From NCBI RefSeq assembly GCF_000586015.1, contig NZ_JENA01000001.1:1-33601 (forward strand): 33,601 bases of DNA. The letters run 5' to 3'. Both the position numbers and the translations under genes were made by a program. Below the pieces are notes generated by a model that saw nothing but the letters and a program-made list of their open reading frames with translations, did not search any database and was not told the DNA's origin. Shown here piece after piece: positions 1 to 33,601 of this stretch (position 1 is its first letter; every line of letters starts with the position of its first letter). The DNA is from Candidatus Synechococcus spongiarum SH4 (GTDB taxonomy: Bacteria > Cyanobacteriota > Cyanobacteriia > PCC-6307 > Cyanobiaceae).

Positions 1-341
1 TGGCTTCATGCAGAGAAACAACCACAAAGCAGGCCAGACGCCCTCGGACCCGGATGCAGGAGTGCTCTGACGCAAACCACCATAAGACCCCATCTCCCAC
101 AGGACCTCTCGCCGGCAAGACCTTTGTCCTCACCGGCGCCCTGTCCTCCCTCAGCCGCGCTGAAGCGCACCAGCGGATTGAGGCGGCAGGAGGAACTGTA
201 AGAAATTGCGTCAGCAGGAAGACCACCCACCTGGTGGCCGGCTTCAATCCGGGGAGCAAGCTGGACAAGGCCCGCAGCCTTGGGCTGGCGATTCTGGATG
301 AGGATGGCCTGTTGAAGTGTTTAGGGCCTCGGCCCATATGA
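1..341 (+). CDS. ligA: NAD-dependent DNA ligase, C-terminal BRCT domain (5' part outside window)
   Basis: Only the carboxy end is inside the window. From about position 105 the frame encodes a BRCT domain: [13 protein letters not shown], then [14 protein letters not shown], a [11 protein letters not shown] strand and [11 protein letters not shown], closing with [10 protein letters not shown]. That is the usual end of LigA, which seals nicks in replication and repair using NAD. The reading frame (third frame of the window) stays open to the left edge, so the first ATG at 54 need not be a start. The linker before the domain reads oddly in this frame. The second frame instead gives GFMQ at positions 2-13, closer to the AG(F/L) that usually precedes the LigA linker, and then stops at 68-70. 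A frameshift in the linker is therefore possible. Domain identity is secure; gene integrity is not. Confidence 0.82.
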
Positions 342-383
342 CAAAAACTGCGCCAGACTGAAGGTTGTTTTCCCCGTCAGGTC

Positions 384-578
384 ATGGACCAAGGCATTGA
401 ACGCTGGATCAAAACGGACTGTGGTCGCGCCAAGTACGCCCACTTGGCTCAGCGGGCTCAGCGTCATGGCCTCATGGCCCGCCTGCGTCTGTACTGGTTT
501 GTGGCCATTGCCGTGTTGCGGGACGTTGTCCTGTCCCCCGTCAGCCGCAGCATTCGCAATTTGTTCCGGGCCGCCTGA
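384..578 (+). CDS. Small conserved-looking basic protein, function unknown
   Basis: A 64-residue protein starting MDQGIERWIKTDCGR, rich in Arg and Ala, with one hydrophobic stretch near residues 35-48 (LRLYWFVAIAVLRDVVL) that could be a membrane-associated helix. I recognise no enzyme family. It begins 42 bases after ligA on the same strand and its TGA abuts the stop codon of the convergent VTT gene with no spacer, which suggests a compact real gene pair. Aromatic and charged residues are spread as in real proteins, unlike the Pro/Arg-rich shadow frames here. No function can be assigned. Confidence 0.6.
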   Translation: MDQGIERWIKTDCGRAKYAHLAQRAQRHGLMARLRLYWFVAIAVLRDVVLSPVSRSIRNLFRAA

Positions 579-1196
579 TCAGGTGTCCGGTTCATTGAGT
601 TGCTTTTTCAGCACCCGGCTGGCGGTGCGTCCCACCACCCACACCACGGCAAAGGTGGCTGCCACGCCAACGAGGCGAAGAAGAAACTGGGACTGCTCCA
701 GGCCGCCATCCAACGTCAACCCCTGGCGGACTGTATCGCCAATGTAGATGTAGAGGATGGTGCCGGGCAGGATGGCGGCCGAGGCTGCCATGTAGGCCGG
801 GAAGCGCAGGTTGCTGGTGAGGGCGCACACCAGGTTGATCAGAACAAAGGGAAACAGCGGCGACAACCGCAGAAGCGCCACCAGCTTCCAACCCTCGTCC
901 CGGCTCAGCGCCTGTTCCACCCGTTGCAGGCGGGGGTTCTGCTCCAGTTTCCTCTGGGCCCGGGGACGCAGCCACCGGCGCGTGAGAAACCAGTTCCCGG
1001 CCATGCCCAGAAAGGCGCCCGCCAGCACCGCCAGCACCCCGAGCCGCGGCCCGAACAAGGCGCCGCCCAACAGAGTCAGCACCGAGCCCGGCACATAGAA
1101 GGTGACCGCCAGGGCATACAGGGCAATAAACACGATCCAGCCCACCGGGCCCAGTTCCCTGAGGAAGGTCTCGATGTGTTCGATCAAGGGCGACAT
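579..1196 (-). CDS. VTT-domain (TVP38/TMEM64, DedA-like) integral membrane protein
   Basis: This 205-residue protein belongs to the VTT/SNARE-associated superfamily. Visible marks are the first membrane segment (GWIVFIALYALAVTFYVPGS), the glycine-rich re-entrant segment LTLLGGALFGPRLGVLAVLAG, the polar helix with FLTRRWLRP, and the conserved second half LLRLSPLFPFVLINLVCALT followed by LPGTILYIYIGD. About five hydrophobic segments place it in a membrane. Relatives are implicated in lipid scrambling or envelope homeostasis, but the substrate cannot be read from sequence. The ATG at 1196 gives a normal family length. It lies in the same direction as valS, 66 bases downstream, and could be its distal partner. 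Confidence 0.85.
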   Translation of the reverse strand: MSPLIEHIETFLRELGPVGWIVFIALYALAVTFYVPGSVLTLLGGALFGPRLGVLAVLAGAFLGMAGNWFLTRRWLRPRAQRKLEQNPRLQRVEQALSRDEGWKLVALLRLSPLFPFVLINLVCALTSNLRFPAYMAASAAILPGTILYIYIGDTVRQGLTLDGGLEQSQFLLRLVGVAATFAVVWVVGRTASRVLKKQLNEPDT

Positions 1197-1262
1197 GGCG
1201 GTGGTGGCGGGGATCTGGGACCGGGGCTAACCCTGTGCAGGATGGGGCGGGAACGCCCTCCC

Positions 1263-4200
1263 TTAGCCCAGGGAGGCTAGACGACCTTGGGCCAACTGGT
1301 ACTGCTGCTGAGCCTCGCTCAGATTAGAGCGCACCCTGCTCACCACGTCCTGGGGCGCCTGATCCAGAAACCTGGGATTGTGCAGGCGCTGGGAAAGGAC
1401 GGCGATCTCCTTCTCCGCCTTGCCGAGATCTTTCTGCAGGCGTCCCCGCAGGGCCTCCATGTCCACAAGACCACCGACCGGAAGCAGGATTTGCAGGTCA
1501 CCACTGACGGCGCTCAAACAGCGGGGCAGGTTGACAGCGGTGCTGCTGATGTTCACCGTCCCGGCCTTGGTGAGGCTGGCAATGTCCGCTTGCGTCTCCT
1601 GTAGCAGTTGGCACAATGCTTCATTATCGCTCACAAGAAGCACGGCCGCCGTCTGGGAGGGTTTCAAGCCCGCCACCGCCCGCAGGTTGCGCACCACGCG
1701 AATGGCGTCAATGAGGGCTGCAAACTGCTGTTCAAGCTGATCATCCAGGTGGCCCTGATCCAACCGGGGCCACTGCTGCAGGGCCAGGAAGGCATCAGGA
1801 TGGGCGCCGGTCAGCCGATGCCAGAGTTCCTCGCTGACGTGGGGCATGAAAGGGTGGACCAGGGCCAGCAGTTGCTCAATCACCAAAGCCAGAACCTGCT
1901 GGGCCGTGTGGCGATCCTCCGGACTGTTGCCGTTGAGGCGCCGCTTGAGCAGTTCAATGGTCCAGTCGCACACATCGTTCCAGGCAAACTCATAGAGGAT
2001 CCTGGCCGCTTCCCCCAAGCCGTAGTTGTCCAGCTTCTCCGCCATGGTCCGGCTGGTGCGCGCCAAGCGGGAAAGGATCCAGCGATCTGCGATCAAGAGT
2101 TTGTCGGGATCCGGCGGACCAAGGGATGCGGGGGTGGCCCCATCCAGGTTGAGCAGGGCAAAGCGGGTGGCATTCCACAACTTGTTGGCAAAGTTCCGCG
2201 ACACCTCGACAATGTTGGAGGCCTGGGCGACGGGATCGAAATCCAGACGAATGTCCTGCCCTGCTCCCGCCACACCCCGCACCAGGGCGAAGCGGAGGGC
2301 ATCCGCCCCGTAGCGTTCACAGAGCACCAGAGGATCGATCCCGTTGCCTGCGGATTTGCTCATCTTGCGGTTCTGCTCGTCCCGCACCAGGCCATGGATG
2401 TACACGTCGGCGAAGGGCATGGCGCCGGTGCAGGCCGAGGCCATCATCGTCATGCGGGCCACCCAGAAAAAGATGATGTCGAAACCGGTGAACAGGGTGC
2501 TATTGGGATACCAGCGCTGCAGATCGGCATTCTCTTCGTCCGGCCAACCCATGGTGGAGAAGGGCCACAGCGCGCTGGAAAACCAGGTATCGAGAACGTC
2601 TTCATCCTGTTGAATTGTTGCCTCCGGGCCATAACGGCGCTGCGCCTCTTCATGGGCTTCCACTTCGTTGCGGGCCACCACGTAGGGCGTATCACTGCGC
2701 AGTTGGTTGTCGGTTTCACTCACCACAAACCAGGCGGGAATGCGATGCCCCCACCACAACTGGCGGCTGATGCACCAGTCGCGGATATCCGTGAGCCAGT
2801 TCCGGTACACCTTGGCCCAACGCTGGGGAACAAAGCGGGGGTGTTCCTGGTCCAGGGCTTTCAGGCAAGCCTCCGCCAGAGGCTTGGTCCGGACAAACCA
2901 CTGGGTGGAGAGCAGGGGCTCCACCGGAACCTTGCCCCGGTCGGAATAGGGAACGCTGTGGCGGTAATCCTCTACTTTCACCAAAGCCTGTTCCGCGGCC
3001 AGAGCGGCCACAACCGCCTGTCTCGCCTCGAAGCGGTCCAGGCCGCGGAACGGGCCGGCAGCTTCAGCCATGCGCCCGTCCTTGTCCATGATCGTCACCA
3101 GGGGGAGGCCATGGCGGCGACCCATGGCAAAGTCGTTGGGGTCATGGGCCGGGGTCACCTTTACGCAGCCGGTGCCGAATTGGGGGTCCACGTGATCATC
3201 GGCAATGATGGGAATCTGGCGACCCACCAGGGGCAGGGTGAGGGTACGCCCCACCAATGGCCCATAGCGCTCGTCGCCGGGGTTCACCGCCACCGCCACG
3301 TCCCCCAGCATGGTCTCGGGGCGGGTGGTGGCCACCTCCAGGTGACCGGATCCGTCGGTGAGGGGATAGCGGAAATACCAGAGACGACCGTCCACTTCTT
3401 TCATCTCCACCTCCAGGTCACTCACGGCCGAGCCGGAGGCGGGGCACCAGTTCACCAGGTATTCCCCGCGATAAATCAGACTCTTCTCATGCAATCTCAG
3501 GAAGGATTCCTGCACAGCCCGACTGAGCCCAGGATCCAGGGTGAAGCGCTCCCGTTGCCAGTCCACGGAAAAACCCAGACGACGCAACTGGGTCACGATT
3601 GTTCCGCCACTCTCCTGTTTCCAGGCCCAGGCTCGCTTCAGGAATGCTTCACGGCCAAGCTGGTCTTTGCTGGTCCCTTCCTGGGTCAGTTGTTTCTCCA
3701 GAAGGGTCTGCACCGCAATGGAGGCGTGATCCGTACCCGGCAGACAGAGGGTGTTGTACCCCTGCAACCGCTTGAACCGCACCATGGTGTCAATCAGGGC
3801 CGCTTCAAAGGCATGGCCCATGTGCAAACTGCCCGTCACGTTGGGGGGTGGAATCACCACCCCGTAGGGCTGGCCGGGGGCCTGGGGATCCGGGTGGAAC
3901 GCACCACAGCGCTCCCAGGCCGACTGCCAGCGGGATTCCACGGGCTTGGGGTCGTATTGCCCCATTGCCGCCATGGCCGGGGGGGTGGCCATCGGGGGCT
4001 CGTCCACCCCAGGCCCGCCCTTTTCCATCACGGCGAGCATCACCTGGCCATCCCTGATCTCGATGGCCATCCGATCACCGGGCGCCAAACCCAGTCGTCT
4101 CGTATAGGCCTTGCCAATCAGCAGGTTTCCGTTGCCCTGAATCCTGGCTGCAAAACCCAGTTGACGGCCCCCTTGGGGGGTACCGCCAATCCGCACGCCT

Positions 4201-4358
4201 TTGGCCTGGAGCAGCGCCTCGTAAAAGGCGGTGAACTTGAGACGTTCACGGCCATCCTTTGTGGTGGTGACGTAGCCACAGGCGCGGATGACTTCTGCTT
4301 TGCTGGCGCCAGAAAGCTCATGGACCTTGTTGAGAAGCTCTGTGTGTTGGAGCATCAT
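1263..4358 (-). CDS. valS: Valyl-tRNA synthetase with an in-frame N-terminal cyAbrB domain
   Basis: Residues about 133-1031 form a complete class I valyl-tRNA synthetase, which charges tRNA-Val with valine. The HIGH-type motif is HMGH at 179-182 after PPPNVTG; KMSKS is at 665-669; the editing domain sits between ([25 protein letters not shown]). The C-terminus holds the anticodon-binding helices and the coiled-coil tRNA arm from about residue 960. What is unusual is residues 1-115: a full cyAbrB-type domain ([49 protein letters not shown]) closely matching the separate gene upstream. A Pro/Ala linker (116-131) joins them with no stop. A free ValS could start at internal Met codons 123 (3992), 129 (3974) or 132 (3965); the last, MGQYDP, resembles usual cyanobacterial ValS starts. 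Either a real fusion or a lost stop codon between neighbours. Confidence 0.95.
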
Positions 4359-4453
4359 TCAGGCGAAGGGGTTTGCGTCATCGTTCAACAAGGCTTTTCA
4401 GCAGCCCGGGACCGGTGGGGGGGGCGGCGGGGATTGCCTCAAGCGGCGAACAC

Positions 4454-4819
4454 TCACTCCTCCCCGCCGTCGTCCTCGGCGCCCAGGGGAACAAGACGGA
4501 TGTGTTTCCGGCCCAGCTTGATCTCAAACTCGTCACCGGGGTTCAGGCCAAGTTTCTTGGTGTAGGCCTTGCCAATGAGCAAATTGCCGTTGCCCTGAAC
4601 CTTGGCCATAAAGCTGAGTTTGCGCCCGCTCTTCGCACCACCGCCGCGCCCAATCTCCACACCCTTGGCATCAAGAACCGCCTCGTAGAAAGCCGTGAAA
4701 TTAAGGCGATCACGCCCATCCTTGGTGGTGGACACGTAGCCACAGGCGCGGACCACATCCGATTTGCTGGCGTCAGCAAGCTCGTGGACTTTTTTGAGAA
4801 GCTCTGTTTTTGTCAGCAT
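4454..4819 (-). CDS. cyAbrB-family DNA-binding transcription regulator
   Basis: A 121-residue protein of the cyanobacterial AbrB-like family, whose members bind DNA through a C-terminal AbrB fold and influence carbon and nitrogen gene expression. Recognisable parts are ELLKKVHELADASKSDVVRA at the start, CGYVSTTKDG, LNFTAFYEAVLDAKGVEIG, then [19 protein letters not shown] and PGDEFEIKLGRKHIRL, ending in an acidic tail (GAEDDGGEE). I chose ATG 4819 (MLTKTELL) over the TTG at 4831 because the family normally begins this way. The downstream neighbour, 95 bases away, starts with a paralogous domain fused to ValS, so this is one half of a tandem duplication. No strong Shine-Dalgarno sequence is visible. 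Confidence 0.9.
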   Translation of the reverse strand: MLTKTELLKKVHELADASKSDVVRACGYVSTTKDGRDRLNFTAFYEAVLDAKGVEIGRGGGAKSGRKLSFMAKVQGNGNLLIGKAYTKKLGLNPGDEFEIKLGRKHIRLVPLGAEDDGGEE

Positions 4820-4965
4820 CGTTTGGACCAAAAGAGGATTCCTGGACGCTAGTCAATCTAGCATGCTGCGGCGCCAGTGCGAAACACGAGAACAAGGAAT
4901 CTTTCCCGAGGCCCCACCGTCATGGCCCCCTCTACACAAGCGAGGCTGGCGGAAACAGATACAGA

Positions 4966-5037
<72 letters not shown>

Positions 5038-5172
5038 GATGATGCATCATCCAGCGCCTTGGGGTTTCACCGGAAGCGGGTGAAGCCGGAGCATGAATCC
5101 CGCACCCTAACAGCCTAACAGCATGGGATTCCGTGAATGCCGTGGGAGCGCGGTCTCGGCTGGACAACCTGT

Positions 5173-8100
5173 TCAGGCCCCCAGGTCCGGTGCTTGCGAC
5201 AGTGGTTCATGGCCCACTCTCTGCAATGTTCTCAGCGCCTTGAGACAGGCCTTCAGGGAACGGTGGTCACCGTAAAGCGCCAACTCCTGTCTCTGCATGA
5301 CGGGAAATGTTGAGTAAATGTAACGAATCTCCTCCTCGCCAGTGATGCCGTAGAGAAGGAAAAACAGGGCGTCAAGTCTTGCACGCAGATGGAGACGGCG
5401 CTGAGGATTCCAGACAAAGGGCGGCCCCCCATGGCCCAGATCACGGGCAAAGGCCGCAAGGTCCCAGGCTGTGTAGGTGAGTTCCAGCACGGCAGCCCTG
5501 ATGATTGTCGCGGCTGTGGTGGAACCGATGCGAATGTTGAAGCCGTCCGGAGGCACAACAGGGAGTTGTTCGAGGACATGGAGGGTCAAACTGGTTCCGT
5601 AAAGCTTCTGGCGGACGACGAAATCAAAAACGATGGAATTTAGATTGGCAAGAATGAAACAGGCCCAGATCCCTCGCCTGCTGATGTTACTGTTTAATAA
5701 CAACAGGGGAAGCTTATGGCTGACGGCAGCCCGGGGCAGAATCGCTGCAACCATGGTTCTCATGTTTGTTGTTGCTGTGACGTCCTTGAAGGCAACCACC
5801 CATGAATCGGGCCAGGACCAATGCCTGGCGTCCACCTTGACGTAATGGCGCCAACGGGGGCGCCGCTCGGGACTGACCTTTTCAGCGTTCCGCAACGGAT
5901 GTTGCCGGGCAGGACGAAACACGTTGCTCCTGCTGACCACAATATCGGCAGCGCGATGGTCGAATGCCTGCATCATTTTCCCCTCATAGAGGGGCAACCA
6001 GCCGCGGCCTTCAGGGGCGCTGCGAAAGAGGTGGGAGTCGGCGCTCATGTCAAACATCCTCCTGTAGGTCACGGGCCATGGGCGATGGATCCTGCCCCCT
6101 GATCGGTTGACCAGCACCGGGAGGCGTTGATAAATCCCTGTGGTGATCCGGGCATCCCGCCGGCTCCGGAACAAAGGCGCCGTCCCGGTGTTGGGATTGA
6201 CCCGGGCAAAGTCGTCCGCACCCAGAAGAAACCGCCGCTCCGGGTCCTTCAACTCGGCAATGCCGCCGAGGCGGAAGGCACAGCGGGCCGTTCCGACCAC
6301 GGGGGAGGAACTGGCTCCTGGACCCTTCCGGGCAACAAAGACACAAAACCGCAAGGATCCATGAACGTCAGGGAAGAAAGTCTTTCTGTTCTCGAAGTCG
6401 TACAAGACCTTCAGGCGCCCTTCCTGTACAACACGGCGGAAAAACCTTGCCCCCGTCTTCCCGGAGGCCAAGCTGGAGGGCGTTAGCATGCCCACCAGTC
6501 CACGGGGCTTTACCAACGCCATGGCTCGCTCCACAAAGAGGGCGTAGAGATTGAGATCACCCCCGGACAGCAGGGGATAGTCTCCACAGGATTTGGCCAC
6601 CCGGGCCGTTGCTGCCGCATGGGCCGCCGCACGGGCATAAGCCACGGCCTGGGGAGCCTGGAGGCGTTGCAGTTGGGCAACGCGCTGCCGCCGCGCCGCC
6701 GCATGGGGCGCCCAGGCCACCTCAGGGCAGTTTTGTGCAAACCATTCCACCTGTTGGAGTTTCACCCTGTCCCAGGGCGGATTGCCGATCACGGCATCAA
6801 AACCACCGCCGTGATGATCGCCGTCCCCCTCCGGCCAAAGACCGGGACACGCCAACTGCCAGTGAAAAAACCGCTCTTCGTTGATAACGGCGTTCATCCG
6901 GTCCAGGATCCGGACCAGTTCCGGCTCAGTGACCGGGACAACGCCTGTCACCACATGAACGGGATTGCCCCAACGGCCACCCCACAGGTCATGAACAAGG
7001 TCCCGGTCCTGGGCTGGCGCCGATTCCAACCAGTGCCCTGCATGAATGGCGGACAACACGGTCTCCAGCGGCCCATTGGCTTCCCGCAGGGCGCGCCAAT
7101 GCTGGCGGCTGGCGGGGTTTGGCAACCTTGTGGCGTCCATTGCGGCAATGGCGGCAGCGGCCTTGCGGCGGGACTGCAGCAACGTCTGTAGCGTTGCCCA
7201 TCCATCTGCATGGCGAATGGTCTCCACCGCATCCCTGATCCAGCAGCCAAACAGACTGTTGCCGCAATGCAGATGATGATTCAGGTGTCCTGGGTCCGGA
7301 GAATTGCCGTGGAGCATCAATGCCATCCGTGCCAGATCCACAGCCATGGGGTCCTTGTCCACGCCGTAGATACAGTGCTGTAGCACCAGATTGCGCGCCG
7401 TTTGACCGTTGTCAATGGGTGAAGGTCGACTCGATGCGCTGACGGCAAGCACGGCGTCGCCGAGATAATCCAGAAGGCCAAGGAGAAAATTGCCCGTGCC
7501 CATGGCGGGGTCGCAGATCTTCAAGTTGAGCAGTTGCCGGACAGAGCGACCTTGCGCCAACGGGGCGATGGTTTCCTGAAGAACGAGATCCACCAGAGCC
7601 CCTGGGGTGTAATAGCAGCTTGCGGCTTTGCGGGATAACCGGTTGGGCGCCATGGTGAACCGGTCCCCGTCACGCTTCAGCCTGTAGGCCATGAGTTGCT
7701 CATATAACGCGCCAAGCTGCTCGATTGCCAGGTCGGCATAATCAATGGGCTGGCCTTGACGGGTAAAGCACAGCCCCATCAACACAGTGGCCACCGTCTC
7801 GTCACTGCACGCTACGGCCGCCAGCAGCGGCGCCCGCTCGGCCGAGAAGATGCCCTGTCCCGGTCGCCCCGGACGGGATTGACGGCGGGCAATGTCCCGG
7901 AAGAGGGCGGCAATGGTGGTCCAGTGGTTGTGCTGTTCCCGGGACGCAATCGGCCCCCCGGGCCGGGTCTCCGCCACCCTGCTGACCAGACCATGGAGAC
8001 TGTTGCGATTGCCCGATGTGCCGGAGTCCAGAAGGCCGCGGCTTTCTCCGTAGAGAAGGAACAGCAGGCGATAGAGCAGCACCAGGCCGGCCTCCCGCAC

Positions 8101-8820
8101 CAGGGCCGCTGGCGCTGTGGGGGCAGCCTGGGCCACAGCCGTTGCCAGAGCCGGGAACACCTGATGACAGGCCTGCTGCTTGAATGCCGTGGCAATGCGC
8201 TCCTGATGGCGCCCATGGGCGGTCAAGGCGGTCTGCAGCCAGCATTGACCGTCCTGGCGCCGCCCCAGGGCCTGGGGGCGGAAAAACACCACAAACCGCT
8301 TCAGGAGGTGGGGCTGTTTGAGCGCCTGGAGCAGTTGCACGTCCAGAAATCCCTGGGCAACGGAGCGGGCCTGGCCGTCGTACAATCGCCAGCAGTCGCC
8401 ATTGGTGAGGATGCCCCAGCGGGGCCGTCCCACTTGGCGCAGCACAGCGACCATGGCGGCCGCCGGCGCCGGCTGGCGGTCGTGGCCCTGGTCCAGATTG
8501 ACCTGCCATGCCGTTGTCTTGAGCACCATCAGGCCTTGCCCCTCCCGCCATCCCAGACAACGGAGCACGGGCCAGATCAGGGTATGTCTTGCGGTGTCCG
8601 CCCCCCTGGATGGGAGGCCGGCGCTGATGCTGGAGACAATGGACGCCAACTCCACCCTGGTGGACTCCAGTTGCTGATTGTCCAGGGTTTGCCAGGGCTG
8701 GGTGTGTTTCAGTTCCCCATCCAGAAAGCTGCGGCTGAACAGACGTCCTTCCCCTGTCTTGACCCACGCTGCATCAGGGGCGTCGTGGGTCAAGCCGTGG
8801 ACATGGGCATGGGTCACCAT
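5173..8820 (-). CDS. Large single-chain DNA adenine methylase / type IIG-like restriction-modification protein
   Basis: Roughly 1,215 residues with the layout of Eco57I/type IIG enzymes that join nuclease, N6-adenine methylase and target recognition in one chain. The S-adenosylmethionine motif CDPAMGTGNFLLG begins near residue 435 and the catalytic NPPW (in VIGNPPWDRV) is at about 680. A TaqI-like recognition domain follows, with LRFCVFVARKG, the typical LYEGKMMQAFDHR and a C-terminal KLYGTSLTLHVLEQLPVVPP. The N-terminal 200 residues resemble the nuclease region (RHTLIWPVLRCLGW, WGILTNGDCWRLYDG), but I cannot find a clear PD-(D/E)xK triad, so cleavage may be lost. ATG 8847 is an alternative start but would overlap the nadC start; ATG 8820 (MVTHAHV) leaves 25 bases between them. 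No separate specificity or nuclease gene lies nearby. Confidence 0.85.
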   Translation of the reverse strand: MVTHAHVHGLTHDAPDAAWVKTGEGRLFSRSFLDGELKHTQPWQTLDNQQLESTRVELASIVSSISAGLPSRGADTARHTLIWPVLRCLGWREGQGLMVLKTTAWQVNLDQGHDRQPAPAAAMVAVLRQVGRPRWGILTNGDCWRLYDGQARSVAQGFLDVQLLQALKQPHLLKRFVVFFRPQALGRRQDGQCWLQTALTAHGRHQERIATAFKQQACHQVFPALATAVAQAAPTAPAALVREAGLVLLYRLLFLLYGESRGLLDSGTSGNRNSLHGLVSRVAETRPGGPIASREQHNHWTTIAALFRDIARRQSRPGRPGQGIFSAERAPLLAAVACSDETVATVLMGLCFTRQGQPIDYADLAIEQLGALYEQLMAYRLKRDGDRFTMAPNRLSRKAASCYYTPGALVDLVLQETIAPLAQGRSVRQLLNLKICDPAMGTGNFLLGLLDYLGDAVLAVSASSRPSPIDNGQTARNLVLQHCIYGVDKDPMAVDLARMALMLHGNSPDPGHLNHHLHCGNSLFGCWIRDAVETIRHADGWATLQTLLQSRRKAAAAIAAMDATRLPNPASRQHWRALREANGPLETVLSAIHAGHWLESAPAQDRDLVHDLWGGRWGNPVHVVTGVVPVTEPELVRILDRMNAVINEERFFHWQLACPGLWPEGDGDHHGGGFDAVIGNPPWDRVKLQQVEWFAQNCPEVAWAPHAAARRQRVAQLQRLQAPQAVAYARAAAHAAATARVAKSCGDYPLLSGGDLNLYALFVERAMALVKPRGLVGMLTPSSLASGKTGARFFRRVVQEGRLKVLYDFENRKTFFPDVHGSLRFCVFVARKGPGASSSPVVGTARCAFRLGGIAELKDPERRFLLGADDFARVNPNTGTAPLFRSRRDARITTGIYQRLPVLVNRSGGRIHRPWPVTYRRMFDMSADSHLFRSAPEGRGWLPLYEGKMMQAFDHRAADIVVSRSNVFRPARQHPLRNAEKVSPERRPRWRHYVKVDARHWSWPDSWVVAFKDVTATTNMRTMVAAILPRAAVSHKLPLLLLNSNISRRGIWACFILANLNSIVFDFVVRQKLYGTSLTLHVLEQLPVVPPDGFNIRIGSTTAATIIRAAVLELTYTAWDLAAFARDLGHGGPPFVWNPQRRLHLRARLDALFFLLYGITGEEEIRYIYSTFPVMQRQELALYGDHRSLKACLKALRTLQRVGHEPLSQAPDLGA

Positions 8821-8845
8821 GGCTCCAGCGCCACTGTTTTCCCCC

Positions 8846-9706
8846 ATGGCTGCCCTGCTTTGGACCCCGGAACTCCGCCATAACCTAGAACGCTGGCTGC
8901 AGGAGGATCTGGGACGCGGCGATCTCAGCGCCCCTGCCGTGGCGGATGCTCAAGGCTGTGCCGTCTGGCTTGCCAAAGCGCCAGGCCGCTTCTGTGGCGG
9001 CCCATTGGCTGCCCGGTTGTTCCAACTGCTGAACCCGGCGGTGCGGGTGCAGGTGCTGGTGGCGGACGGGAAGGACGTGGTTGCGGGCACGGAACTCCTG
9101 CGCCTCCATGGTCCCGCCGCAGACCTGCTGGCGGGTGAACGGGTGGCCCTGAATCTGGCCATGCGTCTGTCGGGTGTGGCCACGGCCACCGCCCGGTTGG
9201 CGGGGCAACTTACGGGCAGCGGCATCCACTTGGTGGACACACGCAAAACCACACCCGGCCTTCGTCTGCTGGAGAAATACGCCGTCCGTTGTGGGGGTGG
9301 CCTGAACCACAGGATGGGGCTGGATGATGCGGTGATGCTGAAGGAAAACCACCTGGCCTGGTGCGGTGGCATTGTCCCTGCGCTGCAGCGGGTGCGGGCG
9401 CAAGCGCCCTGGCCGGCGCCGGTGATTGTGGAAGCGGAAACCGATGCCGAGGCCCAGGCGGCTGTGGGGGCTGGCGCTGAAGGGGTTCTGCTGGATGAGT
9501 TCACCCCGGAGGCAGTGGAAGAACTAACCCCCAAGCTGCGTCACCTGGCCAGGCAGCGGGGGAAGGCCCTGGTGCTGGAAGTTTCCGGCGTCCAACCCGA
9601 GCAATTGCGGGCCTACGCCGCCTGTGACATTGACCTCATCTCCACCAGCGCTCCTGTGACCCGCTCCTCCTGGCTGGATCTCGCCATGCGCTTCTGCAAA
9701 GCCTGA
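8846..9706 (+). CDS. nadC: Nicotinate-nucleotide pyrophosphorylase (carboxylating), quinolinate phosphoribosyltransferase
   Basis: A 286-residue NadC, which converts quinolinate and PRPP to nicotinate mononucleotide in de novo NAD synthesis. Conserved parts: LQEDLGRGDLS near the start, the RLSGVATATARLAG helix, the active-site segment VDTRKTTPGLRLLEKYAVR followed by GGGLNHRMGLDDAVMLKENH, the VEAETDAEAQAAV strand, and the late barrel elements LEVSGV and DLISTSAPV. The frame is open further upstream to 8678, but ATG 8846 (MAALLWTPELR) gives the normal family length. The gene diverges from the methylase; the alternative methylase ATG at 8847 would overlap this start codon by two bases. Confidence 0.95.
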   Translation: MAALLWTPELRHNLERWLQEDLGRGDLSAPAVADAQGCAVWLAKAPGRFCGGPLAARLFQLLNPAVRVQVLVADGKDVVAGTELLRLHGPAADLLAGERVALNLAMRLSGVATATARLAGQLTGSGIHLVDTRKTTPGLRLLEKYAVRCGGGLNHRMGLDDAVMLKENHLAWCGGIVPALQRVRAQAPWPAPVIVEAETDAEAQAAVGAGAEGVLLDEFTPEAVEELTPKLRHLARQRGKALVLEVSGVQPEQLRAYAACDIDLISTSAPVTRSSWLDLAMRFCKA

Positions 9707-9856
9707 GCAAAACCGGAACCGGGAGTCCAACAGCCGTAACCCTGGATTCCCCAAGAGATGGTCTTTTCCCCCATGTCTCCGCGCCAGGGGATCGGCGGGG
9801 CTGTTCCTGTGGCGCCACAGTCTCCGTCCTGGTCAAGCCCCTGGTCAAGCCCACGT

Positions 9857-10147
9857 TCACCGTGACGGAAGGGTCCCTTGGCCCCCTGATCCGGAATTGA
9901 GATTCTTCCAGGAAGCAACCTGTTTGAGATCGTTGGCTTGCAGGTAGACCCTGGTGATGGTGAGTTCCGGGAAGCGCCGCTCAGCGTCCTTCAAGGTTCC
10001 TCCAACGCTTAACCCTTCCATGAGCAAGGTTCCCGGCCCCCCTAGAGGGTCGATGTAATCAATATGAAAGGAGCGGCGCGGGGCGCTTTTCAGGGGCTGG
10101 TGGGGGTACATGGCCATCGGCGGGACACATGGGAGCCAGGATCCCAT
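9857..10147 (-). CDS. Small hypothetical protein
   Basis: A 96-residue reading frame with a protein-like composition in its second half (FHIDYIDPLGGPGTLLMEGL, then DAERRFPELTITRVYLQAND, then LKQVASWKNLNSGS) and strong preference for G or C in third codon positions, as in neighbouring real genes. No signal peptide, membrane segment or known motif is visible. Internal ATGs at 10117 (MAMYPHQ) and 10111 are equally possible starts, since the first ten residues (MGSWLPCVPP) look less convincing. It converges with nadC, 150 bases away. I do not recognise it; it could also be a remnant of a longer gene. Confidence 0.45.
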   Translation of the reverse strand: MGSWLPCVPPMAMYPHQPLKSAPRRSFHIDYIDPLGGPGTLLMEGLSVGGTLKDAERRFPELTITRVYLQANDLKQVASWKNLNSGSGGQGTLPSR

Positions 10148-10233
10148 GCCTCAACCGTCGAATCTCCTCTTTTCTCCCTTCGGATCATAAAAATTGACCT
10201 GACGCTCCGCTCCGGGCCATTGGCCCCGTTGGC

Positions 10234-10678
10234 CTAAGGCTGACTCCAGGCGCACTCCGCCGTGGTAACGAGGGTGCGTGTGGTAAAATATTCGGTCTCA
10301 TAGGAGCATTGGCCAGTGATATCGGCGTATTTGCCTGTGCCGCCCACCAGGTTCATACGGCCTGTTCCCCCGCTGTTCGCCTCATCCAGGCCCTCCTGTT
10401 TCCTGATTGAGACGAAAACAGCCTATCTTCGCCATGGGCCTGCGTTTCGGTGAGTGCAAGGCCCCGTCAAGCTGATGCCATCAACGGACTCTTCCGAGAA
10501 CACCACACAGGATTGGAGAAAGTTCCGGCCATGTTGAATCTGTTTATAGGAGTAGGCAAAATGACCAACCACAGTAAATTGACCACTGGTTTGCGCGAGA
10601 ACGGGAGACAGGGGCGTTACCAGGCCAGCCATGATCAGCGATGATCAGCCAGGTGGTGGACTTCCGCAAGAAATCCAT
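10234..10678 (-). pseudogene. Decayed secreted small-protein gene, copy A (frameshifted)
   Basis: Pieces of one exported protein are readable across different minus-strand frames. A signal-peptide start MDFLRKSTTWLIIA begins at ATG 10678. The frame then shifts to TPLSPVLAQTSGQFTVVGHF, an AYSYKQIQHGRNFLQSCVVF segment and a stop at 10423. In another frame, 10234-10400 gives GLDEANSGGTGRMNLVGGTG, then KYADITGQCSYETEYF, and ends AECAWSQP before TAG at 10234-10236. The same succession of segments occurs in the neighbouring copy B, so this is a decayed paralogue and not random sequence. The GGTGKY..ITG motif recalls small beta-barrel secreted families (allene-oxide-cyclase-like or DUF3224-like), but that link is inference. 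At least two frame changes make an intact product impossible. Confidence 0.6.
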
Positions 10679-10787
10679 GGAAATGCCATAGAAAAACCAC
10701 TGCTTAGCGTAGTATGGCGTCACGGAAAGAAATCCAATGGGGGCGGGATGCGGAAACGACGGAAGTTGAGCCTTGCCCAGCGTTTGT

Positions 10788-11262
10788 CTAGGGCGTGCTC
10801 CAGTTGCAATCCGCCATCAGTACGCCAAGGCTTGGGATGAGGTATTGGACGTCATAGGTGCAGTGGCTTGTTATGCCCATGTCTTTCCCGTACCGCCAAC
10901 AAGCTCTAGGCGCCCCTCCCCCCTGTTTGGGATCCCATGGGGTCGCCTTGGTTTCTGTAGACCGACATCCAGGCTTAGTCTCCATCTCCACCATCCTCTT
11001 GAGATCGCTCTGAGAACACAACACAGGATCTTAACAAGCTTTGGCCATGGTGGAACAAGGGACCGCTGCTGCTTGTCACCGCTGCGCTGCCTTGCAAACC
11101 GCCCGCTGTAAAAACCGTGCCGTTTTGCTTGAGATTGGTGTAGTTGTAGGTGGAACTGAGCACCATGGAGAATTCCCCCACGCTTGGGGCCAGAACTGGG
11201 GACATTGGCGCCAGCAACACAGCCACCGTCAGCCAGAGTCTTGATTTGCAGAGTATCGCCAT
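10788..11262 (-). pseudogene. Decayed secreted small-protein gene, copy B (frameshifted)
   Basis: This copy opens with a clear signal peptide (SRLWLTVAVLLAPMSPVLAP) and continues VGEFSMVLSSTYNYTNLKQN up to HHGQSLLRSCVVFSE, stopping near 10975. The rest of the ancestral protein continues in other frames: MSVYRNQGDPMGSQTGG, then GEGRLELVGGTGK one frame away, then DMGITSHCTYDVQYL to MADCNW in a third, ending at 10788. Against copy A the matching blocks are SGQF/VGEF, QSCVVFSE/RSCVVFSE, NLVGGTGK/ELVGGTGK, ITGQCSYE/ITSHCTYD and AECAW/MADCNW, in the same order. Copy A also lacks about 20 residues before HGRNFLQ. The start lies 4 bases from the first ATG of the divergent LCP gene. Confidence 0.62.
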
Positions 11263-11265
11263 GGC

Positions 11266-12447
11266 ATGCGGGGGGCGGATTTGTCGGGGAAGCTTAGATC
11301 TGGAAAGCAGACGCTTGTGCTTGAGAGCCGCATATCGGACTCCCGTTGCGGCAAACTATGGTTTCCTGCTCCACCTCAACTGAAGCTGAAGGTCGATCTG
11401 AAGCGCGTCCTGCTCCGCTCCCCATGGCGTTGGGCGCTGCTGTCCCTACCCCTGCTTCTGCTGGTGGCGGTGTTCTGGGGAGGCCAACAGGTTCTCTCAC
11501 CGGAAGCGCGTCACCGCTTCCGCCGCCCTGGCGATGTGGTGTTGCTGGGCATCGATCCCATCGGCGCCAATGCCGACGTGGTGGTTGCGATTCGCCTGCA
11601 GCGCGGCCAAACCCGGATCACCCAGATTCCTCGCGACACCTTTACCCATAGCGAGGCCCTGGGCTCCTGGAAAATCGGCGAGCTGTACAGCCTGGCCGGA
11701 GCCGAGGCTGTTCAAGAAGAGGTGGCCCATCTTGTGGGCGCCGATTTCCCCCACCTTGTGGTGGTCCATGAAGGCGTTGTGGCCGCATTGGTGGACGCCC
11801 TCGGCGGCCTGACCGTCACGGTTCCAACGCGGATGGTCTATCGCGACCGGAGTCAGGGCCTGTTCATCGATCTGGAGCCAGGTCGGCAGAAGCTCAACGG
11901 CCAGCAGGTGGAACAGTTTATCCGCTGGCGTGGTCGGGACGGCGACATCGGTCGACTGGAACGGCGGCAGGAGGTGATCGGCGCCTTGAAGGACGTTTTT
12001 CAGAACCCGGCCACCTGGGCGCGCCTGCCCATGCTGATACAGGTCCTGGAAGAGGAGGTGAAGGCGGGGCAGTTCGTTACCAACCTGGATCTCCAAGACC
12101 TCCCCACCATTGCCAAGCTCTTTACCAGCGGTGGAGCCGTCGTCGATACCCTGCCGGGTCGTGAGGATTACTACAGGGGATTGAGCTACTGGTTTGCCGA
12201 GGAAGGAGATGCGCCCCCTGAACCTGTCGGTCTTTCACCACGGCAAGACTTCCTGCTCCAGCAGCAGGATACCCTGCCCTCCGAGCCTGCCCCGCCCCCC
12301 GAGAGGGGCGCCTTAACCCCTGAGTTTGTACCGCCCGCCCTGCAGGACAGGTTGCCGTTTCCTGCCCCGCCCCCGGTGGTTCCCCCACCCATAAAGCTAC
12401 CCGTAGAGCCCGTGGAGCAGAACAACGATCAAACGGGGGAACCATAA
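11266..12447 (+). CDS. LytR-CpsA-Psr (LCP) family cell-envelope protein
   Basis: Up to 393 residues. A single membrane helix (WALLSLPLLLLVAVFWGG) is followed by an LCP domain: DVVLLGIDPIGANADVVVAI, ITQIPRDTFTH with the conserved Arg-Asp, VVVHEGVVAALVDALGGLTV, LNGQQVEQFIRWR and GRLERRQEVI. LCP enzymes transfer polyprenyl-linked polymers onto peptidoglycan or other envelope acceptors; the cyanobacterial substrate is unknown. The last 90 residues are Pro-rich (PAPPPERG, PAPPPVVPPPIKLP) and probably extended. The first 40 residues before LKLKVDLKRV look unlike a leader, so translation may begin at a later non-ATG codon. It precedes a small membrane protein and three prepilins on the same strand, with a 21-base gap. 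Confidence 0.85.
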   Translation: MRGADLSGKLRSGKQTLVLESRISDSRCGKLWFPAPPQLKLKVDLKRVLLRSPWRWALLSLPLLLLVAVFWGGQQVLSPEARHRFRRPGDVVLLGIDPIGANADVVVAIRLQRGQTRITQIPRDTFTHSEALGSWKIGELYSLAGAEAVQEEVAHLVGADFPHLVVVHEGVVAALVDALGGLTVTVPTRMVYRDRSQGLFIDLEPGRQKLNGQQVEQFIRWRGRDGDIGRLERRQEVIGALKDVFQNPATWARLPMLIQVLEEEVKAGQFVTNLDLQDLPTIAKLFTSGGAVVDTLPGREDYYRGLSYWFAEEGDAPPEPVGLSPRQDFLLQQQDTLPSEPAPPPERGALTPEFVPPALQDRLPFPAPPPVVPPPIKLPVEPVEQNNDQTGEP

Positions 12448-12468
12448 GGGGCAGTTGCGGGCTTTGCC

Positions 12469-12654
12469 GTGCTCCCTTTGGCTTTGATCACCGCCCTCGT
12501 GCTCTGGGGCACTGCGGCGGCGGTGCAGACCTGGGCCCAACTGCGCCACCAGCAGGTGGCGCGCCAGGAGACTGCCCAGCAGCGCGCCGATGCGAATCAC
12601 AACGAACGCATGAGCCACCTTCAGGCCAAGGCCCAGGCTGGCGAGGGTTCATGA
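12469..12654 (+). CDS. Small single-span membrane protein upstream of prepilin genes
   Basis: A 61-residue protein with GTG start, one N-terminal hydrophobic helix (PLALITALVLWGTAAAVQTW) and a charged Gln/Ala/Arg-rich tail likely to be helical (QLRHQQVARQETAQQRADAN). Its stop overlaps the ATG of the first prepilin (TTCATGATG, sharing four bases), so the two are probably translated together. No known motif is seen. The arrangement suggests a role with the minor pilins, for example in assembly, but this rests on position only. Confidence 0.55.
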   Translation: MLPLALITALVLWGTAAAVQTWAQLRHQQVARQETAQQRADANHNERMSHLQAKAQAGEGS

Positions 12655-13277
12655 TGCCCATCCTGAAGAGACAGCCTTTGCGGCTCCACGGCTCCAGGGA
12701 CAGCGCCGGCTTCACCCTGGTGGAGGTGGTGGTGAGCAGCAGCATTCTTGCCTTTGCCCTGGCGGGCAGCTTCCGGGGCTGGAGCCAGGGGCAGGCCCTG
12801 GTGCAACAGGCCAACCAACGACAGGTGCTCCTGGATGCCGTTGAGCAGGACCTGCAACGGCAACAGGGCTTCGTGATTCAGCAGTTGAAGACCAAGGCGC
12901 CCTGGGCGTGTGAAATGCCCCTGGCTGAGCTGCGGGAGAAACTCAAGGCCCTCCCCCATGACCTGCCGGAAACCGTGGAGCGCCAGTGGTTCATGGACGA
13001 TGCATCGCCCGTGCTGGCCATTCGCTATTCCTCCCCCAAATTGCAAGCGCCGCGGGAACGCTTGCTGGCATTCGAGAGAAGAGGTTCCATTTGTGATGAA
13101 GCCGTTTGTGACGACAAAGCCAAAGCCATGGTCACCGGGTCAGGTTCGGGAGACCAGGATCCGGCAGGAGGCGGGATTCAGCCTGGTGGAACTGCTGATC
13201 ACTGCTGTTCTGCTGAGCCTGCTGGCGGGCCTTGTGCTGCCCAGGAGTCAGAACTGGCTGGCGCGGCAACGCCGTGA
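12651..13277 (+). CDS. Type IV prepilin-like protein (minor pilin), possible frameshift near 3' end
   Basis: A class III signal peptide is plain: a short basic leader, then G|FTLVEVVVSSSILAFALAGS, the prepilin peptidase site and hydrophobic assembly helix of type IV pilins and pseudopilins. The soluble part through LAFERR (about residue 143) looks like a normal head domain. After that the frame continues 60 residues with Gly/Ala/Cys-rich sequence overlapping the next pilin gene by 182 bases, which looks like out-of-frame translation. One frame away, TGATGA at 13094-13099 would stop this gene exactly on the next ATG, the usual operon junction. The natural end is thus probably about 13096, with a one-base indel just before it. 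ATG 12651 follows the upstream small gene with a four-base overlap. Confidence 0.75.
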   Translation: MMPILKRQPLRLHGSRDSAGFTLVEVVVSSSILAFALAGSFRGWSQGQALVQQANQRQVLLDAVEQDLQRQQGFVIQQLKTKAPWACEMPLAELREKLKALPHDLPETVERQWFMDDASPVLAIRYSSPKLQAPRERLLAFERRGSICDEAVCDDKAKAMVTGSGSGDQDPAGGGIQPGGTADHCCSAEPAGGPCAAQESELAGAATP

Positions 13278-13650
13278 CGGGGCTGTGCAGTCCCTGTTCC
13301 ATGGTCTGGAGGTGTCCCGGTCGGGGGCGGCGGCCAAGGGCAAAGCCTGTGCCATGGCCCTGACCCCGTCCGGCTGGGGGGAGCCCCTTGACAGCGCTTC
13401 TCCCACCTGCTCCGGCATCCGTGACCTCACCGCCACCGCGCCGGGGCTGCGCATCACCACCAACATGACCCGGGACGTGGAGATTGGCCCCACGGGACTG
13501 TTCAGCGGCGCAGGGGGCACCGTGGTGGTGGGTCACAGGGACCTGACCATGGAGCGCTGCTTCGTGATTGCCCTGCCCCTGGGCACCGTCCGCACAGGGG
13601 TCTACGACAGCGACAAGAACAAGTGCGTCAAACATGAAAAGGACAACTAG
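13096..13650 (+). CDS. Type IV prepilin-like protein (minor pilin)
   Basis: A 184-residue prepilin with leader MKPFVTTKPKPWSPGQVRET, a cleavage site at G|FSLVELLITAVLLSLLAG, and a head domain typical of pseudopilins: NWLARQRRDGAVQSLFHGLE, then SRSGAAAKGKACAMALTPSG. That head pattern resembles GspH/FimT-type minor pilins, which also carry SGW-like motifs and a paired-cysteine C-terminus (here ERCFVIALPLGTVRTG). The frame is open upstream to 12910, but that part is a shadow of the previous pilin, so ATG 13096 was chosen. It ends 17 bases after the next prepilin starts. Likely partners are the type IV pilus or DNA-uptake machinery, encoded elsewhere. Confidence 0.82.
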   Translation: MKPFVTTKPKPWSPGQVRETRIRQEAGFSLVELLITAVLLSLLAGLVLPRSQNWLARQRRDGAVQSLFHGLEVSRSGAAAKGKACAMALTPSGWGEPLDSASPTCSGIRDLTATAPGLRITTNMTRDVEIGPTGLFSGAGGTVVVGHRDLTMERCFVIALPLGTVRTGVYDSDKNKCVKHEKDN

Positions 13651-14332
13651 GCCCTGGGTATTGCCACCTCATTTCAGACAACGGGGCGCCCATCAAGGTG
13701 ACGCTGGCGGCTTCACCTTGATGGAGTTGCTCATCGTGTTGCTGCTGGCCTCGGGATTGGCCCTGGTGTGCTTCAACGCGCTGCTGGCGGACGGGCAGGT
13801 GGTGGGGCGCATGGCCAAGGGTTGGCGGCAGCGACAAGAGCGGGAGCGGGCGTTGGATCTGATCCGTCACGACCTGATCCAGGGAGACGACGTGTTGCTG
13901 AATCCAGCCCAGGCCCAACACCGCTGCTCCATGAACAAGCGCCAGCCGGTGTTGGTGATTGCCACCAAAAAAGCCGGGCCGATCACCTATGCCATCGGTC
14001 CTGCCCCCTCCAGCATTTGGGCCAGCCGCGTGCTGCTGCGTTGTGGGCCGGCCTTCACCAAAGCCGGTGTGTGGAGCCAGAAGGCTTTCTTAAACCGGGT
14101 GCTCATTGACAGGCTCCAACCTCCGGAAACACCATGGCAGCAGTGCCCTACAGCCAGGGGTGTGGAGGTGGGCAACTCCTTCCCCCTCCCCCTGTCCGTC
14201 TGCATGGAGCCCGACACCGGCCTGGTGACGGTTCGCCTCAGCCAGGGCCGGGAGGATTCCACCGCCAGCGCCGTGGTGGGCCTCCACAACCTCGTGGGGG
14301 CAGATTCCCAGGAGGACAAGACAAACAACTGA
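13634..14332 (+). CDS. Type IV prepilin-like protein (minor pilin, PilW/GspJ-like)
   Basis: Starting at ATG 13634 (MKRTTRPWVLPPHFRQ), it has a 28-residue leader ending in G|FTLMELLIVLLLASGLALV, with the expected Glu at +5 of the mature pilin. The long head domain (about 200 residues; RALDLIRHDLIQGDDVLLNP early on) resembles larger minor pilins of the PilW/GspJ sort. Cysteines at HRCSMNK, LLRCGPA, WQQCPTA and SVCMEP could form disulphides. The frame runs upstream to 13568, but that overlaps the preceding pilin and is not needed. The stop lies 60 bases from the stop of the convergent long-leader pilin. Confidence 0.8.
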   Translation: MKRTTRPWVLPPHFRQRGAHQGDAGGFTLMELLIVLLLASGLALVCFNALLADGQVVGRMAKGWRQRQERERALDLIRHDLIQGDDVLLNPAQAQHRCSMNKRQPVLVIATKKAGPITYAIGPAPSSIWASRVLLRCGPAFTKAGVWSQKAFLNRVLIDRLQPPETPWQQCPTARGVEVGNSFPLPLSVCMEPDTGLVTVRLSQGREDSTASAVVGLHNLVGADSQEDKTNN

Positions 14333-14392
14333 ACCCCTGTCCCACGAGGGAGGGAGCAGGGGGCGCAGCACCGCAGGAAGCAAGGAGATGAC

Positions 14393-14971
14393 TCACTTCT
14401 TGGCAGGAGTGGCTTGAATCCTTGTGGCATCGCCACTGGCCTCAATAGCGAATATCCCGCTTTGAGAAAGTGTGATGTTGTTACCCGTGATATTAACTTG
14501 GCATTTATCATTTTGCCGCGTAACGGCCCACTGGATAATTGCATGTTTGGGATCTTTTGCAAGACGATCATACTCCTTGTCACCGGTTTCTGGCATCTTC
14601 CCATTATCAATGAAATAGGAGAGGCAGTAGGACATCAACCCCCGGGCCTGGATATTGGCCGCATTGATCTTGGCCTTGTTCTGTTGCCCCAGAAAAGCGG
14701 GCATGGCCACACTGGACAACACGCCAATGATGACCACAACAATGAGCAACTCCACCAGGGTGAAGCCTGTTGCAGCCGGAGGGTGCTTCCGGCCTGGCTG
14801 GCGCCACGATTGTGACCGCAACGGCAGCCGCCGGGGTCGGGAACCGGGACGGTGGCCACCCATGGGGGCGGGGGCAGGTGTTGGCGGATTGACGTTTGGC
14901 GTCCACCGGCCGGTTTGAGCTTGCCGGAGCAGGTCTAGGGTGAGCTTCAATGCTTGCGAACGGTCAACCAT
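14393..14971 (-). CDS. Type IV pilin (PilA-like) with an unusually long leader
   Basis: Cleavage site and assembly helix are textbook: G|FTLVELLIVVVIIGVLSSVA followed by PAFLGQQNKAKINAANIQA, matching major pilins of cyanobacteria and GspG-like proteins. The short head ends in a Lys-rich tail. The leader is about 69 residues (MVDRSQALKLTLDLLRQAQT and a Pro/Arg-rich spacer) instead of 6-30. ATG 14971 is preferred; ATG 14998 (MGTTAPPF) would lengthen it by nine. The head-encoding part (about 14400-14620) is visibly richer in A and T than the leader and helix region, as if the head had a separate origin. It is convergent to the three minor prepilins, with only 60 bases between the stops. Confidence 0.86.
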   Translation of the reverse strand: MVDRSQALKLTLDLLRQAQTGRWTPNVNPPTPAPAPMGGHRPGSRPRRLPLRSQSWRQPGRKHPPAATGFTLVELLIVVVIIGVLSSVAMPAFLGQQNKAKINAANIQARGLMSYCLSYFIDNGKMPETGDKEYDRLAKDPKHAIIQWAVTRQNDKCQVNITGNNITLSQSGIFAIEASGDATRIQATPAKK

Positions 14972-15085
14972 GGGGAATGGCGGCGCGGTTGTTCCCATGG
15001 TTCCCTCACCTGCCGCGGTTGACCCATGACCCGGATTCCTGCTGGTGAATCCAGCCCCAACGGTGTGGATGGCCATGGGGTGGCC

Positions 15086-15958
15086 ATGGTCTGGCGCTGG
15101 TTCCGCCGCCCCCTGGATACCCTCTCGGCCCGTCTGGCCCGGGTGGGGGTTGTGATGGTGGCCATCTATGGACTGCTGGCCTTGGCGATGCCCCTGCTCG
15201 TTGCCAGTGGTTGGCTTCCTGATCCCAACAGCGGCCTGGAGAATCCCCCCTTTGCGCCCCCCAGCCCGGCCCACTGGTGTGGCACGGACCGGCTGGGGCG
15301 GGATGTGTGTGTCCGCACCATGGCCGGCGCCGGCGTGGCCCTGCAGGTGGTGCTGTTGGCGGTGGCCATGGCCCTGGCGGTGGGTGTGCCGCTGGGCATG
15401 GTGAGCGGCTACATGGGAGGCGCCGTTGATCGGCTGCTGGTGTTGCTGATGGACACCCTCTACACCCTGCCCCTGCTGCTGCTGGCGGTGGTGATGGCGT
15501 TTCTGCTGGGGCGCAGCCTCGTCAACGCGGCGTTGGCGCTTTGTGTGGTGTACATCCCCCAGTACTTCCGCATGGTGCGCAACCAGACGGCTGGGGCCAA
15601 GGCGGAGTTGTACGTCACTGCGGCGCGATCCCTGGGGGCCGGACCGGTGTGGATCCTGCGCCGTTATTTGCTGCGCAACGTGATCACCTCGGTGCCCGTG
15701 CTGATCACCCTCAATGCCGCGGATGCGGTGCTGGTGCTGGGGGGGCTGGGATTTCTGGGGCTGGGGCTGCCGGAAACCGTGCCCGAATGGGGGAGCGATC
15801 TGCAGCAGGCCCTGGTGGCGGTGCCCATTGGCATCTGGTGGACAGCCCTCTATCCCGGCCTGGCCATGTTCGGTCTGGTGCTGGGTCTCTCCTTCCTCGG
15901 AGAGGGGGTGGACGCCTGGTTATCCCGCAGTGAAACCATCGGCCGGGCCGAGCGCTGA
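15086..15958 (+). CDS. ABC transporter permease, DppC/OppC family (peptide or nickel type)
   Basis: A 290-residue integral membrane protein. It shows the OppC-type periplasmic segment GTDRLGRDVCVRTMAGAGVA, about six hydrophobic helices, and the cytoplasmic coupling loop AARSLGAGPVWILRRYLLRN that docks on the ATPase (EAA loop). The C-terminus GLGLPETVPEWGSDLQQAL is also typical. Such permeases work with a DppB-type partner, ATPases and a binding protein; none lies in this window, so the substrate cannot be deduced. ATG 15026 is an alternative start adding 20 residues; I prefer MVWRWFRRPLDTLSARL at 15086 because the first part is not family-like. It is divergent from the long-leader pilin. Confidence 0.88.
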   Translation: MVWRWFRRPLDTLSARLARVGVVMVAIYGLLALAMPLLVASGWLPDPNSGLENPPFAPPSPAHWCGTDRLGRDVCVRTMAGAGVALQVVLLAVAMALAVGVPLGMVSGYMGGAVDRLLVLLMDTLYTLPLLLLAVVMAFLLGRSLVNAALALCVVYIPQYFRMVRNQTAGAKAELYVTAARSLGAGPVWILRRYLLRNVITSVPVLITLNAADAVLVLGGLGFLGLGLPETVPEWGSDLQQALVAVPIGIWWTALYPGLAMFGLVLGLSFLGEGVDAWLSRSETIGRAER

Positions 15959-16028
15959 GTCAACCCTCCCGGCAACGCTAGACTCAAGCCGGATACCCCA
16001 TGGGGAGGCGGGAGCCGCCCTTGTCTTG

Positions 16029-16280
16029 ATGGTGACCCTTCTGTTGCTGGGATTGGCGGTATTCGTGTGGAGCAAGTCGCGCCGCAACAGCGACGAGGTC
16101 ATCGCCATCTTTGAGACGCTGGTGGCCGCCGTGCTGTTGGTTCTGGCCCTGTGCTGTGGCCGCCTCCATCTGCCCCTGGCCTGCCTCCTGTTGGCCTACG
16201 CCCTCCTCTTGCCCCGCTACCCGAGCCGCCAGATCCCGGAACCCAGCGATGGCCGGGACGACATCTTTGTGGAGTTTTGA
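16029..16280 (+). CDS. Small two-helix membrane protein, unknown function
   Basis: An 83-residue protein starting MVTLLLLGLAVFVWSKSRRN with a second hydrophobic region AAVLLVLALCCGRLHLPLAC running into LLLAYALLLPRY, and a short acidic tail DGRDDIFVEF. A helical hairpin in the membrane with basic loops is predicted. The frame is open far upstream but overlaps the ABC permease gene there, so the ATG at 16029 is chosen. It lies 70 bases after the permease on the same strand. I do not recognise a family. Confidence 0.58.
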   Translation: MVTLLLLGLAVFVWSKSRRNSDEVIAIFETLVAAVLLVLALCCGRLHLPLACLLLAYALLLPRYPSRQIPEPSDGRDDIFVEF

Positions 16281-16297
16281 ACGGCAGCGGCAGGGGC

Positions 16298-16326
16298 TTG
16301 CAGCCGGCACAATAATTTGTTAAACT
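16298..16326 (+). promoter_or_regulatory. Possible sigma-70-type promoter
   Basis: TTGCAG at 16298-16303 and TAAACT at 16321-16326 are separated by 17 bases in an A/T-rich pocket of a GC-rich region. Transcription would begin near 16333, leaving a leader of about 17 bases before ATG 16350 and excluding the upstream ATG at 16317. Confidence 0.35.
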
Positions 16327-16349
16327 TTGTGAACCAACCTGTCAGGGCC

Positions 16350-16559
16350 ATGGCCTCATCCAGTCCCCTTTCCCTGAGCCGAGGCTTCACTGTTGAGCAG
16401 TACTCTCGCGTCATTGACCGCTGTCAGGATGTCGACGAGCTACGGAGTCTGGCCAAGTTACTACTCAAGGTCTGGCGCCAGCAGGCGGATTTGAACGAGC
16501 AGTATGGGGCGCAACTGCTCCGGATCAAGCCCACCGACATGGGTCGAGCCGCCGGCTGA
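16350..16559 (+). CDS. Small helical protein, unknown (faint NblA-like pattern)
   Basis: A 69-residue protein beginning MASSSPLSLSRGFTVEQYSR, mostly two amphipathic helices (EQYSRVIDRCQDVDELRSLA and AKLLLKVWRQQADLNEQYGA). Size and pattern loosely recall NblA, the phycobilisome degradation adaptor: an EQ-containing first helix, a turn, then LL..WRQ.....E.Y..LL. Identity is low and I make no assignment. ATG 16350 was preferred to 16317 because of the plausible promoter just upstream. The composition is clearly that of a real protein. Its strand matches the preceding small membrane gene, but a 69-base spacer with promoter-like boxes suggests its own transcript. Confidence 0.6.
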   Translation: MASSSPLSLSRGFTVEQYSRVIDRCQDVDELRSLAKLLLKVWRQQADLNEQYGAQLLRIKPTDMGRAAG

Positions 16560-16669
16560 TTGACCCTGTGACCGTGGCGAAGGCGCCGGATCCGGCCATC
16601 TGTCTGGCGCTCCGGTCCGGCCCGTCAGAGCATGGCCATGGGACAGACCGGCCCGAGCGCCGGCAGGGG

Positions 16670-16879
16670 TCAGTCCGCCTTGGCCAGAGGCGCCGGGTTG
16701 ACAGGATCCTGCAGTTCCCGCTTGAGTTGGCGAATATCCTTCAGCACCTGTCTTTTTTTGGAGCGTTGCCGCATCACCTCTGTAAAGGACAGATAAATGC
16801 GCGTCGGGGCATAGATCAGCATCATCAATGCCCCAGCTTCCACCAGCAGGGTCCAAAGCAGTGGGGAAGGAGTGTCCAT
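16670..16879 (-). CDS. Small membrane protein with charged helical tail, unknown
   Basis: A 69-residue protein: a hydrophobic N-terminal helix (PLLWTLLVEAGALMMLIYAP) followed by a strongly charged segment (EVMRQRSKKRQVLKDIRQLK) likely to form a cytoplasmic coiled helix. No catalytic motif is present. It sits 50 bases downstream of nanE on the same strand. Another frame over the same region is longer but has the Gly/Pro/Arg-rich look of a shadow. Real-gene status is supported by composition only. Confidence 0.55.
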   Translation of the reverse strand: MDTPSPLLWTLLVEAGALMMLIYAPTRIYLSFTEVMRQRSKKRQVLKDIRQLKRELQDPVNPAPLAKAD

Positions 16880-16929
16880 ATCCCCAGACTATCCGGCTTG
16901 GGCGGGGAACGGCTGTTTCGAGACTCTCC

Positions 16930-17649
16930 TCAGTTCCTCCCCTGGCGGGTCCCACGGCAGGGGGCCAGGGCTTGACTGTAGCAGCTCACCTGTTGATCGA
17001 TGCCCGTGATGGCGGTGCCCACCACCACGGCCGCGGCCCCCAGGTCCATGGCCTGCCGGGCTTGCCGGGGTGAGGAAATGCCCCCTTCACACAACACGGG
17101 TATTCCCAGTCGCTGACCCAGGGGCCTTAACAACTCCAGTCCCGGGGGGTGTTGATGGGCGGTGGCCCGGGTGTAGCCGTAGAGGGTGGTGCCCACCCAG
17201 TCACAGCCCAGGGCCGCGGCCCGCTCCCCGTTGGCCATGGTGTCAATATCGGCCATCAGGGTGACCCCCAGCTCCGTTTTGGCCCGGGTGACGATCTCCG
17301 CCAGGCTTTCTCCCCCGGGACGGGGCCGGTCCGTGGCATCCAGGGCCACCACGTCTGCCCCCGCCCCCCAGACGGCGGCCAGATCTTCGTACCGGGGCGT
17401 GATGATGACCGGGCTCTTGAAGTGGAAGCGTTTCCAAAGACCGATAATCAACGCTTGCGGACAACGGCGCCGTACGGCCGCCACATGCTCCGGGGAATCC
17501 AGCCGCACACCGGCAGCGCCGTTGGCCAGACTGGCGGCGGCCATGGCGGTAATGACCTCAGTGGCGTGACACGGGGAATCCTGGGGCGCCTGAACGGAAA
17601 CAATCAATCCCCCATCCAGGCCATCCTTGCCGGTTGGATTGGCGCTCAC
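16930..17649 (-). CDS. nanE: N-acetylmannosamine-6-phosphate 2-epimerase
   Basis: About 239 residues of a TIM barrel of the NanE family, which interconverts ManNAc-6-phosphate and GlcNAc-6-phosphate. Visible strands: GGLIVSVQAP, ANGAAGVRLDSPEHV, LIIGLWKR, PVIITPRYED, DVVALDATDRPRP (catalytic region), GVTLMADIDTMANGERAA, LGCDWVGTTLYGYT, PVLCEGGISSPRQA and AAAVVVGTAIT. I chose GTG 17649: its GTGA overlaps the TGA of the upstream gene by four bases, a typical coupled junction. ATG 17688 would add 13 residues and lengthen the overlap. No other sialic-acid genes are near, so it may serve amino-sugar recycling from cell wall. Confidence 0.9.
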   Translation of the reverse strand: MSANPTGKDGLDGGLIVSVQAPQDSPCHATEVITAMAAASLANGAAGVRLDSPEHVAAVRRRCPQALIIGLWKRFHFKSPVIITPRYEDLAAVWGAGADVVALDATDRPRPGGESLAEIVTRAKTELGVTLMADIDTMANGERAAALGCDWVGTTLYGYTRATAHQHPPGLELLRPLGQRLGIPVLCEGGISSPRQARQAMDLGAAAVVVGTAITGIDQQVSCYSQALAPCRGTRQGRN

Positions 17650-18329
17650 GCCGCATCCTGATGGGGCAGCCGGCTGCGGGGCAGCCAACTCCGCAGATGA
17701 CGGGAACGGCGTTGTCGGCCGGGGGATGTCCCCTTGGGCCGCTCCTTGCCGGCGGGCCGTTCCGCGCCGGTTGCCGGGGCACGGGGGGGATCTCCCCCGT
17801 CCTCACCGGGACGGAAGGCGGGTTTGGCTGCCTGGACCGCCTTCAGCCGCTGCTTGGTCACCTGGGCCGGCGTGATCCTGATCTGATCACCGCCCGGCTC
17901 CACGGGCTCCGTCCGACTGGCTGGATTGGCCGGACACCTGTCAAGGGGTGGGCGCCGTTCCTGGGGCTCGGGGTCTGGCCGAGGGGTGGGCGCCGGCCGG
18001 TTTGCCGTGCTCCTGGTGGCGATTGAGACCTTGTCTCGTGTTTGATCCCCTTGACGACCCTTGTCCGTTGAGCCGTTCCCGGAGTGGAATCGGGACTGGA
18101 GATCCGACTGTGGCGGAAGCTCAAGCTCAAGGTTCAGATGGTGGATCTGCTCTGCCCACCACAGGCGATGGCCTGACCACTCGGGTTGGCTGAGCAGTTG
18201 TTGAAGTAGGGCATGGCCATGGCGATGAACCAACCATGTGGTGAGGCTCAGGATGCCTGGGCGATCCCTCTCCTCCAGACAATGCCGCAGGCGTGGCCTG
18301 ACCTGGGCAATCACCCGCTCCCGGACCAT
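17646..18329 (-). CDS. Conserved-looking hypothetical protein with basic C-terminus
   Basis: About 227 residues. The first 75 form a compact helical region (RERVIAQVRPRLRHCLEERD, LTTWLVHRHGHALLQQLLSQ, GHRLWWAEQIHHLNLELELP). A long low-complexity Pro/Arg/Asp middle follows, then a short basic motif at the end (GRQRRSRHLRSWLPRSRLPH) that could bind nucleic acid. I recognise no family. A GTG at 18410 would add 27 residues; ATG 18329 (MVRERVIA) looks more like a natural start. Its TGA overlaps the GTG start of nanE, so the two are probably co-translated. It is divergent from the muramidase gene. Confidence 0.68.
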   Translation of the reverse strand: MVRERVIAQVRPRLRHCLEERDRPGILSLTTWLVHRHGHALLQQLLSQPEWSGHRLWWAEQIHHLNLELELPPQSDLQSRFHSGNGSTDKGRQGDQTRDKVSIATRSTANRPAPTPRPDPEPQERRPPLDRCPANPASRTEPVEPGGDQIRITPAQVTKQRLKAVQAAKPAFRPGEDGGDPPRAPATGAERPAGKERPKGTSPGRQRRSRHLRSWLPRSRLPHQDAA

Positions 18330-18546
18330 CTTGAGAACAGATCGCCATGGGAGCATGCAGGGCCGGAGGGCAAGGCGCAAGGAAAGCCTGTGCAACCCCG
18401 AAAGTGTCACACCGGGCCGACTGTCTCGTCACGCCCCTGCCCCTGCCCCTGTTCTCCGGTGTCCACTTCCTGAACTGGATATTTTACGATTTGTCTCAGG
18501 AACAATCCGGCCAAGCTTCATATCTGTGTCCTCACTCTTGCGCTCC

Positions 18547-19251
18547 ATGGGCTCATGCACGCCTCCCGGAAGCCGAATTTTATCCGCCGTTGGGACTGCT
18601 CTTGCCCTAAGCTTCACCCCCCTTTTTGCTCAAGCTTCTCCCTTTTCCCCTTTTCCCCCGTTTCCAACAACAGCCTTCCACTATCCCCGGTCGGTCACCA
18701 CAGCCAACGCAGCCATGCCCCGGCGCTACCTCCACGACCACAGCCATGGGATGGAGGCTCTGCTGCGCACCATTCGCTTTGCGGAAGGAACTTGGCGAGG
18801 CGGCACGGAGGCTGGCTACCAGGTGATCTACGGAGGGCGCCTCATTTCCGAGGTGATCCCCGGTTCCAATCCCTTCTCGAAGCACCCCGAGTTCGTTGTG
18901 GTGAAGCAAAACGCTCTCAACAGCAGCGCGGCTGGCGCTTACCAGTTCATGGGGAAAACCTGGAACAAGGTGGCCGGGTGGCTGCGCATTGAAGATTTTT
19001 CCCCCCCCGGGCAAGATCAGGTGGCCCGCTGGCTGGTTCGCAACCGCCTCAGCGATGCGGAAGAAGCCAACATCGACAAGGGCGTCCTCACCCGTGAAGC
19101 CCTGCACCAACTGGCCCCGGAATGGGCCGCCCTGCCCACTCACTGGGGAGGCAGCTACTACGGCTACGGCCAGCACGTGAAGTCCTGGGATCAGTTGAAG
19201 GACTTTTACGACAGGCAGTTGGCGTTGCTGAACCGGGAGACAGGGGCCTAG
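18547..19251 (+). CDS. Secreted lambda-R-like muramidase (GH104-type lysozyme/lytic transglycosylase)
   Basis: A 234-residue protein with a signal peptide (SAVGTALALSFTPLFAQA, cleavage probably after AQA). The mature part resembles phage lambda endolysin R: LLRTIRFAEGTWRGG with the likely catalytic Glu, GYQVIYGG, a KHP loop, SSAAGAYQFMGKTWNKV, IEDFSPPGQDQVARWLV, then IDKG and LAPEWAALPTHWGGSYYGYG. These enzymes cleave peptidoglycan glycan strands. The signal peptide and lack of phage genes nearby suggest host use in wall remodelling, not lysis. ATG 18547 was selected because it gives a clean leader; the frame runs upstream to 18238, overlapping the divergent gene. Confidence 0.88.
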   Translation: MGSCTPPGSRILSAVGTALALSFTPLFAQASPFSPFPPFPTTAFHYPRSVTTANAAMPRRYLHDHSHGMEALLRTIRFAEGTWRGGTEAGYQVIYGGRLISEVIPGSNPFSKHPEFVVVKQNALNSSAAGAYQFMGKTWNKVAGWLRIEDFSPPGQDQVARWLVRNRLSDAEEANIDKGVLTREALHQLAPEWAALPTHWGGSYYGYGQHVKSWDQLKDFYDRQLALLNRETGA

Positions 19252-19311
19252 GTTGGCCAGCCTGGGGCGGCGTTGCCCCACCCCTGATCCCAACCGCGGA
19301 GGGACTGGCCC

Positions 19312-19755
19312 TCAAGGCTCCCGGTAAATGACCCGTCCCTCCGGGTCGTTGGCGACGTGGAGGCAGTCCTCCAGCATCAGGCTTTCCAGGGCGGGGCGAA
19401 TCGCCTCAGGGGAATGCCCCAACTCCAGCACGGCATCGTTGAAGGTGAACCCCCGCACACCCCGACGCCTGGCCAGGGCGAGGATGCTCTGGCCCAGGGT
19501 CATGGGCGCCTGTTGACCTGACCCCAGGGCTGACCGGTTAAACGACCGCACCTGTTCGGGGATCAGAAACAGGTCAACCACAGAGCCCACGCCACAGAGC
19601 CCACCCGTGAACAGCCAGAGCAGACCCGATCCCCAGTGGCCCGTATAGAAGCGGTGCAGGCCCGCCACCCCCAGCAGGGACGGAACCCAGAGCAGATAGG
19701 CTGTCCCCACACTGCGCGGCTCACCGGGGGGAGCCTGGTTTTGCGTGTAGGCCAT
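19312..19755 (-). CDS. TM2-domain membrane protein
   Basis: A 147-residue protein. Residues about 18-65 are a TM2 domain: two hydrophobic helices (AYLLWVPSLLGVAGLHRFYT and GSGLLWLFTGGLCGVGSVVD) joined by the GLHRFYTGHWGSG turn and ended by DLFLIPEQV. The C-terminal 70 residues look like a small winged-helix or helical module (ILALARRRGVRGFTFNDAVL, SPEAIRPALESLMLEDCLHV) with no catalytic motif. TM2 proteins have no settled bacterial function. The gene is divergent from thrS, about 100 bases apart, and converges with the muramidase gene. Confidence 0.85.
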   Translation of the reverse strand: MAYTQNQAPPGEPRSVGTAYLLWVPSLLGVAGLHRFYTGHWGSGLLWLFTGGLCGVGSVVDLFLIPEQVRSFNRSALGSGQQAPMTLGQSILALARRRGVRGFTFNDAVLELGHSPEAIRPALESLMLEDCLHVANDPEGRVIYREP

Positions 19756-19853
19756 GGGGAGTCCGGGTGGTCCGGGTAGTGTAAGGGGGCGGGAAGTTTA
19801 GATTTCTTCCGGGCCTGTTCTGCTGCCCGGATCATTCACCACAGTTCGCCCCT

Positions 19854-21665
19854 GTGTCCATCTCTTCTGCCCCCCTTCACCTGCCCCGCACCAGCGAGAG
19901 CGATCAGTTGTTGCGCATCCGCCATAGCTGTAGCCACGTCATGGCCATGGCGGTGCAGCGTCTGTTCAAGAACGTTCAGGTCACCATCGGGCCATGGACA
20001 GAGACGGGCTTCTACTACGACTTTGACGCCCCGGAACCCTTCACCCCCCAGGATCTCAGGAAAATCCGCAAAGGCATGCAGAAGATCCTGCGGCAGAAGC
20101 TCCCCTTCCGCTGTGAAGAGGTGAGCCGCCAGGAAGCGCAGCGGCGGATCGAGGCCATCAGCGAGCCCTACAAGCTGGAGATTCTGGCTGATCTCCAGGA
20201 ACCCATTACCCTCTACCACCTGGGGGATCAGTGGTGGGACCTGTGCGCAGGCCCCCACGTGGCCAACACCGCCGAGATCAATCCCGACGCCGTGGATCTG
20301 GAGACCGTGGCCGGCGCCTACTGGCGGGGGGACGAAACCAGAGCCCAGTTGCAGCGCATCTACGGCACCGCCTTTGAAACCCCGGAACAACTGGCGGAGC
20401 ACAAGCGCCGCCGGGAGGAAGCCCAGCGGCGGGATCATCGCCGACTGGGGCGGGAACTGGGCCTGTTCCTCTTCAGTGACAGCGTGGGTTCCGGTCTGCC
20501 CCTCTGGACGCCCCGGGGCGCCCAACTGCGCAGCCTGCTGGAGGACTACCTCCGTCAGCAGCAGCAGCAGCGGGGCTACCAGCACGTGGTCACCCCCCAC
20601 ATCGCCCGGGTGGATTTGTTTCGCACCTCGGGCCATTGGCAAAACTACAAGGAGGATATGTTCCCGCTGATGGCGGAGAACGATTCCGAGCGCGCTGCAG
20701 AAGAAGGCTTTGTGATGAAGCCCATGAACTGCCCCTTCCATGTTCAGATTTACAAGGCGGAACTGCGCAGCTACCGGGACCTGCCCTACCGTCTGGCGGA
20801 ATTCGGCACCGTCTACCGCTATGAGCAGAGTGGGGAGTTGGGGGGGCTGACCCGGGTGCGGGGCTTCACCCAGGACGACAGCCACCTCTTCGTCACCCCG
20901 GAGCAGTTGGACGAGGAGTTTCGGCAGGTGGTGGATCTGATCCTCACGGTGTTCCGGGATCTGGGGTTCCAGCAGTTCAAGCCGCGGCTCAGCTTCCGTG
21001 GCCCTCAGACCACCAAAATCATTGGCCGCCCCGAGGCTTGGGACCAAGCGGAAGCGGCCATTCGTCGGGCCGTGGACCACCTGGGCATGGACACTGTAGA
21101 GGGTCCCGGAGAAGCGGCCTTCTATGGCCCCAAGCTGGATTTCCTCGTGTACGACTCCCTTGAGCGGGAGTGGCAGTTGGGGACGGTGCAGGTGGACTAC
21201 AACCTGCCGGAGCGTTTCGATCTGGAGTACGTGGCGCAGGACGGCTCCCGCCAACGCCCCATGATGCTGCACCGGGCCATCTTCGGCTCCCTGGAGCGGC
21301 TCATTGGCATCCTCATCGAGGAGTATGGGGGGGATCTGCCCTTCTGGCTGGCGCCTGAGCAGATTCGCATCCTGCCGGTGACGGCCGCAGCCTTGACAGC
21401 GGCCCAGGGGTTGGCCACCCGGTTGCGCAGCCATGGTGTGCGCGCCACCGTGGCGGGCAGTGGGGAGCGGTTGGGTAAGTTGATTCGCAACGGGGAGACC
21501 CAAAAAATTCCCGTGCTGGCCATCCTTGGCGAGCAGGAGATGGCGGCGGATTCCGTCAGTCTGCGCACCCGACGGCAGGGGGATCTGGGCGCCATGGCGC
21601 AAGCCAGACTGGTGGAGCTGGCCAGCGGGGCGGCTGCCAGTCGCCGCACCACCCTGGTTCCATGA
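19854..21665 (+). CDS. thrS: Threonyl-tRNA synthetase
   Basis: A 603-residue class II synthetase that charges tRNA-Thr. It lacks the N-terminal TGS domain of enterobacterial enzymes and starts at the editing domain: HSCSH (HxxxH) near residue 25, then IGPWTETGFYYDFD and WWDLCAGPHV. The catalytic core has TSGHWQNYKEDMFPLM, zinc ligand Cys in KPMNCPFHVQIY, motif 2 FGTVYRYEQSGELGGLTRVR, QDDSHLF, and motif 3 RAIFGSLERLIGIL. The anticodon-binding domain contains GERLGKLIRN. Start is GTG 19854. The stop overlaps the glk start as ATGA. The order thrS-glk-thrB-ndhD fits picocyanobacterial genomes as I know them. Confidence 0.97.
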   Translation: MSISSAPLHLPRTSESDQLLRIRHSCSHVMAMAVQRLFKNVQVTIGPWTETGFYYDFDAPEPFTPQDLRKIRKGMQKILRQKLPFRCEEVSRQEAQRRIEAISEPYKLEILADLQEPITLYHLGDQWWDLCAGPHVANTAEINPDAVDLETVAGAYWRGDETRAQLQRIYGTAFETPEQLAEHKRRREEAQRRDHRRLGRELGLFLFSDSVGSGLPLWTPRGAQLRSLLEDYLRQQQQQRGYQHVVTPHIARVDLFRTSGHWQNYKEDMFPLMAENDSERAAEEGFVMKPMNCPFHVQIYKAELRSYRDLPYRLAEFGTVYRYEQSGELGGLTRVRGFTQDDSHLFVTPEQLDEEFRQVVDLILTVFRDLGFQQFKPRLSFRGPQTTKIIGRPEAWDQAEAAIRRAVDHLGMDTVEGPGEAAFYGPKLDFLVYDSLEREWQLGTVQVDYNLPERFDLEYVAQDGSRQRPMMLHRAIFGSLERLIGILIEEYGGDLPFWLAPEQIRILPVTAAALTAAQGLATRLRSHGVRATVAGSGERLGKLIRNGETQKIPVLAILGEQEMAADSVSLRTRRQGDLGAMAQARLVELASGAAASRRTTLVP

Positions 21666-22729
21666 CCACCACCGTTCTGGCGGCCGACGTGGGGGGCACC
21701 AAGACCGCGCTGGCCGTCTACGGCCTTACGGAGGAGGGCTTGTGTCTGCAACGGCAGCACCGCTACGCCTCCCGGGAGTGGCCCTGTTTTGACCGGATGC
21801 TGAGGGATTTTCTCCAGCGGGAGGGTCCTGAAGGGACGCCAACCCGGCTTGCCAGCGCCTGTTTTGCCGTGGCGGGACCCGTGCAGCAGGGCCTGGCCCG
21901 TCTCACCAACCTGGATTGGGTGGTGGATCAACAGCAGTTGGCCCGGTCCCTGGGACTGTCCGCCGTGGAGGTGGTGAACGACATTGCTGTGCTGGTCTAT
22001 GGGTTGCCCCATCTTCAACCCCACATGGCGGTGGAACTGCAAGCCGGCGAACCACAACCCGGTGGGACGGTGGCCATTCTGAGCCTGGGGACCGGACTGG
22101 GCATGGCCATGGGCATCCCCACGCCCGCCGGCTTGTGCAGTTGCCCCAGCGAAGGGGGGCACCAGGAGTTTTCCCCGTGTACCACGCGGGAATGGCAGCT
22201 CAGACAGTGGCTGCGGGCGGATCTGGGCCTGGAGCGTCTCTCGGTGGAGCGGGTGGCCAGCGGCACAGGGCTGGGGCACATTGGTCGCTGGCTGCTGGCC
22301 ACCCATCCCGCCCCCCATCCCCTGAAAACCCGACTCACCCACTCAACAGTTGATCTGCCCGCCCGGGTTGCCGCCGGGGCAGCCCAGGGGGATGCCCTCT
22401 GTCAAGAGGCTCTGGCCCTCTGGACGGAGGCCTGTGGAACCGCAGCAGCCAATCTCCTGCTCACCAGCCTCTGCACAGGGGGGCTCTGGCTGGCTGGCGG
22501 GGTGACCGTCAAGCAACTGCCACAGTTGCGCTCACCCCGTTTCCTGCAACGTCTCCAGCGGGTGGGGCGGTTCCAGCCCCTTGCCGCCAAGGCGCCCGTT
22601 CACGCACTGACCGCCCCGGAGGCCGGCCTGTTCGCCGCGGCGCAGCGGGCCCGTCAGTTGGCCAATGGACCGTCACTGTCCGCCGGGCGGAGGGGCAGCC
22701 CGTGGGGCAACATGGGCATTCATTCTTAA
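21662..22729 (+). CDS. glk: Glucokinase (Glk family)
   Basis: A 355-residue sugar kinase converting glucose and ATP to glucose-6-phosphate. The phosphate-binding start LAADVGGTKTALAVY is clear. So are CFAVAGPVQQG, the sugar-binding VVNDIAVLVYGLP, the second phosphate loop SLGTGLGMAMG, and SEGGHQEFSP, whose His and Glu belong to the substrate site. C-terminal LCTGGLWLAGGVTVKQLPQL closes the ATP site. The start ATG overlaps the thrS stop by four bases (ATGA), so translation is probably coupled. Length and motifs indicate an intact enzyme. Confidence 0.94.
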   Translation: MTTTVLAADVGGTKTALAVYGLTEEGLCLQRQHRYASREWPCFDRMLRDFLQREGPEGTPTRLASACFAVAGPVQQGLARLTNLDWVVDQQQLARSLGLSAVEVVNDIAVLVYGLPHLQPHMAVELQAGEPQPGGTVAILSLGTGLGMAMGIPTPAGLCSCPSEGGHQEFSPCTTREWQLRQWLRADLGLERLSVERVASGTGLGHIGRWLLATHPAPHPLKTRLTHSTVDLPARVAAGAAQGDALCQEALALWTEACGTAAANLLLTSLCTGGLWLAGGVTVKQLPQLRSPRFLQRLQRVGRFQPLAAKAPVHALTAPEAGLFAAAQRARQLANGPSLSAGRRGSPWGNMGIHS

Positions 22730-22745
22730 CAAGACCACGCCTGTT

Positions 22746-23684
22746 GTGTCGGACAACACCTGCGAGCGGTGCGTGATTACCGTGCCAGCCACCACTGCCA
22801 ACATCGGTCCCGGCTTCGACTGCCTGGGCGCCGCCCTGCAACTCAACAATCGCTTCAGTCTGCGGCGGCTGACGGGGCAGGAGGAAGTTTTTGATCTGGT
22901 TGTGGACGGACCGGAGGGGGCCCACCTGCGGGGTGGCAGGGACAACCTCTTTTATCGGGCTGCCCGCTGCGCCTGGAAAGCGGCTGGCCATCCTCCCATC
23001 CCTCTGGAGGCCAGAATCTCCTTGTCCGCCCCGCCTGCCCGCGGCCTGGGCAGCAGCGCCAGCGCCATTGTGGCCGGCCTCTGCGGCGCCAACATGATGA
23101 TCGGGCAGCCCCTGGGCCGGGAAAAGCTGCTGGAACTGGCCATCGCGGTGGAAGGTCACCCGGACAACGTGGTGCCCTCTCTTCTGGGTGGACTTTGCCT
23201 CACCTCCCGGGTCGCCGGTCAACGTTGGCGGGTGGTGCCCTGTCCCTGGCATAAGCGGGTGCGGGCCGTGGTGGTCATTCCCAATTTGCGTCTCTCCACC
23301 AGTGAGGCCCGGCGGTCTCTGCCACAAAACGTTGGCCTGCAGGACGCGGTGAGCAATCTCTCGGCCCTTACGGTGCTGCTCTCGGGGTTGCGCAGCGGTG
23401 ACGGCGCCTTGATCGCCGATGGTCTCCGCGATAGCCTCCATGAGCCTTACCGCTGGCCCCTTATTCCCCACGGCCTGACCGTGCGGCATGCGGCCATGGA
23501 GGCGGGTGCCTGGGGAGCCGTGATCAGTGGCTCCGGACCCGCCATCCTGGCGCTGAGCAGCCGGGACCTGGAAGAGAAGGTGGGCAAGGCCATGGTGCAG
23601 GCCTGGCAGGAGCAGGACGTGGAAGCCCAGTATCATGCCGTCAGCCTCCAGAATTTTCCGGCAGTCTGCCAAGCGGTGGAGTGA
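22746..23684 (+). CDS. thrB: Homoserine kinase
   Basis: A GHMP kinase that phosphorylates homoserine in threonine synthesis. The N-terminal VPATTANIGPGFDCLGAALQ, ATP-binding loop PPARGLGSSASAIVAGL and EGHPDNVVPSLLGGL are diagnostic, as is the late AWGAVISGSGPAILAL. The open frame extends to 22665, but that part overlaps glk by 65 bases and reads unlike the family. I chose GTG 22746 (MSDNTCERC), leaving 16 bases after glk and a length of about 312, normal for ThrB. Being next to thrS, it groups two threonine-related genes. Confidence 0.93.
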   Translation: MSDNTCERCVITVPATTANIGPGFDCLGAALQLNNRFSLRRLTGQEEVFDLVVDGPEGAHLRGGRDNLFYRAARCAWKAAGHPPIPLEARISLSAPPARGLGSSASAIVAGLCGANMMIGQPLGREKLLELAIAVEGHPDNVVPSLLGGLCLTSRVAGQRWRVVPCPWHKRVRAVVVIPNLRLSTSEARRSLPQNVGLQDAVSNLSALTVLLSGLRSGDGALIADGLRDSLHEPYRWPLIPHGLTVRHAAMEAGAWGAVISGSGPAILALSSRDLEEKVGKAMVQAWQEQDVEAQYHAVSLQNFPAVCQAVE

Positions 23685-23783
23685 ATTGGGTATTTCTACT
23701 CAGCAACCCAGGGGCGGCTGATAGGGTGGCCTGCGGCCCCTGCGCTTCGGTAGGGCTGTTCCGTTGTCTTGTGCGTTTGGCCC

Positions 23784-25325
23784 ATGGGCGCTGCTCTTGT
23801 TGATCCCCTGCTTAGCCAATCCGGTTCGGCCTTCCCCTGGCTGAGCGCCATTGTGCTCCTGCCCCTGGTGGCGGCGCTGATCCTGCCGTTGCTGCCAGGG
23901 GACCGGGTGGCGGCCCCCAGAGCCATTGCCGTCAGCGCCTTGACGGCGGATCTGGTATTGATGGCGCTGGTGTTCAGCCGTCACTTCGTCGGTGGAAACA
24001 GCGGTTTGCAACTGGTGGAGCGCATCAGTTGGATTCCGGCCATCGAACTGGAATGGTCCCTGGCTGCGGATGGGGTATCAGCGCCCCTGGTGGTGCTCAG
24101 CGGTCTGGTGACCCTGCTGGCGGCGATGGCCAGTTGGCCGCTGGCGCGGAAGCCCAGGCTCTACTACGGCTTGGTGCTGGTGCAGGCCTCCGCCCAGGCC
24201 ATGGTCTTTCTGGCGCAGGACTTCCTGCTGTTCTTTCTGGCCTGGGAGTTGGAGTTGGTGCCTGTCTACCTGCTCATCTCCATCTGGGGCGGCGCCCGTC
24301 GTCAATATGCCGCCACCAAGTTCATCCTCTACACCGCCCTGGCCTCCCTGCTGATCCTGCTCAGCGGTTTGGTGCTGGCATTCATGGGCGAGAGCTTCAG
24401 CCTCGACCTGACCACCATGGCCAGTCACACCCCCCAGGGGAGTGTGGCCTTGCTGTGTTACCTGGGCTTCCTGGTGGGGTTCGGCGTGAAGTTGCCCATC
24501 TTTCCGCTGCACACATGGCTGCCCGATGCCCACGGTGAGGCCAGCGCGCCCATTTCCATGCTGCTGGCGGGGGTGCTGCTGAAAATGGGGGGCTATGCCC
24601 TGCTGCGCTTCAACGTGCAGATGCTGCCGGATGCCCACGCCCAACTGGCGCCGGCGTTGATGATTCTGGGGATCGTCAACATCATTTACGGCGCCCTCAA
24701 TGCCCTGGCCCAGGATAACGTGAAGCGGCGGATTGCCTGCAGTTCCATCAGCCACATGGGCTTTGTCCTGCTGGGGCTGGCCGCCATCAACAGCCTGGGC
24801 TTCAGCGGCGTGATGTTGCAGATGATCAGCCATGGCCTGATTGCAGCAGCCATGTTTTTTGTCACCGGTGTGTTCTATGACCGCACTCGCACCCTGTCTA
24901 TTCCCAACATGGGCGGCCTGGCCAAGGCGCTCCCGGTCACCTTTGCCCTGTTTCTCACCAGTTCCCTGGCCTCCCTGGCCCTGCCGGGCATGAGCGGCTT
25001 TGTCAGCGAGATCACGGTGTTTTTCGGGGTGACCTCTGCGGATCAGTTCACCACGGCATTCCGGGTGGTGGCGGTGCTGCTGTCAGCGGTGGGTCTGGTG
25101 CTGACCCCTGTCTATCTCCTCTCCATGTGCCGCAGGGTCTTTTTCGGGCCAAGGATTCCCGCCCTGGCCCAGGTGGGGGACGCCAATCCCCGGGAGTTGA
25201 TGATTGCCCTCAGTCTGCTGGCGCCCACCTTGGCCATTGGCTTCTGGCCTCAACTGGCCATTGGCTTTTATGAGCCCACCACCACGGCCATTGCTGAGAC
25301 TGCGGCGGCGGTGCTTAGCGGCTGA
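23784..25325 (+). CDS. ndhD: NAD(P)H-quinone oxidoreductase subunit 4 (NdhD)
   Basis: A 513-residue polytopic membrane protein of the NDH-1 proton-pumping arm in the thylakoid or plasma membrane, used in respiration and cyclic electron flow. Key elements: [20 protein letters not shown] with the essential Glu, [37 protein letters not shown] with the conserved Lys and His, [40 protein letters not shown] and [20 protein letters not shown]. About fourteen hydrophobic segments are present. ATG 23784 (MGAALVD) is preferred to TTG 23769. The last 11 bases overlap the end of the convergent methylase gene of the AT-rich island. Confidence 0.95.
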
Positions 25326-26463
25326 GTTCGTGCTTGTCTATCAAAAATAAAAATTCAAAATTTGGGGACTCAGCGTCAGCTAGCCATTCATGAGTCCATT
25401 TCATTTCAGCCATAACATTACGTCTATAATCTACTTTAACAACATCAACTATTTTGCCATATTCCGATAGCATTTGATTGATTTCTTCTGCTGTCCCGCG
25501 ACCACCCGAACTATATGAAAGAATTATCCATCGGGCAGATGTGGATCTAATTAACTTGTCTAGGGCTTCTACTGCGATAAATCGACCTGTCTTTTGATTT
25601 TTTCTAAATTCCTCGAATACAGAACTAGAGATCTTATCCGACGTGTCAGATCGCCGTCTCGCCCTACCAAACAATTGAGGTGTATCGTTTAAACAAATAG
25701 TAGTCCACAAGTGATAATAAGATGCGTATCTGACACGGGAAGGTGGCATCTTATCATTATTCGATCCATACGGTGGATCAAAATATGCCAGATCTGCATC
25801 AATGTTGCAGATTTTAAATATGTCATCCTTTAGTACTATGTTTTCATGGTTTGCCACAAATAGCTTGGGTACTTCAAGAATAAGATTTTTGTATGATCGA
25901 GAAGACCATTTACTTAAGTACGATACAAAATGTCCGATAGTGTTGTCAACTCTATCCAATGCCAGCATTAGACTACTCAGTGCTACAACCCGCTCAATCG
26001 ACGATAGAGACAGCCTGTCGATTTCCTGTCGGATGCCATCCAACTTTCGTGTATTGTGAATCTGCCATGGCCTTTTTAAGCCATCTGCCTGAATAGCACT
26101 GCCACCATTTTGCTCACCACCATAATTCTCTGTAAACCAACCATCCTTTGGTGGTACATTATTTAAATGGCGAATAAGATTAGCATATTTACTATCAGGA
26201 CTGTGATTTTGGAGATAACATTTTGAGAAGACTTGTGACCATGCTGCAATATCATTACTAATAACTCTATATCCAGACTTAGCAAATGCTTGAGATACAC
26301 GTGTTGAACCGGAAAATCCGTCAAGTATAGTCTTTGCGTCAGTTCTTCTTGCCAATTCTAAAATATATGGCAGCAGCTTAAGCTTTGAACCAGCATACTT
26401 AATACCTTGAGTTAAAGGTACGCGATCAGTCACGCCAGGAAATAGAGACAGATTTGAGAACAT
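25315..26463 (-). CDS. D12-class (Dam-like) adenine-specific DNA methyltransferase
   Basis: A 382-residue methylase likely to modify adenine at a specific site. Near the start [12 protein letters not shown] is the D12-class opening, [16 protein letters not shown] is the SAM-binding motif, and DPPYGSN beginning at residue 229 is the catalytic motif. A recognition region with [19 protein letters not shown] lies between, and [21 protein letters not shown] follow. Base composition is far lower in GC than ndhD or the linkers (about 35% in hand-counted lines), indicating acquired DNA. The last codons reach into ndhD by 11 bases. It is followed upstream, five bases away, by a likely restriction partner. 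Confidence 0.88.
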
Positions 26464-26468
26464 ATTAT

Positions 26469-27323
26469 CTATATAACTCCAATACTTTGTTTCAATGTTC
26501 TGATATCTTTTTCTATTTCCTTGAGTGCAGTAGAATGACCAGTTTCAGATGAAACAAGTGCTGAAGAAAAAAGAGATACAAGGAACTGATTATCAGAGTA
26601 ATTAACCCAGCCGTCAGTGATACTATCAAAAAACTGATACCCCTTCTTGGTATGTGTCCACAATCCACGTTGCAATGCATTTGCTGTAGCACCACCGTAA
26701 CGTACTTCAAAAATATAATTATTTCTGAAATCATAGAATTTATAGACTGGATGTCTCCGGCGTCCACCTGGTCCTGTACGCACAATTCTTGATATGTATT
26801 GACAGGCAATGTTATAATTAAATACCAGAATATTACAATGCTTTAATCCTTCATCATAGATTAGAGATAAGATATTAACTTTACTGAAATCTAAGAATAC
26901 TGAACTATTAAGAAGATTTCTTATTTGTTGTTTATCAACAATGTTTTCTTCTTCCTTTCTTTCATTCTCTAAAAGCTGAAACATCGAAGAATTCTTGTCT
27001 GTAGAAAGCTGTAAGGGTCCATGTCCATATGCCTTCAAGCTAACAGGGAATTCAACTTTTGTTATCTCATTTATAATTTTAATATCTTCCTCTTGAGATT
27101 TTGCTCGATACAAGTCTTTTCCTACATGAGTTGATTGGAAGTCATACATATATTGATTGATAAACTCAGATATGGCAATTTCTGCTAAGTCACCATGTGT
27201 CTTATTCCCAATTAAACGCATAGTGAATATATTACTTAGGGTTGCTGTGATAAGGGCCGGGTGCTTGCTGATGAGAAGCTTGAGGCGCTTTGTGAAATCG
27301 CTGTACGCCCCTGCAGTTTCCAT
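26469..27323 (-). CDS. Putative type II restriction endonuclease (partner of the D12 methylase)
   Basis: A 284-residue protein with the same low GC as the adjacent methylase gene, ending only five bases before it, so the two are surely one operon. No family could be named outright. The segment THGDLAEIAISEFINQY with later EEDIKIINEI and EFPVSLKAYGHGPLQLSTDK could hold a PD-(D/E)xK-like acid-and-SLK active site, as in many type II endonucleases, but this is pattern reading. The GC-rich context returns near 27240-27320, so the first 20-25 residues (METAGAYSDFTKRLKLL) may lie at the island edge. Function is inferred mainly from pairing. Confidence 0.6.
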   Translation of the reverse strand: METAGAYSDFTKRLKLLISKHPALITATLSNIFTMRLIGNKTHGDLAEIAISEFINQYMYDFQSTHVGKDLYRAKSQEEDIKIINEITKVEFPVSLKAYGHGPLQLSTDKNSSMFQLLENERKEEENIVDKQQIRNLLNSSVFLDFSKVNILSLIYDEGLKHCNILVFNYNIACQYISRIVRTGPGGRRRHPVYKFYDFRNNYIFEVRYGGATANALQRGLWTHTKKGYQFFDSITDGWVNYSDNQFLVSLFSSALVSSETGHSTALKEIEKDIRTLKQSIGVI

Positions 27324-27422
27324 GCGCTTTTGCGGTGTTCATGCTTTTCACCCATTCTGGCATGTGTTGCATCGCTTGTCAAGCCCTCTGACCTCATCTC
27401 TCTTCAACTTCGGCACTCTGCC

Positions 27423-28778
27423 ATGCAACTCCTGAAGGACACAGCCTTGTCTATAACCGTTCCTGCCCCATCAGGCTTGATGGGTCCGACGCTCCTTCTG
27501 AAAGACAAGGGGGCATCTTCCCTCCCTAGAACCCTGTCTCAGGGAAGCCTCTACCCACGGGATTCAGCAGTGCGGACCATCCATACACCATCCCCAGCGG
27601 CACAAAACCCATGGGCCACACCCCTAGGATGGTCACCAGCCACCACACCCTCTTTGGCCCCTACCACGGATCCGCGGCAGACCACTTGGCTGAACCGGGC
27701 TGGCCGTGTCGGGCTGGTGGCAGGACTGGTGGCCACTGGCGCATGGGTGAGCATCACGCTTCTGCGGCGTCCAACCATCCGGGATCTTGACCCCTACACT
27801 GTTGTGGTGCAGCAGCAAGCCCTGCGGGGAACTGTAGTGGCTACCGGCACGGTGGAACCTGTTCGCCAAGTGAACCTGAGTCCGCCGCAGCCGGGTATTG
27901 TGGCCGCCATCAACGTGGAGGAAGGGGAGCAGGTGCGCGCTGGTCAGGTTCTGGTGGTGATGGATGGCGGCGATTTACCCATGCGAATCAAGGAACGCCA
28001 AGCTTTGCTGACCCAGGCCGAGGAAGAATTGGCCTTGCGGGAGGAGGAGCTGCTGCGTCAACAGGGGTTGGTGGAGACAGGGGCGTTGAGCCAACTGGCC
28101 CTGAGCCAACTGGAGAGCCGCCACCGGGCACAGCAGAGCCAGGTGGCGGCAAGCCGGCAGCGACTCCAGGGATTGCTGCAGGAGCAAACAGGACTGACGG
28201 TGCAGGCCCCCTTTGACGGCTTGGTGCTGGAGCGGTTTGCGGAGCCGAGGAGTTATGTCACCCCTTCAGGCAATGCCAATGACGCCACCAGGACGTCTCT
28301 GCTCACCATCGGCACTGGTCATCAGCTTGTGGCAGCCTTGCCCGATAACGAGGTTGGGCGCATCCGGTTGAACCAGGCTGCCACGGTGGTGCTGGATGCC
28401 TTCCCGAACCAATCCCTGGATGCGCAGGTGAAAATCATCGCCCCCCGGTCCCAGGTAAACGACAACGTGATCACCTTTGACGTGACCTTGGCGTTTCTGA
28501 CCGGGAACTCCCAGCTTCGTTATGGAATGAGCGGGGATGTGCAACTTTTCACCGAAGAACTTTCCCCAACCCCTGTGGTGCCCATTGTTGCTGTTGTTAC
28601 CCGTTCCGGCCAATCGGGGGTCTACGTGGTGGGGAGGGAGGATCAACCCACTTTTCGCTCCATTGCCTTGGGGTATTCCAGTGGAAGCAGCATCCAGGTG
28701 TTGGATGGGCTGGAGTTGGGGGAGCGTGTGTTTATTGACTGGCCCACCTGGGCCCGCCAGCCCAGAGAAAGGAACTGA
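27423..28778 (+). CDS. HlyD/MacA-family periplasmic adaptor of an efflux or secretion system
   Basis: An adaptor with one N-terminal membrane helix (RVGLVAGLVATGAWVSITLL) after a Pro/Ser/Thr-rich cytoplasmic tail. Then come the barrel-sandwich halves (GTVVATGTVEPVRQVNLSPP, VEEGEQVRAGQVLVVMDGGD and LTVQAPFDGLVLERF), a coiled-coil hairpin between them (ALLTQAEEELALREEELLRQ), and a beta-barrel/membrane-proximal region with LPDNEVGRIRLNQAATVVLD. Such proteins link an inner-membrane ABC or RND pump to an outer-membrane channel. No pump gene follows; the next genes are phycobilisome linkers on the opposite strand. The start is unsure: the frame opens at 27261, overlapping the divergent nuclease; ATG 27423 (MQLLKDTALSI) is a compromise. 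Confidence 0.85.
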   Translation: MQLLKDTALSITVPAPSGLMGPTLLLKDKGASSLPRTLSQGSLYPRDSAVRTIHTPSPAAQNPWATPLGWSPATTPSLAPTTDPRQTTWLNRAGRVGLVAGLVATGAWVSITLLRRPTIRDLDPYTVVVQQQALRGTVVATGTVEPVRQVNLSPPQPGIVAAINVEEGEQVRAGQVLVVMDGGDLPMRIKERQALLTQAEEELALREEELLRQQGLVETGALSQLALSQLESRHRAQQSQVAASRQRLQGLLQEQTGLTVQAPFDGLVLERFAEPRSYVTPSGNANDATRTSLLTIGTGHQLVAALPDNEVGRIRLNQAATVVLDAFPNQSLDAQVKIIAPRSQVNDNVITFDVTLAFLTGNSQLRYGMSGDVQLFTEELSPTPVVPIVAVVTRSGQSGVYVVGREDQPTFRSIALGYSSGSSIQVLDGLELGERVFIDWPTWARQPRERN

Positions 28779-28799
28779 ACTGGCGGGTCGGCAGAGGCT

Positions 28800-29558
28800 T
28801 CAGCCGGCAACGCGGATTGTGCGAACGCGGCCGCCACGACGCTGAATGGTCTGCAGTTGCCGACTCAGATTGGCAAACTGAACCTGGACAGACTGGGCAG
28901 CATAGCGATTGGTGGCGCTGTTCCCTGGCAGGTCGTAGGTGACCTCGTAGCGGGTGACGCGGTTGTCGTATTGATTGTTGGCAATCCGGGGCGGATTGGC
29001 CTTGGCGGGCAATTTTGCCGCAATCTGACGAACCTGGGCCATGGCTGGCGTTTTGTCGCTACTGGCCCGACCGCGATTCAGATTCAGGGTGAGCAGGTAG
29101 TCCCTGTTGCTCTGGAACTGGCTGCTGTCAACCCGTGGATGGGGAACGTTGTTTTCTCCAAAAGCGGTGCTGTATTCCTCACTATCAATGTAGGAGAGGA
29201 TCTCAGCATCGTAGCCGTGGGTGTTGTAGATGAGCACATGCTCGGCAATTTCCTGCTGATTGCGCGGCGAACGCCCCAGTAAGTGCTTGAAGTTCAGTTC
29301 AATGAACCGATACTGACTGTTGCAGGTAAAAAACAGGTTCCTGTAGGTCTCGGAAAGACCAACTGCCATCACGAATTCACGGACTGTGATGTTGCCGTTG
29401 CGCAACTGGGATTCAGCCTTCTTGCAACGCTCGAAGCTGTTGATGTGAGCGTTGCCCAGAACTTGACGATAGGTTGTGGTGATCACATCCTGGAGTTCTG
29501 TTTCGGAGCGAGCCTTGAACAACTCCGATTTCAGTTCGTCGGCGAGCCAAAGGGGCAT
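28800..29558 (-). CDS. Phycobilisome rod linker, possible bilin-bearing (gamma-type) phycoerythrin linker
   Basis: A 252-residue linker for phycobiliprotein rods. A linker domain (Pfam PBS_linker_poly type) spans about residues 15-145: TTTYRQVLGNAHINSFERC, NITVREFVMAVGLSETYRNL, YRFIELNFKHLLGRSPRNQQ, GYDAEILSYIDSEEYSTAFG. A CpcD-like C-terminal domain follows (TRYEVTYDLPG to LQTIQRRGGRVRTIRVAG). Cys45 in FERCKKAESQL sits where the phycoerythrin-II gamma linker MpeC carries its bilin (Cys49 by my recollection), so this may be a chromophore-bearing linker; the other two linkers lack Cys there. ATG 29558 (MPLWLADELKS) was chosen over 29642, which overlaps the upstream gene. Fifth and last gene of the operon. 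Confidence 0.9.
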   Translation of the reverse strand: MPLWLADELKSELFKARSETELQDVITTTYRQVLGNAHINSFERCKKAESQLRNGNITVREFVMAVGLSETYRNLFFTCNSQYRFIELNFKHLLGRSPRNQQEIAEHVLIYNTHGYDAEILSYIDSEEYSTAFGENNVPHPRVDSSQFQSNRDYLLTLNLNRGRASSDKTPAMAQVRQIAAKLPAKANPPRIANNQYDNRVTRYEVTYDLPGNSATNRYAAQSVQVQFANLSRQLQTIQRRGGRVRTIRVAG

Positions 29559-29638
29559 GGTGATGGGGGGGGGAGGAAGGGGAGTGGAAAAGCTGCACCC
29601 AGGCGAAGCCAGCGTGCAGCGAGAAGCGCCAGGGACGA

Positions 29639-31123
29639 TCAACTGATCTCCGTAAGGCTGACAATCCGGCCACTGTCGCGATGGATAAACGCCAGTTGGC
29701 TGGTGATGTTGTCACCCGACACCACGTAGGTGGTGGTGGCAAGGCGCCGACGGCTGCCGGCACGCTGGCTGCGGACAACAATGCGGAAACGCTTACCGGG
29801 CGCGTCGACTGAGCCGCTGCTGGCGGTGCTGCGGGTGGCAATGGCCTGGCTGGAGGCCCCAGCAACGGTGTTGACAGTGATGGAATTACTCTGCGCACTG
29901 TCACTACCGGCATAGCCAGGCACCAGGGCCAGGGTGCGATTGAAGTTGGCCTGGCTGCGGCCGTCTCCACTGCTCACACCCCGTAGATACGGCGCCACGT
30001 CCTCACCAAATGCCTGGCTGTACTCGTCGCTGTCCACCAGCCAATCAACGGCGGCATCGTAGCCAGCCGTGATCACCCGATCCAGTTGGGCGCCTATTTC
30101 AGCCTGGCTTTCCGGACTGCGGCCCAGAACATGCTTATAGTTGACCTCCACAAACCGATAGGGGGCCATTGTTTCAAAGAAGCGGCTGCGGTAGAGGGGT
30201 GTTTTGCACAATCCACGAACAAATTCCCGCACACTGAGCCTCCCGCTGAGGAATTGGGATTCCAGCGCCTCGGGCCGTTCTGTTTCCATCAGATGGGGAT
30301 TCCCCATCACATGACGATAAAGCTGCCGCAGCAGGATGGCTTTATCCACGGCATTGTCCTTGGCTTGGCGCACGTAGCGGGGCTGGACCCGCTCGCCCAC
30401 GCCAAAGCCGCCGTAGGGACTGCTGCTGAGGGGAATGGACTGGGGGCCCTTGGTGACCCGGGCAAAGTTGGAAAGCTTGGGTAGGGGGCGTCCCTGACTG
30501 GGCAGGGGAATGGCATAGTTGGGATAGCCAAGCAGTTCGGAGATGGTGCGGCTGCTGCGACCCATGGAGAAGTCGCTGGCTGCAGCGCCGCCATTCAGCC
30601 GGAAGGTTTTGTTAAAGGTGTCTTGCGCAAAACCCACCAGGCTGTTGATGGAGCGCAAATAGGGAACCGTGTCATCCCCAAAAGCCTTCTGGTACTCCTC
30701 ACTGTTGACGTAACTGCTGATTTCCGCTGCGTAGCCCTGCTCCCGCAGCAGTTTCACGTGGATGCTCACTTCAGCCTCACTGGCTGGAGGGCGACCCAGG
30801 AAATGCTTGTAGTTGAGTTCAACAAAGCGGTGGGGACTGGTGGCGCTCAGGAAGAGCCGCTCATAGGCGCTGGATTGTCCCAGGGCCTCCACAAAGCCCT
30901 TCACCGACAGGGTACCCTGGCGCAACTGGGATTCGGCGACGGCGACGCGGTCAACCTCAAACAGGCCGATCCCGCCAAACACCTGACGATAGGCGCTGTT
31001 GATGACTGCATCCAGGTTGTCGCGGCTGGGACCTAGGCGAATTGGATCGAGATCCAGGTCGCGAGCCACACCAAAAGAATACTTCTGGGTTCGCTGGTCA
31101 GAAAGGCTGATGAGGGAACTCAT
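29639..31123 (-). CDS. Two-domain phycobilisome rod linker (phycoerythrin-associated)
   Basis: A 494-residue protein with two full linker domains in tandem. The first is at about residues 25-165 (AVINSAYRQVFGGIGLFEVD, FVELNYKHFLGRPPASEAEV), the second at about 260-395 (LLRQLYRHVMGNPHLMETER, FVEVNYKHVLGRSPESQAEI). A CpcD-like end follows (FRIVVRSQRAGSRRRL to DSGRIVSLTEIS). Linkers of this double form are known from marine Synechococcus with phycoerythrin (MpeE/MpeG type); I cannot tell which one this is. It would hold two phycoerythrin hexamers in line. The spacing, 48 bases after the preceding linker and 80 before the next, fits one operon. Neither domain has the gamma-type bilin Cys. Confidence 0.92.
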   Translation of the reverse strand: MSSLISLSDQRTQKYSFGVARDLDLDPIRLGPSRDNLDAVINSAYRQVFGGIGLFEVDRVAVAESQLRQGTLSVKGFVEALGQSSAYERLFLSATSPHRFVELNYKHFLGRPPASEAEVSIHVKLLREQGYAAEISSYVNSEEYQKAFGDDTVPYLRSINSLVGFAQDTFNKTFRLNGGAAASDFSMGRSSRTISELLGYPNYAIPLPSQGRPLPKLSNFARVTKGPQSIPLSSSPYGGFGVGERVQPRYVRQAKDNAVDKAILLRQLYRHVMGNPHLMETERPEALESQFLSGRLSVREFVRGLCKTPLYRSRFFETMAPYRFVEVNYKHVLGRSPESQAEIGAQLDRVITAGYDAAVDWLVDSDEYSQAFGEDVAPYLRGVSSGDGRSQANFNRTLALVPGYAGSDSAQSNSITVNTVAGASSQAIATRSTASSGSVDAPGKRFRIVVRSQRAGSRRRLATTTYVVSGDNITSQLAFIHRDSGRIVSLTEIS

Positions 31124-31171
31124 GGGGGCAAGTGGGGAGGAGTGCTAAGGGGTTTGACGAAAAGAAAAGCG

Positions 31172-32056
31172 TCAATTCACTGGTGTAATGCTGGCAATCT
31201 TGCCGCGCTCCCGGTGGATACGCTGGAACTGCTCAGAGAGCTTGGCAAAGGGCACATAGACAACCTGATTACTCTTGCGATAGCGGGAGATTTTGGCCAC
31301 ACCCGGAGCGGTATACCCGGTGATCTCTACGCGAAACACCTTGCCTTCCTCGCTGGCGCCAACACCAAGGCGAGACTGGGGCTCGTTGAGTCTGGTGGTG
31401 GAACGGAAGCTAAACCCTTGACCATTGCCATTCACGCCGGAAGGGGCGACAATCGATAGGGGCCGATTGAGATAAGCTGCGCGACCCAGCTTGGAGTCGA
31501 TGCCTGCGAGATCCCCTTTGAGGTCACTACTGCCGGCGCCGCGGGTGAGCTGGAACATCCAGGTGAACTCCCGCATACTCTTTCCTGGCCCTGACTTCCA
31601 GCCATGGAGGTAGGGTACCGTATCCTCCCCAAACCGCTGTTGGTATTCGTCGCTATCGATAAAGGAATCAATATCTGCATCATAGCCTTCCCTATCCAGA
31701 CGGTTGGCATGCTCGCGCATCTCTGCAAAAGAGTCAGGGGAGCGCCCCAGCAAATGTTTGAAAGTCAGCTCAATGTAGCGATAGCGATTGCAGGAATCAA
31801 AGAAACGACTACGATAGAGGTAGCTCTTGGCCAGGGTGCGCACAAATTCCCGCATGCTGATGCGGCCCAGCTTGAACTGTGATTCAGCGACAATCTGTCG
31901 CTCGCTATCCATGACATAGGAATTGCCAAGAACCTGCCGATACGCAGCAGACAGGAGGGTTTCCCGTTCTTCGTTGTTGGTGGCTTGGTACACTTGTTGG
32001 GGTGGAGTCGATTCAAAGCGTTCGACACCAAGACGAGAGGCTGGACCAAAGGTCAT
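31172..32056 (-). CDS. Phycobilisome rod linker (phycoerythrin-associated)
   Basis: A 294-residue rod linker. It starts MTFGPASRLGVERFE, a common opening for CpcC/CpeC-like linkers. One linker domain lies at about residues 25-165 (LLSAAYRQVLGNSYVMDSER, ISMREFVRTLAKSYLYRSRF, YRYIELTFKHLLGRSPDSFA, GYDADIDSFIDSDEYQQRFG). A CpcD-like domain ends it (KVFRVEITGYTAPGVAKISR to QRIHRERGKIASITPVN). It is the third gene of the operon, after the beta and alpha subunits, but separated from the alpha gene by about 190 bases containing a tandem repeat and two possible hairpins. It probably joins phycoerythrin hexamers; no gamma-type Cys is seen. Confidence 0.92.
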   Translation of the reverse strand: MTFGPASRLGVERFESTPPQQVYQATNNEERETLLSAAYRQVLGNSYVMDSERQIVAESQFKLGRISMREFVRTLAKSYLYRSRFFDSCNRYRYIELTFKHLLGRSPDSFAEMREHANRLDREGYDADIDSFIDSDEYQQRFGEDTVPYLHGWKSGPGKSMREFTWMFQLTRGAGSSDLKGDLAGIDSKLGRAAYLNRPLSIVAPSGVNGNGQGFSFRSTTRLNEPQSRLGVGASEEGKVFRVEITGYTAPGVAKISRYRKSNQVVYVPFAKLSEQFQRIHRERGKIASITPVN

Positions 32057-32172
32057 GGAAGGAGAGCCGTGTTGTGAGAGCGGAAGCTTGCCGCTTTAAG
32101 GGTGGTAAAAGCTTAGGGCCAAATTTCGGCCCCACGAAAAACATGGCTGAATTGTTACGAAGCCTCTTCGGT
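32057..32172 (-). promoter_or_regulatory. Intergenic segment with two small hairpins before the first linker gene
   Basis: On the minus strand, GGGCC-GAAATTT-GGCCC (32116-32132) can form a five-base stem with a 7-nt loop, followed by CTTTTA. Nearer the gene, AGCGG-CAAGCTT-CCGCT forms a second five-base stem. They could attenuate transcription or protect RNA ends, allowing subunit genes to be expressed above linkers, as is usual in phycobilisome operons. Neither has a strong T run. Confidence 0.3.
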
Positions 32173-32174
32173 GG

Positions 32175-32265
32175 CTGACGTCAGCCCAGGGAGTTGGCCC
32201 GCAGTGACTGACGTCAGCCCAGGGAGTTGGCCCGCAGTGACTGACGTCAGCCCAGGGAGTTGGCC
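32175..32265. repeat. 33-bp direct tandem repeat, 2.8 copies, covering the 3' end of the alpha-subunit gene
   Basis: Copies at 32175-32207 and 32208-32240 are identical; a third at 32241-32265 matches for 25 bases and is the 3' end of the alpha-subunit gene with its stop codon. Each unit contains CTGACGTCAG; the first is part of the perfect palindrome GGCTGACGTCAGCC (32173-32186). On the coding strand each unit re-encodes the final residues ANSLG and TGA in the same frame, since 33 is a multiple of three. Confidence 0.97.
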
Positions 32266-32744
32266 ACGTAGTCGAGAGCAGCGTTGTACTCCGCTAGAGC
32301 CTGGGCGCTCATGTCACGGGGAGCACATCCGCGGTTGCGCAGGGTGTTCAGTCCGTAGACATAGGTGGCGGGGTCAATGCTGAGGGCGGCATAGACCTCT
32401 TTGGCGCCGTTGATGGCCAGTTCGTCCAGGGGGCCGGTGCCACCGGTGACCAGGGCGTAATTGATCAAACGCAGGTAGTGAACAAAGTCACGCTTGCACT
32501 TCTCTTTGCCCTCGGTGTCGCAGACCCGGGGCTGACGACCCAGGTTCCCTTGGGGGTTGACCTTGTAAACCGCGTCAACCGCCTCCTGGGCCACGGCATC
32601 GTAGTTGGAGGCCAGTTTCTCGGCAGCTTCCATGCGGGCGGAGGCCCGCTCCAGGGAACCGCGGACAGACTCCAGGTCGGAGGCGCTAGGGAAACGAGCA
32701 GCGTTATCGGCTGCTGCAATCACTGTGGTGATGGTGGATTTCAT
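32247..32744 (-). CDS. mpeA: Phycoerythrin alpha subunit, phycoerythrin-II-like
   Basis: A 165-residue phycobiliprotein alpha chain starting [20 protein letters not shown]. Conserved signals are [55 protein letters not shown] and [13 protein letters not shown]. Bilin-attachment cysteines fall at 82 (EKCKRD) and 139 (RGCAPRD), as in all phycoerythrin alpha chains, plus a third at 74 (PRVCDTE). A third site eight residues before the central one is characteristic of phycoerythrin II, which binds an extra chromophore at about Cys75; class I chains have only two. I therefore call mpeA, with cpeA the alternative. It is 55 bases after the beta gene and followed by repeats made from its own 3' end. 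Confidence 0.85.
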
Positions 32745-32799
32745 CGCGAAAGCTTTAGGAAGGGTGTGGGTTGTTGGAAATCAAGCTGTGGCGGCGCCT

Positions 32800-33601
<802 letters not shown>

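What the first reader, a model, noticed from the sequence alone, without database searches (positions are those of the whole stretch)
10234..11262. Two decayed paralogues of a secreted protein with GGTGK...ITG motif
Both copies show the same ordered blocks (signal peptide, VGEF/SGQF, SCVVFSE, LVGGTGK, ITGQCSYE/ITSHCTYD, AECAW/MADCNW) scattered over several frames, with independent frameshifts. This is a lost family of exported proteins with conserved cysteines. Repeated decay suggests loss of a surface or secreted trait, as expected in a symbiont or reduced lifestyle.
Basis: partly seen in the sequence, partly recalled or inferred. Interest (0 to 1): 0.6.

Follow-up and report, generated by a model that had tools for sequence, protein, structure and literature searches.

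The report
Two broken dirigent-like barrel genes
In a sponge-dwelling cyanobacterium, two neighbouring genes for small exported, probably disulphide-bonded barrel proteins are broken; intact copies in sister species and in some proteobacteria, and their predicted shape, link them to plant dirigent and allene-oxide-cyclase barrels, whereas dirigent proteins had been reported absent from cyanobacteria.

Summary
On the minus strand, 11262-10788 (A) and 10678-10234 (B) are two tandem, paralogous pseudogenes. Relatives in eight congeners (Candidatus Synechococcus spongiarum group), most of them intact, show the lesions: A has a 39-bp deletion, a nonsense codon and two 1-bp deletions; B has a 10-bp tandem duplication, a 78-bp deletion and 2-bp and 1-bp deletions. 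The copies share none, and broken copies in sister genomes carry different lesions, so decay is repeated and not a sequencing error. No other copy was found in this 89%-complete assembly.

The intact protein (about 171 aa) has a signal peptide, four invariant cysteines and a GGTGKY motif. AlphaFold2 predicts an eight-stranded barrel; the leading PDB matches are dirigent proteins and allene-oxide-cyclase-type barrels. The beta3/beta4 cysteine pair and the motif are those published for bacterial dirigent-like proteins; Pfam Dirigent itself scores below cut-off. Of 59 Cyanobiaceae genera sampled only this genus has it; relatives occur sporadically in proteobacteria.

Best reading: a Sec-exported small-molecule-binding or cyclising barrel, dispensable and lost lineage by lineage in sponge symbionts. 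Ligand and exact function are inferred, not shown.

The parts
10788..11262 (-). Pseudogene A (A-type paralogue)
   Evidence: intact A in G004 (L016:3296-3823) and G008 (L020:7361-7873)
11188..11262 (-). Signal-peptide coding part of A (MAILCKSRLWLTVAVLLAPMSPVLA), still open
   Evidence: by inspection, no signal-peptide predictor run
10975..10977 (-). A: nonsense codon TAA where intact genes have Gln (CAA/CAG)
10992..10997 (-). A: site of 39-bp in-frame deletion (removes the region of the second conserved Cys, beta4)
10883..10913 (-). A: two 1-bp deletions (about 10912 and 10883) bracketing LVGGTGK (10903-10883)
10791..10874 (-). A: C-terminal block ITSHCTYD...MADCNWSTP
10234..10678 (-). Pseudogene B (B-type paralogue)
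   Evidence: 83% identical to the intact G005 copy over the last 52 aa
10640..10649 (-). B: 10-bp tandem duplication in the signal-peptide region (frameshift)
10530..10531 (-). B: junction of 78-bp in-frame deletion (81 bp against G005), removing most of strand beta2
10418..10457 (-). B: 2-bp deletion (10457/10456) and 1-bp deletion (10419/10418) with TAG at 10425-10423 between them
10237..10422 (-). B: C-terminal block, SGGTGRMNLVGGTGKYADITGQCSYE...AECAWSQP
11266..12447 (+). Flanking LytR-CpsA-Psr gene, intact; it flanks the family in G003, G004 and G005 too (synteny anchor)
9857..10147 (-). Flanking small conserved gene of unknown function, 91% identical to G004

Best explanation
A and B are the remains of a tandem pair of Sec-exported, about 171-residue proteins that fold as a dirigent / allene-oxide-cyclase-type eight-stranded beta-barrel, pinned by two beta-hairpin disulphides (Cys80-Cys97 on beta3/beta4; Cys148-Cys166 on beta7/beta8). 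Shown: homology to intact genes, paralogy, lesions, repeated loss, purifying selection on intact copies. Predicted: fold and export. Inferred: like its structural relatives, the mature protein works outside the cytoplasm by binding a small, probably hydrophobic or aromatic molecule in the barrel and steering, cyclising or sequestering it; in sponge symbionts this became dispensable and was lost lineage by lineage.
For: Intact orthologues and tandem arrays in congeners; conserved location beside the LCP gene; eight lesions, different from those of the broken B copy in G009 and the broken A copy in G005, on a ValS tree that puts G005 next to (G000, G009) with full support; dN/dS 0.21-0.32 among intact orthologues; four Cys and GGTGKY invariant in the 14 cyanobacterial and proteobacterial members aligned; two AlphaFold2 models, pLDDT 84, all-beta; leading Foldseek PDB hits are dirigent proteins and AOC-type barrels (PsPTS2, GePTS1, PloI4, DUF3224, PodA, AOC2), most at probability 0.98-1.00; weak Pfam Dirigent match E=0.003; published DIRL hallmarks, beta3/beta4 Cys pair and GGTG-Y/F motif (PMC9344732).
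Against: No Pfam family passes its cut-off. The profile-profile match to PF03018/PF18678-positive gammaproteobacterial proteins covers only the GGTG motif (22 columns, E=2e-6). TM-scores are modest (about 0.4-0.55). No ligand, partner gene, operon or expression evidence. Disulphides are inferred from strand register, not seen in coordinates. The A-type gene is broken or missing in all of G005, G000 and G009, so a shared first loss (for example of its promoter) is not excluded.
Confidence: 0.7

Rival explanations
1. Sequencing or assembly error: the genes are really intact and the frameshifts are artefacts of a draft assembly.
For: The assembly is fragmented (273 contigs, 89% complete).
Against: Lesions include 39-bp and 78-bp deletions and a 10-bp duplication, eight within 1 kb, while nadC, the LCP gene and valS in the same contig are open over their full lengths. 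Sister genome G009 and G005 also carry broken copies, with other lesions.
Confidence: 0.03
2. Two working short proteins, or genes read by programmed frameshifting, rather than dead genes.
For: Copy A keeps its start and signal peptide and could give a 95-aa secreted fragment.
Against: Each copy would need several shifts plus stop read-through; deletions remove a conserved Cys (A) or a barrel strand (B); intact relatives are read in one frame.
Confidence: 0.04
3. The family is an outer-membrane or adhesin-like surface protein (8-stranded OmpX/Ail type, or fimbrial), so the lost trait is attachment or surface identity.
For: Exported beta-barrel; OmpX/Ail/OmpA appear low in the Foldseek lists; one member has a weak NCBIfam fimbrial-like hit, E=0.002.
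Against: OmpX/Ail/OmpA hits have probability 0.14-0.33 and TM about 0.17, against 1.00 and about 0.5 for dirigent/AOC barrels; the fimbrial hit is in one of nine members only.
Confidence: 0.08
4. An AOC-type barrel with a purely structural or scavenging (lipocalin-like carrier) role rather than catalytic steering.
For: The fold is shared by enzymes and by proteins of unknown function (DUF3224, DUF3237); few invariant polar residues besides D108, R116, Y150 and Y154.
Against: Nothing decisive; active-site mapping was not possible without coordinates.
Confidence: 0.3

Closest known systems
Bacterial dirigent-like proteins (DIRLs; PF03018), PMC9344732
   Same: Export signal; eight-stranded barrel; conserved Cys in consecutive strands beta3 and beta4; GGTG-Y/F...G motif at the end of beta6
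   Different: Below the PF03018 cut-off; an invariant second Cys pair on beta7/beta8 (a roughly comparable extra pair is reported there for one DIRL only); found in a cyanobacterial sponge-symbiont genus, whereas that paper's text does not mention cyanobacteria
Plant dirigent proteins (AtDIR6, DRR206, PsPTS1/2, GePTS1)
   Same: Predicted fold, signal peptide, GGTG motif
   Different: About 10-16% sequence identity in the Foldseek alignments; the plant beta1-beta8 disulphide is not among the cysteines here; substrate unknown. [quoted passage not shown]
AOC-type barrels: allene oxide cyclase, AOC_like PF18678, PloI4/AbyU/Cyc15 cyclases, DUF3224, PodA
   Same: Predicted barrel fold by Foldseek
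   Different: No significant sequence match; no biosynthetic cluster seen beside the genes
Unnamed exported proteobacterial proteins with GGTGKYxGITG (e.g. L062, L067, L071, L072)
   Same: Signal peptide by inspection, two central Cys, GGTGKY motif; profile match probability 98.8%, E=1e-16 over 131 columns
   Different: Lack the invariant C148/C166 pair; the five scanned have no Pfam family either

Membership tests
Pseudogene pair of the genus-specific family | Homology to intact single-frame genes, with disabling lesions | tested here: met
Dirigent-like (PF03018) | Pfam Dirigent score over 29.1 bits | tested here: not met
   best 17.8 bits, E=0.003; 0 of 13 genomes over cut-off
Dirigent-like (PF03018) | Eight-stranded AOC/dirigent barrel | tested here: met
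   predicted only:
Bacterial DIRL | Cys on both beta3 and beta4 | tested here: met
   C80 and C97 invariant, in strands 75-87 and 90-101; criterion from PMC9344732
Bacterial DIRL | GGTG-Y/F-...-G motif at the end of beta6 | tested here: met
   GGTGKY 136-141 at the end of strand 128-137
Bacterial DIRL | N-terminal export signal | tested here: inconclusive
   typical n/h/c regions and ALA cleavage site by inspection; low-pLDDT N-terminus; no signal-peptide predictor available
Bacterial DIRL | Full-length profile homology to PF03018-positive bacterial proteins | tested here: inconclusive
   hhalign 89% but over 22 columns only
Dirigent / AOC enzymes | Radical coupling or cyclase activity | not testable with these tools
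   needs biochemistry

The most novel reading that the evidence does not exclude
A previously undescribed exported dirigent-type barrel family serves the sponge holobiont: it was exchanged between cyanobacterial and proteobacterial symbionts, acts on a small molecule of the host or community, and is lost symbiont by symbiont as hosts differ.
Probability: 0.18. Interest if true: 0.65.

Novelty: new member of a known kind. Interest (0 to 1): 0.36.

Why it matters
It gives a structural identity to an unnamed, multi-copy exported protein family that no Pfam model recognises over its cut-off, puts a dirigent/AOC-type barrel in cyanobacteria where dirigent proteins were stated to be absent (PMC7450108), and marks a trait lost repeatedly in sponge symbionts, so that host species can be compared with and without it.

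Tried and rejected
Search for another copy in the same genome: none. Sequence match to solved structures: nothing credible. Viral contigs: no relative. Plasmids: no relative. Outer-membrane barrel and fimbrial readings: rejected on Foldseek probabilities and a single weak hit. Family tree for direction of transfer: branches too long and supports too low. Papers on this family in sponge symbionts: none found under the terms used; the two main Ca. S. spongiarum genome papers cited in PMC5408123 are not held. No frame-mended protein was made; the broken copies were searched as separate pieces.

Full report
WHERE IT IS. The window is contig C1 of a 1.66-Mb, 273-contig, 89%-complete genome. Congeners whose loci carry public names include Candidatus Synechococcus spongiarum SP3 and LMB bulk15M, the latter from the sponge Aplysina aerophoba (PMC5408123), so this is a sponge-symbiont cyanobacterial genus.

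Minus-strand translation shows every block quoted, in order, over three frames. A profile built only from intact proteins of other genomes finds five fragments in the window's six-frame translation, all inside 11355-10237, with E from 1e-37 to 6e-4; twenty shuffled sets gave none.

INTACT RELATIVES. Searching the C-terminal piece of copy B, unaltered, found relatives in 8 of 9 congeners and in none of the 30 genomes outside the genus; a profile search gave the same picture in 300 family genomes (1 of 59 genera). Tandem arrays recur: A+B in G004, A+B+B in G008. Intact: G001, G003, G004 (two), G005 (B), G006, G008 (three). Broken: A in G005, A in G007 (a TGA in the signal peptide), B in G009; one G007 copy is cut by a contig end. 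G002 (72% complete) has none. The family flanks the LytR-CpsA-Psr gene in G003, G004 and G005 as in the window.

LESIONS AND HISTORY. A: 39-bp in-frame deletion, Gln-to-stop, two 1-bp deletions. B: 10-bp tandem duplication in the signal peptide, 78-bp in-frame deletion, 2-bp and 1-bp deletions with a stop between. A valyl-tRNA synthetase tree groups (G005,(G000,G009)) with full support. B is intact in G005 and broken by quite different lesions in G000 and G009, so it was most likely lost twice. A is broken by different lesions in G000 and G005 (one deletion in G000 falls inside a larger one in G005, with other ends) and was not found in G009; independent loss is the simplest reading, but an earlier shared loss by a change outside the coding region cannot be excluded. 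Intact orthologues have dN/dS 0.21-0.32, so they are, or were until recently, under purifying selection. Differences between window B and G005 B still favour third codon positions (15:13:34), which suggests recent decay.

WHAT THE PROTEIN IS. About 171 residues: a signal peptide ending LSPALA|Q by inspection, four invariant Cys (80, 97, 148, 166), invariant D108 and R116, and GGTGKY. With a wider set of 18 members, one or two distant ones lack some of the first pair. AlphaFold2 on two different first sequences gave all-beta models with pLDDT 84. The leading PDB matches of both models are plant dirigent proteins (PsPTS2, GePTS1, PsPTS1, DRR206, JAC1 dirigent domain) and AOC-type cyclases or relatives (PloI4, Cyc15, PyrI4, AOC2, DUF3224, DUF3237, PodA), mostly at probability 1.00, E about 1e-3 to 1e-2 and TM about 0.5. 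Pfam Dirigent gives E=0.003, below its cut-off. A survey of bacterial dirigent-like proteins reports as hallmarks a Cys in each of beta3 and beta4 in 42 of 49 proteins and a GGTG-Y/F motif after beta6 (PMC9344732). Here C80 and C97 lie in strands 75-87 and 90-101 in hairpin register, and the motif ends strand six. C148 and C166 lie in the last hairpin, a second pair; the survey mentions a roughly comparable extra pair in one protein only. Fold and membership are thus well supported but predicted; enzymatic function is not shown.

DISTRIBUTION. Not found in 291 other cyanobacterial genomes. Found intact, in 2-4 copies, in two uncultured alphaproteobacterial genomes and a proteobacterial MAG (MED768), and broken over several frames in a gammaproteobacterial MAG named SB0662_bin_52, the same sample prefix as G004's SB0662_bin_14. 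In broader class samples it is rare (8 of 289 and 7 of 274, mostly weaker relatives). This patchiness suggests horizontal transfer; the tree could not tell the direction. A wider set of exported GGTGKYxGITG proteins in proteobacteria is clearly related by profile (98.8%, E=1e-16) and also lacks a Pfam family.

MECHANISM. Shown: gene family, lesions, repeated loss, selection on intact copies. Predicted: export and barrel. Inferred: binding and steering, cyclising or sequestering a small molecule outside the cytoplasm. The loss fits a trait whose use depends on host or community; that dependence itself was not tested.

VERDICT. A correct and useful observation: ordinary gene decay of an uncommon protein. 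The value is in the identity of the family rather than in the decay.

Noticed in passing
window 1263-4358 (-): valS is fused in frame behind a cyAbrB-type (PF14250) domain (residues 44-105; synthetase from about 133-144). All 10 genomes of the genus match over the full length in one frame; in nearly all other Cyanobiaceae genera sampled the AbrB and ValS parts match at separate places (G046 matches from residue 63). A separate cyAbrB-like gene lies at 4454-4831 (-).
   Followed up: partly
window 9857-10147 (-): Small conserved gene next to copy B; its stop codon reads TGG here and in sister G009 (TGA in G005), adding a C-terminal tail. No Pfam family.
   Followed up: partly
window 9707-9856: A further exported protein gene that follows this small gene in G004, G005 and G007 (L016:4749-5423, 'LNNPLTVVFGRTNFNTDFTV') is missing at this place in the window; elsewhere in the genome not checked.
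   Followed up: partly
L026:7635-8129: A gammaproteobacterial MAG (SB0662_bin_52) carries a decayed member of the same family spread over three frames.
   Followed up: partly
L022:7938-8989: In an uncultured alphaproteobacterium two intact tandem copies lie beside a phoB-phoU-pstB-pstA-pstC-like cluster on the opposite strand, named from reading the ORFs only.
   Followed up: no
window 12651-14332 (+): Pseudopilin-like ORFs with GFTLVE-type N-termini follow the LCP gene.
   Followed up: no
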